Assembly: GCA_015061915.1 (NCBI GenBank)
Contig: SUVR01000002.1
Location: forward strand, 1 to 60,669
Source: Lentisphaerota bacterium
Lineage (GTDB): Bacteria > Verrucomicrobiota > Lentisphaeria > Victivallales > UBA1829
Direction of reading: 5' to 3'
DNA: 60,669 nucleotides
Of the stretch, positions 1 to 60,669 are shown one piece after another. The notes beneath the pieces were generated by a model. That model was given only the letters and a program-made list of their open reading frames with translations, made no database searches and was not told the origin of the DNA. The position numbers and the translations under genes were made by a program. How positions within the stretch are numbered: position 1 is the stretch's first letter; the number at the start of each line of letters is the position of its first letter.

Positions 1-51
1 GCCCTGAAACATGATTTTTCGTGACTTTTTCAAGAAAAAATCACAGCCGAT

Positions 52-126
52 GCGTCAAAATTGGTTTGACGCTGAAAAAATCAACTTTTTAACAAGATGA
101 GCCAAAACGTTTTGAAATTGGCTCAT
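52..126 (-). terminator. Two hairpins downstream of the 220-residue ORF
   Basis: Two perfect inverted repeats lie 3' of the minus-strand gene that ends at 146. The arms are 97-105/118-126 (ATGAGCCAA/TTGGCTCAT) and 52-59/65-72 (GCGTCAAA/TTTGACGC). On the minus strand the first is followed by an A/T-rich stretch rather than a clean U-run, and the second is followed about 10 nt later by a T-rich stretch. They are plausible terminators or stabilising 3' structures. Confidence 0.35.
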
Positions 127-145
127 TTGTTCTAATAACGAGCAA

Positions 146-808
146 TTAACTGATTGACTTTTTTACTTTGGGCTTACGGGGCTTTCTTTCCGGTTTATAG
201 GAACACAAGCCCCATTCTCTTTTCAAGCGAGCTAAGTTGAATATTGTCATCGGACGCTTCAAGTTAGAATATAAATTTTGATCATTGTTAATCAAATGAA
301 CGATTTGTACTGATGTTTTACCGTCTTGCATCCATGCGACGACCAACGGTTTTAAGAATATGTAACTTTCCTGTTTTTCAATCCAGGAATTACCACCATT
401 TGTTGAGAGAATATGTCGTTGAATATTGACTTGACAGCCATTTGATCGTTGAAAATGGAGAACAAGATTGTATGGAGAGCATCTCCAGCTACGCCAAGGT
501 TTTATCCGGATGATATTGTCCCATATTGCATTGGCGGCGAAGTTGCCGGGGGGAAGCTTATCAGTCAGTATTATTACACTGCATTCCTTCTCTTTCAGGC
601 GTATTAACATTTTTTTCAATTCCACCATTGAGCCATTCCAGGAAAAGCCATCCAAAATGATCAACTGCGGCTTATGTTCTGTGGTTTCCAGTGTATTTTC
701 AAGACTTGAAAGAAAATTCTTGTCGACTGCCCAGGGAGGCATTTCTTTGTTTACTATCCCCCAGCGAAACCATACTTTTTCTGCTTTGGGAGAACATTCA
801 ATGCTCAT
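146..808 (-). CDS. Hypothetical protein with a Walker B-like strand and C-terminal HTH-like region, coupled to a truncated integrase
   Basis: This 220-residue protein is of unrecognised family. The ATG overlaps the stop of the upstream integrase fragment as ATGA, so translation is probably coupled. Around residues 46-53 a hydrophobic strand ending in Asp (PQLIILDG) resembles a Walker B strand, and a second such strand (SVIILTD) follows near residue 80. No Walker A P-loop is visible, so it may be the back half of a RecA-like ATPase or a non-catalytic derivative. Residues 155-200 (QDGKTSVQIVHLIN and following helices) look like the helix-turn-helix of site-specific recombinases, and the C-terminus is very basic (PERKPRKPKVKK). 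The context suggests a role in or regulation of the integrated element. That function is inference only. Confidence 0.6.
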   Translation of the reverse strand: MSIECSPKAEKVWFRWGIVNKEMPPWAVDKNFLSSLENTLETTEHKPQLIILDGFSWNGSMVELKKMLIRLKEKECSVIILTDKLPPGNFAANAIWDNIIRIKPWRSWRCSPYNLVLHFQRSNGCQVNIQRHILSTNGGNSWIEKQESYIFLKPLVVAWMQDGKTSVQIVHLINNDQNLYSNLKRPMTIFNLARLKREWGLCSYKPERKPRKPKVKKSIS

Positions 809-1251
809 AGGTAGTCGGCAAATTTTATAACGTGCGTTTCGGTGATTTGAGAAAATTGCGTGATTCTGCTGTCGAGGAAACGCAAAAATTCTGCAAGCGT
901 GGCTTTGTAAGAAAGCTGTTCTCTGACGGTTGCGGGTAATGCCCGTTGCGGATGCTCTGAATAAGTCTTCCAGATTTCAGATATCGGCAATGATTTCGTT
1001 TGAGCTGCCAGTTTGCGGGCAACTTTGACGTGTGTGGCAATGATTTCCAGATTGGTTGCCTGAACCGTTGGCAGCAATTCTTTGGCTTTGCGGATGGCTT
1101 CTTCACGATTGGCGGTTTTCAGACTTACACATTTGCGTTCACCTCTGACCTGATAACGGAAATAGTAGTTACCACCCCTGCTGGTCTGGTAAACGGGACC
1201 TTTGTCTAACTTGATGCGGTGAAGATCGGAATCCATTTTACACTTTCCCAT
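805..1251 (-). CDS. Truncated tyrosine recombinase: arm-binding and partial core-binding domains only
   Basis: The 148 residues match the N-terminal half of phage or ICE-type tyrosine integrases. There is an arm-type DNA-binding beta-sheet (YYFRYQVRGERKCVSLKT, residues about 29-46), a helical linker, and the first helices of the SAM-like core-binding domain (ATLAEFLRFL, about residue 118). The family is normally 350-400 residues. The whole catalytic domain with its Arg, His-x-x-Arg and Tyr is absent and is not present downstream. The stop overlaps the next start (ATGA), and the RBS (GGGAG) is intact. The gene is therefore either a remnant or a DNA-binding domain kept as a regulator. It lies inside the element end abutting tRNA-Tyr, the usual place for an integrase. 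Confidence 0.7.
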   Translation of the reverse strand: MGKCKMDSDLHRIKLDKGPVYQTSRGGNYYFRYQVRGERKCVSLKTANREEAIRKAKELLPTVQATNLEIIATHVKVARKLAAQTKSLPISEIWKTYSEHPQRALPATVREQLSYKATLAEFLRFLDSRITQFSQITETHVIKFADYL

Positions 1252-1353
1252 GATTTGCTCCCGACTGACTGATTCGACTTAATATAACTCAAGTTTCGGG
1301 AATTGAAAGCGTATATGGTAAAAAAAGGTAATGTTCTATTACCGTTTTGAGCT

Positions 1354-1376
1354 AAAAAATGGTGGGGGGATGGATT
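1354..1376. repeat. Degenerate second copy of the tRNA-Tyr 3' end (possible attachment-site relic)
   Basis: An A-run followed by TGGTGGGGGGATGGATT repeats, with a 2-nt deletion, the A-run plus tRNA-Tyr 3' end (CCA, acceptor and T-arm complement) found at 1517-1543. The copies are about 140 bp apart, next to the integrase fragment. Direct repeats of a tRNA 3' end are the classical product of tyrosine-recombinase integration. The short spacing and imperfect match mean it could instead be a leftover tRNA fragment. Confidence 0.4.
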
Positions 1377-1480
1377 GCCCTCTCTACGTTCGGGCGCACT
1401 CCGTGTCGAACCAGATGGTTCTCATCCGCGGCGCTATGCGTCGCGCCGTCTGCTCCGCAGCCGGGCATCCCCCGCAAACG

Positions 1481-1504
1481 AAAAAAGCAGACCTTGCGGA
1501 CTGC
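1481..1504 (-). terminator. Rho-independent terminator of the tRNA-Gly/tRNA-Tyr unit
   Basis: On the minus strand a hairpin (stem at 1487-1504, one internal T-T mismatch, GCAA tetraloop) is followed by six T residues at 1486-1481. It lies about 20 nt past the CCA end of tRNA-Tyr. Confidence 0.7.
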
Positions 1505-1524
1505 CGGAATTTAAACAAAAAAAA

Positions 1525-1609
1525 TGGTGGTGGGGGATGGATTCGAACCATCGAAGGCATGGCCGGTAGATTTACAGTCTACTGCATTTGACCGCTCTGC
1601 AACCCCACC
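1525..1609 (-). tRNA. tRNA-Tyr (GTA)
   Basis: On the minus strand the acceptor arms GGTGGGG and CCCCACC pair. The anticodon loop reads CTGTAAA with anticodon GTA, a long variable arm typical of class II tRNA-Tyr is present, and the T-arm contains GGTTCGAATCC. The CCA end is encoded (1525-1527), with discriminator A. It is co-transcribed with the upstream tRNA-Gly, 21 nt apart. The 3' end borders the integrase remnant and is partly repeated at 1360-1376. Confidence 0.95.
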
Positions 1610-1630
1610 ACAGGATTATCAAAACTATCA

Positions 1631-1704
1631 TGGAGCGGGTAAAGGGAATCGAACCCTCACAATCAGCTTGGAAGGCTGATGTTCTACCGTTGAACTATAC
1701 CCGC
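1631..1704 (-). tRNA. tRNA-Gly (TCC)
   Basis: On the minus strand the acceptor GCGGGTA pairs with TACCCGC. The D-arm contains GTTCAACGGTAGAAC, the anticodon loop is CTTCCAA (anticodon TCC), the T-arm is GGGTTCGATTCCC, and CCA is encoded. It is the first gene of the two-tRNA unit. Confidence 0.95.
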
Positions 1705-1729
1705 AAAGTTCAGTTTCAACATGGACATT

Positions 1730-1757
1730 AAGATACCATCCTTTTCTGAAAAATCAA
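1730..1757 (-). promoter_or_regulatory. Promoter of the tRNA-Gly/tRNA-Tyr unit
   Basis: On the minus strand there is a -35 TTGATT (1757-1752), a 16-bp spacer and a -10 TATCTT (1735-1730) preceded by TGG, giving an extended -10. It lies about 26 nt before the tRNA-Gly 5' end. Confidence 0.6.
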
Positions 1758-1839
1758 GTGCAAAAAATAAAAAAAGAGGAAAAAAAATTCAAAAAAGATG
1801 GATTTGCCGTTTTTTTACGGTCTTCTGCAGCTTCTATAT

Positions 1840-1868
1840 TTGAAAAACCACTGCCGGAATGCTATCAT
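1840..1868 (+). promoter_or_regulatory. Promoter of the beta-helix gene
   Basis: TTGAAA (1840-1845), a 17-bp spacer and TGC-TATCAT (-10 at 1863-1868). This is the extended -10 style seen across the window. The start codon follows 42 nt downstream, with GGAG as RBS. Confidence 0.65.
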
Positions 1869-1910
1869 ATATCCGGACATTTAAAGTAAAGCTGCAACAG
1901 GAGTAACATT

Positions 1911-4130
1911 ATGCAATACAAGAAAATACACAATTCGTTCCATTTCATCACAATTCTTGCCGTCTTCTTTTCCTTCTGCGCTGTCTTCGCTGCAGATGCG
2001 GCGAAAGAACCGGATTATCTGATCGAAGGCAGAAAAAAAGGTCTTTGGCGGGAAGTGAAAGAGGCGCCGCCCACCCCGGAGATCAAAAATAAGCGGGAGG
2101 TTTTCTATGTGGAACTGGAAAAATTCGGGATCAAGCCCGGCATCCCGCAGAAACAGGAAGAAGTGATCGACGGTGAGACGGTCCGGTGCTATTCCGATGC
2201 CGCCTATCAGCAGGCACTTGCCAACATCAAGGGGATCAATGCCGCCATTGCAAAGGGGGCTGCCCGCGGTGCAAAATGGATCGTTTTTCCCAAGGCTGAA
2301 ATCCCGATCTGCTATTCTTCCCGCCCCAATGAACGGATCTTCATCAATTACAGCAATGTGATCGTGGACTTCGGCGGAGCCACGCTGAAAGTGATCTACG
2401 ACTCGGAAAAGCGTTCACCGTTCCATCTGACTTACGACAAAAATACGAAAACCTATATTCCCTCCACGAAACCGGTTTATACATTTTCAGGGAAAGCCAT
2501 CATTGTGGCGGATTGCAGTAACACCACGGTCCGGAATGTAAAATTGATCGGAGACAAGATCGACCGCTCCTTCAAGATCCAGGCGGAAAAAGCCGAGGAA
2601 AGCACCTACGGGATCGCATCCGGCGGAAACTGCACGGATGTTGTGGTGGAAAAAGTGGATGTTGCCTTCTTTATGGGGGATGGTCTTACCTGTTCCAGCG
2701 GTTCCACACCGCACGTTCGCGTGGGGTATCAGATGGGCTGGAAGGAAGGCAATCTCTCCCCGAAAGGCAAAGAGATCCCCGGTTCCGGTTACTTCCGCAG
2801 CGATTTCATTAAAGTCAATCCGGAATCCACGTTCTATATGCAGGGATACGGCTACACGCAGGGGATGACCGGGCTGAAGAAACGGGCGTACCATGTTTAC
2901 CTTTACGACAAAAATAAAAAATTCCTCGGTTATGTGGGATTCGTGCCTGTTCTCCGGTTCTTTGCGTCCACAAAGAAAACGGCATTCGTCCGGCTGGTGG
3001 TAGAGGAGGAAAAAAAGGACAAACACAGCTGGCAGATGTTCCTGAAACTGGGAAAACACGGGGAAAACATCACGATCCGGGATAACTATATCCACCACAA
3101 CCACCGGGGCGGCATGACGATCGGGGTCAACGATATGGTCATTACCCGTAACAACTTCTATAACAACGGCGTTGCGCCGGATAAAGAACACAATCTGCCC
3201 GGTTTTGAACAGAAGGGCGGCAATCCCTTTATGACCCGTTACCACATCAATATGGAGGATTCACAAGGGCATAACATTCAGGTCATCAACAACCGTTTCG
3301 AGGGCGGACGCCTCGGCGTGGCGGTCCGCGGGAATGACTTTATCGTATCGGACAACGAATTTATCAACACCGGTATTTCCTTCTACCGGATGTACCATGT
3401 GATCTGCCGGAACAACAAGATCCGGGGCGGCGGGATCAGTTCTTTTCCCTACAACAAAGACGGCGGTTACTTCCGCAACTGGCATATTGAAAACAACACG
3501 ATCATCAACGGCAGTGTAAACTTTGCCGGTAATGCACCACTCGCATCTTTCTGCAACAACCACCTTACCGGAAAATTCAACACCGCCGGAGAGATCCAGA
3601 CTTTCAAAAACAACACGATCGTGGTGGATGTAAATGCCGGGTTTGGCTCCGCTGTCAATCTGGCGAACATCCGGAAGATCGACTCCTGCAAGATCACAAA
3701 ATCGCCGGATTGCGCCGTAAACAACACGATCAACCTGAACTGCAAAGATGTGGAAAACTGCACGTTCGAGCGTTTGAAAATCAGTGTAAAGAATTCCGTG
3801 CTGCGCAATTCCACGCTGGAAAACTGCTCATTGAACTTCTCCGGTACACTCCGCCTGGAAAACTGCACCATGATCCGCAGCGACTACACGGTCCGGAACA
3901 ATTATGCCACGCACCCCCACAACTCCGCCTTCTTCATCCTGCCGCGGAAGGACGGAGCACTGACATTGGATCAGTGCAGGATCAAAGTGCTGGATCAGAA
4001 AGTCCCGTTCTTCTCTTCCACCAATCATCAACCCACTGCATCCACGCTGACTCTGAACAATACCACGGTAGAACCGGCAGGAGCCGTGAAGACAAATCTG
4101 TTCCAGCAGGTTGATGGCGAGTTGAAGTGA
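1911..4130 (+). CDS. Secreted right-handed parallel beta-helix protein with an inserted beta-sandwich-like segment
   Basis: 739 residues. An N-terminal signal peptide (hydrophobic core about residues 12-26, cleavage near AVFA/ADA) sends the protein to the periplasm or outside. From about residue 110 onward it shows irregular N-rich turns (for example RNNFYNNG, ENNTIING, NNTTVEP) of the pectate-lyase/GH28-like beta-helix superfamily, which usually binds or cleaves acidic polysaccharides. Between about residues 275 and 375 the coils are interrupted by a segment with jelly-roll character (GYFRSDFIKVNPESTFYMQG, then YHVYLYDKNKKFLGYVGF), possibly a carbohydrate-binding insertion. A paralogue lies at 29266-32244 with the same arrangement. 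I see no certain catalytic triad, so enzyme versus binding protein is open. A predicted glycosidase gene follows downstream. Confidence 0.8.
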   Translation: MQYKKIHNSFHFITILAVFFSFCAVFAADAAKEPDYLIEGRKKGLWREVKEAPPTPEIKNKREVFYVELEKFGIKPGIPQKQEEVIDGETVRCYSDAAYQQALANIKGINAAIAKGAARGAKWIVFPKAEIPICYSSRPNERIFINYSNVIVDFGGATLKVIYDSEKRSPFHLTYDKNTKTYIPSTKPVYTFSGKAIIVADCSNTTVRNVKLIGDKIDRSFKIQAEKAEESTYGIASGGNCTDVVVEKVDVAFFMGDGLTCSSGSTPHVRVGYQMGWKEGNLSPKGKEIPGSGYFRSDFIKVNPESTFYMQGYGYTQGMTGLKKRAYHVYLYDKNKKFLGYVGFVPVLRFFASTKKTAFVRLVVEEEKKDKHSWQMFLKLGKHGENITIRDNYIHHNHRGGMTIGVNDMVITRNNFYNNGVAPDKEHNLPGFEQKGGNPFMTRYHINMEDSQGHNIQVINNRFEGGRLGVAVRGNDFIVSDNEFINTGISFYRMYHVICRNNKIRGGGISSFPYNKDGGYFRNWHIENNTIINGSVNFAGNAPLASFCNNHLTGKFNTAGEIQTFKNNTIVVDVNAGFGSAVNLANIRKIDSCKITKSPDCAVNNTINLNCKDVENCTFERLKISVKNSVLRNSTLENCSLNFSGTLRLENCTMIRSDYTVRNNYATHPHNSAFFILPRKDGALTLDQCRIKVLDQKVPFFSSTNHQPTASTLTLNNTTVEPAGAVKTNLFQQVDGELK

Positions 4131-4179
4131 CCGGAGTACTCAAGATCGCTGAAAAAACGTTTTTTGTATCCCGAAAAAC

Positions 4180-4207
4180 TTGATTCTTTTCCGGAATGGT
4201 CTAAATT
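4180..4207 (+). promoter_or_regulatory. Candidate promoter of the GH2 gene
   Basis: TTGATT (4180-4185), 16 bp, TAAATT (4202-4207). It is weaker than the other promoters in the window. It sits in the 109-bp gap after the beta-helix gene and 32 nt before the chosen GH2 start. Confidence 0.4.
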
Positions 4208-4239
4208 ACCGGAAACAATACTTTTTGGAAGGAAAAAAC

Positions 4240-5946
4240 ATGAAAGCATATCCATATTATCCGCAGCGCAAGATCTTTGATCTTGACGGGCTCCATGATT
4301 TTGCGTGGCTGGGTGATACGGTAACACTTGCCGCATTCAGCCCGGAAAATGTGACGGAATACCCCGAAAAAGCTGCCGTTCCCGGCGTCTTTGATCTGTG
4401 CAGCGACCACTACGGTCAACGGGGACTTGCGGTCTACCGTTTTCCCCTTTACGATCTGCCGGAAAACCGGATTCTCCGCTTGAAGATCGGGGGTCTGGGG
4501 CTGGCAGGCCGTGTGTTTTACGATGGCACAGAAATCGCCCGTTCCCTTGCCCCCTATGCCCCTGTAACTGCGGACTTCAGCTCCGGCTGCGGAAAGTCCC
4601 ATGAACTGCTCATTGCCGTGGATAACCGGTTTAACGCCCAGACTCCTTATGACTTTTTCAAAGCATATTACGATTTCTACGGTTTCGGCGGCATCTACCG
4701 CAGCGTTTCGCTGGAAGTTCTGCCGGAAACAGACCGGCTGGAACGGGTGCAGGTCACAACCCTGGATCTGAATACCGGAAAAGTCGCCCTGAAGATCCTG
4801 ACAAACAGCACAAAGAGCGAACTTCCCTGCCGGATCACATTCGATCACGGCAAAGAAAAAGCACTCACCCTGCCCTGCGAAAATGGCGTGGCAGAATGGA
4901 TCACCAACGTGTCGGATTTCCGGATCTGGTCGCCGGAAGATCCCGCTCTGCATACAGTCACCGTCGCTCTGGAAGACGATTCCATTGTGGAACGGTTCGG
5001 GCTGCGGACGATTGAGGCGCGGAACGGCAAGATCATTCTGAACGGGAAAGAAATTTTCTTTGACGGGATCAACCGGCATGAAAGCGATCCGCAACTGGGT
5101 CCGGTCCAGACGCTCCCCGGAATGTTGCAGGATATTCAGCTGATCAAAAATGCCGGAATGAATTTCATCCGGTCCGTTCATTACATACCGGATCAGGCGT
5201 GGCTGGATCTTTGCGATGAAACCGGAATGTTACTCTGGATCGAAACCCTCGGCTGGGGGCTTGCGGCTTCCGAACTGACACCGCAGACGCTGCCGTACTT
5301 CATGGAACAGAACCGTATTATGATCCGGGACGCATACAATCACCCCTCGGTCCTTATCCTCGGTATGCTCAATGAATGTGCGTCCGATGCAGAAAGTTCT
5401 GTGGAATTCTACGCCGAACTGCTCAAGGATATGCACAAAGAAGACCCCACACGCCTGCGCTCCTTCGCCGGTAATAAAAATGTCCGGGACCTCTGTATGG
5501 ACCACGTGGATGTCATCTCCCTGAACTGCTATCCCGGCTGGATCGAAGACATCCGGGACTGTGAAACCCTCGCTTCGGAAATGATCAAGCCGCATCTGAC
5601 AAAACTGGCTGATTTTTATTCGCAGGAATCCTTCGGCGGGAAGCCCATTTTCATCTCCGAGATCGGCGCCTGCGGACTTTACGGGATCCACGATGATGAT
5701 TTTGCACAATGGAGTGAGGAATTTCAGGCGGATTTCATGCGCACCGCCGCCGAAGTCATCTGCGAAGACGGCAGATTTTCCGGCTATACCCTGTGGCAGT
5801 TCTGCGATACCAGGTCTTATCAGCGGGGACATATCCGCACCAAACCCCGCGGGTTCAACTGCGCCGGGATCGTGGATGAATACCGCCGGAAAAAACTGGT
5901 GTACAACGCCCTCGCCAACTTCATCAAAAACAAGAAGAAAGATTGA
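4240..5946 (+). CDS. Glycoside hydrolase family 2 protein (beta-glucuronidase/beta-galactosidase-like)
   Basis: 568 residues from the ATG at 4240, chosen because GGAAGGAAAA precedes it. An in-frame start 20 codons earlier has no RBS and would overlap the promoter. The order is jelly-roll sugar-binding domain (to about residue 165), immunoglobulin-like domain (about 165-255), then TIM barrel. The GH2 signature after the barrel start (FFDGINRHESDP), the acid/base Glu379 in MLNEC and the nucleophile Glu474 in FISEIG are all present, so it should be an active retaining exo-glycosidase. The length fits beta-glucuronidases better than LacZ. No signal peptide is visible, so it probably acts on imported oligosaccharides in the cytoplasm. 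The substrate cannot be read from sequence. Its stop overlaps a possible TTG start of ligA. Confidence 0.85.
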   Translation: MKAYPYYPQRKIFDLDGLHDFAWLGDTVTLAAFSPENVTEYPEKAAVPGVFDLCSDHYGQRGLAVYRFPLYDLPENRILRLKIGGLGLAGRVFYDGTEIARSLAPYAPVTADFSSGCGKSHELLIAVDNRFNAQTPYDFFKAYYDFYGFGGIYRSVSLEVLPETDRLERVQVTTLDLNTGKVALKILTNSTKSELPCRITFDHGKEKALTLPCENGVAEWITNVSDFRIWSPEDPALHTVTVALEDDSIVERFGLRTIEARNGKIILNGKEIFFDGINRHESDPQLGPVQTLPGMLQDIQLIKNAGMNFIRSVHYIPDQAWLDLCDETGMLLWIETLGWGLAASELTPQTLPYFMEQNRIMIRDAYNHPSVLILGMLNECASDAESSVEFYAELLKDMHKEDPTRLRSFAGNKNVRDLCMDHVDVISLNCYPGWIEDIRDCETLASEMIKPHLTKLADFYSQESFGGKPIFISEIGACGLYGIHDDDFAQWSEEFQADFMRTAAEVICEDGRFSGYTLWQFCDTRSYQRGHIRTKPRGFNCAGIVDEYRRKKLVYNALANFIKNKKKD

Positions 5947-5951
5947 AGAAA

Positions 5952-7922
5952 ATGCCGGACGACCTGAAAAATCTGACTGCCGCTCAACTTGCGGAACAGA
6001 TCGAATATCACAACCGTAAATACTGGGCGGAAGGCGAACCGGAGATCAGCGATGATGATTACGATGCGCTGGTGCGTGCCCTCACCGCTCTGGAACCGGA
6101 TCATCCCCTGCTGGTTCAGGTTCAGGCGCCCATCGTTGCCGGTACAGGAAAAGTTGTCCACCGGAAACCTATGCTTTCTCTGGATAAAGCCTACTCTCTG
6201 GAGGAAGTCATTGCGTGGGCGAAAAAGTTTGCCCGATCCCCCCAGGAAGCGCTGCTCGTCCAGCCGAAATACGACGGGATCTCTGCACTGTGGAGTGAAG
6301 GGATCCTTGCCACCCGGGGCGACGGCGAAACCGGGGAAAATATTACGGATAAAATCGAACTGATCGAGTTGGAAACATCCGGTCTGACCGTGCCGTTGAA
6401 GGCGTATTCCGATGCGATCCGGGGCGAAATCGTGATCCGGGACGATGACTTCAGAAATCTTTATGCCACGATCCGCAACAAAAACGGCAGAACCTACAAG
6501 AACTCCCGCAATGCCGTCGCCGGGATCATGGGGCTGAAAGACATCCGGGAAATGCTGCTCCAGCACGCAAAACTTTCCCTCATTGATTACCGCCTCTATT
6601 CGTGGAAAACACGGCTGGATTCTCTGGCGGATGACTGGCAGTATATTCTGGACCAGGCGGAAGCCCTGCCATACCCGATGGATGGTCTGGTCATCAAGCT
6701 CGCAGACGATTCCTATTCGGAGTCACTGGGCAATACCGCCCACCATCCCCGTGGTCAGATCGCATTCAAGTTCAGCGGCGTCCGGCGGGAAACGAAACTC
6801 ATCAACGTGGAGTGGAGCTTCGGCAAGAACTGTCTCACCCCCGTAGCGGAGGTGGAACCGGTGGAGATCGGCGGCACCACGATCCGGCACGCAAGTTTGC
6901 ACAATCTTCAGAATATTCTGGATAAAGACCTGTGTATCGGCGATACCGTTGTGGTGGAACGGGCGGGCGATGTGATCCCGTATATCGTCTCCTCCACACC
7001 CGGGAACGAACGCCATTCCTGCCTTATCGACCACTGTCCGGGCTGCGGTGCGGAACTGGTGCGGGAACTGCCGGAACTGCGCTGCGTCAACCCGGATTGT
7101 CTGGAAACAAAGTTGCGGAACCTTGCCGCCGCTGTCAAAAACATCGGCATCGAACGGCTTGGCGAACCTAATATCCGTAAGATGATGCTCTCTCTCGGCG
7201 TACGGGATCTTTCCGATATTTTCAAACTGACCAAGACTCAGATCCTTTCTATGGAGGGATTCCAGAACCAGTCGGCAGAAAACCTGTTGCGGGAGATCAG
7301 CAACGCCCGGACCGTACCGGACTGGCAGCTGCTGGCATCGTTGAATATCAAGGGGATCGGTCCCAACATTGCCAAAGGTATCCTGCGGGAGTACACCCTT
7401 TCCGAACTGCAGGAAAAGACTGTGGAGGAACTGAGCCGGATCGAAGGGATCGGTCCCGAACGGGCAAACGCCCTGTTCCGGGAACTGCGCGCTCAACAGG
7501 ATATTCTGGCGGAGCTGCTCCGCTGCGTCACGGTCACGGAAACAAAGTCTGCCGGGAATGCCGGAAGACCGACCATCTGTTTCACCGGAAAGATGCCGGA
7601 AAAACGCTCGTTCTACGAGGCATTGGCACAGGAACACGGGTACGAACCGGCAGACAGCGTGAATGCCGATTTGAGTGTACTGGTCTGTATGGATGTGAAT
7701 GAAAACTCCAGTAAACTCAAAAAAGCCCGGAAACTGAATACCCGGATCGTCCAACTGGACGACTGGCTTACCGAAATCAGAAATCAGCCCGCAAACGCCG
7801 GAACTCCTGCGCCTGAAAGCAAGCCGGAGGACGAGCTGCCTCTCTTTTCGTTCGATGAGGAAAAACCGTCAGACGCCAAAGAAAAATCTTCCGGTCCGGA
7901 ACAGTTGACGCTTGGATTTTAG
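5952..7922 (+). CDS. ligA: NAD-dependent DNA ligase
   Basis: 656 residues from ATG 5952. A TTG at 5943 overlapping the GH2 stop would add three residues. It joins nicks during replication and repair using NAD+. The Ia domain (EYHNRKYWAEGEPEISDDDY) binds NMN. The adenylated lysine lies in PKYDGIS (about residue 106). The OB fold, a four-Cys zinc finger (CPGC...CVNPDC, about residues 360-385), helix-hairpin-helix repeats (LNIKGIGPNIAKGI, IEGIGPERAN) and a C-terminal BRCT domain (ICFTGKMPEKRSFYEALAQE) follow in the usual order. A 40-residue acidic, Pro-rich tail after the BRCT is extra. The gene converges on and overlaps the thioesterase gene by 4 bp. Confidence 0.93.
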   Translation: MPDDLKNLTAAQLAEQIEYHNRKYWAEGEPEISDDDYDALVRALTALEPDHPLLVQVQAPIVAGTGKVVHRKPMLSLDKAYSLEEVIAWAKKFARSPQEALLVQPKYDGISALWSEGILATRGDGETGENITDKIELIELETSGLTVPLKAYSDAIRGEIVIRDDDFRNLYATIRNKNGRTYKNSRNAVAGIMGLKDIREMLLQHAKLSLIDYRLYSWKTRLDSLADDWQYILDQAEALPYPMDGLVIKLADDSYSESLGNTAHHPRGQIAFKFSGVRRETKLINVEWSFGKNCLTPVAEVEPVEIGGTTIRHASLHNLQNILDKDLCIGDTVVVERAGDVIPYIVSSTPGNERHSCLIDHCPGCGAELVRELPELRCVNPDCLETKLRNLAAAVKNIGIERLGEPNIRKMMLSLGVRDLSDIFKLTKTQILSMEGFQNQSAENLLREISNARTVPDWQLLASLNIKGIGPNIAKGILREYTLSELQEKTVEELSRIEGIGPERANALFRELRAQQDILAELLRCVTVTETKSAGNAGRPTICFTGKMPEKRSFYEALAQEHGYEPADSVNADLSVLVCMDVNENSSKLKKARKLNTRIVQLDDWLTEIRNQPANAGTPAPESKPEDELPLFSFDEEKPSDAKEKSSGPEQLTLGF

Positions 7923-8308
7923 GCGAGCGGGGATTTTGCCCAGTCGACTTCCTTTTTGGAGCCGTCCGGATTGACCGCAACGAAGGTACATTCCGCCTGA
8001 AATTTGACCATTCCGCGTACACTTGCCACGATATCGAAGGTAATACTTGTTCTGCCCGTTTTCGGGCGTCCGCAATAGAACTCCAGCAGTTCGCCGTTGC
8101 GTACCGGTTTATCAAAAAGGATCTCTGAAAAACGGCGTGTGACCACTTTTTCCGAACCGGTCGCCCACATTGCATAAATGGCGGCGGCTTCATCCATCCA
8201 CGCCATAACTTTTCCCCCGAACAGGTTGCCGCTGACCCCCAGATCACCGGTCATGACCAGATGACTGGTAATACGGGAAAGTCCTTCAAATACCGATGTT
8301 TCTTCCAT
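7919..8308 (-). CDS. Acyl-CoA thioesterase, hotdog fold (YciA-like)
   Basis: 129 residues forming a single hotdog domain. The family signature HLVMTGDLGVSGNLFGGKV followed by MDEAAA carries the Asp used by YciA/BACH-type thioesterases to hydrolyse acyl-CoA. The substrate chain length is unknown. The RBS is unremarkable (GGATGGAAACGT before the ATG). It lies directly downstream of recN on the minus strand with a gap of 21 bp and is probably co-transcribed with it. Its stop overlaps the ligA stop in a tail-to-tail arrangement, leaving no room for a terminator between them. Confidence 0.82.
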   Translation of the reverse strand: MEETSVFEGLSRITSHLVMTGDLGVSGNLFGGKVMAWMDEAAAIYAMWATGSEKVVTRRFSEILFDKPVRNGELLEFYCGRPKTGRTSITFDIVASVRGMVKFQAECTFVAVNPDGSKKEVDWAKSPLA

Positions 8309-8329
8309 ACGTTTCCATCCTTCTTTTTT

Positions 8330-9982
8330 TCATCGTTCTTTCAACAGCGCTTCAGCGTGCTTGAGAGCGGCATCGCCGCCACCCAGCATCCGGGCAAGTT
8401 CCTGTACCCGCTGTGCATCATCCAGCACACCGATCCGGGAACGGGTCTCCACGCCATCCGTGGACTTTGCCACGAGGAAATGCCGTTCCGCCAGCCGTAC
8501 CACCTGGGGCAGATGAGAAATGCAGATCACCTGCTTGTTTCTGCCCAGCGATGCGATCTCCGCGCCCACCCGCATAGCAGTTTCACCGCCGATATTGGCA
8601 TCGATCTCATCAAAAATCAATACCGGGATCTCGTCCGCTTCCGCCAGCACAGTCTTGACCGCCAGCATCACGCGGCAGATTTCCCCGCTGCTCGCCACAT
8701 CCTGCAACAGTTTCAATGGCACGCCGGGGTTGGCGCTGAACAGGATCTGCAACTTATCCGCTCCGTTGGGTCCGGGTTCGGCGGGGTTGATCTCCAGTTT
8801 GAAACGGGCCTGTGCAAAACCAAGTTTTTCCGTTTCCTCCGTCAGGAGTTTTTCCAGTTTCCCGGCAGCGGAACGGCGCCGATCCGTAAGGACAGCACAG
8901 GCGGCGAGATGTTCTTTTTCTTTCTCTGCGACCTGCTTTTCATAACGGCGCCGCATTTCTTCCGCATTATCGAAATCATCCAGTTTTTTCCGGATCTCAC
9001 CGGCATACGCCAGCACATCATCCAGTTCCGGTCCGAACTTCCGTTTTAGACTCTGAAGCGTGCGCATACGCTCTTCCATCTCCTGAAATTCGCCTTCATC
9101 CAACTCCACCCGTGAGGCGTGATCCACCAGATCCGAGGAGAGACCGGAAACGGCGTCTGCGATCTCCTCCATCCGGTTCATACAATCTTCGGCAAATTCG
9201 GGATCATATTTATCCAGATCGGAAAGCACGCGGCGGACATCGGCAAGACGGTCAAAAATGGAGTCGTCCCCGTCCGTCAATCCGGAACTGACCGCCGATG
9301 CGATCCCGATGATGGACCGGGCATTGGCAGCGACCGCATGACGGCTTGCCAGTGCAGAATCCTCCCCGCTTTCCGGGGCGGCGCGATCGATCAGGTTCAA
9401 GTCTTTGCGCAGATCCTCCGCTTCCCGTTCCGAGGGCATGGTCTGCAAAAATTCCTCCTGCGCCCGGATCGCTTCCGTCAAGTCATTCCACGCAGAAAAA
9501 ACGGTCTGTTTCTCCGGATTGAGTGCGGCAAAACGGTCCAAGATCCGGAGCTGTTCGCCGGGACGGGTCAGGCTTTGATTGCCGTCGGCGGCGTGAATGT
9601 CGATAAGCAGATTTCCCAACTCCCGCAAAACCGGCAGGGCAACGGGGACGGAGTTTACATAATTCCGGGTGGAGGAAGGAGTCACGACCCGGCGGATCAG
9701 AAGGGAATCATCCTCCATTTCCACATCTGCATCGTTCAGGATCTGTGCGATCCGTTCCCGGGCATAACCGGGGATCCGGAATTCGGCGCTGATCTCGCAT
9801 TTTTCCGTGCCGGTACGGATCGCAGACTTGTCCGCCCGCGCCCCCAGCAGCAGCGCCACACCACCCATAATGACAGATTTACCCGCACCGGTCTCGCCGC
9901 TGATCACGTTGAAGCCGGGTGCAAATTCAATTTCCGCCTCACTCACCAGAGCAAGGTTTTTCAATTTCATCCAAAGGAGCAT
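8330..9982 (-). CDS. recN: DNA repair protein RecN
   Basis: 550 residues from ATG 9982, matching the usual RecN length. An ATG four codons inside is possible. RecN is an SMC-like ATPase that tethers broken DNA ends in double-strand break repair. Visible parts are the N-terminal lobe with Walker A GETGAGKS (residues 29-36), two long coiled-coil arms (about residues 150-350), and the C-terminal lobe with Walker B VLIFDEIDANIGG. The longer upstream reading frame is spurious because it runs through the divergent promoter region. It is followed by the thioesterase gene. Confidence 0.93.
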   Translation of the reverse strand: MLLWMKLKNLALVSEAEIEFAPGFNVISGETGAGKSVIMGGVALLLGARADKSAIRTGTEKCEISAEFRIPGYARERIAQILNDADVEMEDDSLLIRRVVTPSSTRNYVNSVPVALPVLRELGNLLIDIHAADGNQSLTRPGEQLRILDRFAALNPEKQTVFSAWNDLTEAIRAQEEFLQTMPSEREAEDLRKDLNLIDRAAPESGEDSALASRHAVAANARSIIGIASAVSSGLTDGDDSIFDRLADVRRVLSDLDKYDPEFAEDCMNRMEEIADAVSGLSSDLVDHASRVELDEGEFQEMEERMRTLQSLKRKFGPELDDVLAYAGEIRKKLDDFDNAEEMRRRYEKQVAEKEKEHLAACAVLTDRRRSAAGKLEKLLTEETEKLGFAQARFKLEINPAEPGPNGADKLQILFSANPGVPLKLLQDVASSGEICRVMLAVKTVLAEADEIPVLIFDEIDANIGGETAMRVGAEIASLGRNKQVICISHLPQVVRLAERHFLVAKSTDGVETRSRIGVLDDAQRVQELARMLGGGDAALKHAEALLKER

Positions 9983-10022
9983 ATCTTGTTCCGTTTTCCT
10001 GTTGTTTCTATGATTCCTTAAT

Positions 10023-10052
10023 ATAATATCCCACTTTTTCCCGAAAATGCAA
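10023..10052 (-). promoter_or_regulatory. Promoter of recN
   Basis: On the minus strand TTGCAT (10052-10047), an 18-bp spacer and TATTAT (10028-10023). The start codon is about 41 nt downstream. It is divergent from the amrS promoter. No clear LexA-type palindrome was seen here. Confidence 0.45.
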
Positions 10053-10069
10053 AAGAGGTTTGAAAAAAC

Positions 10070-10097
10070 TTGTAAAAATTTTTTCGGGTGATACATT
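10070..10097 (+). promoter_or_regulatory. Promoter of the AmrS-like gene
   Basis: TTGTAA (10070-10075), 16 bp, then TGA-TACATT (-10 at 10092-10097), an extended -10. AAAGGAG follows as a strong RBS 10 nt before ATG 10123. Confidence 0.5.
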
Positions 10098-10122
10098 ATC
10101 GGACGAAAGGAGCGCCGGAAAT

Positions 10123-10992
10123 ATGAAAACAGCAAAATGGTGGCAAACAGCCGACAACGACAGTGTGATCTGCACCCTCTGTCCCCGCCGCTGTACGATC
10201 CCGGAAGGCAAAACCGGCTACTGCGGGATCCGGAAAAATGAGAGCGGCACTCTCGTTTCTCTGGCGTACGGGCTGCCGACCGCATTGCAGATCGACCCCA
10301 TCGAAAAGAAACCGCTGCGGCATTTTCTGCCCGGAACAAAGACGTTCTCCGTGGGTACGTTCGGGTGCAATCTGGGATGCCTGTTTTGTCAGAACAGCCA
10401 CCTTTCCAGAGGGGCATACGGCAGACAGGACTTCCGGTACATCCCGCCGGAGGAACTGGTGAAACTGACCCTTCAGCACAAGTGCGAATCCCTCACATTC
10501 ACGTACAACGAACCTTCCATCTGGGCGGAATATGCGGTGGATTGCTTCCGTCTGGCGAAAGCGGCGGGGCTGAAGACCGTACTGGTCAGCAACGGGTTCA
10601 TCTCCCGTGAGGCGGCAGAGGAACTTTATCCGCTGACCGATGCGGCAAATATTGATGTCAAAGCCATGAGTGAAGAATTCTACCGGACCATGTGCAATGC
10701 AAATCTTCAGCCGGTATTGGAAAGCTGTATCTACCTCAAACGGGAGCTGGGCAAACATCTGGAGATCACCAACCTTGTGATCCCCGGAAAAAATGATTCC
10801 CCGGAACAGATCAAGGCGCTGCTGGACTGGGTGGAACAGGAGCTTGGGCTGGATCAGGTGATCCACTTTTCCGCCTATTTCCCCGCCTATAAGTACCACG
10901 AAAGCCCCCGGACCCCGGCGCAGTTGATCCGGAAAATCTGCGCAGAGGCATTTCACCGTGGTTTCAGCCGGATTTATGCGGGAAACATCTGA
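10123..10992 (+). CDS. amrS: Radical SAM protein of the AmmeMemoRadiSam system (AmrS-like, PflA homologue)
   Basis: 289 residues. ATG 10123 has the RBS AAAGGAG, and an upstream in-frame start falls before the promoter -10. The radical SAM cluster motif C82-x3-C86-x2-C89 (GCNLGCLFCQN) is complete. An N-terminal Cys cluster (C17, C20, C24, C34, CTLCPRRC...GYC) marks the COG1180/AmrS branch rather than true pyruvate formate-lyase activases. The reaction of AmrS is not firmly established as far as I know. Its usual partners Memo and AMMECR1 are not beside it here. It is a single-gene unit with its own promoter. Confidence 0.85.
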   Translation: MKTAKWWQTADNDSVICTLCPRRCTIPEGKTGYCGIRKNESGTLVSLAYGLPTALQIDPIEKKPLRHFLPGTKTFSVGTFGCNLGCLFCQNSHLSRGAYGRQDFRYIPPEELVKLTLQHKCESLTFTYNEPSIWAEYAVDCFRLAKAAGLKTVLVSNGFISREAAEELYPLTDAANIDVKAMSEEFYRTMCNANLQPVLESCIYLKRELGKHLEITNLVIPGKNDSPEQIKALLDWVEQELGLDQVIHFSAYFPAYKYHESPRTPAQLIRKICAEAFHRGFSRIYAGNI

Positions 10993-11049
10993 AAAAAAGC
11001 AGGTTGTAGCAAAAATAAAGTCTTTTTTTATCTTGCCGCATTTTTCCAT

Positions 11050-11078
11050 TTGCATTTTTGCGGTTCAAATGCTATATT
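11050..11078 (+). promoter_or_regulatory. Promoter of serC
   Basis: TTGCAT (11050-11055), 17 bp, TGC-TATATT (-10 at 11073-11078). It is one of the clearest examples of the shared TTGnnn-17-TGnTATATT pattern. Confidence 0.7.
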
Positions 11079-11133
11079 ATTATTCTCACACAAAAAAACA
11101 TCAACCTTAAACCGTCCTTGAGGAGACAAAGTG

Positions 11134-12210
11134 ATGAAGGTTTTTAACTTCAATGCAGGTCCGGCAACGCTGCCGGATGTCGTTATGGAACGCGCACAGA
11201 AGGAATTCTGCGACTACATGGGCAGCGGCTGCGGCATCATGGAACACTCCCACCGTCATAAACTTTTTGAAGGCGTCCTTGCCAGAGCGAATGAAAACAT
11301 CCGCACGATCATGGAAGTTCCGGAAAATTATGACATTGTCTACATCCAGGGCGGTGCCAGTATGCAGTTTGCCATGATCCCGATGAACCTGTATGTTCCG
11401 GGCAAGGCTATGGAATTTGCCGATACCGGCACGTGGTCTGCAAAGGCGATCAAGGAAGCAAAACTTTTCGGCGAAACGAAGATCATCGCTTCCAGCAAAG
11501 AAGACAAGTACACCTACATTCCGGATCCGGCGAAAATGACGCCCTCCGAAGATGCCAGCTTCTTCCACATCACCAGCAACAACACGATCTACGGTACCCA
11601 GTACCAGACCTTCCCGGAATCCAAGTGCCCGATGCTGGCGGATATGTCCAGCGATATCATGTCCCGCAAACTGGATGTCTCCAAGTTCGGTATGATCTAT
11701 GCCGGCGCTCAGAAGAATCTGGGCCCCAGCGGTATGGCTGTTGTGATCATCCGCAAGGACCTCGTGGAACGCACTCCGGCGAACGTGCCGACCATGCTGC
11801 GTTATGCCACCTACACCGAAAATGACTCCCTCTACAATACGCCCCCGACCTTCGGGATCTATATGCTCTCCCTGGTGACGGACTGGGTCCGCGAAATCGG
11901 CGGTATTGAAGAAGTCGAAAAGAGAAACAACGCCAAGGCAGCTCTGCTTTACAGCGCGATCGACGGCTCCGAAGGCTTCTACCGCAACCCGGTCGCAGCC
12001 GACAGCCGTTCCAAGATGAACGTGATCTGGCGCCTGCCCTCCGAAGAACTGGAAGCCGAATTCGTCAAGGCTGCCACCGCAGCCGGTATGATCGGTCTGA
12101 AAGGTCACCGCTCCGCCGGTGGTATCCGTGCCAGCATCTACAATGCCATGCCCATGGAAGGCATCGAAAAGCTGGTCGACTTCATGGCTGACTTCCGCAA
12201 GACTCACTGA
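11134..12210 (+). CDS. serC: Phosphoserine aminotransferase
   Basis: 358 residues from ATG 11134, which has AGGAG 8 nt upstream. A GTG one codon earlier is possible. SerC converts 3-phosphohydroxypyruvate and glutamate to phosphoserine in serine synthesis and also serves pyridoxal phosphate synthesis. The N-terminus FNFNAGPATLP is the family hallmark. The PLP Schiff-base lysine is Lys194 in AGAQKNLGPSG, and the C-terminal substrate loop KGHRSAGGIRASIYNA is intact. Codons are strongly biased to C-ending and GAA types, consistent with high expression. It is monocistronic between its own promoter and a weak terminator. Confidence 0.96.
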   Translation: MKVFNFNAGPATLPDVVMERAQKEFCDYMGSGCGIMEHSHRHKLFEGVLARANENIRTIMEVPENYDIVYIQGGASMQFAMIPMNLYVPGKAMEFADTGTWSAKAIKEAKLFGETKIIASSKEDKYTYIPDPAKMTPSEDASFFHITSNNTIYGTQYQTFPESKCPMLADMSSDIMSRKLDVSKFGMIYAGAQKNLGPSGMAVVIIRKDLVERTPANVPTMLRYATYTENDSLYNTPPTFGIYMLSLVTDWVREIGGIEEVEKRNNAKAALLYSAIDGSEGFYRNPVAADSRSKMNVIWRLPSEELEAEFVKAATAAGMIGLKGHRSAGGIRASIYNAMPMEGIEKLVDFMADFRKTH

Positions 12211-12226
12211 GACACTTGCACGCCGT

Positions 12227-12255
12227 ACCGCTGTCTGTGATACAAAGGCAGCGGT
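12227..12255 (+). terminator. Probable terminator after serC
   Basis: The 7-bp stem ACCGCTG/CAGCGGT (12227-12233/12249-12255) is followed by a T-rich but interrupted run. It is weak by sequence but well placed 17 nt after the stop. Confidence 0.45.
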
Positions 12256-12347
12256 GCCTGTTTTGATATTTTGTATTCAGTTTCACCGGTCCCGTTTCTG
12301 TCGTAATTGGCAGGAACGGGCTTTCAACTCAGGAAAGGGACGCGATT

Positions 12348-13277
12348 ATGCTGCATGAATACTCCCTCATGGACGGACGCATTTCGCGTGACTCCGGCGG
12401 CACATTGCCCATTGATGTGTACGTTCTGCCGGACGAACAGGAACGCCGTCATCTCATTGATGATCTGGAAATCGACGAACACACTCTGATCTCCTCCACA
12501 GACCCCGATGAAACGCCCCGAATCGAGTATGAGGACAATCATACTGCCATCATTTTGAAGTACCCGAAAAACTACTCGGCAGACGATAATTTCCTCTTCC
12601 GGGTCAAATCTATGGGGATCTTTGTTTTCCGTGACCGTGTCGTTGTGGTGGTGGATGACAATGTTCAGCTTTTCACTTCCGCACGCCCTGCACGCCGGAT
12701 CCATTCCGTTCAGGATGTTCTGCTCCGGATCCTGCTCCAGACGATCCGCCACTTTGAAAGTCACCTGCGGGTGATCAATATGTGTTCGGAAGAAATTGAA
12801 AACGAGATCAACGAATCCAGCGACAACCGCAGCCTGCTCAATATGTTCACGCTGGAAAAAGGACTTGTCTATTACATCAACGCCTTGAGCGGCAACCGGC
12901 GTGTGATCGAGCGGATCCGCACCAACAGTGCAAAATTTGATTTTACCGATGACCACATTGAAATGATCGAAGACCTGGCGATCGAAAACCGGCAGTTTCT
13001 GGATCAGGCACAAGTCTATTCGCAAGTCCTTTCCGGACTGATGGATGCCCGTGCCGCCTTCATCAACAACAATCTGAACGTGATGATGAAGAATATGAAC
13101 GCCATCGTGATCGCAGTGGCAGTGCCAACCTTCTTCACCGGGGTTTTCGGTATGTCCGAACTTTCTATGATCGCCGGATCGCAAAACTGGTATTTTGTTT
13201 ATCCGATCTTTATTTTTATGATGATCATGCTGGGACTTTTTGCGTTCTGGCTGATCAAGCGTTTTGAGAAACACTGA
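12348..13277 (+). CDS. CorA-family divalent cation transporter with GMS in place of GMN
   Basis: 309 residues, inner membrane. A cytoplasmic alpha/beta domain is followed by the long stalk helix (about residues 130-255). Two C-terminal transmembrane segments (about 252-272 and 280-302) flank the selectivity loop, and the C-terminus is basic (LIKRFEKH). CorA-type channels normally carry a strict Y/F-GMN signature. Here it reads FGMSEL (G268-M269-S270), so the Asn that contacts hydrated Mg2+ is a Ser. The protein may therefore differ in ion selectivity, or another metal could be carried. The RBS is AGGAAAGGGA. The stop overlaps the rsmA start (TGATG). Confidence 0.85.
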   Translation: MLHEYSLMDGRISRDSGGTLPIDVYVLPDEQERRHLIDDLEIDEHTLISSTDPDETPRIEYEDNHTAIILKYPKNYSADDNFLFRVKSMGIFVFRDRVVVVVDDNVQLFTSARPARRIHSVQDVLLRILLQTIRHFESHLRVINMCSEEIENEINESSDNRSLLNMFTLEKGLVYYINALSGNRRVIERIRTNSAKFDFTDDHIEMIEDLAIENRQFLDQAQVYSQVLSGLMDARAAFINNNLNVMMKNMNAIVIAVAVPTFFTGVFGMSELSMIAGSQNWYFVYPIFIFMMIMLGLFAFWLIKRFEKH

Positions 13278-14110
13278 TGAAGAAAACCGACCTTATCAAA
13301 CTGATTGAAAAACTGGGGATCGCTCCCAGTAAAAAACTGGGGCAGAACTTTCTGATCGATGATCAATTTCTGGATTGGATCATCCGGCACGCCGATATTC
13401 AGCTGGGAGAACCGATTTTGGAAGTCGGTCCCGGTTTGGGCGCATTGACCGGACGGTTACTGGCGGCGGGCGCAAGATTGACTGCCATTGAGTTTGACCG
13501 CAAACTGGCGGAATATATGCGCAACACCCTCGTTCCCCGCGGACTTGTCCTCATCGAAGGAGACGCCTGCAAAGTGAAGATGGAATCTGTTTTCGGACCC
13601 GGTGTGGACTTCCGTGTCATTTCCAATCTGCCCTACTCTGCCGGTACGATCGTGGTGGCAAATCTGCTGGATCTGGCACTGCCGCCGAAAGAAATGCTGA
13701 TTATGCTTCAGAAAGAAGTGGCGTACCGTTTCTGCGCAGAAACGGGGTCGGATGACTACTCTGCTCTGACCGCACGGATCGCCACGATCTACGATACCAG
13801 CATTGTCAAAACCATCCCGCCGGATCTGTTCTACCCCCGGCCGGAGATCGATTCTGCCATCATCAGCCTGAAACGGAAAGAGGTCTATCCGGACTTTGAA
13901 CTGCGAAAAATTATGTCCCGTCTCGCACGGACTGCATTCGCACACCGCCGGAAAAAGATGTTCAAGCAGACGGCATCCGTGTTCGGTACGGAACCGCTGG
14001 CGGCGGCGATGGCGTCTGCGGGCGTGGATCCGGATATCCGGGCGGAACGGGTCACACCGGAACAGTTCCTCGCTATGGCGCAATATCTTCTTGATCACCC
14101 GCAGGCATAA
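13277..14110 (+). CDS. rsmA: 16S rRNA dimethyladenosine transferase RsmA (KsgA)
   Basis: 277 residues. It dimethylates two adjacent adenines in the 3' terminal hairpin of 16S rRNA during 30S maturation, using SAM. The N-terminal LGQNFLIDD, SAM motif I EVGPGLGALTG, the acidic motif II (AIEFDRKLAEY) and the catalytic motif IV NLPYSAG are visible. The canonical NLPYNIST is altered after the Tyr, but the catalytic Asn-Leu-Pro-Tyr is kept. The C-terminal helical domain has the expected basic segment (RLARTAFAHRRKKMFKQ). Translation is coupled to the CorA gene through a TGATG overlap, and the ABC-F gene starts 6 nt after the stop. Confidence 0.95.
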   Translation: MKKTDLIKLIEKLGIAPSKKLGQNFLIDDQFLDWIIRHADIQLGEPILEVGPGLGALTGRLLAAGARLTAIEFDRKLAEYMRNTLVPRGLVLIEGDACKVKMESVFGPGVDFRVISNLPYSAGTIVVANLLDLALPPKEMLIMLQKEVAYRFCAETGSDDYSALTARIATIYDTSIVKTIPPDLFYPRPEIDSAIISLKRKEVYPDFELRKIMSRLARTAFAHRRKKMFKQTASVFGTEPLAAAMASAGVDPDIRAERVTPEQFLAMAQYLLDHPQA

Positions 14111-14116
14111 GTCGTT

Positions 14117-15994
14117 ATGGCACAGGAAACCGGAAAAGTCCTTTGGACAGGCGATGACCTGCATTTTTCGATCGGGCGGGATACCCTGCTCAAAGGTGCG
14201 TTTTTCTCCATCATGGACGGGGAACGGGTGGCGCTCGTCGGGCGGAACGGCAGCGGAAAATCCACCCTGCTCCGGATCATAAACGGACAGGAAAAGCTGG
14301 ACAGCGGCACGGTAACGCAGGCAAAGGATCTGCGGGTCTCGTTCATGCCGCAGGATTTTGACTGGACCTCGGAAAAGACCGTACGGGAAGTCGTGCGGGA
14401 AGGTCTCGCCATCTTTGAAAACGCCCTGAAAGAATACGAGCGGACCGGTCAGGGCGGCGCTTTTCTGGATCTGCACAATGCCTGGAATCTGGAAAACAAA
14501 CTGGATATCATGCTGGAAAAACTGGCATTGCCCGAAGCAAAGGCGTTTTCCTGTCTCTCCGGCGGTGAACGGCGCCGGGCGCTCCTTGCCCGGGCGATCA
14601 TCGGAGAACCGGAGTTGCTGCTGCTGGATGAGCCGACCAACCATCTGGATGTGAATGCAGTCGCCGGGATCGAAAACTTCCTTGCCTCCTACCGGGGCGC
14701 CTGTCTGCTGGTAACTCACGATCGCTATTTTCTCGACCGGGTGGCAACCCGGATCGTGGAGCTGGACCACGGAAAGATGTACTCCGTTGACGGCAGTTAT
14801 GCGGACTTTCTTGAAGCCAAAGCGGAACGGGAATACAATGAAGATGTGCTGGAACAGAAACGCAAGGCTTTTCTCCGGCGTGAGATCGAATGGGTGCGGC
14901 GCTCTCCGAAAGCCCGTCTGAAGCGGAATCTGGGCAGAGAAAAACGTTATTATGAGATCGCCGCCCAGACCGGACCGGAACGCTCTGCCGATATGGAACT
15001 GGTCATTCCGCCCCCCTCCCGGCTCGGCAATAAAGTGGTGGCACTGAAAAATATTTCTCTCACCCTCGGCGGCAAAAAACTGCTGGACGATTTTTCCTGC
15101 GAGTTCACTGCGAAACATAAAGTGGGGATCGTGGGCTCCAACGGCGCGGGGAAAAGCTCCCTGCTGAAACTGGTCACGGGCGAACGGCTGCCCGATTCCG
15201 GCGAGGTGGAAGTGGCACAAACGGTCCAGTTCAACCGGATCGACCAGAACCGGGAAGTGCTGGATCCGGAAAAGACCGTGCTTCAGGAAGTGGGCGCCGG
15301 CAAGGAACATATCCAGTTCGGCAGTGAGCGTCTGACGGTCTGGACTTATCTCAAGCGTTTTCTTTTTACGGACGAGCGGATCAAGACACAGGTCAAGTAT
15401 CTTTCCGGCGGGGAAAAGGCGCATCTGGCGCTGGCAAAAGAACTGAAAAACGGCGGCAACTTCCTGATCCTGGACGAACCGACCAACGACCTGGATCTGC
15501 CCACTCTCCGGATCCTGGAAGAAGCGCTGGCGGCATACGATTCCACCATTCTGGTCGTCAGTCACGACCGTTATTTTCTCAACCGGGTCTGCAACCATAT
15601 CCTCGCCTTCGACGAACCGGGTCACCCCGCTATGGATGTGGGGGATTACGACTATTACGCCTCCCGCAGAAAAGCCGCCGCTCCCGTCGCGGAACCGGAG
15701 AAGAAGAAAGAGACTCCTGCCCCGGCACCGGCGCCGAAAAAGAATTCGGCAAAGAAACTTTCCTACATGGAAGACCGGGAACTGACCGCATTGGAAAATG
15801 AGATCCCGGAACTGGAGGACGAAATCGCAAATCTTGAAGCACGGTTCAGCGATCCGGCGTCTTTTACCGATCCGGTCCGGGAGATGAAAGAACTGACCGT
15901 ACAGATCGAAACCCGTAAGGCGGAACTGGAAAAAAAGTATGCCCGGTGGGAGGAACTTTCCGAAAAACTGGAAAATCTCCGCAATAACGCCTGA
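14117..15994 (+). CDS. ABC-F family ATPase (Uup-like)
   Basis: 625 residues with no transmembrane part. It has two ABC domains. Domain 1 carries Walker A GRNGSGKST and signature LSGGERRR. Domain 2 carries Walker A GSNGAGKSS (about residue 340) and signature LSGGEKAH. Both have Walker B with LLLDEPTNHLD or LILDEPTNDLD, the ABC-F hallmark. A linker rich in charged residues joins them. The Ala/Pro/Lys-rich segment and the C-terminal coiled coil (about residues 555-620) are the DNA-binding type tail of Uup. ABC-F proteins act on ribosomes, and Uup also affects transposon excision and branched DNA. It is the third gene of the corA-rsmA operon. Confidence 0.88.
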   Translation: MAQETGKVLWTGDDLHFSIGRDTLLKGAFFSIMDGERVALVGRNGSGKSTLLRIINGQEKLDSGTVTQAKDLRVSFMPQDFDWTSEKTVREVVREGLAIFENALKEYERTGQGGAFLDLHNAWNLENKLDIMLEKLALPEAKAFSCLSGGERRRALLARAIIGEPELLLLDEPTNHLDVNAVAGIENFLASYRGACLLVTHDRYFLDRVATRIVELDHGKMYSVDGSYADFLEAKAEREYNEDVLEQKRKAFLRREIEWVRRSPKARLKRNLGREKRYYEIAAQTGPERSADMELVIPPPSRLGNKVVALKNISLTLGGKKLLDDFSCEFTAKHKVGIVGSNGAGKSSLLKLVTGERLPDSGEVEVAQTVQFNRIDQNREVLDPEKTVLQEVGAGKEHIQFGSERLTVWTYLKRFLFTDERIKTQVKYLSGGEKAHLALAKELKNGGNFLILDEPTNDLDLPTLRILEEALAAYDSTILVVSHDRYFLNRVCNHILAFDEPGHPAMDVGDYDYYASRRKAAAPVAEPEKKKETPAPAPAPKKNSAKKLSYMEDRELTALENEIPELEDEIANLEARFSDPASFTDPVREMKELTVQIETRKAELEKKYARWEELSEKLENLRNNA

Positions 15995-16022
15995 CAATCT
16001 TTCATAAAATTTGCGTAATTGC

Positions 16023-16051
16023 TTGAAAAGCGCACAGAAGGGTTGTATATT
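16023..16051 (+). promoter_or_regulatory. Promoter of adk-map-infA
   Basis: TTGAAA (16023-16028), 17 bp, TATATT (16046-16051) with TG immediately before it. It lies 29 nt after the ABC-F stop and 52 nt before the adk ATG. Confidence 0.7.
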
Positions 16052-16102
16052 ATTGGATACTGAAATTTCAAACCTCATGTTTTTACAGGAGTTTCAAAAC
16101 AA

Positions 16103-16756
16103 ATGATCAAGAAGAAAAATCTGGTTTTCCTCGGTCCTCCGGGCGCAGGAAAAGGCACGCTCTCCGATCCGCTGATGAAAGCGGAAAATCTCGCACACAT
16201 CAGCACGGGTGACATCCTCCGCGCCGAGATCAAAAACGGTACCGAACTGGGCAAGAGCGCCAAGTCCTATATGGATGCCGGCAAGCTGGTTCCGGATGAA
16301 ATCGTTGCCGGCATGGTCGGCAAGAGACTCGCTGCCGATGACTGCAAGGGCGGCTTCATTCTGGATGGCTTCCCCCGCACCGTTCCCCAGGCGGAACTGC
16401 TGGAAAAAGTCATGGCGGAGATCGGTCTGGATCTGGATGCCGTGGTTCTCTTTGACGCTCCCGTGGAACTGCTGATCCAGCGTCTCACTTCCCGCCTCAC
16501 CTGCCGCTCCTGCGGTGCCAGCTTCAACCTGCTCTTCTGCAAACCCCAGAAGGAAGGCGTCTGCGATTCCTGTGGCGGCGAACTCTACCAGCGCTCCGAC
16601 GACTCTCTGGAAACTGCCCAGAACCGTCTCAGCGTCTATCAGGAACAGACTGCTCCTCTGATCGAATTCTACACGCAGAAGGGAAAACTTTCCAAGATCG
16701 ATTCCTCCCTCCCGAAAGATGAAGGATATGCAGCACTGGTCGCAGTGCTGAATTGA
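16103..16756 (+). CDS. adk: Adenylate kinase, zinc-lid type
   Basis: 217 residues. It interconverts ATP, AMP and ADP. The P-loop GPPGAGKGT is at residues 11-19, the AMP-binding STGDILR and FILDGFPRT follow, and the LID domain carries four cysteines (CRSC...CDSC) for a structural Zn2+, as in Gram-positive and many PVC enzymes. The RBS is CAGGAG. It heads adk-map-infA, a block normally located inside the spc ribosomal operon downstream of secY. Here secY and rpmJ are missing, so the block has been separated and has its own promoter. Confidence 0.96.
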
Positions 16757-16760
16757 GCGT

Positions 16761-17525
16761 ATGCTGAAACGCAAATTCATCATTCACACCCCTGAGGAGA
16801 TCGCACGGATCCGTGTTGCGGCGCATCTGACCGCTCTCGCAAGAGATCAGATCGCCGCCTCCATTCAGGAAGGTATGTCGACAAAAGAACTGGACATGAT
16901 CGCCGGTGCGATCATCCGGTCTCTCGGCGGGAAGCCCACCTTCCTCGGCTATGGCGGCTTCCCCGCAAATATCTGTATTTCCCTGAACGATGTGGTCGTT
17001 CACGGCATCGCATCCAACTCTCAGATCATTCAAAAAGGCGATATTGTCAGCATTGATGTGGGCGTTACTTTTGACGGTGCTACCGGCGATACCGCCCTTT
17101 CCGTCTATGTGGGCGGCGAACCGGATGCGGACAATCAGCGTCTGCTGGACGGCACCCGTCTGGCGCTTGAGGCAGGGATCGCAGCGGCGAAAAACGGCAA
17201 CTGTATGCGGGATCTTTCCGGCGCAGTGGAAAAAGTCGGACAGGCTCACAAGCTGGGCATCGTGCGTGACTTTGTGGGGCACGGCTGCGGGATCCGCCTG
17301 CACGAACCGCCGGATGTGCCGAACTTCACGACACCCGGCAGCGGCATCAAACTGCTGCCCGGTATGGTTCTTGCCATTGAACCCATGTTTAATCTGGGTA
17401 CATATAAGGTCTATGTTGAGAAGGACAACTGGACCGTCCGTACTGCCGACGGTAAGAGATCGGCTCATTTTGAACACATGGTCCTCATCGGTGAGGATCA
17501 AACGGAGGTTTTAACACGTGGCTAA
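16761..17525 (+). CDS. map: Methionine aminopeptidase, type I
   Basis: 254 residues. It removes the initiator Met from nascent proteins. All dimetal ligands are visible: Asp in [11 protein letters not shown] and in TGDTA, His in [14 protein letters not shown], Glu in AIEPMF and Glu in FEHMV. The substrate His lies in VVVHGIAS. The length is typical of the bare type I enzyme without an N-terminal zinc finger. It starts 4 nt after the adk stop, and its last codons overlap the infA start. Confidence 0.95.
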
Positions 17526-17733
17526 AGATGTTATCCGAGTTGATGGAGTGGTGAAAGAACTGCTCCCGAACACGATGTTCCTGGTGGAACTCCAGAACGG
17601 ACACAATGTGCTGGCGCACATCAGCGGTAAGATGCGCCTGAACTTCATCCGTATTCTCCCCGGGGATACTGTCACGCTCGAAATGTCCCCCTACGACCTG
17701 ACCAAGGGCAGAATCGTTTTCCGCCAGAAATAA
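17518..17733 (+). CDS. infA: Translation initiation factor IF-1
   Basis: 71 residues, a single S1-type OB fold ([40 protein letters not shown]), an almost canonical IF-1. It starts with GTG inside the map 3' end (8-nt overlap), preceded by GGAGG at good spacing, so it is translationally coupled to map. It binds the 30S A-site during initiation. Confidence 0.96.
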
Positions 17734-17758
17734 TTTTCATGTTTTTTGATTTTACGGC

Positions 17759-17786
17759 TTGAAAAATCAAAAAAGCGTGTTATATT
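17759..17786 (+). promoter_or_regulatory. Promoter of tRNA-Lys
   Basis: TTGAAA (17759-17764), 16 bp, TGT-TATATT (-10 at 17781-17786). The tRNA 5' end is about 40 nt downstream. Confidence 0.7.
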
Positions 17787-17826
17787 AGATGGCATGAAGC
17801 GTGAAAATCGTTTCAAACACCAGAGT

Positions 17827-17902
17827 GGGCCGGTAGCTCAGTCGGTAGAGCATCGCCCTTTTAAGGCGGTGGTCCGGGGTTCGAGCCCCCGCCGGCTCAC
17901 CA
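17827..17902 (+). tRNA. tRNA-Lys (TTT)
   Basis: Acceptor GGGCCGG pairs with CCGGCTC. The D-arm GCTC/GAGC, anticodon loop CTTTTAA (anticodon TTT) and T-arm CGGGGTTCGAGCCCCCG are present, the discriminator is A and CCA is encoded. It is a 76-nt monocistronic unit with its own promoter and terminator. Confidence 0.96.
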
Positions 17903-17916
17903 CTTTTTTGGTATGG

Positions 17917-17947
17917 ATCCGAACAGAAATTCTGTTCGGATTTTTTT
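17917..17947 (+). terminator. Strong Rho-independent terminator of tRNA-Lys
   Basis: Perfect arms ATCCGAACAGAA (17917-17928) and TTCTGTTCGGAT (17930-17941) are followed by a T-run to 17947. It lies 15 nt after the tRNA CCA. Confidence 0.9.
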
Positions 17948-17996
17948 GTGCCGTAAAACACCGTCACCGAAATCCCGGACATCTTGATTTTTGCGC

Positions 17997-18025
17997 TTGC
18001 AAAGACTTGTTTTGTGTGGTATATT
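17997..18025 (+). promoter_or_regulatory. Promoter of the MFS gene
   Basis: TTGCAA (17997-18002), 17 bp, TGG-TATATT (-10 at 18020-18025), 36 nt before the start codon at 18061. Confidence 0.7.
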
Positions 18026-18060
18026 ATTCCGGAATTCCCTATAATAAAATTGAGGTTTTT

Positions 18061-19413
18061 ATGATATATGATCGTCCCCTGACCGATGCCGAACGGCAGA
18101 AGTCGCAGTTGAATTACAACCGTTTCTGTCTGGTGAACGGTGCGTCTTATATGTGTCTCGGCGAGAGTGTTGTGGTACTTTTCGCCGTACGGATGGGTAT
18201 GCCCAATGCGGTGATCGCCCTCCTCGGTGCAATGGTCTATCTGGGTTATCTGCTCCTGCCGCTGGGTGTCAAACGGACCGGACAGGTGGGTGCCGCCCGT
18301 TGTCAGGCGGATTTCTGGGTCTGCCGGAACATTGCGGTGCTGCTGGTGGCGGCGAGTGTACTGGTCAATCTGATCAATCCCTATCTGGCGTGGGCGACCC
18401 TGCTGATCGGTTCGTTTCTGTTTTATGGATTCCGGGCGGCGGGCTGTGTGATGAGCCAGCCGTTGGTGGGAGACATCGCCACGGAGGAGGAGCAGCCGGG
18501 GCTGGTGGGCAAGACAGTCGCCAGTTTTTATGCAACCGGTACACTGGCACTGACGATCATCAGTATCATTCTGTATTTCAACGATTCCCTGCCGGTTCTG
18601 GTGGGCGTGATCATCTTTGGTGCGTGTCTGGGGATCACGGCATCCTCCTTCTGCCGCCGCATGGATGAGACCACTTCCACCCGGGATGCCGCACAGAAAC
18701 CGATCTTCTCCGGCTTGAGTTATCTTCTGCACACACCCCGTCTGCTGAAACTGATGCTGGCATGGTTTCTTGCCAACCTTGCCAACATTATGGTCATCCC
18801 CATGTCTCTGCTCACACTAAAGCGGGGTTACGGAGTTTCCGATACCACTGCGATTCTCTTTTCCCTCTGCCAGTTCCTGACCATGATCGGTATGTCTTAC
18901 AGCTGCGGACCGCTGGTCAAAAAACATGGTCCGCGCAAGGTCATTATCTTCTCCTATCTGTTGTTCTTTCCCGTGGCGATCTTCTGGATCCTGTTTCCTT
19001 CCGTGGACTGGCTTGCGGGCTGGAAGTGGCTGCTGGTGCTGCTGCCGTTCATATTGCAAGGCTCTGCAACCGTAATTTTCAGTAATGCGTTTACCAACTA
19101 TTTTTTGATGGCAGTCCCCAAAGAAAAGCAGGTCGGCACCTCGCTGTTATACAGTCTGGTCACCGGTGCGGCGGCGGGGATCATCGGGATGCTTCTTGCA
19201 CCTCTTATGCTGAAGATCGCCAAACATTTTGCTGCGGATTATTCCCCGCTTGCGGAATACCGTTTTTATTTTTCCATAGCCCTGTTCTTTCTGTTGCTGA
19301 TTCTGCCTGCGATGATCAAACTGGACAATGTGATCCGTGCGTTCCGGGCGGAACACGGGGATGAAGGGGTGGAAAAGACCGTGCGTCGGCATGACCCGCA
19401 CCACCGGTCTTGA
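18061..19413 (+). CDS. Major facilitator superfamily permease
   Basis: 450 residues from ATG 18061, which follows GAGG and the promoter. The longer open frame upstream runs through tRNA-Lys and is spurious. About twelve hydrophobic segments are visible, for example [28 protein letters not shown] and [16 protein letters not shown], with a central hydrophilic loop near residues 205-225, as expected for a 6+6 MFS fold in the inner membrane. The usual motif A (GxxxDRxGR) is replaced by [14 protein letters not shown] at the start of the second half. The substrate is unknown. It is monocistronic and separated from pckG by a promoter. Confidence 0.82.
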
Positions 19414-19433
19414 AAAAATCACAAAAAAGGAAC

Positions 19434-19461
19434 TTGCAATCTGCTTTTTATGGTGTATATT
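19434..19461 (+). promoter_or_regulatory. Promoter of pckG
   Basis: TTGCAA (19434-19439), 16 bp, TATATT (19456-19461) with TG just before. The predicted leader is about 75 nt and A-rich. Confidence 0.65.
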
Positions 19462-19543
19462 ACAGATTCAGGAAAGTGCGCAAAAAACACGAACGAGTAA
19501 ACATAAAACAACCAACCAACAAACTCAGAATTGGAGAACGAAA

Positions 19544-21379
19544 ATGATCCCCCAACTGAATGCAGCTCCCAACCACGCAAAGCTCGTGGCATGGGTGAAC
19601 GAATGGGCTGAAATCTGTCAGCCGGAAGCAATCTACTGGTGCGATGGCAGCAAAGAAGAGTACGATCGTCTTTGCAACGAAATGGTCGAATCCGGCCTGG
19701 CAATCCGCCTGAACCCGGAAAAACGCCCCAACTCCCTGCTGTTCCGCAGTGACCCGTCCGACGTGGCACGTGTTGAAGCACGTACCTACATCGCTTCTGA
19801 AAAGAAGGAAGATGCCGGTCCGACGAACAACTGGATCGACCCGACCGAACTGAAGAAGACCATGCTGGAACTCTACAAGGGCTGTATGCACGGCAGAATC
19901 ATGTACGTGATCCCCTTCTCCATGGGTCCGGTGGGCAGCCCCATCGCCAAGATCGGCGTGGAAATCACTGACTCCGCATACGTCGTTGTCAATATGCACA
20001 TCATGACCCGCGTCGGCACGAAGGTCCTCGAAGTTCTCGGCGCTGACGGCGAATTCGTCCCCTGTATGCACTCCGTCGGCAAGCCGCTGGAAGCCGGTGA
20101 ATCCGACAACGGTATCTGGCCCTGCGCTCCGCTGGACAAGAAGTACATCTCCCACTTCCCCGAAACCCGCGAAATCTGGTCCTACGGCTCCGGTTACGGC
20201 GGGAACGCTCTGCTCGGCAAGAAGTGCCTCGCTCTGCGTATCGCTACGGTCCAGGCTCACGACGAAGGCTGGCTGGCAGAACATATGCTCATCCTGAAGC
20301 TTACCCGCGAAGCGGACAACAAGGTCAAATATGTGACCGGTGCCTTCCCCTCCGCCTGCGGTAAGACCAACCTCGCCATGCTCGTTCCCACCATCCCGGG
20401 CTGGAAAGTCGAAACCATCGGTGACGACATCTCCTGGATGAAGTTCAACGAAAAAGACGGTATGCTCCATGCCATCAACCCGGAAGCCGGTTTCTTCGGC
20501 GTTGCTCCCGGCACCAGCATGCAGAGCAACCCGAACGCCATGCTCTCCTGCGCGAAAGACACCATCTTCACCAACGTTGCTCTCACCGATGACGGTGACG
20601 TGTGGTGGGAAGGCATCGGCTACGATGCTCCCGCACACCTGATCGACTGGAAGGGCAATGACTGGACTCCGGATATGAAGGACGCTGATGGCAAGCCGGT
20701 CAAGGCTGCTCATCCCAACGCCCGTTTCACCGCCCGCGCCTGCAACTGCCCCGCAATCGCCGACAACTGGGAAGACCCGGAAGGCGTGCCCGTGAGCGCA
20801 TTCCTGTTCGGCGGCCGCCGTCCCTCCACCCTCCCCGTCGTTTACCAGTCCATGAGCTGGGAACACGGTGTGTTCATCGGCTCCACGGTCGGTTCCGAAG
20901 TGACTGCCGCTGCTCTAGACGTCAAGGCGGGTACTGTCCGCCGCGACCCGTTCGCCATGCTGCCGTTCTGCGGCTACAACATGGGTGACTACTTCCAGCA
21001 CTGGCTGAACATCGGCAAGAAGGAAGGCGCAAACCTGCCCAAGATCTTCTGTGTCAACTGGTTCCGCAAGACTCCGGAAGGCAAATGGCTGTGGCCGGGC
21101 TACGGCGACAACAGCCGTATCCTCAAGTGGGTGTTTGAACGCTGCGACGGCGAAGGCGCTGCCCAGGAAACTGCGATCGGTTACCTCCCGACGATCGATG
21201 CCATCGACCGCACCGGTACCGATGTGACCGAAGAAGATATGCAGATGCTCCTGACGGTTGACAAGGCCGGTTGGATGACCGAACTGGAAACCATCAGCGA
21301 ACACTTCAAGAAGTTTGACCGTCTCCCGGCTGAACTGGAAGCACAGCGTCAGGCTCTTGCAGAAAGACTTGCGAAGTAA
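19544..21379 (+). CDS. pckG: GTP-dependent phosphoenolpyruvate carboxykinase
   Basis: 611 residues from ATG 19544 (RBS GGAG). The longer frame upstream overlaps the MFS gene and is rejected. It interconverts oxaloacetate and PEP with GTP/GDP. The GTP-class signature [12 protein letters not shown] contains the P-loop and the reactive hyper-sensitive Cys272. The Mn and substrate regions around DDISWMKF and the C-terminal [10 protein letters not shown], typical of PCK-GTP, are intact. In anaerobes it often runs in the carboxylating direction, toward succinate or propionate. Codons are extremely biased (AAG, CTC, ATC, GGC), suggesting one of the most highly expressed genes in the window. It ends in a strong terminator. 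Confidence 0.96.
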
Positions 21380-21408
21380 GTCGTTCTGAACAAAGTTCTC
21401 TGAACTTC

Positions 21409-21447
21409 AAGGCGGAACATCTCTGCGGTGTTCCGCCTTTTTCTTTC
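21409..21447 (+). terminator. Terminator after pckG
   Basis: Perfect 11-bp arms AAGGCGGAACA (21409-21419) and TGTTCCGCCTT (21429-21439) are followed by a T-rich run. The run ends only four bases before the dus start codon. Confidence 0.88.
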
Positions 21448-21450
21448 CTT

Positions 21451-22425
21451 ATGACAGACTTCGGTAAACCTCTGAAAATCGATCCGTACCTGACCCTTGC
21501 CAGCCGGGCATTTGCCTCGCCTATGGCAGGGATCATGAATCCCGTTTTCTGCCGTACTGCGGCAGATCTCGGACTGGTAAAAAACTGGATCACGCCCTTT
21601 ATCAGTATCAGCCCCGGTTCCGTGCCGTCTGTCAAAGCACTGACAGAAAAACTTGCCCCGTTCCGCAACGATCACGCATTGATCGTGCAGTTGCTCGGTC
21701 ACGATGCAAAAACGATGGCGGCAACTGCCAAACGGCTGGCGGAAATGGGTATTCCCGGAATCAATCTGAACTTCGCCTGCCCTTCCCCGCTGGTCATAAA
21801 GAACGGAAACGGCGGTGCGGTTCTGGCGGACAAAAAATTGATGGCGGAGATCACCAACTGCGTTGCAGAGGCCGTAAGCGGCAAAGCAAACTTATCGCTC
21901 AAGATCCGCTGCGGGGCGGAATCGCCCACTGAACTGCCGGAGATCGCAAAAGTCTTGAAAGACGCTGAAATCAATTTTGTGATCGCTCATTTCCGGTGCG
22001 TCAGAGAGATGTATGATCCTGTCAAAAAACCGCTGGACCGTTTGAAAAAACTGCGGGATCTGATCCCCGGTACCGTCCTGATCGGAAACGGCGACATTCA
22101 AAGCCGGAACGATGCCGAAACTATGATGGATGAAACCGGCTGCGACGGGATCGCCGTCGGCAGGGCGATGCTCTCCAACCCATTCCTTTTGAAGATGATC
22201 TGCGCAGGAAGCGATGCCGCCGCAACGGAGGAAGACCGGATGCTGTTTCTGCGCTCAACCCTGCAGGCGGCACACGCTCTGAACTGCGACTCCAAACGGT
22301 GGCTGCAACATTCCTTCATTGAATTTGCCCGGATGGGATTCGGCATAAATTCGCCGGTCTTCCGTGAAATTGCTGCCGATCCGGTGACATTCGCCGGAAA
22401 ACTTGCTCCGATAACGGAAAAATAA
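21451..22425 (+). CDS. tRNA-dihydrouridine synthase family protein
   Basis: 324 residues, FMN-dependent TIM barrel plus helical domain, reducing uridines in the tRNA D-loop. Visible Dus features are ASPMAGIMNPVFC (FMN phosphate/entry motif), the catalytic Cys in NFACPSP, KIRCG, and AHFRCVREMY where most Dus proteins have HxRT. GNGDI and GIAVGRAMLSNP bind the FMN phosphate. The changes suggest a divergent Dus subgroup. The ATG follows immediately on the U-run of the pckG terminator with no purine-rich RBS, so translation probably depends on a leaderless or read-through transcript, or the true start is later. No other good start was found before the FMN motif. Confidence 0.8.
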   Translation: MTDFGKPLKIDPYLTLASRAFASPMAGIMNPVFCRTAADLGLVKNWITPFISISPGSVPSVKALTEKLAPFRNDHALIVQLLGHDAKTMAATAKRLAEMGIPGINLNFACPSPLVIKNGNGGAVLADKKLMAEITNCVAEAVSGKANLSLKIRCGAESPTELPEIAKVLKDAEINFVIAHFRCVREMYDPVKKPLDRLKKLRDLIPGTVLIGNGDIQSRNDAETMMDETGCDGIAVGRAMLSNPFLLKMICAGSDAAATEEDRMLFLRSTLQAAHALNCDSKRWLQHSFIEFARMGFGINSPVFREIAADPVTFAGKLAPITEK

Positions 22426-22446
22426 TCAAAAAAGTACGCTTTCCGT

Positions 22447-22475
22447 TTGCAGAAATGCGTTTGCGCGTGTATAAT
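22447..22475 (+). promoter_or_regulatory. Promoter of the DUF1015-kds-lpt operon
   Basis: TTGCAG (22447-22452), 17 bp, perfect TATAAT (22470-22475) preceded by TG. It is the best -10 in the window and is placed 45 nt before the first gene of the operon. Confidence 0.72.
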
Positions 22476-22519
22476 ATATATACAAGCATATTCCAACATT
22501 AAATTCAGGAGCAAAAAAC

Positions 22520-23749
22520 ATGGCAATTTTCAAGCCCTTTCACGCATTGATGCCCAGCCGCGAAGACGTGGCAAAAGTCGCAGCCGTCCCTTATGATGTT
22601 GTCAATACCGAAGAAGCCGCCGCACTGGCGGAAGGCAACGCCCTCTCTTTCCTGCGTGTCTCCCGTCCGGAAATCGAACTGGAAGCGGGTATTGACCTTC
22701 ACGATGACAAAGTCTATGCAAAAGCAGCAAGCAATTTCAAGCGTTTGATCGAGACTGCTCCGCTGACTCTGGACGAAGAAGCGAACCTCTATGTTTACTC
22801 TCTCAAGATGAACGGCAGAACTCAGATCGGGATCGCCGGTGCAGCATCCGCTGCGGAATATGATGCAGACATCATCAAGAAACACGAAAAGACCCGCCGC
22901 GACAAGGAAGATGACCGTGCCCGGCACGTGATGGAACTGCGCTCCCAGACGGGTCCGGTGTTCCTGACCTATCGGGACAACGAAAAAATCAACGCTGTTG
23001 TGGCAGAGATCATCAAGTCCGAACCCTTCTACTCCTTCGTGGCGGTGGACGGAATCGAACATAAGATGTGGAAAGCCGGCGCCCGCAGTGCCGAACTGGC
23101 GGCACTCTTCTCTGCAGAAGTTCCCTGCTTCTACATTGCCGACGGTCACCACAGAGCAGCCTCCGCCAGCCGCGCCGCAGCGACCTGCAAAGCCGCCAAT
23201 CCGGCACACACGGGCGATGAAGAATACAACTTCTTCCTTGCAGTGGCGTTCCCCCAGTCCGAACTGGCGATCCTCGCCTACAACCGGGCGGTGCAGGACC
23301 TGAACGGTCTGACTGCAGCCGAACTGACCGCAAAGATCGGCGAAAAATTCACCATCGAAAAGACGGATGATCCCGTTCCCCCGAAGAGCGGCACGTTCTG
23401 TATATATCTGGAAAAAACCTGGTACCTGCTGACCCCGAAATTTGACATTACCAAATTGGGCGTGATCGAAAGTCTGGATGTGAGCGTTCTGCAGGACAAC
23501 ATCCTTGCTCCGCTGTTGGGGATCGATGATCCGCGCACCAGCAAACGGATCGACTTCATCGGCGGTATCCGCGGGACCGGCGAACTGGAACGGCTTGCCG
23601 CAGAAGGCAAGGCGGCGGTGTGCTTCTCCATGTATCCGACCACGCTGGATCAGCTGATGAACATTGCGGATGCCGGAGCGATCATGCCCCCGAAATCCAC
23701 CTGGTTTGAACCGAAACTGCGCGACGGCCTTGTGTGCCACAACTTCTGA
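22520..23749 (+). CDS. DUF1015 family protein
   Basis: 409 residues, full length for DUF1015. Conserved blocks are the N-terminal FHALMPSREDVAKVAAVPYDVV, FLRVSRPE, and YIADGHHRAASA near residue 210. The biochemical role of the family is unknown to me; the conserved His-His-Arg suggests a catalytic or ligand site. It is soluble, without signal or membrane segments. The RBS is AGGAG. It leads the KDO synthesis operon with 15 nt to kdsB. In other phyla it is often near serine or phosphoserine genes, so the association with kds genes here is of interest. Confidence 0.85.
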   Translation: MAIFKPFHALMPSREDVAKVAAVPYDVVNTEEAAALAEGNALSFLRVSRPEIELEAGIDLHDDKVYAKAASNFKRLIETAPLTLDEEANLYVYSLKMNGRTQIGIAGAASAAEYDADIIKKHEKTRRDKEDDRARHVMELRSQTGPVFLTYRDNEKINAVVAEIIKSEPFYSFVAVDGIEHKMWKAGARSAELAALFSAEVPCFYIADGHHRAASASRAAATCKAANPAHTGDEEYNFFLAVAFPQSELAILAYNRAVQDLNGLTAAELTAKIGEKFTIEKTDDPVPPKSGTFCIYLEKTWYLLTPKFDITKLGVIESLDVSVLQDNILAPLLGIDDPRTSKRIDFIGGIRGTGELERLAAEGKAAVCFSMYPTTLDQLMNIADAGAIMPPKSTWFEPKLRDGLVCHNF

Positions 23750-23764
23750 ACAGGAGAAAAACTC

Positions 23765-24496
23765 ATGAAAACAGCAGTAGTGATCCCCGCCCGTTACGGC
23801 AGTATGCGCTTCCCCGGAAAAGTCCTCGCCATGCTGCGCGGAAAACCCATTGTCCAGTGGGTCTGGGAATGTGCCATGAAATCGAAAGCGGATCTGGTGC
23901 TTGTGGCGACCGATGATGACCGTGTTTACAAAACAGTGGAATCCTTCGGCGGCAAAGCAGTCATGACCTCCCCGAACCACCCCAGCGGCTCCGACCGGAT
24001 CATGGAAGCGGTGAAGGATATTGACGCCGACATCATCATCAACGTTCAGGGCGATGAACCCTCCATGCCGCCGGAACTGATCGACCGTCTGATCGACCTG
24101 ATGAGCGGTGCGGATGCTCCGGATATGGGTACCGTCATCGTTCCCTGCAAACGGGAAGATGTGGCGGACAACCCGAACAAGCCGAAAGTGGTGATCTCTG
24201 CGGACGGTTATGCGCTGTACTTCAGCCGTGCTATGATCCCGTTCCTGCGGGAGGGCGGCACAGAAATGAAAGTGTACCGTCACTGGGGGATCTACGCGTA
24301 CCAGCGGGCGGCACTGGAACGGTTTGTGTCCCTGCCGGAAGGGAATCTGGAAAAGTGCGAAAAACTGGAACAGCTCCGTGCGCTGGAAAACGGTATGCGG
24401 ATCAAGACCATCGAAACGACTTACGACGGTGTGGATGTGAACACGCCGGAAGATCTGGAAGAAGCAGAAAAACTTTTTGCAGGAAAGGGACTTTAA
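23765..24496 (+). CDS. kdsB: 3-deoxy-manno-octulosonate cytidylyltransferase
   Basis: 243 residues. It activates KDO to CMP-KDO for lipid A inner core synthesis. The nucleotidyltransferase signature [18 protein letters not shown], the VATDDDRV Asp block, NHPSGSDRI and INVQGDEP are all canonical, and the C-terminal [13 protein letters not shown] closes the family pattern. The RBS is AGGAG. The kdsA start lies 1 nt after its stop, which implies tight coupling. Confidence 0.96.
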
Positions 24497-24497
24497 G

Positions 24498-25313
24498 ATG
24501 AAAACATTTCAAGTCGGCAACTATGAAATCGGGTCTGGCAAATTGACGCTTCTCGCCGGTCCGTGCGTGATCGAAAGCAAGGAACTTTGTCTGGAAATCG
24601 CCGGTGTTCTGAAAGAACTCTGTGCAAAACGCGGGATCAATTACATTTTCAAGTCGTCCTTTGACAAAGCCAACCGGTCCTCCGCTGATTCCTTCCGCGG
24701 CATGGGTATGGATGCCGGACTTGAAGTCTTGAAGTGCGTGAAAGAAACATACGGGCTGCCCGTGGTGACAGACGTACACGAAAGCTGTCAGGTCGCCAAA
24801 GTGGCGGAAGTGGCGGATCTGCTTCAGATCCCTGCGTTCCTGTGCCGTCAGACCGACCTGCTTCACGCGTGTGCAACATCCGGCAGACCGGTCAACATCA
24901 AAAAAGGTCAGTTCATGGCGCCGGAAGATATGGCTGGAGTGCTGGGCAAGATGCGCGGTGCTGCCGGTGTGATGTTGACGGACCGGGGCACCAGCTTCGG
25001 TTATCATAATCTGGTTGTCGATATGCGTGGTATTGCCACGATGCGCGCCTTCTGCGTGCCGGTCTGCTTCGATGCGACCCACTCGGTTCAGCTGCCGGGC
25101 GGTCTCGGTAAATGCTCCGGCGGACAGCGTCAGTTTGTGGCGCCTCTTGCCCGTGCGGCGGCGGCAGTGGGGATCGATGCACTGTTTATGGAAGTGCATC
25201 CGGATCCGGAAAAAGCGCTTTCCGATGGTGCGAACTCTTTGAATTACAAGGACGCCGAACGGGTCCTGGATGAGGTTTTGGCGATTCATGAAACAGTCAG
25301 CAGATTTCAGTAA
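24498..25313 (+). CDS. kdsA: 3-deoxy-8-phosphooctulonate synthase
   Basis: 271 residues from ATG 24498; a longer in-frame extension lies inside kdsB. It condenses PEP with arabinose-5-phosphate. The TIM-barrel motifs [41 protein letters not shown] and [11 protein letters not shown] are present. Asn rather than Cys occupies the metal position in the AGPC region context typical of non-metallo enzymes, but I cannot assign the class surely. The kdsC start lies inside its 3' end. Confidence 0.96.
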
Positions 25314-25809
25314 GATCAAAGCGATCGTTCTGGATATTGACGGTGTCCTGACGGACGGAAAAATCGGCTACCGGAACGACCACAACGAGATCAAATTTTT
25401 TCATGTGCGTGACGGTCACGGGATCGTGCTTGCACGGCGTGCGGGTCTGAAAGTGGGGATCCTCTCCGGCAGACGGTCTCTGGCAAATGAAGTCCGGGCG
25501 CAGGAACTGAAGTTGGATTTTCTCTATCAGGGTTCCCTGAACAAGGCTGACGGCTTTGCGCTGCTGCTGAAAGAACAGGGACTTTCCGGAGAAGAAGTGA
25601 TGTATATTGGAGACGATCTTGTGGATATTCCGCCGATGCGTCAGGCAGGGATCGCCGTTGCAGTTGGTGACGGAGTGGCAGAACTGGATCATGTGTGCCA
25701 CCTCCGGACAAAAAACAACGGCGGTTGCGGTGCGGTCCGCGAGGCGATCGAATATTTGTTGAAAGGACAAGGGAAATGGGACGAATTACTGGAACGCTAT
25801 CTGGGCTGA
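25288..25809 (+). CDS. kdsC: KDO-8-phosphate phosphatase
   Basis: 173 residues from ATG 25288 (GAGG upstream); ATG 25270 would add six. It is a C0-type HAD phosphatase without a cap. Motif I is [11 protein letters not shown], motif II is ILSGRRS, the Lys lies in LNKADGF, and motif III is [12 protein letters not shown]. It releases KDO from KDO-8-P, completing the pathway with kdsA and kdsB. It overlaps kdsA by 26 nt and the LptC-like gene by 34 nt, so the block is compact. Confidence 0.94.
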
Positions 25810-26372
25810 TCCTGTTGCTTTTCCTGTGGGCAGCCTTTCCCTGTCTGGGCGAGGAAACCGGGATGCACGCAAAAATCCGTACATTTGTTATGCCGCAGTA
25901 TCGTGAAAAAGATGAACGGCTCCAGTTTATTGTGTACGGAGCAAGCGCCGACAACAAAGGTGCCCTGCTTTTTCTGACGGATATGGTGGTGGACTTTATC
26001 AGCAATGATGTACGCGATGTGAAGCAGGTGTTATTGATCCCCGGCGTGACTCCTTATGCGCTTTCCGATGAAAGTGCAACTGCCCGTAATTTCTGGTCGA
26101 AACTGACCCATTCTCAAGGCCTGGTCTTCAGCGAAGCGGCAACGCTTGATAAAACGACAAAGATCCTGCGCAGCGACCGTCCGGTGCAGTTCCGTTCGGA
26201 ATTTCTGGATGTCAACGGCGTGGGTTTTGATGCGTATCAGGACCAGCGCTTACTGCACATCCGTTCCAATGTGACAATGAAGCTCCGGACGGACCGATCC
26301 TCCCGAAAGGAGCAGAAAAACAGAAAAGCGCCCCGGAAATCCGCTTCCGAATACTTGAACGAAAAAGAATAA
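25776..26372 (+). CDS. lptC: LptC-like LPS export protein
   Basis: 198 residues from ATG 25776 (AAAGGACAAGGGA upstream, inside kdsC). It has a single N-terminal hydrophobic helix (about residues 9-25) and then a periplasmic region with the LptC/OstA-type beta pattern (RLQFIVYGASADNKGALLFLTDMVVDFI, VQFRSEFLDVNGVGFDAYQD). The C-terminus is very basic (RSSRKEQKNRKAPRKSASEYL), unusual for LptC. Sequence identity to classical LptC is low; the call rests on fold pattern and position between kdsC and lptA. Confidence 0.7.
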   Translation: MGRITGTLSGLILLLFLWAAFPCLGEETGMHAKIRTFVMPQYREKDERLQFIVYGASADNKGALLFLTDMVVDFISNDVRDVKQVLLIPGVTPYALSDESATARNFWSKLTHSQGLVFSEAATLDKTTKILRSDRPVQFRSEFLDVNGVGFDAYQDQRLLHIRSNVTMKLRTDRSSRKEQKNRKAPRKSASEYLNEKE

Positions 26373-26400
26373 AAACATTACATAGAGAAAGAGTATCGAC

Positions 26401-27030
26401 ATGACGAAAATCAAAACCAACTTTTTCCGGACCCTCCTGATCGCAGCTGCCCTTATCTGTACGGCAGAAATTTCCGCCCAGGGACTTCCCGCCCTTTTCG
26501 GGAAAGAACGCGCCAATAACCGTGACCGTTCCAGCGATATTCCCACCACCATCACGGCAATGTCTATGGATGTGGATATGGGCAGAAATATTGCCACTCT
26601 GCGCGGCGATGTTCTTGTGGACGATCAGGAAATGACGATCCGCTGCGAAAAAATGCTGATCTTCTTTGAGGAAAAGAAGAAAGAGAAAGCAGAAACAGAC
26701 AAGGCGGAAAAGACTTCGGATTCGAGCGATATGACCGGCAGCAAAAAACCGGTGCGGATCGAATGTTACGAAGATGTTGTCATTCAGGCGAAGCAGAAAC
26801 CGTCCGAAGACGGCAAACCGGTGAAGGAACAGAAAGCGACTGCAGAACAAGCCGTTTATGACTTGGTCAAAGATGAGATCACCCTGTCCGGCAGTGCCAA
26901 GAACCCGCCGGTCATTTATGACGGTGAAAACAAAGTTTCCGGCACCAAGATCATCATCATCATCAACGAAGAACGTATGATCGTTCTGCGCGGTACTGCA
27001 TCCACCAGAGAAGCGCTCAACAAGAAATGA
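26401..27030 (+). CDS. lptA: LptA/OstA-like periplasmic LPS transport protein
   Basis: 209 residues. It has an N-terminal signal peptide (LLIAAALICTAEISAQ), then OstA-type repeats (MSMDVDMGRNIATLRGDVLVDDQEMTIRCEKMLIFFEE, KATAEQAVYDLVKDEITLSGSA). These would stack with LptC into the bridge that carries LPS across the periplasm. A charged Lys/Glu/Asp-rich loop (KKKEKAETDKAEKTSDSSD, about residues 100-118) is inserted between repeats. It lies between lptC-like and lptB genes in the standard order. Confidence 0.82.
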   Translation: MTKIKTNFFRTLLIAAALICTAEISAQGLPALFGKERANNRDRSSDIPTTITAMSMDVDMGRNIATLRGDVLVDDQEMTIRCEKMLIFFEEKKKEKAETDKAEKTSDSSDMTGSKKPVRIECYEDVVIQAKQKPSEDGKPVKEQKATAEQAVYDLVKDEITLSGSAKNPPVIYDGENKVSGTKIIIIINEERMIVLRGTASTREALNKK

Positions 27031-27045
27031 TCCGGGAGAAGACCA

Positions 27046-27819
27046 ATGAGTGAACAGGAAATCGTGCGTCAGACCGACATTGCCGCAACCAGCACCGGCG
27101 ACACCCTGATGGAGGCGACCGGGCTGGTGAAGGCTTATCGCGGCAGAACGGTTGTCAATGGCGTCAATATTCATGTCAACCGGGGCGAGATCGTAGGTCT
27201 TCTCGGTCCGAACGGAGCAGGCAAGACCACCAGTTTTTATATGATCATGGGGTTGATCAAGCCGGACTCCGGTAAAGTGATGTTCAACGGTCTTGATATT
27301 TCGCAGGAACCGATGTATATCCGCGCCCGGATGGGAATGGGTTATCTTGCCCAGGAGCCATCCATTTTCCGCAAATTGACCGTGGAAGATAATATTATGG
27401 CGATCCTTGAAACGCTGGACATCAGCCGTGCAGAGCGGGCGCAGCGTCTGAAGGACCTGCTGGAAGAACTGGACCTGACCCGTCTTGCAAAACAGAAAGC
27501 CATGACCCTTTCCGGCGGCGAACGCAGACGCCTGGAAATCACCCGTGCGCTGGTCTCCAATCCCTCGTTCATTCTTCTGGACGAACCGTTCAGCGGTGTT
27601 GACCCGCTGGCAGTGTATGATGTTCAGCAGATCATCTACAAGCTGCGCGATAAGGGGATGGCAATCCTGATCACGGACCACAATGTGCGTGAAACACTCG
27701 CCTGTGTTGACCGTGCTTATCTGATGGCGCTGGGCTCCATTCTCTGCGAAGGCGACCGGAACTTCCTGATCAACGATCCGAAAGCGATCAGCGTCTATCT
27801 CGGTCCCAACTTTGTGTAA
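27046..27819 (+). CDS. lptB: LPS export ABC transporter ATP-binding protein
   Basis: 257 residues. Walker A GPNGAGKTT, the Q-loop YLAQEPSIFRKLTVEDN typical of LptB, signature LSGGERRRLEI, Walker B FILLDEPFSGVDP and switch His in ITDHNVRETL are all intact. It energises LPS extraction with LptF/G, which are not in this window. It has about 20 extra N-terminal residues. The next gene has its RBS just after the stop. Confidence 0.95.
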   Translation: MSEQEIVRQTDIAATSTGDTLMEATGLVKAYRGRTVVNGVNIHVNRGEIVGLLGPNGAGKTTSFYMIMGLIKPDSGKVMFNGLDISQEPMYIRARMGMGYLAQEPSIFRKLTVEDNIMAILETLDISRAERAQRLKDLLEELDLTRLAKQKAMTLSGGERRRLEITRALVSNPSFILLDEPFSGVDPLAVYDVQQIIYKLRDKGMAILITDHNVRETLACVDRAYLMALGSILCEGDRNFLINDPKAISVYLGPNFV

Positions 27820-27835
27820 GTCAGGAGAAAATGCC

Positions 27836-28198
27836 ATGCCACCGTTATTCTGCGGAATCATTATCAAAGTCCGGAATCTGGAACGCTGCCGGAATTTTTA
27901 CCGGGATGTGCTGCGTCTCGGAAATCCGGTCACGGACAGCAACTTCCGCTGCGAATTTTCTCTTGGTTCGGGAATGCGCCTTGTTCTCTGCAAGGCGCGG
28001 GAAGAAGAACAACTGGCGGATACCACCCGCTCTGCGGTCTGGCTCGTTCCGGAAAATCCGGCGTTTCAGTTGGATCTGCTGGCATCTTACGGCTGTCTGC
28101 CCGGTGCCGATGAGCTGAATCTGCTTTATCCCAATGTCAAGTGCTATCGGGATCCGGAAAACAATCCGGTTTATATCGTGACAGAACCGATGAAGTAA
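27836..28198 (+). CDS. VOC (glyoxalase/bleomycin-resistance) superfamily protein
   Basis: 120 residues from ATG 27836, with AGGAG 8 nt upstream. It has one vicinal-oxygen-chelate domain of two beta-alpha-beta-beta-beta modules: IIIKVRNLERCRNFYRDVLRLG opens the first, and CYRDPENNPVYIVTE closes the second. The metal-binding His/Glu positions are not clear, and the first metal His is absent, so catalysis is doubtful. The role in the LPS operon is unknown. Confidence 0.75.
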   Translation: MPPLFCGIIIKVRNLERCRNFYRDVLRLGNPVTDSNFRCEFSLGSGMRLVLCKAREEEQLADTTRSAVWLVPENPAFQLDLLASYGCLPGADELNLLYPNVKCYRDPENNPVYIVTEPMK

Positions 28199-28199
28199 T

Positions 28200-29015
28200 A
28201 TGCGTTCGCTCCGGACCTTTCTGACCCTTTTTTTTCTTTTCGCAGCCGTTTCCCTGCGGGCGTTTGATGCCTGCCTGCACATCGACACAGAACAGGCAAA
28301 AATGCTCCCCGGATGGAATGCCATTCAATCTTTTCTTTATCCGGAACTTGCCGCTGAAACTGAAAACAAGCTGAAACAGCGCGGTCTTGAGCTTGCCATC
28401 AGCAAATTCATCCTGCTCACAGAAGGGGATGTGTTTGATCTGCAGCTTCAGGGGATCTCTGAAACACAGTTGAAGTTCCTGCTGCAACACAAAATGATCC
28501 ATCCGGACTGGACTTACCAAAAAGAGGATGGCGTCTACCGGATCACCAACGGCAAGGAAACAGAGTTGACCATTCACCCCCTGCAGAACGGACTCCGTTT
28601 TACCAATGGCACGATCCGGCAGAAAGTCTTTCTGAACTTCAAACCTCAAAAGGGTGCAATCATTCAGGGGGTCCTGCTCTGTACGCCGGAGAAAGATCAA
28701 CACCCCGCCCTGACCGATGTGCGGATCATTTACTTCTATTTGAACAAAACGGCCGGGAAGGTCGTACTTGACTTTTTCATCCGCGGAAAAGATCCGGAAG
28801 CCGATAAACGGATCGCCGCAGATCTGAATCTCTACTTCGCAAAACTCTACGCCAACGCCGCACAGGAAACGATATTCGATGCGAGTCTGCTCAATATCTA
28901 CCGGGTTTCCACCGGACAGGGCTGGGTGAAACTCCGGATCACACTGACGCCGGAACAGGCAGAAATATTTTTCACACAATTCGGAACTGCCCTGAAAGAT
29001 ATGCTTCCACGGTAA
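28200..29015 (+). CDS. Secreted hypothetical protein at the end of the kds-lpt operon
   Basis: 271 residues. It has a signal peptide (RTFLTLFFLFAAVSLRAF) and then a soluble mixed alpha/beta region with no motif I recognise. It starts 1 nt after the VOC stop, so it is operonic. A helical stretch near residues 195-225 and a C-terminal segment ending LKDMLPR are visible. The location suggests an envelope role. I cannot assign a family. Similar proteins in related organisms would show whether it belongs with Lpt genes. Confidence 0.7.
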   Translation: MRSLRTFLTLFFLFAAVSLRAFDACLHIDTEQAKMLPGWNAIQSFLYPELAAETENKLKQRGLELAISKFILLTEGDVFDLQLQGISETQLKFLLQHKMIHPDWTYQKEDGVYRITNGKETELTIHPLQNGLRFTNGTIRQKVFLNFKPQKGAIIQGVLLCTPEKDQHPALTDVRIIYFYLNKTAGKVVLDFFIRGKDPEADKRIAADLNLYFAKLYANAAQETIFDASLLNIYRVSTGQGWVKLRITLTPEQAEIFFTQFGTALKDMLPR

Positions 29016-29224
29016 TGAAGCCCGGCAAATCCGGCAGGTCAGCTGACGGAGTTTCTCTCCGGAGCTGGAATTTCCCCCTGTTTTTGACGACTCCCCCTAC
29101 CCCCATACGATGTCTGGTCGTCCGTCAAAAACAGCCCCCACCGGACGCCCGGGGAAAGTTTCCCCGAGCGCATCAAGGTGCGAAGCGTCAAACAAACGCC
29201 CTTGAAAATCCCCCAAAAAGGACA
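29016..29224. other. Non-coding gap with two inverted repeats
   Basis: Between the convergent kds-lpt operon and beta-helix gene. Arms GTTTTTGACG/CGTCAAAAAC (29080-29089/29123-29132) form a long hairpin that could end the plus-strand operon. CGGGGAAA/TTTCCCCG (29150-29157/29159-29166) is a perfect compact palindrome. No convincing ORF: the open frame at 29015-29227 has no RBS and is Pro/Arg-rich without structure. Confidence 0.5.
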
Positions 29225-29259
29225 TAAAAAAACGGGAATCTCCAGTGGAAACTCCCGTT
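29225..29259 (-). terminator. Terminator of the dxs/beta-helix operon
   Basis: On the minus strand AACGGGA (29259-29253) pairs with TCCCGTT (29237-29231), followed by a T-run to 29225. It is 7 nt after the stop of the beta-helix gene. Confidence 0.85.
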
Positions 29260-29265
29260 CTGTTT

Positions 29266-32244
29266 TTATCGCAGCGATCCGGTTTTGCTCTTGCGTCCCC
29301 GGTGAACATCCGGGACCCGTTTATCGGGACCGGATCCATCGGAATTCATAACGCCCCAGCCGAGCGCCTGTTTGGCAAGGAATTTTCCTTTCAAACGGTT
29401 TCCGGCATTTTCAAAGGTAAGGGGTTTCTTGCATTTTGTCGGATCTGCAGCCGTACCGACGACAGGATTTTTTCCGATATTGAGGATGCAATCCTGGAAC
29501 CGGACCGTACCGCGCATATCATCATACGCACTCTTCCGGGTATGGGAGATCATAATGATGGGAGAGGAGCTGGTCATTTCACAGTTGATAAAGGTCAGGT
29601 CGCTGATCGTGGCGGCGGGAATGGAGATCAGAGGTTTATCGTTATCGACCACGCAGTTCAGGAAGGTGACACGGGCAGGTTTGACACTGCCGAAATTGAA
29701 ATGGACATTTCTCAGGTCGGCATCCCGGATCATGACTTCGCCATCCGTGGAAACGCTGACATTCATGCCAATGACCTGACAATCCCGGATCGTCAACATT
29801 CCCCAAGCCAAAGTACCTTTCAGATTGACCAGACGGCTCTTCATGTAGTTGGCACCGCCAAACTCCAGATTTTCGGAGTCCACCAGTTCACCGGCAAGCA
29901 TATTGAGACGGCTCTTTTCCTTCACATTGGCAAGCCGCACGCCGACCAGCATACCGGTCTTACCGCAACTGATCCGGGGCGCTTTGGTGGCATCTTTCAC
30001 CACAATGAACCAGCCGCGTTTCATCTTCGGCGTGCCGTCCGCGTTCTTCTCGTCATCGCCGACCGCTTCCATCATGGTCTCATCCACATCGCCGCCGCCT
30101 TTGGCATCGCCGATGCTCACGCCAACGGAATAGTTGTTGTTTTCCACCCGGGGCAGCAGGGTTCTAACACGGCCGCCGCACCCGTAGAACGCTCTGGTGA
30201 AGTCATTGTTCCGGGCGACATAGCCCTGGGTACGGGAGTACAGGTTCAAGTGCCCTTCGTTATCCTCGATCACAAAATTGTGACCGGCACAGGTCAACAG
30301 ACCGTTGCGGGGGTTCTTGTAGAAACTGTTGCGATAGAGCCACACATCCTGCATCATATCCCAGCCGTCTTCCGAGTCATAAGCGCAGGTCGCCAGACTT
30401 TCACCGCTGCGGACAAAAGAGCAGTTTGCGATCTTAAAGTTGTTCATACCGGCGGCAGCCATACCCACGCAGCGTGCCTGCAGGATAAAGAGATTTTCAT
30501 ACCAGCTGTTCCACGGAGTATGGAAGAGGTTGGTGCAAATACCGGATGAGATCGGCGGTTCATTGGAGTAGACTGTCAGGCGGGCGTAGCCGGCTTTCGC
30601 AGGGATACGGGCTTTGTGGTACTGCCAGCCGCTGACCGTTTCCAGATATTTGTATTCATCATCATAAAAGTGAAAGAGGATGTTCCACTGATCCATGGAA
30701 CGCCCCTGATAACCGAGGTACTTGGAGGCGGCGATGTAACCGACATTGTCGTAAAAGTCGGCAACGGGGAACATATCGGAAATTGCCAGACCATTTACAT
30801 CCGGCTTTCGTTCGCCGGTCTTGACATCAATGGTACCCGGCTCAAAACCGCCGATCTGACGGGCACGGCCGTACTGCTTCATACTGATCCCGTGGGAAAC
30901 ACCGTACCCGGTGATGTACCGGACCAGGACCCGTTCATAACTGGAATATTTACATTCACCCTTCATACCGATCCCGCAAACCCATTCGGAGTTGTCCGGG
31001 GAGTTTTCGTAGTCGTGTTCAAAATAGTCACCTTCCACGATCCCGTTGATCACATGAGAGTCAAAGGTCTCATTCATAGAGATCTGGACCCCGCCGGCTC
31101 CGATAAACTGGTTCATCTTGATCACGGCACCGTTCAAGTCCAGTGTCATACCGCTGGGAATATTGATCGGCTCCGTGTGAGAGATACGGTAAGTTCCGGG
31201 CAGCAGCACAACTTTACGGAATCCCTGCCGTTCCGCCACACGCAGCAGACGGTTCAGACCATTGGACGTTTTCTTCGCTTCCGCTTCCACTTTTTCGTGA
31301 TCGTAATCCTTGGCATAAATCACTTTGCACGCCCGGTTACTGTAAGAAAGCGGCAGCCATTCCGGCAGGGGGCAGCCGTGAGCGCCACGGAATTTGGAAC
31401 GCTCAAACCAGCTCAGATGATCTTCCCGGTCATATTTTTCCCCGGGGACAACGACCACATATTTACCGGAGGGGACTTTGATCTTTTTGGCAGCCTTTTC
31501 CACCAGCGGGATGGAATCTTTCCAGCTTTTGCCTTTGGCATCGACAAAGTGGAAGATCCCGTAATCGCCTTTATTGGAAATAGGCGCATTTTTGAAGATC
31601 GTCAGGTGTTTTTCCTGCATCCGGAACGTTTCTTTTTCGGAGATCTCGGCATCGGACTTCGGGCGTGCCCAGAATTCATGATAAATCTGATTGGAACGTC
31701 TGCCGTGCATATCGTCTGCCAGCAATTCCACCCGGTATTCTCCGGGGACCCAGGGACCTTTCGCCACAAATTCATGATCCCCGGCCTTCACATTTTTCAG
31801 TTCCAGCACCCGGGGCTTGACCGGAGCTTCGAGATCTTCCATACTTTCTTTCAGTTCGATCGTCAACCGGATATTGAACCGGTGACTGTCATCCTTCAAA
31901 CGCCATTCAGACTGATACCAGTCCGAAACATAACACTTGATCTTAACATCATCTTTGTCATCAACGATCGGTTTGACATAGTAGATGGAAAGATAGGGCA
32001 GTTCCAGCGGATTGATCTTTCCGCTTTCATCTGGTTCATCTGTGGCGCTGCCCACATTCGTGCGCCCCCGTTCCTTCGCCTGCTGCCACAAATCGGATTT
32101 ATCCACGCTTTCATTTTCCAGCGGTGCTTCCGCTTCACCATCTCCGGGGCCGCCGGGGATCTGAGCATGGATCATTACCGGTGCAATGAACAATCCGGCA
32201 AATACCGCTGTCAGAACTGACCGTACAAAGTTCCGTTTCTTCAT
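29266..32244 (-). CDS. Large secreted right-handed beta-helix protein, translationally coupled to dxs
   Basis: 992 residues. A signal peptide (about residues 1-27, ending MIHAQ) is followed by about 120 residues of immunoglobulin-like sandwich (LTIELKESMEDLEAPVKPRV, GEYRVELLADDMHGRR). The beta-helix begins near residue 340 (KVVLLPGTYRISHTEPINIPSG, DLNGAVIKMNQF). As in the protein at 1911-4130, a jelly-roll-like segment interrupts the helix (about residues 505-575, ILFHFYDDEYKYLETVSGW). The coils resume with Asn/Gly-rich turns. It is probably a polysaccharide lyase-like or binding protein of the periplasm or surface. Its ATG overlaps the dxs stop (ATGA), which is odd for a secreted protein. 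Confidence 0.82.
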   Translation of the reverse strand: MKKRNFVRSVLTAVFAGLFIAPVMIHAQIPGGPGDGEAEAPLENESVDKSDLWQQAKERGRTNVGSATDEPDESGKINPLELPYLSIYYVKPIVDDKDDVKIKCYVSDWYQSEWRLKDDSHRFNIRLTIELKESMEDLEAPVKPRVLELKNVKAGDHEFVAKGPWVPGEYRVELLADDMHGRRSNQIYHEFWARPKSDAEISEKETFRMQEKHLTIFKNAPISNKGDYGIFHFVDAKGKSWKDSIPLVEKAAKKIKVPSGKYVVVVPGEKYDREDHLSWFERSKFRGAHGCPLPEWLPLSYSNRACKVIYAKDYDHEKVEAEAKKTSNGLNRLLRVAERQGFRKVVLLPGTYRISHTEPINIPSGMTLDLNGAVIKMNQFIGAGGVQISMNETFDSHVINGIVEGDYFEHDYENSPDNSEWVCGIGMKGECKYSSYERVLVRYITGYGVSHGISMKQYGRARQIGGFEPGTIDVKTGERKPDVNGLAISDMFPVADFYDNVGYIAASKYLGYQGRSMDQWNILFHFYDDEYKYLETVSGWQYHKARIPAKAGYARLTVYSNEPPISSGICTNLFHTPWNSWYENLFILQARCVGMAAAGMNNFKIANCSFVRSGESLATCAYDSEDGWDMMQDVWLYRNSFYKNPRNGLLTCAGHNFVIEDNEGHLNLYSRTQGYVARNNDFTRAFYGCGGRVRTLLPRVENNNYSVGVSIGDAKGGGDVDETMMEAVGDDEKNADGTPKMKRGWFIVVKDATKAPRISCGKTGMLVGVRLANVKEKSRLNMLAGELVDSENLEFGGANYMKSRLVNLKGTLAWGMLTIRDCQVIGMNVSVSTDGEVMIRDADLRNVHFNFGSVKPARVTFLNCVVDNDKPLISIPAATISDLTFINCEMTSSSPIIMISHTRKSAYDDMRGTVRFQDCILNIGKNPVVGTAADPTKCKKPLTFENAGNRLKGKFLAKQALGWGVMNSDGSGPDKRVPDVHRGRKSKTGSLR

Positions 32245-34145
32245 TTGCTTTCTCCGTCGTTATTGATATTGTTTTTTGATAAAAAATTCCATTTTTCTGC
32301 GATGGACTCTGCGATCTGTTCCGGCAGAAGACCGGCAGTTTTCCGCAAATCCCGGATCGCTCCGTGAGGGACGACTGTTTCCCCCTGCCAGCCGAAGGAC
32401 GTGACTCCGTGGTTTGTTTTTCCGCTGCGCAGCAGGACCCGCGCCGCCAGAGAAGCGAATCCGCCATCCACACAATGATCTTCCAGCGTCACCACGTGCA
32501 TTTTTTCAGCAGATGCGAGAAATGCAGTTTCGTCAAAGGGTTTCAGAAAACGCACATTATGGATCGCAACGGACAAGCCGTATTTTTCACGCAGAATATC
32601 GGCAACCGTCCGGGCTGTATAAAGTTCTTTGCCGCAGGACCAGATCGCCAGGTCCGTACCGGTCCGGTCTGTAACGGATTTTCCCCATTCCACGGCAGCA
32701 GGCTGTTCATCTTCCGGCATACCGGAATTTCCGCGGGGATACCGGATCGCAACCGGAATCGTCTGTTTCACTGCAAGGTGCATCATCTCTTTCAAAACGG
32801 GTTCCGATTCCGGCATGAGGATCGCCAGATGCGGCATTGTCTGCAGAAAAGAAAGATCATAGATCCCGTGGTGCGTAGGACCATCCTCCACCGCTCCGGC
32901 GCGATCGATGCAAAGCAATACCGGCAGAGACGGGAGGCAAATATCGTGATAAAGGGAATCCAGTGCCCGCTGAAGAAAAGTCGCATACATCGCCACGACC
33001 GGACGCTGACCGGCTGCGGCAAGTCCGCCGGCAAAAGTCAGAGCGTGTTCCTCGGCGATCCCCACATCAAAGAAGCGATCCGGATATGTTTGGATATAAG
33101 AGTCGGGGATCCCGCATCCGGACGCCATGGCAGCAGTGATCACAGAAACCCGGTCATCTGCCGCTGCCAGCTCCTCAAGAGCTTCCCCGAAAGCAGTGGA
33201 ACAGGTGCGTTTCCCAGTCGTTTTCCGGATCCCTTTTTCCGGATCAAAAGCACTCACACCGTGGTAAAACTCCGGTTGAGCCGCCACATAATCAACCCCG
33301 TGTCCCTTCTCCGTGATAACGTGTACCAGAACTGGTTGTTGGAAGTCTTTGATCCGGTCGAAAGTCTTGATCAGTTCCGCAAGATCATGTCCGTGGATCG
33401 GTCCGATATAGCGAATCCCCATTTCCTCAAAAAAAGATCCCGGAACAAACAGACTTTTCGTGGAACTTTCCAGTTGCCGGATCCCGCTGATCATACTCTC
33501 GCCTCCGGGCAGACGGCTCAAGTTTTTCTTCGCAAAAGCTTTGAACCGGTTGTAACGGCGGCCCGTGATCAGTTTGTTCAAATACTTCGGGATCGCCCCG
33601 ATGCTTTCACTGATGGACATCTTGTTATCGTTCAGCACCACGATCAGCCGTTTACAGGTGGAACGCAAATTGTTCAGGGCTTCCAGAGTGATCCCGTTGA
33701 TCAGACAGCCATCCCCGACAACTGCGATCACATGATCATTGCTGCCGGATAACTGGTTGGCTACCGAAAACCCCATTGCCGCAGATACCGCATTACCCGC
33801 ATGACCGGAAACAAAGGGATCAAATTCCGATTCACGGGGATTACAAAATCCGCTCAAGCCGCCGTGTCTGCGCAGGGTCCCGAACGGAACCTGTCTGCCA
33901 GTCAGAAGCTTGTGCGGATAGGACTGATGTCCCACGTCCCAGAGAATCTTATCCGCAGGTGCATGAAACACCCGGTGCAAAGCAATGGTCAGTTCCACCA
34001 CGCCAAGTCCGGATGACAAATGCCCGCCGGTTTGAGATACCGTATTCAGAATCGTCTGACGGATCTCCCCCCCGAGAACAGACAATTCCTCCATAGACAG
34101 CATCTTCAGATCCTGCGGTGTATTGATTTTCTGTAAAAGACTCAT
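32241..34145 (-). CDS. dxs: 1-deoxy-D-xylulose-5-phosphate synthase
   Basis: 634 residues from ATG 34145 (AGGACAGGA upstream; a start ten codons earlier lacks an RBS). It condenses pyruvate and glyceraldehyde-3-phosphate, the first step of the MEP isoprenoid pathway. Visible features are DVGHQSYPHKLLTGR, the TPP/Mg motif VVGDGCLINGITLEALNN, GPIHGHD, the transketolase pyrimidine domain with DVGIAEEHALTFAGGLA, and DRAGAVEDGPTHHGIYD. The C-terminal transketolase domain is intact. It is shorter in the linker than the E. coli enzyme. It heads a two-gene operon with the beta-helix gene. Confidence 0.95.
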   Translation of the reverse strand: MSLLQKINTPQDLKMLSMEELSVLGGEIRQTILNTVSQTGGHLSSGLGVVELTIALHRVFHAPADKILWDVGHQSYPHKLLTGRQVPFGTLRRHGGLSGFCNPRESEFDPFVSGHAGNAVSAAMGFSVANQLSGSNDHVIAVVGDGCLINGITLEALNNLRSTCKRLIVVLNDNKMSISESIGAIPKYLNKLITGRRYNRFKAFAKKNLSRLPGGESMISGIRQLESSTKSLFVPGSFFEEMGIRYIGPIHGHDLAELIKTFDRIKDFQQPVLVHVITEKGHGVDYVAAQPEFYHGVSAFDPEKGIRKTTGKRTCSTAFGEALEELAAADDRVSVITAAMASGCGIPDSYIQTYPDRFFDVGIAEEHALTFAGGLAAAGQRPVVAMYATFLQRALDSLYHDICLPSLPVLLCIDRAGAVEDGPTHHGIYDLSFLQTMPHLAILMPESEPVLKEMMHLAVKQTIPVAIRYPRGNSGMPEDEQPAAVEWGKSVTDRTGTDLAIWSCGKELYTARTVADILREKYGLSVAIHNVRFLKPFDETAFLASAEKMHVVTLEDHCVDGGFASLAARVLLRSGKTNHGVTSFGWQGETVVPHGAIRDLRKTAGLLPEQIAESIAEKWNFLSKNNINNDGESK

Positions 34146-34210
34146 TCCTGTCCTATTGTAAAATCCTGCGCGCACGCACCGTTCTTAAAAATAAAAAGGC
34201 AATAGGGGAC

Positions 34211-34238
34211 AATGTAACATACTTTCCCGAAAATTCAA
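34211..34238 (-). promoter_or_regulatory. Promoter of dxs
   Basis: On the minus strand TTGAAT (34238-34233), 16 bp, TGT-TACATT (-10 at 34216-34211), an extended -10. Confidence 0.6.
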
Positions 34239-34297
34239 GAAAAAAACATTTTTTTTTGATTTTCTCTATTTTTTTTGATTTTTTTTTATTTTACCAC

Positions 34298-34326
34298 TTG
34301 CCAATCAGCAAAATGGGTGTTATATT
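34298..34326 (+). promoter_or_regulatory. Promoter of the TIKL-repeat protein gene
   Basis: TTGCCA (34298-34303), 17 bp, TGT-TATATT (-10 at 34321-34326). An AT-rich upstream tract with T-runs (34250-34290) could act as an UP element. The divergent dxs promoter is 60 bp away. Confidence 0.7.
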
Positions 34327-34381
34327 CGGAGCGAGAATATAAAAAATAATTAGCAAACGATCATGGAGAAGGTTCATTATC

Positions 34382-35446
34382 ATGGCTGACAATGAAGAAA
34401 AACTTGCTGGATCTGCGATTCCGAAAAGAACGATCCGGCTGAAACCGGCAGGCCCGGCAGCTGCTGCGGCTTCTGCGCCCACATTGAAGCTGAAGTCACC
34501 GGTCACTCCCACTCCCGCTCCGGCTGCTGATGCAGCTCCTGTTTCCACCGACACCGCAAAACTCGCCAGACGCACCATCAAACTGGTCCCGCAGTCCGGC
34601 AGTCCGCTTTCCGGTCCTGCAACAGCACCTGCAACCCCGATGACTCCCGCCGTTGCTCCGGCTCCCGCTGCTTCTGCACCCGTTTCCACGGATACCGCAA
34701 AGTTGGCAAAACGGACCATCAAGCTGACTCCTGCGTCCGGGGCACCGGCAGCACCTTCTGCAACCCCTGCACCGGCACCCGCTCCGGCTCCCGCCGTTGC
34801 ACCCGCTCCCGCTGCTTCTGCGCCCGTTTCCACAGATACCGCAAAACTGGCAAAGCGGACCATCAAACTGACTCCTGCGTCCGGGGCTCCTTCCGGAGCG
34901 ACACCTTCCGCACCGACCATCAAACTGCATTCACCCGCAGCACCTTCTGCACCCTCGGCTCCGACGATCAAGCTTCATTCGCCTGCGGCTCCCGCAGCTC
35001 CTTCTGCACCCTCGGCTCCGACGATCAAACTGACCAATCCCCAGCAGGCGCCGGAAAGTGAAGTCCCGACGGATACTTCCAAAATCACCCGCCAGCCGTC
35101 AACGGCAAGTTCTCCCGGAATGGGTGAAACGGTCAAGTTGAGACCTCAGTCCCAGCAGACGATCCGTCTGACTCCTTCTGCCGGTGGTCTGCAACTGAAA
35201 AAGCCGGTAGAAAAAACCGGTCTGGCTGCAGCGGAAGCACCCCAGGAACTCCTGAACAAGATGAACAAGACAAAAGCCAATGAGAACTCTCCGGCTACGG
35301 TTTTGTTCCTCGTTTCATCCATCGTTGCTCTGCTGGTCATCGGCATCACCTGTTTTATGATGTTTGCACAGTATTCAAACTTCTTCAACGGAACCGATAT
35401 TAACGTTCCGGGGTTGGAACGGCTGACTGGCTCTGACCGTAAATAA
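34382..35446 (+). CDS. Ala/Pro-rich protein with repeated Thr-Ile-Lys-Leu-x-Pro motifs and one C-terminal membrane helix
   Basis: 354 residues, family not recognised. The first 280 residues are low complexity (Ala, Pro, Ser, Thr) and contain about ten copies of a motif of the form [ST]-[IVL]-[KR]-L-x-P (RTIRLKP, RTIKLVP, twice RTIKLTP, twice TIKLHSP, TIKLTNP, TVKLRP, TIRLTP). Three copies are embedded in a longer unit, PVSTDTAKLAKRTIKL. A single hydrophobic helix (TVLFLVSSIVALLVIGITCFM, about residues 300-320) is followed by 30 residues. There is no signal peptide, so the repeats are probably cytoplasmic with the helix as tail anchor. Motif spacing and Thr content would suit a scaffold or phosphorylation platform. 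This is inference. It is monocistronic with its own promoter and terminator. Confidence 0.75.
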   Translation: MADNEEKLAGSAIPKRTIRLKPAGPAAAAASAPTLKLKSPVTPTPAPAADAAPVSTDTAKLARRTIKLVPQSGSPLSGPATAPATPMTPAVAPAPAASAPVSTDTAKLAKRTIKLTPASGAPAAPSATPAPAPAPAPAVAPAPAASAPVSTDTAKLAKRTIKLTPASGAPSGATPSAPTIKLHSPAAPSAPSAPTIKLHSPAAPAAPSAPSAPTIKLTNPQQAPESEVPTDTSKITRQPSTASSPGMGETVKLRPQSQQTIRLTPSAGGLQLKKPVEKTGLAAAEAPQELLNKMNKTKANENSPATVLFLVSSIVALLVIGITCFMMFAQYSNFFNGTDINVPGLERLTGSDRK

Positions 35447-35463
35447 TCTGAGCTTTTTTCGGA

Positions 35464-35496
35464 AGGACCGGCTCTTTATGGACCGGTCCTTTTTTA
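35464..35496 (+). terminator. Terminator after the TIKL-repeat gene
   Basis: Arms AGGACCGG (35464-35471) and CCGGTCCT (35483-35490) followed by a T-run. Confidence 0.88.
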
Positions 35497-35545
35497 TTTT
35501 TCGCATTTCTGACAGAAAAAATAGCCGCTTTTTTTTCTCTCCGGT

Positions 35546-35573
35546 TTGTCTTTTTCCGGAACTGTGCTATATT
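35546..35573 (+). promoter_or_regulatory. Promoter of etfB-etfA-acd-rpoZ
   Basis: TTGTCT (35546-35551), 16 bp, TGC-TATATT (-10 at 35568-35573). The leader is about 60 nt and A-rich. Confidence 0.62.
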
Positions 35574-35639
35574 TATATAAAATAACAGAAACAAAATCGA
35601 AAACATAAAACGAACACAGAAACGAAGGAGCACATTACA

Positions 35640-36515
35640 GTGGCCTGCAAAATCATCGTATTCGTGAAGCAGGTCCCGGACACCAAGAACGTGACGGGAC
35701 AGGCAATGAAAGAGGATGGAACTGTGAATCGTGCGGCACTGCCGGCGATTTTCAATCCCGAAGACCTCAACGCTCTGGAACTCGCACTCCAGCTGAAAGA
35801 ACGTTACAACGGCTATGTCGTTGTCGCAACCATGGGGCTGCCCTCTGCAGCAGGCGTCCTGCGCAGTGCACTCAGCCGCGGCGCGGATGAAGCCATCCTG
35901 CTGACCGACCGGGCTCTCGGCGGCGCAGACACCCTGGCAACCAGCTTCGCTCTCAGCCGTTGTGCAAAAAAGATCGGCAATTTCGATCTGATCCTCTGCG
36001 GCAGACAGGCTATCGACGGTGACACCGCTCAGGTCGGTCCCCAGATCGCTGAAAAGCTCGCCCTGCCCCAGATCTCCTATGTGGAAGAAGTGCTGGAACT
36101 CGGTGATGGCAAGATCCGTGCGAAACGCGCCATTGAAGGCGGCTATGAGATCCTCGAATCCCCCACCCCGGCTCTGCTGACCGTGATCGACTCCAACGAT
36201 CCCCGCCCGCAGCACGCCCGTCTCCTCATGAAATTCAAACGCGCCAAAACTCCTTCCGAAATCAAAGCGGAAGGCGGCGATGACGCTGCGATCGAAGCCG
36301 CAAAGGCGAAAGGTCTGCTCATCGGCGAATGGGCTGCAGCTGATTTCATCCCGGCGGACGAAATGGACCGCGTAGGCAAGAAGGGTTCTCCCACGAACGT
36401 GAAGCAGATCCAGAGCGTCATTCTGACCGCGAAGGACTACAAGAAGGTCGAACCGACTGCCGATGGCGTTGCCGGTCTGATCCATGAACTCATTGCTGAC
36501 CACACATTAGGGTGA
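35640..36515 (+). CDS. etfB: Electron transfer flavoprotein subunit beta
   Basis: 291 residues, GTG start with AAGGAG upstream. It opens with KIIVFVKQVPDTKNV and carries the beta-subunit signature region LALPQISYVEEV. RGADEAILLTDRALGGADTLATSFAL lines the AMP/second-flavin pocket, and CGRQAIDGDTAQVGPQIAEKL is conserved. It is longer at the C-terminus than the human subunit. It forms a heterodimer with EtfA to carry electrons from the acyl-CoA dehydrogenase encoded next. Whether it bifurcates electrons cannot be decided from this alone. Confidence 0.95.
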   Translation: MACKIIVFVKQVPDTKNVTGQAMKEDGTVNRAALPAIFNPEDLNALELALQLKERYNGYVVVATMGLPSAAGVLRSALSRGADEAILLTDRALGGADTLATSFALSRCAKKIGNFDLILCGRQAIDGDTAQVGPQIAEKLALPQISYVEEVLELGDGKIRAKRAIEGGYEILESPTPALLTVIDSNDPRPQHARLLMKFKRAKTPSEIKAEGGDDAAIEAAKAKGLLIGEWAAADFIPADEMDRVGKKGSPTNVKQIQSVILTAKDYKKVEPTADGVAGLIHELIADHTLG

Positions 36516-36520
36516 TTACT

Positions 36521-37543
36521 ATGGCTGATAAAATTGGAAATGTCTGGGTGTTCATCGAACAGGAAGGCGGCAAAATCGCAGATGTCAGCCTCGAACTCGT
36601 GAGCAAAGGTAAAGAACTGGCGGAACGCCTCGGCGTCAAAACCGAAGCTGTCCTGCTGGGCAACAATGTGGAATCCTGCTGCTCCACCCTCTTTGAATAC
36701 GGCTGCGATACCGTTTATCTGGCGGAAGATCCCCGCCTCGAACCCTTCACCGTTCTGCCGTTTGCCAAGGTCATCATGGACCTGATCCGCACTTACAACC
36801 CGAACATCCTGCTTTTCGGAGCAACGATGAAGGGCAGAGAACTGGCTCCCCGCGTGGCTTCTGAAAAGCTCGCCGGTTTGACTGCGGACTGCACCGATCT
36901 CAAGATCGAAGACTTTGACGACAAGGTAAATGGCAAGTACTACACGGATAAGCTCATGCAGATCCGTCCTGCTTTCGGCGGCAACATCATCGCCACGATT
37001 GTGAATACCTGGGACGATCCCCAGATGGTCACGGTCCGCGAAGGCGTTATGAAGATGGGTACCCCCGAAGCCGGCAGAACCGGTGAGATCATCAAGGTGG
37101 ATGTGGCACTGACGGCGGAAGAAACCGTGGTCAAAGTCATTGAACGCATCCGCGAAGAAAAGTCTGTTGACCTGAAGGGTGCGCGTATCATCGTTGCCGG
37201 CGGTTACGGTGTGGGCAGCAAGGAAAACTTCAAGCTGATCCATGATCTTGCCAAGGCTCTCGGCGGTGAAGTGGGTGCTTCCCGTGCAGCGGTCGACGCC
37301 GGTTGGATCAACCACGATCATCAGGTGGGGCAGACCGGTGTCACGGTCCGCCCGAACCTGTACATCGCCTGCGGTATCAGCGGTTCCATCCAGCACTGCG
37401 CCGGTATGTCTGACAGCAAAAAGATCATCGCGATCAATACGGATCCGAACGCCCCGATCTTCTCCGTGGCACACTACGGGATCGTTGGCGACCTGAACCA
37501 GATCATCCCCATGATGATCAAAGCATACAAAGCAAAGGCGTGA
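36521..37543 (+). CDS. etfA: Electron transfer flavoprotein subunit alpha
   Basis: 340 residues from ATG 36521, 5 nt after etfB. The N-terminal domain (VWVFIEQEGGKIADVSLELVSKG) is followed by the FAD domain with the ETF-alpha signature (ARIIVAGGYGVGSKENFKLI, GWINHDHQVGQTGVTVRPNLYIACGISGS, AINTDPNAPIFSVAHYGIVGDL). The usual GGRG is GGYG here, a mild change. Highly expressed codon pattern. It forms a complex with EtfB and is in an operon with the dehydrogenase. Confidence 0.95.
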   Translation: MADKIGNVWVFIEQEGGKIADVSLELVSKGKELAERLGVKTEAVLLGNNVESCCSTLFEYGCDTVYLAEDPRLEPFTVLPFAKVIMDLIRTYNPNILLFGATMKGRELAPRVASEKLAGLTADCTDLKIEDFDDKVNGKYYTDKLMQIRPAFGGNIIATIVNTWDDPQMVTVREGVMKMGTPEAGRTGEIIKVDVALTAEETVVKVIERIREEKSVDLKGARIIVAGGYGVGSKENFKLIHDLAKALGGEVGASRAAVDAGWINHDHQVGQTGVTVRPNLYIACGISGSIQHCAGMSDSKKIIAINTDPNAPIFSVAHYGIVGDLNQIIPMMIKAYKAKA

Positions 37544-37554
37544 GGTGAACAGCT

Positions 37555-39273
37555 ATGTCCAACTTTTTCTCTGACAATAAAGACCTCCAGTTCACGCTGA
37601 AGAACATCAATCTTCAGGAAGTCATGGATCTGAAGGAAAACGGTTATACCGAAAACCAGAAATTTGATGATGCGCCGGTCAACTACGAAGATGCGCTCGA
37701 CAGCTTTGAACGGGTGCTGGATGTGATCGGTGACATCACCGGCGAACGCATCGCTCCCCGTGCGCGTCAGGTGGATGAAGAAGGTCCGAAGTTTGAAAAC
37801 GGCGTTGTGACCTATCACCCGCTGACCGTGCAGAACCTGAAGGACCTGCGTGCTGCCGGCGTGATGGGCGTGATGCTCCCCCGTGAATACGGCGGGCTCA
37901 ACTACCCCAACACCATCTACACCATGATGACGGAAATGGTGTCCCGCGCGGACGCCTCCCTGCAGAACCTTTTCGGGCTTCAGGACATTGCCGAAACGAT
38001 CTACGAATTCGGCTCCGATGAACAGCGCGCAAAATATCTGCCTGCTTTCGCCACCGGTGAAGCTGACGGCTCCATGGACCTGACCGAACCGGATTCCGGC
38101 TCCGACCTGCAGTCTGTCCGTCTGAGAGCGACTCAGGACGAAAACGGCAACTGGTTCCTGGACGGCAACAAGCGCTTCATCACCAACGGCTGCAGCCAGA
38201 CCCACCTGGTCCTTGCCCGTTCCGAAGAAGGCACCTCCGATGGACGCGGTCTCTCCATGTTCATCTGCTCCAAGTGTCCGGAACTGGTGGTCCGCCGCAT
38301 TGAACACAAAATGGGGATCCACGGTGTTGCCACTGCCGAACTGCAGTACAACCACGTTCCCGCCGAACTGTGCGGCAAGCGCAAAATGGGTCTGATCCGT
38401 TATGTGATGAGTCTGATGAACGGCGCCCGTGTGGCGATCTCCGCTCAGGCGCTCGGTATTGCGGAAGCTGCCTACCGCGAAGCCCGTCAGTATGCCAGCG
38501 AACGCGAACAGTTCAAGGTCACGATCGATCAGTTCCCGCCGGTTTACGATATGCTCGCCCGTATGAAAGCGAAACTGACTGCTTCCCGTGCGCTCCTGTA
38601 CGAAACAACCAAATGCGTTGACCTGCGCACCTGCTATGTCCACCGTTCCGAAAATCCGGCAACGGCAGATGCTGCAAGCAAAGCCGCTGCGAAGTACTAC
38701 ACGGAAGTTGCTGCGACCCTGACTCCCATGAGCAAGGCTATGTCCACTGAATCTGCCAACCAGATCTGCTATGACAACATTCAGATCCACGGCGGTACCG
38801 GTTACATGCACGACTTTGATTCCGAACGTCTGTACCGTGACGTGCGTATCACCAACATCTATGAAGGCACGACCCAGCTTCAGGTTGTCGCTGCCATCGG
38901 CGGTGTGATGAAACGCTCTCTGGACAAGATGATGAACGAACTCTTTGATGCGATCCCGGAAACGGATTTCACCAGCCCGCTGAAGGCGATCCTGAAGAAG
39001 GAATACGATCTGCAGCATGAAGCGGTTGATTTCATCGCAGAAAAGAAAGATCCGGATTACCACAACCTTCGCGCCAGAAGCATGGTGGAAAACGAAACGT
39101 TCCTGTTCGTTGGTCTGCTGCTCCTGCGTGACGCCCTCAAGGATTCCGACCGCGAAGCCGTTACGGAACGTTATATCCTCGACGGCGAAAAAGACTTTGA
39201 ACGCAACTACAAGCTGGTGATGAGCGATGACCGCTCCGTTATGGAAAAGCATCGCAGTATCATCGATTATTGA
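37555..39273 (+). CDS. Acyl-CoA dehydrogenase family protein
   Basis: 572 residues, flavoprotein. The N-terminal helical domain, the FAD-binding sandwich (DLTEPDSGSDLQSVRLRA, WFLDGNKRFITNG) and the C-terminal helical domain (MNGARVAISAQALGIAEAAYREARQYASEREQF) are all present. The catalytic base is Glu437 in IYEGTTQLQ, the class position of medium- and short-chain enzymes. About 130 extra C-terminal residues after that place it with the larger 560-600-residue group (DUF1974-like or AcdA type). It presumably feeds EtfAB. The direction (oxidation or reduction of enoyl-CoA) is not decidable here. Confidence 0.92.
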   Translation: MSNFFSDNKDLQFTLKNINLQEVMDLKENGYTENQKFDDAPVNYEDALDSFERVLDVIGDITGERIAPRARQVDEEGPKFENGVVTYHPLTVQNLKDLRAAGVMGVMLPREYGGLNYPNTIYTMMTEMVSRADASLQNLFGLQDIAETIYEFGSDEQRAKYLPAFATGEADGSMDLTEPDSGSDLQSVRLRATQDENGNWFLDGNKRFITNGCSQTHLVLARSEEGTSDGRGLSMFICSKCPELVVRRIEHKMGIHGVATAELQYNHVPAELCGKRKMGLIRYVMSLMNGARVAISAQALGIAEAAYREARQYASEREQFKVTIDQFPPVYDMLARMKAKLTASRALLYETTKCVDLRTCYVHRSENPATADAASKAAAKYYTEVAATLTPMSKAMSTESANQICYDNIQIHGGTGYMHDFDSERLYRDVRITNIYEGTTQLQVVAAIGGVMKRSLDKMMNELFDAIPETDFTSPLKAILKKEYDLQHEAVDFIAEKKDPDYHNLRARSMVENETFLFVGLLLLRDALKDSDREAVTERYILDGEKDFERNYKLVMSDDRSVMEKHRSIIDY

Positions 39274-39294
39274 TCAAACAGGAGATAAGAAAGT

Positions 39295-39564
39295 ATGAAT
39301 AACGAATATCTCGCCCGCGCAAAAGAACAGATCTCTGATGCAAAAACGCTGATCATTCTTGCCTCCAAGCGTGCTCGCGCCCTCGCCTACGGCGCACGCC
39401 CCATGGTCCGCTGCAAAGAAGAAAATTTCCTGGATGTGGCTCTGCTGGAAATCGCAGAAGGTTTGCTCCAGGTGACCTATGAAGACGGTCCCGGCGATGA
39501 TCTGCTGAAAGAACTGGAAGCTGCCAAAGCAGCTGCCGCTCCGGTGGTCAAGCCCCAGGAATAA
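39295..39564 (+). CDS. rpoZ: RNA polymerase omega subunit
   Basis: 89 residues. The core LIILASKRARALAYGARPMV...NFLDVALLEIAEGLL matches the omega/RPB6 signature (RAR-x-L and AL-x-EIAEG). A short Ala-rich acidic tail follows. It assists assembly of RNA polymerase beta-prime. It lies 21 nt after the acyl-CoA dehydrogenase gene with RBS AGGAG and appears to be the last gene of the etf operon; in most bacteria it follows gmk. Confidence 0.88.
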   Translation: MNNEYLARAKEQISDAKTLIILASKRARALAYGARPMVRCKEENFLDVALLEIAEGLLQVTYEDGPGDDLLKELEAAKAAAAPVVKPQE

Positions 39565-39582
39565 GCTGTAAGACAGCTGAAG

Positions 39583-39619
39583 ATACAGGATAATGTACCA
39601 GAAGTGCGTTATCCTGTAT
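39583..39619 (+). terminator. Terminator after rpoZ
   Basis: Perfect 11-bp arms ATACAGGATAA (39583-39593) and TTATCCTGTAT (39609-39619) followed by a T-rich tract. It separates the etf operon from purE. Confidence 0.75.
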
Positions 39620-39653
39620 TCTTGTTTGCACACGATAAAAATAAGAGGTTAAA

Positions 39654-40163
39654 ATGAGTACTGTTACAATTATCATGGGCAGCAAAAGTGACCTGCCCGC
39701 ACTGAAGGGTGCATTTGATACCTTAAAAGAATTCGGAGTCGACTGCGAAGGTCGGATCCTTTCCGCCCACCGCACTCCGGATGCCGCCGCTGAACTGGCA
39801 AAGAACGCCGAAGAAAATGGTACGAAAGTTCTGATCTGCGCTGCCGGAATGGCAGCCCATCTGGCGGGCGTGATCGCCGGGCACACGGTTCTGCCGGTCA
39901 TCGGCATTCCCATGGCATCCGCTCCGTTCAACGGGCTGGATTCCCTGCTGGCAATGGTCCAGATGCCTCCGGGGATCCCTGTGGCAACCGTAACTGCCGG
40001 TAACGCCGGCGGCAAAAACGCTGCCCTCCTGGCAATCCAGATGCTGGCACTTTCCGATCCGGAACTGATGCAGAAACTGAAAGACTTCCGTGTCAAACAG
40101 GCGGAAAAAGTTCTGGCAGACGACAAAGTTCTGCGTGAAAGCGGCTACTCTGCCCTGATCTGA
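39654..40163 (+). CDS. purE: N5-carboxyaminoimidazole ribonucleotide mutase
   Basis: 169 residues, class I PurE. It converts N5-CAIR to CAIR in purine synthesis. The motif IIMGSKSDLPALKGAF, the catalytic His in SAHRTP, AGMAAHLAGVIAGHT, PVIGIPM and the C-terminal ALLAIQMLAL are canonical. No partner purK is beside it. The next gene begins 17 nt downstream with a poor RBS, so co-transcription with the MBOAT gene is possible. Confidence 0.95.
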   Translation: MSTVTIIMGSKSDLPALKGAFDTLKEFGVDCEGRILSAHRTPDAAAELAKNAEENGTKVLICAAGMAAHLAGVIAGHTVLPVIGIPMASAPFNGLDSLLAMVQMPPGIPVATVTAGNAGGKNAALLAIQMLALSDPELMQKLKDFRVKQAEKVLADDKVLRESGYSALI

Positions 40164-40179
40164 CCTGAAAGTTTTTTTC

Positions 40180-40527
40180 ATGGTATTCTCCTCCTCCATA
40201 TTCCTCTTTGCATTTCTGCCGCTGGTGCTGCTGCTCTACTTCAACCCGTTGAACAGAGTCTCCGGGGCAACAAAACTTTTTGTTCTCTGTACAGCAGGGA
40301 TGCTGGGAATCATGTACTTTTCACCGGAGGATATACCAGTCTCATGGATCTTTTACGGAGCTGTAGCGCTGTTTGGACTTTACCTCTGCAAGGACTGGAT
40401 CAACCGACTCTGCGCGGCGCGGCACAGCACAGCACAGCACAGCACAGCACAGCACAGCACAGCACAGCACAGCACAGCACAGCACAGCACAGCACAGCAC
40501 GCTCTACACGGAATCTTGTTCTGCTGA
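40180..40527 (+). CDS. N-terminal part of the MBOAT O-acyltransferase, frameshifted by the CACAG tract
   Basis: 115 residues as read here. MVFSSSIFLFAFLPLVLLLYF is the typical first helix of AlgI-type MBOAT proteins. Two extra hydrophobic helices (residues about 32-48 and 55-75) follow, then HSTAQ repeats encoded by the pentanucleotide tract, and the frame stops 27 nt after it. In normal AlgI the helix RNLVLL follows the first helix within about ten residues; here that helix is in another frame (see 40344-41858). Deleting one 5-nt unit (or adding two) makes 40180-41858 a single frame of 557 (or 562) residues. It is probably the OFF state of a phase-variable gene rather than a dead fragment. 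Confidence 0.75.
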   Translation: MVFSSSIFLFAFLPLVLLLYFNPLNRVSGATKLFVLCTAGMLGIMYFSPEDIPVSWIFYGAVALFGLYLCKDWINRLCAARHSTAQHSTAQHSTAQHSTAQHSTAQHALHGILFC

Positions 40528-41858
40528 TCTTCAGTCTGGCATTCTATGCGTGGGGTGAACCGAAGTACATTCTGCTTCTGCTGGTCTCGATTCTGCTGAA
40601 CTACGGTATGGGGCTGTGGGTCGGAAAGTATCCGCAAAAGACCACGGGAAAATGGCTGGTGGGCGTGACGGTCCTCGCCAATGTTGCGATCTTCTTCTAC
40701 TTCAAGTATATGACCTTCGTCTTTACGGAGTTGAATGAAGCCTTCTCCCTTGACCTGCCGCTGAAAAATGTGGTGCTGCCCATCGGGATCAGTTTCTACA
40801 CCTTCCAGGCGCTGTCCTATGTGGTGGATGTGTACCGGGGCGAAGTGAAGTCCGAAAAGAATCCGCTGAAAGTGGGGCTGTACATTGCCCTGTTCCCCCA
40901 GTTGATCGCGGGTCCGATCGTGCGGTACAATACCATCGCAGCGGAACTGACGGACCGGAAAGAAACCTGGGATGATTTTTCCGCAGGTGCGGTCCGTTTC
41001 ACCACCGGTCTCGCCAAAAAGATGGTGCTTGCCAATCCCTGCGGATACATTGCAGATATGGCGTTCAATGCGCCGCAGAACGAGCAAACCGTGCTGCTCT
41101 GCTGGATGGGAGCGATCGCCTACACATTCCAGATCTATTTCGACTTTTCCGGTTACTCGGATATGGCGATCGGGCTGGGGCGTATGTTCGGATTCCATTT
41201 TCTGGAGAACTTCAACTTCCCGTACATCGCCAAAGGGATCACGGATTTCTGGCGGCGGTGGCACATCTCCCTTTCCACCTGGTTCCGGGACTATGTATAT
41301 ATCCCGCTGGGAGGCAACCGGAGCAGTTCTAAAATGCGGGTTCTGTTCAACCTGTTTCTGGTCTGGCTGCTTACCGGTGTATGGCACGGGGCAAACTGGA
41401 CATTCCTCTGCTGGGGTCTGTTCTACTTTGTGCTGCTGATGATCGAACGCTTTACCGGTCTCAACAAGAATCCCCGTTTCTTCTGCTATCTCTACACCCT
41501 GCCCTGCGTGATCGCGGCATGGGTCCTCTTCCGGGCAGAAACGATCTCTGCGGCATGGCGCTACCTGAAGACGATGTGCGGTCTGACAGATGCGCCTCTC
41601 TTTGCGCCCTACAATATCTTCGTGCTGGGTGAATATGCTCCTTTCCTGATTCTGGGAGCGATCTTCTCCCTGCCGATCCTGCCGGCATTGAAAGAACGGA
41701 ATTTCTATCTGGATAAGATCGGAAACAACGACTGCAGAATTGCAGCGGAAAAGACGTTGACTGTTGCCAGATTTGCTTCGATCATGTTCGTGTTCCTGCT
41801 GGCGGTTTCGTTCGTGGTCAAGAGTACGAACAACCCCTTTATCTACTTTAACTTCTGA
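40344..41858 (+). CDS. MBOAT family O-acyltransferase (AlgI-like), main part
   Basis: 504 residues in this frame, starting at an internal ATG 13 nt after GGAGG, then HSTAQ repeats from the CACAG tract, then a standard AlgI-type body. RNLVLLIFSLAFYAWGEPKYILLLLVSILLNY is the first conserved block. PIGISFYTFQALSYVVDVYRGE, QLIAGPIVRY, FDFSGYSDMAIGLGRMFGF and FWRRWHISLSTWFRDYVYIPLGGNR follow, and the invariant His is in GVWHGANWTF. Around ten membrane helices. It transfers acyl (usually acetyl) groups across the inner membrane to exported polysaccharide with the AlgJ/X-like partner downstream. The short protein from the internal start would lack the proper N-terminal helices, so it may be inactive or altered. 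Confidence 0.85.
   Translation: MDLLRSCSAVWTLPLQGLDQPTLRGAAQHSTAQHSTAQHSTAQHSTAQHSTARSTRNLVLLIFSLAFYAWGEPKYILLLLVSILLNYGMGLWVGKYPQKTTGKWLVGVTVLANVAIFFYFKYMTFVFTELNEAFSLDLPLKNVVLPIGISFYTFQALSYVVDVYRGEVKSEKNPLKVGLYIALFPQLIAGPIVRYNTIAAELTDRKETWDDFSAGAVRFTTGLAKKMVLANPCGYIADMAFNAPQNEQTVLLCWMGAIAYTFQIYFDFSGYSDMAIGLGRMFGFHFLENFNFPYIAKGITDFWRRWHISLSTWFRDYVYIPLGGNRSSSKMRVLFNLFLVWLLTGVWHGANWTFLCWGLFYFVLLMIERFTGLNKNPRFFCYLYTLPCVIAAWVLFRAETISAAWRYLKTMCGLTDAPLFAPYNIFVLGEYAPFLILGAIFSLPILPALKERNFYLDKIGNNDCRIAAEKTLTVARFASIMFVFLLAVSFVVKSTNNPFIYFNF
40423..40500 (+). repeat. CACAG pentanucleotide tract, 15 full units plus CAC, inside the MBOAT gene
   Basis: Uninterrupted CACAG from 40423 to 40497 then CAC to 40500, 78 nt. 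In all three forward frames the tract encodes permutations of His-Ser-Thr-Ala-Gln without a stop, so any unit-number change only alters the frame after it. With 15 units the upstream frame meets a stop soon after; with 14 or 17 units it joins the conserved MBOAT frame. Such tracts mutate by slipped-strand mispairing. Confidence 0.95.
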
Positions 41859-41868
41859 GGAGCGGAAA

Positions 41869-43188
41869 ATGAACCACAAAGAACACCATGCGTTTGCGCT
41901 CTTCTTTCTGATCTTTCTGGCAGTCAGTTCTTTTCCTGTACTGTTTACGATCGTCCAGCACGCAAGAAGTAAGGCTTTACGGGGATACGATCAATGGTTG
42001 AAGAACCGGAACATTGAAGTTACCCAACCTGCCAAAACGATCAAAAGTCCTTACGGCGAAGAACTGCCGGAAACGCCGCCGGTGGTACAACCGCAGCGGA
42101 AGGGATGGGCAAACTCCCGATTCACGATCATCCGTCAACTGAAAGTATTTAAGAAATTACTGCTGCCGACACGGAAGTACATCGAACAGCTGGTAATCAA
42201 TACCTTCCCCTTCCGGGATGAATTTTCCACTTCCAATATGGCGTTCAAGTATCATCTCGGTATGAAAATGCCGATCGAAAAAGATGGCACGCTCCTTCTG
42301 CCAAACAAAAAAATGGCAGTAAAACTTTTCTTTTCGCCCGCTTTCTCACAAGGAGAAATAAACAAACTTCTCAAGTATAAAGAATTGTGCGACAAAAACA
42401 ATATAAATTTCTTTGTTATATTCCGCCCCTTTGATCAAGGTTTTCATCATGATTATTCAGAGCCGTATAAAGGACTGATATTAAACTACGGTCAAAAATT
42501 GGCTCAAAGGGCAGCTCAACTTGAAAAGCTCGACATAAAAACGTTTGAGCTTTATAAGGCAATGCGCAGTGAAATACCGGAAGAAAAATGGCAAAACTAT
42601 TGGTATCAGACCGATCACCACTGGAATGTGTATGGAGCTCTCTTAGGCGGAAAATTGATCGCAGATTATATGAATAAAAACTGCGGGACATCTTATGATT
42701 TAGCATACTTTGATCCGGAAATATACATCACAAAGCGATGGAAAAATTCTTTTGCAGGCTCATGGGGGAAAAAATTATCATTAAGTTATTGCAACAATAA
42801 AAGTGAAGATTTTGATATTCTCTATCCCCGTTTCGATACCGATTTCAGGATCGAAATACCAGCAATTAATTTCGTAAAACAAGGTGATTTTTCAGTCATG
42901 ACACTCCCTGCATGTATAAACTATGACCGATATCATGCATTTTTGTACAACGCATTTCTGAACGGAAACAGACCTTTAATCCGAATTATAAACAACAAGA
43001 TCCCGGAAGGGAAAAAGATCATCGTTATCAAGGATTCCTACAATAATCCAATGGTTCCATTTCTGGCATTGCAGACGAAAGAGGTCATTATGCTTGATCC
43101 CCGGCAATATCCCGAAAAAATGATCTGGCAAACTATTGAACAAGAAAAGCCGGATCTTCTGTTTATTATGTTTGGTGCCGGGCTTTGA
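41869..43188 (+). CDS. AlgJ/AlgX-like SGNH-type protein, partner of the MBOAT
   Basis: 439 residues from ATG 41869 (GAGGAGCGG upstream). One N-terminal membrane anchor (ALFFLIFLAVSSFPVLF) precedes a periplasmic domain. The DHHW motif is at residues 249-252 (TDHHWN), and the catalytic Ser is probably Ser390 in IKDSYNN, giving the acetyl-esterase/acetyltransferase fold of AlgJ and AlgX that places acetyl groups on polysaccharide. It follows the MBOAT stop by 10 nt. Between about 42300 and 43000 the DNA becomes strikingly AT-rich with A/T-ending codons, whereas both ends match the neighbours, suggesting that the catalytic core was exchanged by recombination. Confidence 0.82.
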   Translation: MNHKEHHAFALFFLIFLAVSSFPVLFTIVQHARSKALRGYDQWLKNRNIEVTQPAKTIKSPYGEELPETPPVVQPQRKGWANSRFTIIRQLKVFKKLLLPTRKYIEQLVINTFPFRDEFSTSNMAFKYHLGMKMPIEKDGTLLLPNKKMAVKLFFSPAFSQGEINKLLKYKELCDKNNINFFVIFRPFDQGFHHDYSEPYKGLILNYGQKLAQRAAQLEKLDIKTFELYKAMRSEIPEEKWQNYWYQTDHHWNVYGALLGGKLIADYMNKNCGTSYDLAYFDPEIYITKRWKNSFAGSWGKKLSLSYCNNKSEDFDILYPRFDTDFRIEIPAINFVKQGDFSVMTLPACINYDRYHAFLYNAFLNGNRPLIRIINNKIPEGKKIIVIKDSYNNPMVPFLALQTKEVIMLDPRQYPEKMIWQTIEQEKPDLLFIMFGAGL

Positions 43189-43218
43189 CCCGGCAGCCGG
43201 AAAAAACGGCGCAGTCCC

Positions 43219-43256
43219 GCGGAGTTGTGAGATCATGCTCACAACTCCGCTTTTTT
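43219..43256 (+). terminator. Terminator of the MBOAT/AlgJ operon
   Basis: Perfect 13-bp arms GCGGAGTTGTGAG (43219-43231) and CTCACAACTCCGC (43238-43250), followed by six T. It is 30 nt after the AlgJ-like stop. Confidence 0.93.
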
Positions 43257-43321
43257 ATGGCGGCGGCGCGCACAGGCGGCTCTTGCTGAACCGGCACCCC
43301 TCCTCCCCCGCGCCGCCGCCA

Positions 43322-43353
43322 TAAAAAAAAGGCATCAGCCGACGGCTGATGCC
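43322..43353 (-). terminator. Terminator of ppdK
   Basis: On the minus strand GGCATCAGCC (43353-43344 complement) pairs with its partner at 43331-43340, then a run of eight T (43330-43323). It lies about 40 nt after the ppdK stop. Confidence 0.93.
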
Positions 43354-43392
43354 TTGGGTCTGCGCCGTTTTCCGGCTGCCTGTTGTTTCTGC

Positions 43393-46179
43393 TTATCCGT
43401 GCTTATGACCGCATCCGCAGCCGCAACCGCACTTGGCTTCCTGTTTTTCCTTGATAGCTGCTTGAGCGGCGGCGAGGCGTGCGATCGGCACGCGGAAGGG
43501 ACTGCAGGAGACGTAGTTCAGACCGACTGCGTGGCAGAACTCGATGGATTTGGGATCGCCGCCGTGTTCGCCGCAGATACCCGCCTTCAGGTTCTTGTTC
43601 ACGCATCTGCCCATCTGGACAGCGTGGTTGATGAGCATACCGACCCCATCCTGATCCAGCGTCTGGAACGGGTCCGCTTCCAGCACATTCTTCTTCAGGT
43701 AATCGCCAATAAAGCTGCCGATATCGTCCCGGCTGAAGCCGAACGTCATCTGGGTCAGGTCGTTGGTACCAAAGGAGAAGAATTCCGCCTGCGTTGCCAT
43801 CTGGTCAGCCAGCAGGGCGGCGCGGGGGATCTCGATCATGGTACCGACCTTGAAGTCGATCTTATCCATCTTGTATTTCTTCATAACTTCTGCCACGATG
43901 GGACCGATCGCCATCTTCTGGTGTGCGATCTCGCACATATCACACGTGACGGGGATCATGATCTCCACCTTGCTGCCGGGCAGTTCAGCGGCGGCTTCCA
44001 GGACCGCACGAACCTGCATTTCCGTAATTTCCGGCCAGGTCACGCCCAGACGGACCCCACGATGCCCCATCATGGGGTTGACTTCCACCAGCGCTTCGGC
44101 ACGGCGTTTGAATTCCGCCATACTGATCTTGAGAGCGGCGGCGAGCTCTTTCTGCTGATCGGCATTCCGCGGCACGAATTCATGCAGCGGGGGATCCAGC
44201 AGACGGACCGTGACCGGTTTGCCCTTCATGACTGCCAGAGCGCCCTTCACATCCTTCTTCACGTAGGGAGCCAGCTGTTTCAGGGCGGCTTTCCGTTCTT
44301 CCAGCGTTTCGGAAAGGATCATTTTCCGCAGAGCGAAGAGGGGCTTTTCTGCGCCCTTGCCGTAGAACATATGTTCCGTACGGAAGAGACCGATTCCTTC
44401 GGCGCCAAACGCCAAAGCGGTTGCGGCATCTTCTGCAGTATCGGCATTGGCACGGACGCCCAGTTTGCGGAAGGAGTCCGCCATCTTCATAAACTTCTTG
44501 AGGTTGGGATTTTCGCTGGAATCCACCATGGCGACCGCACCGGCATAGACATAGCCGCGGCTGCCGTTCAAGCTGATCACATCGCCGTCCTTGAAAGACT
44601 TGTCGCCAATGGTCAGGATGCCGTCCTTTTCATTGACGCGGATCGTATCGGCACCGACAATACAGCACTTGCCCCAACCACGGCAGACGAGCGCCGCATG
44701 GCTGGTCATACCGCCGCGGGCAGTCAGGATACCGGTGGCGGCACGCATACCTTCCACATCTTCCGGATTCGTTTCTTCACGGACAAGAATGGCGGAGATG
44801 TTCTTCTTCGCCAGTTCCACCGCCTTTTCAGAGGTGAACACGATCTTTCCGACCGCACCGCCGGGACCGGCAGGCAGACCTTTGGCAATGATCGCGGCTT
44901 TCTTTTCTGCTTTTGCATCCAGGATCGGATGGAGCAGTTCATCCAGCTGGGCGGGGGTCACGCGCATCACAGCGGTTTCCATGCTGATGAGTTTTTCCTC
45001 CGCCATATCCAGCGCCATGTTCAGTGCAGCAGTACCGGTACGCTTACCCACGCGGCACTGGAGCATATAAAGGGTGCCGTCCTGAATGGTGAATTCAATA
45101 TCCAGCATATCCTTGTAATGCTTTTCCAGTTTCTTGCGGATAGCGGCAAGTTCCTTATAAGTCTTCGGCAGAAGTTCCTGCATGGACTTGAGGTGCTTGT
45201 TCTGCTCGTTCTTCGTTTCGTTGTTCAGGGGGTTGGGGGTACGGGTACCGGCAACCACGTCTTCGCCCTGGGCATTGACGAGCCATTCGCCGTAGAACTT
45301 GTTATCGCCGGTTGCGGGGTCGCGGGTGAATGCAACGCCGGTTGCGGAGTTGTCGTTCATATTGCCGAAGACCATGCTCTGGACGTTGACAGCGGTTCCC
45401 CAGTCATCCGGGATATTTTCGATCCGGCGGTAGGAGGTGGCTTTCTTGCCGTTCCAGCTTTTGAAGACGGCACCGATACCGCCCCAGAGCTGTTCCATGG
45501 GATCGTCCGGGAACTCCCGATTGAGAACCTTTTTAACGGTCTTCTTGAAGTCGGAGCAGAGTTTTTTCAGGTCGGCGACCGTGAGATCGGAGTCGCTGGT
45601 ATAGCCGTTTTTCTTCTTGCACGCTTCCAGCTGATCGTCCAGCAGCTTGCGGATGCCTTTGCCGTCTTCCGGCTCAATGCCTTCCGCCTTTTCCATCACC
45701 ACGTCAGAATACATCATAATGAGGCGGCGGTACGCGTCATAGACAAAGCGTTCGTTGGTGCGTTTGATGAGACCGGGGATCGTACTGGTAGCAAGACCAA
45801 CGTTCAGGACCGTTTCCATCATGCCCGGCATGGAACTGCGGGCTCCGGAGCGGCAGGAGACCAGAAGCGGATTTTCCGGGTCGCCGAAGTTCATGCCCAT
45901 AGCTTCTTCCACTTTCTTGAGGGCAGCAGCGACCTGTTTTTCCAGACCGGCAGGATACGCGCCGCCGTTCCGGAAGAAATCAGTACAACATTCCGTCGTG
46001 ATCGTAAAACCGGCAGGGACCGGAAGTCCCATGGTCGCCATCTCGGCAAGGTTCGCGCCTTTGCCGCCCAGCAGGTTCTTCATGGAAGCATCGCCATCGG
46101 ACATTCCCTTCCCGAAGAGGTACACATACTTCACCGTTTTTTCTGCCGGTGCAGCAGCCTTTTTTGTACTCTTTTTCAT
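43393..46179 (-). CDS. ppdK: Pyruvate, phosphate dikinase with a Cys/His-rich C-terminal tail
   Basis: 928 residues (family about 875-890). It interconverts PEP, AMP and PPi with pyruvate, ATP and Pi, central to PPi-based glycolysis of anaerobes. The nucleotide domain (GGKGANLAEMATMGLPVPAGFTITTE, SCRSGARSSMPGMMETVLN), the phospho-His in LTARGGMTSHAALVCRGWGK and the PEP-binding barrel (FGTNDLTQMTFGFSRDD, GICGEHGGDP) are intact. Two oddities: a Lys-rich start (MKKSTKKAAAPAEKT), and an extra tail after the end of the barrel, EAKCGCGCGCGHKHG, that looks like a metal-binding appendage. Highly expressed codon use. Monocistronic. Confidence 0.95.
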   Translation of the reverse strand: MKKSTKKAAAPAEKTVKYVYLFGKGMSDGDASMKNLLGGKGANLAEMATMGLPVPAGFTITTECCTDFFRNGGAYPAGLEKQVAAALKKVEEAMGMNFGDPENPLLVSCRSGARSSMPGMMETVLNVGLATSTIPGLIKRTNERFVYDAYRRLIMMYSDVVMEKAEGIEPEDGKGIRKLLDDQLEACKKKNGYTSDSDLTVADLKKLCSDFKKTVKKVLNREFPDDPMEQLWGGIGAVFKSWNGKKATSYRRIENIPDDWGTAVNVQSMVFGNMNDNSATGVAFTRDPATGDNKFYGEWLVNAQGEDVVAGTRTPNPLNNETKNEQNKHLKSMQELLPKTYKELAAIRKKLEKHYKDMLDIEFTIQDGTLYMLQCRVGKRTGTAALNMALDMAEEKLISMETAVMRVTPAQLDELLHPILDAKAEKKAAIIAKGLPAGPGGAVGKIVFTSEKAVELAKKNISAILVREETNPEDVEGMRAATGILTARGGMTSHAALVCRGWGKCCIVGADTIRVNEKDGILTIGDKSFKDGDVISLNGSRGYVYAGAVAMVDSSENPNLKKFMKMADSFRKLGVRANADTAEDAATALAFGAEGIGLFRTEHMFYGKGAEKPLFALRKMILSETLEERKAALKQLAPYVKKDVKGALAVMKGKPVTVRLLDPPLHEFVPRNADQQKELAAALKISMAEFKRRAEALVEVNPMMGHRGVRLGVTWPEITEMQVRAVLEAAAELPGSKVEIMIPVTCDMCEIAHQKMAIGPIVAEVMKKYKMDKIDFKVGTMIEIPRAALLADQMATQAEFFSFGTNDLTQMTFGFSRDDIGSFIGDYLKKNVLEADPFQTLDQDGVGMLINHAVQMGRCVNKNLKAGICGEHGGDPKSIEFCHAVGLNYVSCSPFRVPIARLAAAQAAIKEKQEAKCGCGCGCGHKHG

Positions 46180-46234
46180 AACTTTTCCTTTTGTGTTCTT
46201 TTTCTGTAAAACAGCACGAATTTCAATGACTTAT

Positions 46235-46262
46235 AACATATAACGACTTTTTCTTTTTACAA
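46235..46262 (-). promoter_or_regulatory. Candidate promoter of ppdK
   Basis: On the minus strand TTGTAA (46262-46257), 16 bp, TATGTT (46240-46235). The region also contains overlapping TATAAC-like alternatives, so the exact -10 is uncertain. Confidence 0.45.
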
Positions 46263-46289
46263 CTTCCAAAAAGAAAAAACAAAACAGAT

Positions 46290-47528
46290 TTAACGATTGC
46301 CGATCCGTTTGAAAAGCAGCATGGTCTCCAGATTGGGCGAACCGGGGAACATATCAAAACAGACTGAATGCTCCAGCCGATATCCGTTCGCGGTCCAGAG
46401 TTTGCACTCGAAAGCCATCTGATCCGTCCCGCAATAGACAGCCAGGATCCGTTCCGGTTTGCGCGCCGTCACGGCAGCAATGACGCCATCAGCCGTACCG
46501 GATCTGGGCGGATCCAGCAGCACAACTTCCTCGCCGTCCGGCGGCGGAAGGGCATCAAAGAGTGCCTCCGGGGTAATGGAAAGCGCCTCAAACCGGATGT
46601 TTTTTCCGGGATAAATGTGAGACGCATTGGCACGCGCCGCCTGAATGGCAGGTCCTTCCATATCGATCCCGATGACACTTCCGGCGGTTTCTGCGCCATA
46701 AAGAGCGAAAAGCCCATAGCCGCAGTAAAGATCAATCAGCCGCTTGTTCTCCGTCAGTTTGAGAAGGGTCAGCGCCGTGGATGTGAACCGGTCGAGAATG
46801 GACTCGTTCACCTGTGAGAAAACGGTAGGCGGATAGAGCAGTTTCGGACGGTCCGGCAGTTCAAGGGAAAGCATGGAACTGCCGTAGAGTTTTTTGAAGT
46901 TCAGGGGCGCCCGGGGACGCTGCGCTTCAAAGTAATATTCCGAGCGGGACTCGTCAAAATAGAGGAATACGCCGGTGACGTGGGGATCTTTCGCCATCTC
47001 TTCCGCATACATCTTGAGTTTGCGCCCGATGATACCGGAAAGGGTAAAAAGGTTCAGCACGATCGCCGCCTTTTCGTAGGAACCGCGGATAATACAGAAA
47101 TTCAGCGCTTTCGCCAGCGGCTGATAATGTTCTTTCCGCAGCAGTTCCAGCGTTTTTGCATACAGTTCTCCGTGCAGTTCCGCTTCCATCTGCGTACCGG
47201 AACGGACCGTTTCACCTGCTTCGTGCTTCAGACTGTAACCCATACTGAATTCCAGTCTGCCCCGCTTCCAGACAGCTTTGCGCTTGCTGGTGGTACGGTA
47301 ATGATCCTCTCTGGGTGAGGCAACAATGGCAGGGACTTTACCCGGCAGACGGTGTGCGGTCCAGAACTGTTCCAATGCAACCTGCTTTGCCGTCAGAGTG
47401 CAGTCGCTGTTATCAAGGTATTCGGAAAAGGTCAACGCTTTGCGGGGCGCCGCCTCCCGTTTTTCATCCGCAAAAATGCGTTTCGGCTTCGGTGCCGGGT
47501 GTTTCTGCTTTTGATTCGTTTTCTTCAT
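46290..47528 (-). CDS. RNA (uracil-5-)-methyltransferase of the TrmA/RlmD family
   Basis: 412 residues. The SAM-binding DLYCGYGLFALYG, ASHIYPGKNIRFEA region, the substrate motif FSQVNESI, VVLLDPPRSGT, the nucleophilic Cys in AVYCGTDQMAF and the general base Glu in FDMFPGSPNLETMLLF are in family order. It transfers methyl to C5 of uridine in tRNA or rRNA. The N-terminus is Lys-rich and lacks the TRAM domain and Fe-S cysteines of RlmD. Its start lies 65 nt inside the 3' end of the U32 gene with its own RBS (AAGGAAACCG), so translation is overlapping. Confidence 0.87.
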   Translation of the reverse strand: MKKTNQKQKHPAPKPKRIFADEKREAAPRKALTFSEYLDNSDCTLTAKQVALEQFWTAHRLPGKVPAIVASPREDHYRTTSKRKAVWKRGRLEFSMGYSLKHEAGETVRSGTQMEAELHGELYAKTLELLRKEHYQPLAKALNFCIIRGSYEKAAIVLNLFTLSGIIGRKLKMYAEEMAKDPHVTGVFLYFDESRSEYYFEAQRPRAPLNFKKLYGSSMLSLELPDRPKLLYPPTVFSQVNESILDRFTSTALTLLKLTENKRLIDLYCGYGLFALYGAETAGSVIGIDMEGPAIQAARANASHIYPGKNIRFEALSITPEALFDALPPPDGEEVVLLDPPRSGTADGVIAAVTARKPERILAVYCGTDQMAFECKLWTANGYRLEHSVCFDMFPGSPNLETMLLFKRIGNR

Positions 47529-48777
47529 CGGTTTCCTTGTTTTTCAAGAGATAGACTTTGTCCGTGACGCGCACCCGCTCCGGCACTGCAAACGCCACCA
47601 CATCCCCCTGCACAGCGGCAGGGACGGGTCCCGCATCCAGACGCAGTTCCTTCAGGTCCACTTCCAGCGCGCCGGTAGTATGCCCGGTAACGAGGACTTT
47701 ATCTCCAGGGCGGATGCTGTTTGCAGTTTCGATCTTCAGTTCCGCCACGGAGATCTTCGCATAAAAGTTGGTGATTTTTCCAAGATAGATCTTCTGCACC
47801 GTTGCCTGACTTCCGCCGCACTTGCTCCAGACTTCGGTCTGCATCCCCAGATAATATCCGCCGGTCCAGAAGCCGCGGTTGAACACGGTTTCCAGCTTTT
47901 TGCGCCAGTCTTCCGCCAGTTCTCTACAGAATGTGCCATTCTGCCATGCAGCAACCGCTTCGTGATAGACTTTCGTGACCGTGGAAACATAATCCGCCGG
48001 GCGGCCTCTGCCCTCGATCTTGAGGACCGTTGCGCCCGCATCCAGAATCTGATCCAGCACTTCCACCGTGCAGAGATCCCGTGGTGACATCACATACTGG
48101 TGGTCCAGTTCCAGCTCAAACCCGGTTTCCACATCCGTGACCCGGTAGCGGCGACGGCAGTTCTGCAGGCAGACTCCCCGGTTGGCGGAACGGTTGTACG
48201 CACAAAGGCTCATACCGCAACGTCCGGAAAGAGCAATACACAATGCGCCGTGGGCAAAGACCTCAATCCGGACCGGATTGCCGGAGGGACCACAAATCTT
48301 TTCCTGCCGGATCGCTGCAGAGATCTGTGCGATCTCTTCCAATGTCAGTTCCCGGGCAAGCACCATCACGTCTGCAAACTGCGCATAAAACCGGACCGCC
48401 GGGATGTTGCTGATATTACACTGGACCGTGAGATGAACCGGCATACCGATCTGTCGCAGATAAGAAATCACCGCCATGTCACCGGCAATACAGGCATCCA
48501 CGCCTGCGGCTTTCGCGGTATCGCAAAGCGTGTAAAGCTCGTCCAGTTCGTGATTGTAGATAATGGTATTGACCGCCAGATACGCTTTCGCCCCGGATTC
48601 GTGGCACAGACGCACGATCTCCGGCAGATCATCCACCGTAAAATTGACTGCCCCGCCGGCACGCATATTCAGGTTTCCGACACCGAAATAGACGGCATCT
48701 GCGCCCGCATACAGAGCTGCATGGAGCGCAGCAAAAGAACCGGCGGGAGAAAGGATCTCTATCTTGTTTCCGTTCAA
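47464..48777 (-). CDS. U32 family peptidase / tRNA- or rRNA-hydroxylation-type protein
   Basis: 437 residues, TTG start overlapping the dapA stop (TTGA). The opening EILSPAGSFAALHAALYAGADAVYFG and the Cys-rich GRCGMSLCAYNRSANRGVCLQNC are typical of the U32 group, now known to include RlhA and TrhP/TrhO that hydroxylate RNA via an Fe-S centre. EVFAHGALC is a second hallmark. The C-terminal beta domain (LRPGDKVLVTGHTTG) is present. The adjacent gene is an RNA methyltransferase, which favours an RNA-modification role over a protease. The C-terminus (last 40 residues) is acidic and overlaps the next gene. Confidence 0.87.
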   Translation of the reverse strand: MNGNKIEILSPAGSFAALHAALYAGADAVYFGVGNLNMRAGGAVNFTVDDLPEIVRLCHESGAKAYLAVNTIIYNHELDELYTLCDTAKAAGVDACIAGDMAVISYLRQIGMPVHLTVQCNISNIPAVRFYAQFADVMVLARELTLEEIAQISAAIRQEKICGPSGNPVRIEVFAHGALCIALSGRCGMSLCAYNRSANRGVCLQNCRRRYRVTDVETGFELELDHQYVMSPRDLCTVEVLDQILDAGATVLKIEGRGRPADYVSTVTKVYHEAVAAWQNGTFCRELAEDWRKKLETVFNRGFWTGGYYLGMQTEVWSKCGGSQATVQKIYLGKITNFYAKISVAELKIETANSIRPGDKVLVTGHTTGALEVDLKELRLDAGPVPAAVQGDVVAFAVPERVRVTDKVYLLKNKETDEENESKAETPGTEAETHFCG

Positions 48778-49646
48778 ATCAGACCGCAGCCCTTCATGGT
48801 GGCGGCGAGGATCTCACGGTTTTTCGCAGCCAGCGGGCAAAGCGGGAGTCTGTATTCCTCTTCGATCAGCCCCATCATGGCAAGGGCAGCCTTGACCGGG
48901 ATCGGATTGGATTCGATGAAGAGATGACGGAACAGTTTGTAATATTTTTTGTGAATCGCCAGAGCAGTGGCAAAATCACCCGCTTCGCAGGCATCGCAGA
49001 GCGCCTGCATTTCCGCCGGGATCACATTGGAGGCAACACTGATCACACCCTTTGCACCCACAGACATCATAGGAACAGTGAGGGAGTCATCGCCGCACAT
49101 CACGGAAGTTTCGCAGGCATCCAGAATCTCGGAGACCCGGTCAACAGAGCCGCCGGCTTCCTTCACGCCCAGCACGTTGGGGTTGGAGGCAAGACGGGCA
49201 ATGGTATCGACCGCAATAGGAATACCGGTTCTGCCGGGCACATTGTAAAGGACGATCGGCAGGTCGCAGGTATCCGCAATGGTGGAGAAATGGCGGTACA
49301 GACCTTCCTGCGTGGGTTTGTTGTAGTACGGAGTGACCTGCAGGGAGCAATCGGCGCCGTCTTCTTTGGCGCGTTTGGTCAGCTCGATGGCTTCCGCCGT
49401 GCAGTTTGCACCGCTGCCAGCCATGATCTTGCAGCGACCGGCAGCCACACGGACTGCGGTGGAGATCACTTTGCTGTGTTCTTCCATATTCAGGGTCGGA
49501 GATTCGCCGCTGGTTCCCACGGGGAGAATACCGCTGACGCCGCCCCGGATCTGCATTTCAATCAAAGCTTCAAATTTTCCGTAGTCAACTCCGCCATTCT
49601 TGTTGAAGGGAGTCGCGATCGCTGTGTAAACGCCTTTCAGTTCCAT
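48774..49646 (-). CDS. dapA: 4-hydroxy-tetrahydrodipicolinate synthase
   Basis: 290 residues. It condenses pyruvate with aspartate semialdehyde for lysine and diaminopimelate (peptidoglycan) synthesis. Visible features are GVYTAIATPF, the motif PVGTSGESPTL, the Tyr of PYYNKP, and the Schiff-base Lys in LGVKEAGGS. It lies 43 nt after dapF, is followed by the U32 gene with a 4-nt overlap, and forms part of a dapF-dapA operon. Confidence 0.96.
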   Translation of the reverse strand: MELKGVYTAIATPFNKNGGVDYGKFEALIEMQIRGGVSGILPVGTSGESPTLNMEEHSKVISTAVRVAAGRCKIMAGSGANCTAEAIELTKRAKEDGADCSLQVTPYYNKPTQEGLYRHFSTIADTCDLPIVLYNVPGRTGIPIAVDTIARLASNPNVLGVKEAGGSVDRVSEILDACETSVMCGDDSLTVPMMSVGAKGVISVASNVIPAEMQALCDACEAGDFATALAIHKKYYKLFRHLFIESNPIPVKAALAMMGLIEEEYRLPLCPLAAKNREILAATMKGCGLI

Positions 49647-49689
49647 TTTCTGTTCCTGCTGGTTGATATATCAAAATCTTTGTTTTCTC

Positions 49690-50520
49690 TCAAAGTGCCG
49701 CAGTGCCGGAAAACACGGAAACTGCCGGTCCGGTCAATGCAACTCCCTTTAATATACTATTCTCTTTTAAAATTTCAACTTCAAGAATGTCGTTCGAGCG
49801 GGAAAGAATGCGTACTTTTTCATTTTTTTTCAGAAATTGATGCAAAACGATGCCGGCAGAGGAAATCCCGGTACCGCAAGCGGGGGTTTCTGCTTCCACT
49901 CCCCGTTCGTAAGTGCGGATCCGGAAAAGCCCGTCTGCACGGGGCAGACTTTCGATAAAATCCACATTGGTTCCTGCGGGTACGAAGACTTCATGATACC
50001 GCAGCGCCCTGCCCTCTGTATCCACATCCACAAGATCCACATCCGGCACGATCGCCACGGCATGAGGCACACCGGCGACGCCGGAGTAAACCGGATATCC
50101 ATTCAACTCACCGCAAAACCGGAAGGGTTCATTCTGCAGGATCGTGATCCGGACGCGCCCGGTAACGCCGTCATCTTCAAGCACACTTGCGCACAGCTCA
50201 CCGCTGTCCGTTTCAAAGACCAACTCCTTCTGCTTTGCATGGCGACCGGCAAAAAGTCCGGCGCACCGCAGACCGTTTCCGCACATGGAGGCGCGGGAGC
50301 CATCATTATTGTAAAATTCCATTTTAAAACGGTTTGCCCCCAACGGCGTGAGAAAAAAAAGACCATCTGCCCCGATACCTGTCCGCCGGTCACACACTTT
50401 TACGATCCTTTCCGGATCCGGGACATCCCGGAAAGCGCACTCTCCGGAACCGGCAGCATCACAGAGAACAACAACAAAATCGTTACCTGCGCCGTGCATT
50501 TTTGAAAACTGAAAATCCAT
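49690..50520 (-). CDS. dapF: Diaminopimelate epimerase
   Basis: 276 residues. It interconverts LL- and meso-diaminopimelate. The N-terminal KMHGAGNDFVVV, the first catalytic Cys in SMCGNGLRC and the second in PACGTGI are both present, so a two-base mechanism is intact. The RBS is AGAAGGAG. First gene of the dap operon. Confidence 0.96.
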   Translation of the reverse strand: MDFQFSKMHGAGNDFVVVLCDAAGSGECAFRDVPDPERIVKVCDRRTGIGADGLFFLTPLGANRFKMEFYNNDGSRASMCGNGLRCAGLFAGRHAKQKELVFETDSGELCASVLEDDGVTGRVRITILQNEPFRFCGELNGYPVYSGVAGVPHAVAIVPDVDLVDVDTEGRALRYHEVFVPAGTNVDFIESLPRADGLFRIRTYERGVEAETPACGTGISSAGIVLHQFLKKNEKVRILSRSNDILEVEILKENSILKGVALTGPAVSVFSGTAAL

Positions 50521-50552
50521 TTTTTCTCCTTCTGTTTTGTTGTTTGTAAGGT

Positions 50553-50581
50553 ATCATAAGAATGGTGGAATTTCCAGTAAA
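50553..50581 (-). promoter_or_regulatory. Promoter of the dapF operon
   Basis: On the minus strand TTTACT (50581-50576), 17 bp, TATGAT (50558-50553), 33 nt before the start codon. The surrounding 140 bp are AT-rich. Confidence 0.55.
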
Positions 50582-50693
50582 AAAAGGGAAAAAACAGAAA
50601 AAAATATTGTTCAGAAATCTATAACAGTTTTTGGAACTTTTTATAACATATAATTTTTTCATTACTTTTTTGCAACTTTTTTTCAAAAAGAGC

Positions 50694-50721
50694 TTGACAA
50701 TATACAAAATGAAGCTATATT
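50694..50721 (+). promoter_or_regulatory. Promoter of an orphan small RNA
   Basis: Perfect -35 TTGACA (50694-50699), 16 bp, TATATT (50716-50721). The only full consensus -35 in the window. No ORF with an RBS follows before a strong terminator about 70 nt on. Confidence 0.7.
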
Positions 50722-50727
50722 AAGCTC

Positions 50728-50799
50728 AGAGATCAATGAGATTGCCCCTCCTGATCCCGGTGGGTTTCCCTCCCTTTTTTCCCGCCGGGATCTTTTTTT
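50728..50799 (+). ncRNA. Candidate small RNA of about 70 nt with two C-rich anti-Shine-Dalgarno boxes
   Basis: The start is inferred from the promoter. The 3' end is a Rho-independent terminator: GATCCCGGTGGG (50753-50764) pairs with CCCGCCGGGATC (50781-50792) with one T-G mismatch, then seven T. C-rich boxes CCCCTCC (50745-50751, single stranded) and CCCTCCC (50768-50774, in the terminator loop) are complementary to GGAGG-type ribosome-binding sites. Beyond it, 50800-51035 is AT-rich with T-runs and no gene. Confidence 0.55.
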
Positions 50800-51035
50800 A
50801 TCTTCGTTTTCCGAAGGATTTTTGTTTTTTTTCGATTTTTTTGTATGTCAGATTCAGGCATTTTTTGTCAGATGAAATGCAGCTGTTTTTTATTCGTTTT
50901 TTTGCTATTGGTAAACCGGATAAATATTAGCATAAATATGTTCGATTTTTTCGATATTTGCTACAAAAATATCGATATAAAAAGATCGAAATTTTCAGGC
51001 ATTTCAGAGGGGATAAAAAAAGGATTAAAAGAGGA

Positions 51036-51365
51036 TTAAAAATCTTTTCCGAAGTGAGCGGAAACAAGCATCACATAGCGGGCTTTTTCCGCCGGGGAAA
51101 GATTGCGAAAGAGCGCCAGAACTTGTTTTTCCAGCTCCTGCTCCACCGCTGAGGCAGATGAGTCAGCTGAAAAACGGATCTGCATTTCCGGGAAAAACTT
51201 TGAAAGGGTGCCAAGAGTCATATTCGTCAAATCGTAACGACCGGTGAGATAATCCGAGATCCGGCTCTGCTGCACACCGATTTTCTTCGCAAGCGCAGTC
51301 TGTGAGCCCGCATTGGCGATTTCACGCCTCAGCGACTCTGCAAATTCCTTCTTCAGATCATCCAT
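51036..51365 (-). CDS. XRE-family helix-turn-helix regulator
   Basis: 109 residues. The N-terminal HTH (SQTALAKKIGVQQSRISDYLTGRYDLTNMTLGTL, residues about 21-54) is of the Cro/CI type. The C-terminal half (EQELEKQVLALFRNLSPAEKARYVM) is helical and may dimerise. RBS AGGTGAT. Its promoter lies back to back with that of the small HTH gene, and a palindrome overlaps its -35, consistent with autorepression. It opens the AT-rich island. Confidence 0.82.
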   Translation of the reverse strand: MDDLKKEFAESLRREIANAGSQTALAKKIGVQQSRISDYLTGRYDLTNMTLGTLSKFFPEMQIRFSADSSASAVEQELEKQVLALFRNLSPAEKARYVMLVSAHFGKDF

Positions 51366-51395
51366 GGATCACCTCGTTTTGTTCTATTTTTGCTT

Positions 51396-51504
51396 AACAT
51401 ATCTGTTGGACCGGATAAAATCAATCCGGTTTTTCAGATATTTTTTCTTTTTTTGCTTGACTTTATTACTGTTTCGTAATAAATTATTATAATTTTGATA
51501 TAAT
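51396..51504. promoter_or_regulatory. Divergent promoters with two palindromic operators
   Basis: Leftward promoter: TTGATT (51424-51419), 17 bp, TATGTT (51401-51396). The palindrome ACCGGAT-N7-ATCCGGT (51410-51430) covers its -35. Rightward promoter: TTGACT (51457-51462), 17 bp, TAAATT (51480-51485). The palindrome TTATTAC-N6-GTAATAA (51463-51482) fills its spacer. A second rightward -10, TGA-TATAAT (51499-51504), lies closer to the gene. The two palindromes differ, suggesting two regulators. Confidence 0.6.
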
Positions 51505-51522
51505 ATCATTTCAGGAACGGGT

Positions 51523-51705
51523 ATGACAAAGATAAAAAAGATGCGGATCCAGCGCGGTTTGAAAGCAATCGAGCTGGCACAGCGACTGAACATTTCCCGC
51601 AGTTGCGTCTGCGCGGCGGAAAAGAAAGGGCTGAAGAATGTCAAGGCGGCGCAACGCTACGCCGTCGCCCTTGCCTGCCGCCCGGAAGAACTGCTGGAAG
51701 TGTGA
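51523..51705 (+). CDS. Small XRE-type helix-turn-helix protein
   Basis: 60 residues, almost only an HTH: MRIQRGLKAIELAQRLNISRSCVCAAEKKG, then a short helix (VKAAQRYAVALACRPEELLEV). RBS AGGA. A Cro-like size. It is transcribed away from the 109-residue XRE gene with shared operators and is the first gene of a possible rightward operon with the three membrane or exported proteins that follow. Confidence 0.7.
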   Translation: MTKIKKMRIQRGLKAIELAQRLNISRSCVCAAEKKGLKNVKAAQRYAVALACRPEELLEV

Positions 51706-51805
51706 AAATCAGAAAGGAGAAGAGGAAAAAAAGAGAGAAAAATAAAATCAATAAACACTTCACATCACCCCGAATAAACAAAAAAAGCACAGAAAGGAAT
51801 TTAAG

Positions 51806-52174
51806 ATGTTTGATTTGGAAAAAATCAAAAAGTTACAAAAAGCGGTAAACATTCTCGTTGTCATTACGATCATTCTGGGTATCGGAAACATTTTTGATTC
51901 CGAGGGTATTTTTCTCATTCTCAGTATTCTTGCAAGATTTGCACTCCTGATTGTTTGGTGCATTCTTTGGAAGAATCTCAACAAAACAGCTGCGAGCATT
52001 GTCGTACATGCTGTCATTATTGGGACACTAATATTCGTTTTAAATGGCTGGATTGGAATCATTCTTGCCGCATATGTTGCCACATCACAGGCAGACACAG
52101 TTTTGAAACACAATGGTGATGTTATTGTTACCTTTGGTGACATAAAACCGAGACAGCAAACCGAGGAAAAATAA
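51806..52174 (+). CDS. Small membrane protein of unknown function
   Basis: 122 residues. Three to four hydrophobic segments (AVNILVVITIILGIG, GIFLILSILARFALLIVWCILW, IVVHAVIIGTLIFVLNGWIGIILAAYVA) and a charged C-terminal tail (KPRQQTEEK). RBS AAAGGAA. A/T-rich codons, unlike the core genes. Family not recognised. It sits between the small HTH gene and a lipoprotein. Confidence 0.6.
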   Translation: MFDLEKIKKLQKAVNILVVITIILGIGNIFDSEGIFLILSILARFALLIVWCILWKNLNKTAASIVVHAVIIGTLIFVLNGWIGIILAAYVATSQADTVLKHNGDVIVTFGDIKPRQQTEEK

Positions 52175-52232
52175 AACACTCAAAATCCCCTGTGGGACAA
52201 CATTCTGCAGGGGCATTCTAAGGATACGAAAT

Positions 52233-52640
52233 ATGAAGAAAATTATCTTTTTCACTTTAGCCGTTTTTTGTACCTTGTGGATCACAGCCTGTGGCGAAAG
52301 TCCGACCGATGCCTTTAAAACCTATGTAGATGCTATGTTAGAAGGTGATCTGGAAAAAGCCAATGAATACTCTTATCTTGACGATAAATATGGAGGTCCC
52401 GAGACAAGAAATGAAATCAACGCAACCCTTATTCAAATTCTTCGCGAAAATGCACAATTGAGAAATGACTGGAGTAATCTTGACCTGAGAAAAGAAGTAA
52501 AAATAAATCCTCAAAAAGTTATTGTTATCAACAAAACTCTTGAGGGAGATGAAGAGCTTCCTATGATTAAGCATGGTAAAAAATGGAAATTTGATCTGCT
52601 GTCCATACTTCAGGCTGTTTCGATGTCAGGGCAAAATTAA
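52233..52640 (+). CDS. Lipoprotein, DUF4878-like
   Basis: 135 residues. The signal sequence ends in a lipobox (ITACGE), so it is probably a lipidated periplasmic or outer-membrane protein. The mature part begins SPTDAFKTYVDAMLEGDLEKANEYSY, resembling DUF4878/NTF2-like lipoproteins with a small cone-shaped domain. It closes with HGKKWKFDLL, a common ending in that group. Role unknown. RBS AAGGA. It is 58 nt after the membrane protein gene; the gap has a 6-bp hairpin (CCCCTG/CAGGGG) without a T-run. Confidence 0.68.
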   Translation: MKKIIFFTLAVFCTLWITACGESPTDAFKTYVDAMLEGDLEKANEYSYLDDKYGGPETRNEINATLIQILRENAQLRNDWSNLDLRKEVKINPQKVIVINKTLEGDEELPMIKHGKKWKFDLLSILQAVSMSGQN

Positions 52641-52673
52641 AAATAAATACAGCTTTCATAAGGTAAGTAAAGG

Positions 52674-52970
52674 ATGATGAAAATTCTTAAATTTTTCGCT
52701 GTTTTTTTGTTATTAAGCATATGCACGCTACCAACCGAGTGCTGGGCGGCGCGTTTTGCGCGTCTATGGCGTCCTCCAATAATACGACTTCCTCCTGTAC
52801 GCCCTCTTCCACGCCCTCCACGCCCGCAACCTGTTTGCTCAAATTGTGGACAAAGAGGACATTACATTTGCGACAAATGCTTCTATTGTAAAAAGACAGG
52901 ACACAAGCCAAAAGACTGTCCAGGATTTATACGAGATTATTTCAGACAGCTCCTGCAGCAACTGCGCTGA
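52674..52970 (+). CDS. Secreted Pro/Arg-rich protein with CCHC zinc knuckles
   Basis: 98 residues (97 if ATG 52677 is used; RBS AAAGG). A signal peptide (LKFFAVFLLLSICTLPTECWA) is followed by a basic Pro-rich linker (residues about 26-53, repeats of R-P-P and R-L-P-P), then a Cys/His cluster. C69-x2-C72-x4-H77-x4-C82 (CFYCKKTGHKPKDC) is a perfect retroviral-type zinc knuckle. C55-x2-C58-x4-H63-x2-C66 is a degenerate first one. Such knuckles bind single-stranded nucleic acid in eukaryotic and viral proteins and are rare in bacteria, more so in exported proteins. Function unknown. It is the last gene of the AT-rich island. Confidence 0.72.
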   Translation: MMKILKFFAVFLLLSICTLPTECWAARFARLWRPPIIRLPPVRPLPRPPRPQPVCSNCGQRGHYICDKCFYCKKTGHKPKDCPGFIRDYFRQLLQQLR

Positions 52971-53070
52971 AGTCATTAAAACAAGATGCTATAAAAAAGG
53001 GAATAACAAGTCAAAAAAACAGCTGGATTGGAGCGGGCTAAAGGGAAATAACGAAGTGTAACGGCAAATT

Positions 53071-53090
53071 ACGGATTGGTACGGATTGGT
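53071..53090. repeat. Short tandem repeat at the end of the AT-rich island
   Basis: Two adjacent copies of ACGGATTGGT, directly before the convergent queA gene. It could mark the island end, but no matching copy was seen at the left edge. Confidence 0.5.
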
Positions 53091-53125
53091 ACCGCGGGGT
53101 GCTTTCCGGTCAGACTACTCCGGAT

Positions 53126-54202
53126 TCACTTCACCTTGTTCAGAATGAGCATACAGTCGCCGTAGCTGAAGAAGCGCATTTTTTCCTGAATCGCCATGGC
53201 ATACGCCTTGCGGATGGGGTCCATACCGGCGAAGGCGGAAACCAGCATCAGGAGCGTGCTTTTGGGCAGGTGGAAGTTGGTCAGGAGCATATCAGCAGAC
53301 TTGATCTTGTACGGGGGGTAGATATAAATCCCGGTTTCGCCGTCCTGCGGGGTGAAAAAGCCCTCATTATCCACGCAGGATTCCAGTGTCCGGAGGCTGG
53401 TGGTTCCGACAGCCAGGACCCGTTTGCCGTTTTTCTTTGCAGCGTTCAGTTTTTCTGCGGCGGCATCGGAGAAGAAAAAGCGTTCTGTGTGCATATGGTG
53501 TTTTTCCACTTCCGTCTCTTCCACCGGCTTGAACGTACCGGCACCGACGTGCAGGGTAAGGTGTGCGGTATCCACGCCTTTTTCCTTCAGTTCAGCAAAA
53601 GTCTTTTCCGTGAAGTGAAGTCCGGCAGTGGGTGCGGCAACGGCACCGGGGATCTCGGCATAGACCGTCTGATAGCGTTCAGAATCGGATTCTTCATCAG
53701 GACGCTTGATATAAGGCGGGAGGGGGAGATGTCCGCAATCATGAAGGATCTGCATGGTCTCAGCGCCGGAAAATTCCACCACACACACACCCGTCTCCAC
53801 GTCCTTGCTGACCAGCCGGACAGTGTATTCATCCGAAAGGGTCACGCCGTCACGGAGGAGCATTTTCAGTTCCATCCCCACCTGAACGCGTTTACCGGGT
53901 TTCATGAAGCATTGCCAGAGATTCCCGTTGCGTTTCCCGGCATCGGAAAGACCGAGGAGAAAAATCTCGATCTTTGCGCCGGTATCTTTTCTGGCAAACA
54001 GGCGGGCGCGAATGACTTTAGTATCGTTGATAGCGATCACGTCGCCCGGATTCAGATATTCGGGAAAACGGGAGAACGGCACGATCTCCATAGTCCCGGC
54101 GGCAGGATCCAGCACCAGCATCCGGGATTCTCCCCGGTTGGCAGGCGGTTCCTGTGCGATCAGTTCTTCGGGGAGCTGGTAATCAAATTCATCGATGAGC
54201 AT
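53126..54202 (-). CDS. queA: S-adenosylmethionine:tRNA ribosyltransferase-isomerase
   Basis: 358 residues. It transfers and isomerises ribose from SAM to make epoxyqueuosine in tRNA. The start FDYQLPEELIAQEP, NDTKVIRARL, the motif GAVAAPTAGLHFT and TTSLRTLES are canonical, and the C-terminal NFHLPKSTLLMLVSAFAG is complete. It starts inside the glgA 3' end (14-nt overlap), probably coupled. Confidence 0.96.
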   Translation of the reverse strand: MLIDEFDYQLPEELIAQEPPANRGESRMLVLDPAAGTMEIVPFSRFPEYLNPGDVIAINDTKVIRARLFARKDTGAKIEIFLLGLSDAGKRNGNLWQCFMKPGKRVQVGMELKMLLRDGVTLSDEYTVRLVSKDVETGVCVVEFSGAETMQILHDCGHLPLPPYIKRPDEESDSERYQTVYAEIPGAVAAPTAGLHFTEKTFAELKEKGVDTAHLTLHVGAGTFKPVEETEVEKHHMHTERFFFSDAAAEKLNAAKKNGKRVLAVGTTSLRTLESCVDNEGFFTPQDGETGIYIYPPYKIKSADMLLTNFHLPKSTLLMLVSAFAGMDPIRKAYAMAIQEKMRFFSYGDCMLILNKVK

Positions 54203-55664
54203 CTTCGTACATCCGTTCGTATTGTGAGGCTGTGTTGTTCCAGGAGAAGTCGCGCATCATAGCGTTTCGGCGCATCGCATCGAACGCAGCCCGTTCGTCT
54301 CTGCGGACAGCAGCCGCCCAGCGCATGGTATTAGCCAGCGCTTCCGCGTTTAGATCGTAGAACACGAACCCGGTGGCGCTGTCGCTGTTCTGATAGTTGA
54401 AATTGGTTACGGTATCTGCCAGCCCGCCGGTACTGCGGACAATGGGAAGCGTGCCGTAACGCATACTGTACATCTGGTTCAAGCCGCAGGGTTCGTAGCG
54501 GGACGGCATGGCAAAGAAGTCGGCGCCCGCCTCAACGAGATGGGAAAGGCTGTCCGGCGCATACCCGCGGTAGAACGCCAGTTTTCCGGGGAACCGTTCC
54601 TGCAGATGGGCATACCAGTTTTCCAGTCCGGGATCGCCGGACCCGACAACCACAAACTGGAGATCTTCCCCCGCTTCCAGCAATCTTGTGAGCGCCGCCG
54701 CCTGAACATCCAGCCCCTTCTGATAAGCGAGACGGGAGATCGTGGCAAAGAGTGGCACATCCGCACGGACGGGAAGATTGAAATATTCCTGCAGTTTTTT
54801 GCGGCAGACATTCTTGCCGGAGATGTTGTCCGCACTGAACGTGGCAGGCAGGAGTTTGTCGTGTACCGGATCCCACTCGTGGACATCGATCCCGTTCAGG
54901 ATCCCGCGCAATCTGCCGGAATACGCACAGTTCCGCAGAGCGGGATCCAGTCCGAAGCCGTATTCAGCGGACAGAATTTCCTGCGCATAAGTGGGACTGA
55001 CCGCATTGACCATGTGAGCGGTCATAACGCCCGCTTTCAGGAAGTTGAGCTGGTCGTAATATTCGATGCAGTTATGATGGAAGTAGCCCCAGCCAAGCCC
55101 GGTCCAGTAGAGATTTTCCTTGTTGAACACACCCTGATAACCGATGTTGTGAATAGACAGGATGCTGCGGGCGTTGCGGAAGTTTTCGTATCCGTTGTAA
55201 AGATCGCTGCGCAGATATACACAGCAGAGAGCGGCGTGCCAGTCGTTGGCGTGGATCACATCCGGGCTGAGATGCAGGGCGAGGAGCGCCTGCATGGCGG
55301 CGCGGGAGAAGAAGATGAAACGCTGGGCATTGTCGCCATATTCCACGCCGTTCCAGTCGTAAAGTTTCGGACGGTCAAAGAAACGGTCGTACTCAATAAA
55401 ATGGAACCGGAGATTTTCTTTCGCGTTCAGAGTGCGGATCTGTGCCCATTCCGTATGTTTCTCCCCGAAGGGTACGCCGAGCGGTCCGGTAAAAGAATCA
55501 AACTTCAACTTCAGTTTTCCGGTCACCTGCGGATACCATGGAAGGATGACATCGACCTTGTGTCCCCGTGCGGCGAGCGCCTCCGGTAATGCGCCGGAAA
55601 CATCGGCAAGTCCGCCGGTCTTTGCATAAGGGACAGCTTCACTGGAAACCCATACGATGTTCAT
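54189..55664 (-). CDS. glgA: Glycogen synthase (ADP-glucose type, GT5)
   Basis: 491 residues. It extends alpha-1,4-glucan from ADP-glucose. The N-terminal ADP-glucose motif AKTGGLADVSGALP, HANDWHA, SILSIHNIGYQGVF and the C-terminal SRYEPCGLNQMYSMRYGTLPIVRSTGGLADTV (with the E-x7-E region) are intact. It lies between a rhomboid gene (33 nt upstream) and queA. No other glg gene is in the window. Confidence 0.95.
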   Translation of the reverse strand: MNIVWVSSEAVPYAKTGGLADVSGALPEALAARGHKVDVILPWYPQVTGKLKLKFDSFTGPLGVPFGEKHTEWAQIRTLNAKENLRFHFIEYDRFFDRPKLYDWNGVEYGDNAQRFIFFSRAAMQALLALHLSPDVIHANDWHAALCCVYLRSDLYNGYENFRNARSILSIHNIGYQGVFNKENLYWTGLGWGYFHHNCIEYYDQLNFLKAGVMTAHMVNAVSPTYAQEILSAEYGFGLDPALRNCAYSGRLRGILNGIDVHEWDPVHDKLLPATFSADNISGKNVCRKKLQEYFNLPVRADVPLFATISRLAYQKGLDVQAAALTRLLEAGEDLQFVVVGSGDPGLENWYAHLQERFPGKLAFYRGYAPDSLSHLVEAGADFFAMPSRYEPCGLNQMYSMRYGTLPIVRSTGGLADTVTNFNYQNSDSATGFVFYDLNAEALANTMRWAAAVRRDERAAFDAMRRNAMMRDFSWNNTASQYERMYEDAHR

Positions 55665-55697
55665 AGTGTGACCTTTCTTCTGATGAATGTTTGAAGT

Positions 55698-56561
55698 TTA
55701 CTTGTTATCGGTACGCATCTGTTCCCGTGCCTGACGGAGGCGCGCCAGCTCCGCTTCGGAAAGGGAATTGACTCCACCACGCGACAGCTTATCCAGCAGG
55801 GCATCCAGCTCCTTCTGTGAGACCCGTCCGGTGGGCGGGGGCGCATACGTCTCATTACGGATCGTCCATCCTTCCGGGGGCGGGGGCTGCCGGTGAACTT
55901 TGCGGTCATTGGGCAATTTACCGAGGAACGCCAGCGGATCCCACTGAACATAACGGCTGTACGCAAAGCGCATCAGGAGCATCCCGCCGATGAAACCGCC
56001 GATATGAGCAAGATATGCCACATTTCCGCCGGCACCGCCAAGGTGACTCATAATGTTCAGCACAAAAAGAATGATCGCCATAGTCCGCAACTTGATGGGG
56101 AACGGGATCAGCAGCAGGAACATCTGGATATCCGGCACGATCATAGCACTGGCAATGGTGATGCCGGCAACAGCGCCACTGGCACCGAGGATCACTGCGT
56201 TTGCATCCCAGGAAGCCCCAAGCCACAAAAGATTACCGGCGAGTCCGGAAACAAGGTAGAGGATCAGGAAGCGTTTTGCTCCGATGATGGGAGCAGAAAT
56301 AGAACCAAGCACATACAAACTGAACATATTGAAAAAGAGATGCCAGAAATCATAGTGCAGAAACATAGCAGTAAAAACCTGCCAGAACTCTCCGGACCGG
56401 AAACCTTCCGGCGAAAGCAGCAGGGACTCATCTCTCTGCAGTCCGAAAAGCCAGAGAATGACATTGACAATGATCAGGGCGATCAGGGTATGAAAGCCGC
56501 TCCGGGCGTCTTCGATCGTGGGGCGGGGCGGTCTCCGCATATATTCTCTATCGTTCAGCAT
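55698..56561 (-). CDS. Rhomboid family intramembrane serine protease
   Basis: 287 residues, six or seven helices. The catalytic dyad is visible: Ser in LGASGAVAG (GxSG) and His in AHIGGFIGGML. The L1-loop Trp-Arg signature is replaced by FWQVFTAMFLHYDFWHLFFNM, with the conserved HxxxN (H..FFNM). A cytoplasmic Pro-rich tail follows (about residues 215-287), ending in a SHOCT-like helical pair (SQKELDALLDKLSRGGVNSLSEAELARL). The substrate is unknown. It is transcribed with azlC/azlD upstream and glgA downstream. Confidence 0.9.
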   Translation of the reverse strand: MLNDREYMRRPPRPTIEDARSGFHTLIALIIVNVILWLFGLQRDESLLLSPEGFRSGEFWQVFTAMFLHYDFWHLFFNMFSLYVLGSISAPIIGAKRFLILYLVSGLAGNLLWLGASWDANAVILGASGAVAGITIASAMIVPDIQMFLLLIPFPIKLRTMAIILFVLNIMSHLGGAGGNVAYLAHIGGFIGGMLLMRFAYSRYVQWDPLAFLGKLPNDRKVHRQPPPPEGWTIRNETYAPPPTGRVSQKELDALLDKLSRGGVNSLSEAELARLRQAREQMRTDNK

Positions 56562-56622
56562 GACACAAAACCTTTTCCTGTTGCAGTTTACTTACTGTAA
56601 TATAGTACGCGCAGAGGATTTT

Positions 56623-56979
56623 TCAAGCCAGCAGCGGCACAATCTTCTGGATCATTACCATATAGACAGCAGTTCCGGCGATAATGGATAACAAAGGATT
56701 TCCCCGCCAGAGATGCAACAGCACAACAACGATCCCGGCAGACCATTCTGCGATGCCGAAAAATTTGTCTGCAAAGGAAATCTCTTTGAAACAGGAGCAG
56801 TAACAATAGACCACCAGCATAGCAATGGCAGCAGGCGAAATCAAAGTTCCCAGTTCCGTCACGGCGGCAGGCGGCTTCTGTGCCGTACCGAAGAGCAGGA
56901 ACGGGAATGCCCGCAGAAAATAATTGGTCGCGCCGGTCACCAGCAGAAGAAGGATCAGATATTGGGTCATTTCGCTCAT
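56623..56979 (-). CDS. azlD: AzlD-type branched-chain amino acid export subunit
   Basis: 118 residues, three to four helices (YLILLLLVTGATNYFLRAFPFLLF, AIAMLVVYCYCSCF, IVVVLLHLWRGNPLLSIIAGTAVYM). The motif LRAFPF and the final W-R-x-N-P pattern are typical. It pairs with AzlC to export branched-chain amino acids, with the start overlapping the azlC stop (ATGA). Confidence 0.88.
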   Translation of the reverse strand: MSEMTQYLILLLLVTGATNYFLRAFPFLLFGTAQKPPAAVTELGTLISPAAIAMLVVYCYCSCFKEISFADKFFGIAEWSAGIVVVLLHLWRGNPLLSIIAGTAVYMVMIQKIVPLLA

Positions 56980-57683
56980 GCTGTTTTCTCCTTCAACAAT
57001 TTTTTCCGGAAGAGGAACAGGACCACCAGCACACAGGGGATCGCCGGGAGAAGCATACGGTCAACTCCGGCGGTCAAACCCCAGATGAGAGCGATCACAC
57101 CGCCGATCACAGCAGGCATCCGGTTGATCCGTTCTTTACACTGATCCACCAGCACCACAAGAAAGAGAGCGGTCATAGCAAAATCGATCCCCTGACAATT
57201 GAACGGCAGGCTGCCGCCGATGATCGCACCGGCGGTGACACCGGCGAACCAGTAGAAGTGGTCCAACGCGGCGACGGTCAGACAGTACGAAACGCTGTCT
57301 TCTCCTTCCGGGACTTTGTTGGCGACCTGGATGGCATAAGTTTCATCGGTCAGCGCCCAGATGAGGTAAAGTTTCTGAAGAAGCGGCACTTTTTTGAACC
57401 GTTCCAGCAGGGAGAAGCCATACATGGCATAACGGAGGTTCAGACAGATGGTCAGCAGTACCACCTGAAAGAGAACGGTCGTGTTCTTGACCCAGTCCAC
57501 CAGCAGAAACTGGAACGCACCGGAAATGTTCACGGCACTGGTCAGGAACGCCCACAGAGGCAGACAGGGGATCGAGACCGTCTTGGCAAGCAGGATCCCG
57601 GACGCCATTCCCATGGCGAGATACCCCATCAACACCGGCAATGAAGCCTTGAAAGCGGCGTTGAACACGCGTTTTGTAATCAT
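56976..57683 (-). CDS. azlC: AzlC family branched-chain amino acid transporter
   Basis: 235 residues, about eight helices. The family motifs AFKASLPVLMGYLAMGMASGILLAK and SGAFQFLLVD, then LNLRYAMYGFSL, TDETYAI and GIDFAMTALFLVVLVDQ, are clear. It is the large subunit of the exporter with AzlD. It has its own promoter upstream. Confidence 0.92.
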   Translation of the reverse strand: MITKRVFNAAFKASLPVLMGYLAMGMASGILLAKTVSIPCLPLWAFLTSAVNISGAFQFLLVDWVKNTTVLFQVVLLTICLNLRYAMYGFSLLERFKKVPLLQKLYLIWALTDETYAIQVANKVPEGEDSVSYCLTVAALDHFYWFAGVTAGAIIGGSLPFNCQGIDFAMTALFLVVLVDQCKERINRMPAVIGGVIALIWGLTAGVDRMLLPAIPCVLVVLFLFRKKLLKEKTA

Positions 57684-57716
57684 TCCAGTAACTCCTTCAT
57701 CGGTTAAAGAGCGTAT

Positions 57717-57745
57717 AATATACAGCTGGAATCCACTTTTTGCAA
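57717..57745 (-). promoter_or_regulatory. Promoter of azlC-azlD (and probably rhomboid-glgA-queA)
   Basis: On the minus strand TTGCAA (57745-57740), 17 bp, TATATT (57722-57717) preceded by TG. Short gaps downstream allow a single long transcript. Confidence 0.65.
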
Positions 57746-57888
57746 ACTTGAAAAGCGGAAATACGGTGCTATCTCATAAAAAGACCGTCACTCTGCAAAA
57801 ATGATCCGGTGATCACGTTGAATGGCGGTCATTCCTGTGGTAAACTTCCGGAAAATCATGAAAAAATCGCAAAAAAAAGAAAGACGGC

Positions 57889-57916
57889 TTGACTTTTTTG
57901 AAAGTTGGAGTATATT
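57889..57916 (+). promoter_or_regulatory. Promoter of the small basic protein gene
   Basis: TTGACT (57889-57894), 16 bp, TATATT (57911-57916). About 68 nt to the start codon. Confidence 0.65.
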
Positions 57917-57983
57917 GTTGTTTCGCAGAGTTGAAAAATTTTGAAAATAACACAAACATAACAAACATAATGGAGAAACAACG

Positions 57984-58142
57984 ATGTCCAAGCATCCGAG
58001 TCTGAAAGGCGCAAGCCAGATCCGCAAGAAAAGAAACGTTCTGAAACGTTTTGAACGCATCAACCAGCTGGTGGCGGAAGGCCGTTGGAAAGAAGGTCAG
58101 AAGGTTCTCAGCGCACTTCCGAAAACCAAGCCGGAAGAATAA
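57984..58142 (+). CDS. PVC-type small basic protein
   Basis: 52 residues: MSKHPSLKGASQIRKKRNVL, then RFERINQLVAEGRW and an end in LPKTKPEE. The pattern H-P-S-L, a central K/R-rich stretch (IRKKRNVLKRFERI) and LPK near the end matches the small basic protein family confined to Chlamydiae, Verrucomicrobia, Lentisphaerae and relatives (from memory, TIGR04137). Function unknown; a ribosome or nucleic-acid association is a guess from charge. RBS GGAG 9 nt before the ATG. It has its own promoter and terminator and a highly expressed codon pattern. Confidence 0.82.
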   Translation: MSKHPSLKGASQIRKKRNVLKRFERINQLVAEGRWKEGQKVLSALPKTKPEE

Positions 58143-58169
58143 GAGAGACCTCAATCCTCTTTGGAAATC

Positions 58170-58206
58170 GGGGCGTCCGCAGGAAGTGCAGGCGCTCCGT
58201 TTTTTT
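58170..58206 (+). terminator. Terminator after the small basic protein gene
   Basis: GGGGCG...CGCTCC stem (58170-58175/58193-58198, extended inward with one mismatch) followed by seven T. Confidence 0.8.
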
Positions 58207-58255
58207 ATTTTTACACAACTTGTTTATTATAAAACAGATACAAGGAACTGACAAC

Positions 58256-60202
58256 ATGGCAAAGAATACCGTTGTTCAAAAAATCCTCGCAAAACACATG
58301 GTTTCCGGTGAAGCTGTTGTCGGCGCACCCGTGGCAATCAAGATCGACCAGACCCTGACGCAGGACGCCACCGGCACTATGGCATATCTGGAACTGGAAG
58401 CAATGGGCGTGAAAAAAGTCGCCACCGAACTTTCCGTTTCCTACGTTGACCACAATATGATGCAAAACGGTCCGGAAAACCGGAATGACCACCTCTACCT
58501 GCAGTCCGTGGCTGCCAGCCGGGGCGTGGTGTTCTCCCGTCCGGGCAACGGGATCTGCCATCAGGTGCATCTGGAACGGTTCGGCATCCCCGGCAAGACC
58601 CTGCTGGGTTCCGACTCCCACACGCCCACCGGCGGCGGGATCGGTATGATGGCGATCGGTGCCGGCGGTCTGGACGTGGCACTTGCCATGGGTGGACAGC
58701 CCTTCCGTCTTTCCTATCCGAAAGTCATCGGGATCAAACTGACCGGAAAGCTGCGCCCCTTTGTGGCGGCAAAAGACATTATCCTCAAGGTCCTTTCCAT
58801 TCTGACGACCAAGGGCAACGTTGGCTGCGTGGCGGAATATTTCGGCGAAGGCGTTGCCTCCCTCACCGTTCCCCAGCGTGCCACCGTTACCAATATGGGT
58901 GCCGAACTGGGCGTGACCTGCTCCGTGTTCCCCTCCGATGAAATGACAAAGAAATTTCTTGAAGCACAGGGACGCGGCGCCGACTGGTGTGAACTCAAGG
59001 CGGATGACGATGCAGAATACGACCGGGTCATTGAGATCGACCTCAACACGCTGGAACCGAAGGCAGCCTGCCCCTCCAGCCCGGACAACATCAAGACCAT
59101 CGCCGAACTGGAAGGTCTGAAGGTCGGTCAGGTGATCATCGGCTCCTGTACGAACAGTTCTTACCGGGACCTTTCCGTGGTCGCCGCTATGCTCAAGGGC
59201 AAACGGGTCCATCCGGATGTGACACTGGCGATCGCACCGGGCAGCCGTCAGGTGCTGGAAATGCTGGCACGGAGCGGCGCTCTGGCTGACATCATTGCCA
59301 GCGGTGCGCGTATTCTGGAATGTGGCTGCGGTCCCTGTATCGGTCAGGGGCAAAGTCCGGCAAACGGCACGGTCACCTTCCGTACGTTCAACCGGAACTT
59401 CCCCGGCAGAACCGGCACGAAGGGCGATGAAGCCTATCTTGTCAGCCCCGAAACTGCCGCTGCCGCCGCCCTCACCGGTATGGCGACCGATCCGCAGAAA
59501 CTGGGCATGGATTATCCCGATTTCCAGGAACCGGAACAGTTCCTTGCCGATGACTCTATGATGATCCAGCCGCCGGAAAACGGCGAAGGTGTGGAGATCA
59601 TCCGCAAGCCCACGATCGGTCAGCCCCCGCTGAACAATCCGCTGCCGGAAGCACTGGATGGCGTAGTGGTCATCAAGACACAGGACAAGACCAGCACGGA
59701 CGACATCATGCCCGCCGGGATCCACCTGAAACACCGGAGCAACATTCCCGAATATGCAAAAGTTGTCTTTGAACGGTTTACCGAACCGGGCAAACCCAGT
59801 TTTGCCCAGCGCGCCGCCGCGATCCGCGATGCCGGCAAGCACGGTGTGATCGTTGGACGCGACAGCTATGGTCAGGGTTCCAGCCGTGAACACGCGGCAA
59901 TCTGCCCCATGTATCTGGGCGTGAAAGCGGTTATTGCCATGGCGATCGAACGGATCCACGCAGCAAACCTGATCAACTTCGGGATCATTCCCTTCACCTT
60001 CGCCAATCCGGCAGACTACGACAAGATCGATCCTGCAGATGCGATCCGGATCGCCGATCTCCACGGCGCTGTGAAAGCGGGCGAAGGCGTTGCCGTTCTG
60101 GAAAAAGCAGACGGCTCCACCGTTGAGATCCCTGTGAAGACGAAGCTGACCGACGAAGACAAGGCGATCATCCTTGCCGGCGGCAGACTGAATCTGAAGT
60201 AA
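58256..60202 (+). CDS. Aconitate hydratase
   Basis: 648 residues from ATG 58256 (CAAGGA upstream; longer frames overlap the terminator). Fe-S enzyme that isomerises citrate to isocitrate. The three cluster cysteines are in GSCTNSS and CGCGPCIG. LLGSDSHTPTGGGIG and YGQGSSREHAA of the swivel domain are intact. The compact length with separate large and swivel domains joined by a linker (SMMIQPPENGEGVE) matches the shorter putative aconitase type of anaerobes, not the 890-residue AcnA. Followed 8 nt later by a BtuF-like gene. Confidence 0.93.
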   Translation: MAKNTVVQKILAKHMVSGEAVVGAPVAIKIDQTLTQDATGTMAYLELEAMGVKKVATELSVSYVDHNMMQNGPENRNDHLYLQSVAASRGVVFSRPGNGICHQVHLERFGIPGKTLLGSDSHTPTGGGIGMMAIGAGGLDVALAMGGQPFRLSYPKVIGIKLTGKLRPFVAAKDIILKVLSILTTKGNVGCVAEYFGEGVASLTVPQRATVTNMGAELGVTCSVFPSDEMTKKFLEAQGRGADWCELKADDDAEYDRVIEIDLNTLEPKAACPSSPDNIKTIAELEGLKVGQVIIGSCTNSSYRDLSVVAAMLKGKRVHPDVTLAIAPGSRQVLEMLARSGALADIIASGARILECGCGPCIGQGQSPANGTVTFRTFNRNFPGRTGTKGDEAYLVSPETAAAAALTGMATDPQKLGMDYPDFQEPEQFLADDSMMIQPPENGEGVEIIRKPTIGQPPLNNPLPEALDGVVVIKTQDKTSTDDIMPAGIHLKHRSNIPEYAKVVFERFTEPGKPSFAQRAAAIRDAGKHGVIVGRDSYGQGSSREHAAICPMYLGVKAVIAMAIERIHAANLINFGIIPFTFANPADYDKIDPADAIRIADLHGAVKAGEGVAVLEKADGSTVEIPVKTKLTDEDKAIILAGGRLNLK

Positions 60203-60210
60203 AAACGAAC

Positions 60211-60669
60211 ATGAAACGCCCGGTCCTCCACGCGTTCTTCCTTCTCCTTTCCGCAATCCTCCTCTGTGCTTGCGGCAAAACGGAAGATACGCAGAAAAAT
60301 GGAGAGATCCGGGCAGTATCCCTTGCCCCTGCCCTGACGGAACTGGCGTTCCACCTCGGCGGGGGCGATTCGTTGTGCGGCAGAACCGATGTCTGCACCT
60401 ATCCCCCGGAAGCGGAAAAACTGACCGTGACCGGACATTTTGCCGATCCGGCGGCAGAGACCGTTCTCAAGCTGAAGCCGAGCCATATTTTTGCCAACGC
60501 CCTGATCAATCCCCGACAGAAAGTAATGTTTGAAAAAGCCGGGATAAAAGTCTTTCTGCATCCCTGCGATACCATGGAAGACTATCTTTTCTGGGTGAAT
60601 CTGTTGGGGCGTGAACTGTTGAAGCCCGAAGCAGCAGCACAGGAAAACGCCCGGATCAACAACTGGCTT
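60211..60669 (+). CDS. ABC transporter substrate-binding lipoprotein (BtuF-like), 3' end cut by the window
   Basis: 153 residues visible, incomplete. Signal with lipobox (L18-C19-A20-C21), so a lipidated periplasmic or membrane-bound protein. The mature part has the helical-backbone metal-receptor fold start (IRAVSLAPALTELAFHLGGGDSLCGRTDVCTYPPEAEKLTVTG, HFADPAAETVLKLKPSHIFAN), as in cobalamin or iron-siderophore binding proteins. The ligand is undecided. The permease and ATPase would be expected just beyond the window. Confidence 0.82.
   Translation, partial: MKRPVLHAFFLLLSAILLCACGKTEDTQKNGEIRAVSLAPALTELAFHLGGGDSLCGRTDVCTYPPEAEKLTVTGHFADPAAETVLKLKPSHIFANALINPRQKVMFEKAGIKVFLHPCDTMEDYLFWVNLLGRELLKPEAAAQENARINNWL

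Follow-up and report, generated by a model that had tools for sequence, protein, structure and literature searches.

The window analysed here is a 60,669-nt stretch of contig SUVR01000002.1 from a Lentisphaerota bacterium, and the locus described (Table 1) is an MBOAT O-acyltransferase gene whose coding sequence is divided by a long CACAG array. It lies between a gene that we take to be PurE-like, from its sequence and general knowledge, and a gene for an SGNH-type partner protein. The three genes are flanked by terminator-like hairpins, one at 39582-39620 before the PurE-like gene and the other after the SGNH gene, both of which are consensus matches only. A search of Rfam gave no match within 35-47 kb of the window.

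Table 1. Features of the MBOAT locus in the window and of array-bearing loci in related genomes
Feature	Location	Strand	Remarks
PurE-like gene (presumed)	39654..40163	+	ends 16 nt before the MBOAT start
MBOAT 5' part	40180..40422	+	TM1 (MVFSSSIFLFAFLPLVLLLYF) and two-helix insert; insert common only to G233 and G004
GGAGG (40327-40331) and internal ATG (40344)	40327..40346	+	core frame at 15 units; candidate 504-aa product
Array, (CACAG)15 + CAC	40423..40500	+	HSTAQ repeats in every forward frame
MBOAT 3' part	40501..41858	+	holds the catalytic core; out of register with the 5' part when 15 units are present; RNLVLL from 40509
TGA ending the 40180 frame at 15 units	40525..40527	+	115-aa stub
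Conserved MBOAT histidine codon (WHG)	41385..41387	+	alignment to DltB
C-terminal FIYFNF (FXYXXF acyl-shuttle motif)	41838..41855	+	
SGNH/DHHW acyltransferase partner, PatB1-like	41869..43188	+	439 aa; 10 nt after the MBOAT gene
Terminator-like hairpin after the SGNH gene	43219..43250	+	consensus match only
AT3 acyltransferase genes (two), each with a pentanucleotide array	L244 (G006:C20) ~4400-6565	-	beside a glycosyltransferase gene
Gapped GCAGA array, ~39 or more units	L245 (G020:C23) ~5093-5330		upstream of Eco57I-type methylase and helicase-like gene
Intergenic array	L128 (G029:C11) 1500-1564; L170 (G032:C36); L209/L210 (G031)		upstream of solute-binding/histidine-kinase gene
G152 paralogue pair	L277 (G152:C1); L278 (G152:C171)		look of exported surface proteins; the one tested has no Pfam match

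Direct reading of the window gives 15 CACAG units at 40423-40497, all of them perfect and followed by CAC, although this is the count of a draft assembly and may be off. The perfect period-5 run covers 79 nt (40422-40500), while in 100 simulated windows matched for second-order composition the longest such run was 16 nt and the mean 13 nt, so the length of the array far exceeds chance. The repeat background was surveyed on the 254-kb contig, where no simple repeat elsewhere is longer than 31 nt, and across the genome for the searched motifs, which revealed no second (CACAG)4 site. The array exceeds the five pentanucleotide units from which PhasomeIt calls a repeat (PMC5953494) and lies within a gene, and the number of units sets the reading frame, as in slipped-strand phase-variable genes.

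The consequences of a change in unit number can be read from the sequence. With 15 units the frame opened by the ATG at 40180 ends early in the core, 16 units would give a product of 127 aa, and counts of 14 or 17 give 557 and 562 aa, so that a full-length protein results only if the number of units equals 2 modulo 3. No forward frame meets a stop codon within the array, because all three read the HSTAQ peptide. A preliminary description of this DNA, made from the sequence, had claimed that 15 CACAG units plus CAC divide a single MBOAT gene between two frames, that the loss of one unit or the gain of two would restore it, and that the tract is free of stops in the forward frames; our reading agrees on all three points.

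The divided MBOAT gene and its partner

In about 100 MBOAT homologues the FYAWGE motif lies about 41 residues past the start, whereas in the intact homologue of G233, a genome of the same order as the window genome, the figure is 93. The window gene runs from TM1 through about 60 more residues with two hydrophobic stretches to the array and then the core, and the G233 gene has the same layout in a single ORF of 531 aa that lacks the array (63% identity over 449 aa in the core, 48% over 65 aa in the N-terminus). The homologue in G004, from the same family as the window genome, likewise has both parts in one ORF without an array and is cut by a contig end. Since these tract-free homologues encode both parts continuously, the two halves are, on this comparison, one gene, with the array at the junction of insert and core. 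The one-gene reading of the preliminary description is thereby borne out, the relatives contradicting the separate genes that it had set as its refutation. Its view of the 5' half as the N-terminal helix was correct for TM1, which does precede the array, but left out the insert of two helices, which is absent from ordinary MBOATs. The part of the profile that covers this insert (40240-40422 in the window, L165 in G233 and L124 in G004) was matched in only these three among 388 genomes of the phylum (E 1e-8).

In several other homologues the loop after TM1 is extended by long insertions, which suggests that the site of the array tolerates changes in length. The N-terminus of PatA is predicted to be periplasmic (PMC12148441), and by analogy the loop encoded by the array is probably cytoplasmic. 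The preliminary description also pointed to an internal ATG with an upstream GGAGG in the frame of the core. Both elements are present, while the truncated third product proposed to start there is possible and weakly supported: the spacing of 12 nt is longer than usual, and the 504-aa protein would lack TM1.

The core matches the MBOAT family PF03062 with 96.5 bits against a cut-off of 27, the nearest solved MBOAT structures are those of DltB, with which the WHG histidine aligns, and the protein ends in FIYFNF. This fits FXYXXF, the acyl-shuttle motif at which PatA undergoes auto-acetylation (PMC12148441) and which stands at the C-terminal end of 105 of 106 homologues scanned. Against the DltB equivalog TIGR04091 the protein scores 159.7 bits, below the cut-off of 375. 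The product of the adjoining gene matches the DHHW and ALGX profiles and has PatB1 as its best match among solved structures, and the same order of MBOAT followed by SGNH gene is found in G233 and in G001, the congener discussed below. The MBOAT histidine, the FXYXXF end and the adjoining PatB1-like SGNH gene together mark the protein, by profile and motif, as the membrane component of a PatAB-type acylation pair made up of an MBOAT and an SGNH protein. Such a pair most likely O-acylates an envelope polymer, and the surface O-acylation suggested in the preliminary description is in line with the profile and structure matches of the SGNH partner.

A measure of selection comes from the sole congener compared, Lentisphaeria bacterium RGIG8655 (G001) from water deer cecum. 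The two cores differ by about 87 synonymous changes against 28 nonsynonymous ones (dS 0.35, dN 0.028, dN/dS 0.079). By this comparison the MBOAT core is under purifying selection and a long-dead gene is excluded, while a recent inactivation of the assembled copy may have occurred. The G001 contig starts 33 nt beyond the position of the array, a coincidence of about 3% given the number of its contigs, and the upstream half of the gene was not found in this bin, which is 72% complete, by either DNA or protein search. The SGNH partner (41869-43188 against L043) is only 51% identical between the two genomes and the MBOAT 95%, perhaps reflecting an exchange or a fast change of acceptor specificity.

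Like arrays in related genomes

Arrays of the same kind occur in other Lentisphaeria. GCANA arrays of five or more units are present in 7 of 198 Lentisphaeria genomes, with none for a reversed-pattern control, and are concentrated in the family of the window genome (5 of its 36 genomes vs. 2 of the 162 outside it, Fisher p = 0.0025). An intergenic site in a sister genus has 13.0 GCACA units in G029 and 24.0 in G032, two close species, with identical adjoining sequence; in G031 the unit at this site is GCAGA, the array runs into a contig end, and a further contig begins near its other side. Two paralogues in G152 have GCAGA arrays of 77 and 37 nt (15.4 and 7.4 units, eight units apart) a short distance past the same start codon, and both genes are out of frame with their ATG. 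In G135 a contig ends within an array seven codons after an ATG; contig ends at or adjoining array sites are seen in G001, G031 and G135. Sequence comparison thus shows that arrays of this type change by whole units, both from one close species to another and among paralogues. The comparison of unit numbers in relatives that the preliminary description had proposed is therefore informative in part: like arrays at other sites do differ by whole units, but the MBOAT homologues in G233 and G004 have no array to count.

Relatives have further candidate targets. In G006 the arrays lie in a cluster of acyltransferase and glycosyltransferase genes; in the first of its AT3 genes (ACAGT)4.8 splits two frames, the halves matching positions 2-142 and 151-324 of the 326 in PF01757, and in the second an ATG out of frame with the remainder of the gene is followed directly by an AGCAG array of 14.6 units. 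The G020 locus is a candidate phase-variable restriction-modification operon. Contingency loci classically target surface modification, surface proteins and DNA methylation. A separate repeat, in no convincing gene, is the octanucleotide TCTTCACA, present in 3.9 copies at G000:C2:214053-214083 (L149).

Probable slipped-strand switching and its alternatives

We consider it very probable, at roughly 0.85, that this is a contingency locus of the slipped-strand kind, in its OFF state in the present assembly and one of a set in the clade. The control of a phase-variable MBOAT by slippage, as put forward in the preliminary description, is supported by the intact tract-free homologue, the purifying selection on the core and the like arrays that differ by units. 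The scheme that we infer, in which switching at the locus, the chemistry of the enzyme, the acylated polymer and any benefit, such as the advantage against phage or immunity put forward in the preliminary description, are all deduced, is as follows. Replication slippage would add or remove whole CACAG units in the stretch coding for the loop that links the N-terminal helices to the catalytic core, and only counts of 2 modulo 3 would place both MBOAT parts in frame. In the ON state, the full MBOAT would take an acyl group from acyl-CoA, load it onto the tyrosine of its own C-terminal FXYXXF motif and pass it to the SGNH product of the downstream gene, and this partner would O-acylate an envelope or surface polymer. 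In the OFF state, represented by the 15 units of this assembly, only the stub would be made, and the level of the partner may drop through polarity. A gain or loss of three units would affect nothing but how many HSTAQ repeats stand in a loop tolerant of length changes.

Evidence can also be brought against this scheme, as the array is not conserved in the gene, being absent from G233 and G004, and the sole congener is cut at the site. It is also important to consider that a single expansion of the array may have broken the gene, with its loss now underway and no switching back, and both the out-of-frame state of the assembled copy and the second, intact MBOAT gene in the genome are compatible with such decay. 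We regard this as very unlikely, given that the core frame remains open over about 1.3 kb and has the low dN/dS reported above, that the SGNH partner is intact, and that the sole lesion is a whole-unit repeat. An error in the unit count, arising in sequencing or assembly, would mean that the gene is always in frame and that the array is a linker of variable length. While short-read assemblies often break at such arrays or miscount them, 5-nt units cannot change freely without a change of frame, and the two G006 AT3 genes and the two G152 paralogues are likewise found out of frame, which makes this account very unlikely.

Two separate genes, or two frames joined by a programmed ribosomal frameshift, would accord with the fact that both parts are open frames and with the lack of a significant family match for the 5' part when taken by itself. 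The separate-gene form is rejected on account of the single-ORF homologues in G233 and G004, no frameshift signal was noticed by eye, and we judge the probability of either to be minimal. The contingency locus remains the reading that we prefer, and its extension to the clade is somewhat favoured: gut Lentisphaeria would hold a set of genes switched by CACAG/GCAGA-type arrays, comprising acyltransferases of the MBOAT and AT3 families, surface-like proteins and perhaps also a sensor kinase and a restriction-modification operon, with surface acylation bet-hedged and the MBOAT the first reported to be controlled in this manner.

Known systems and meaning

Most known cases of repeat-driven phase variation come from pathogens with small genomes. 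The closest functional parallel is oafA of Haemophilus influenzae, a phase-variable O-acetyltransferase that literature cited in PMC9558356 ties to tetranucleotide repeats. Like the window MBOAT, for which this role is putative, it gives phase-variable O-acylation of a surface glycan; oafA, however, is an AT3 protein with a tetranucleotide repeat, whereas the window locus has an MBOAT whose SGNH partner is a separate protein, and its repeat is a pentanucleotide. The same CACAG unit is found in a mod gene of Pasteurella haemolytica, listed in a table of PMC5149525 under slipped-strand control of a coding gene, but that gene encodes a DNA methyltransferase of a gammaproteobacterium and shows no sign of common descent with the window gene. 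PatA/PatB and PatA1/PatB1 (PMC12148441) share with the window the MBOAT histidine, the C-terminal FXYXXF and the adjacent SGNH gene, and the window MBOAT differs from PatA and PatA1 in its two extra N-terminal helices and its repeat array. DltB/DltD, which include the nearest solved MBOAT structures, follow the same logic of an MBOAT with an SGNH-type partner, but the window protein falls below the DltB cut-off and has FXYXXF within the MBOAT, where the Dlt system has it on the microprotein DltX.

A literature search with partial journal coverage found no repeat-switched MBOAT in titles or abstracts, which is a lead and not proof, and, with the same partial coverage, no report of repeat-driven phase variation in Lentisphaeria. 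The mechanism is already known; the MBOAT target and the clade appear to be new. In the little-cultured commensal Lentisphaeria of animal guts, one type of array would then serve several surface-modification genes, MBOAT among them. As a practical warning, annotation of metagenome-assembled genomes will label array-split genes as truncated, and contigs break at these sites. The model predicts 5-nt ladders at array sites in gut metagenome reads.

One further MBOAT observation comes from the sister genus mentioned above, where in G029 (G029:C8, L126, ~1501-1581) a truncated MBOAT start with an open frame of 36 aa lies directly 5' of an intact MBOAT gene, an arrangement that resembles a partial duplication.
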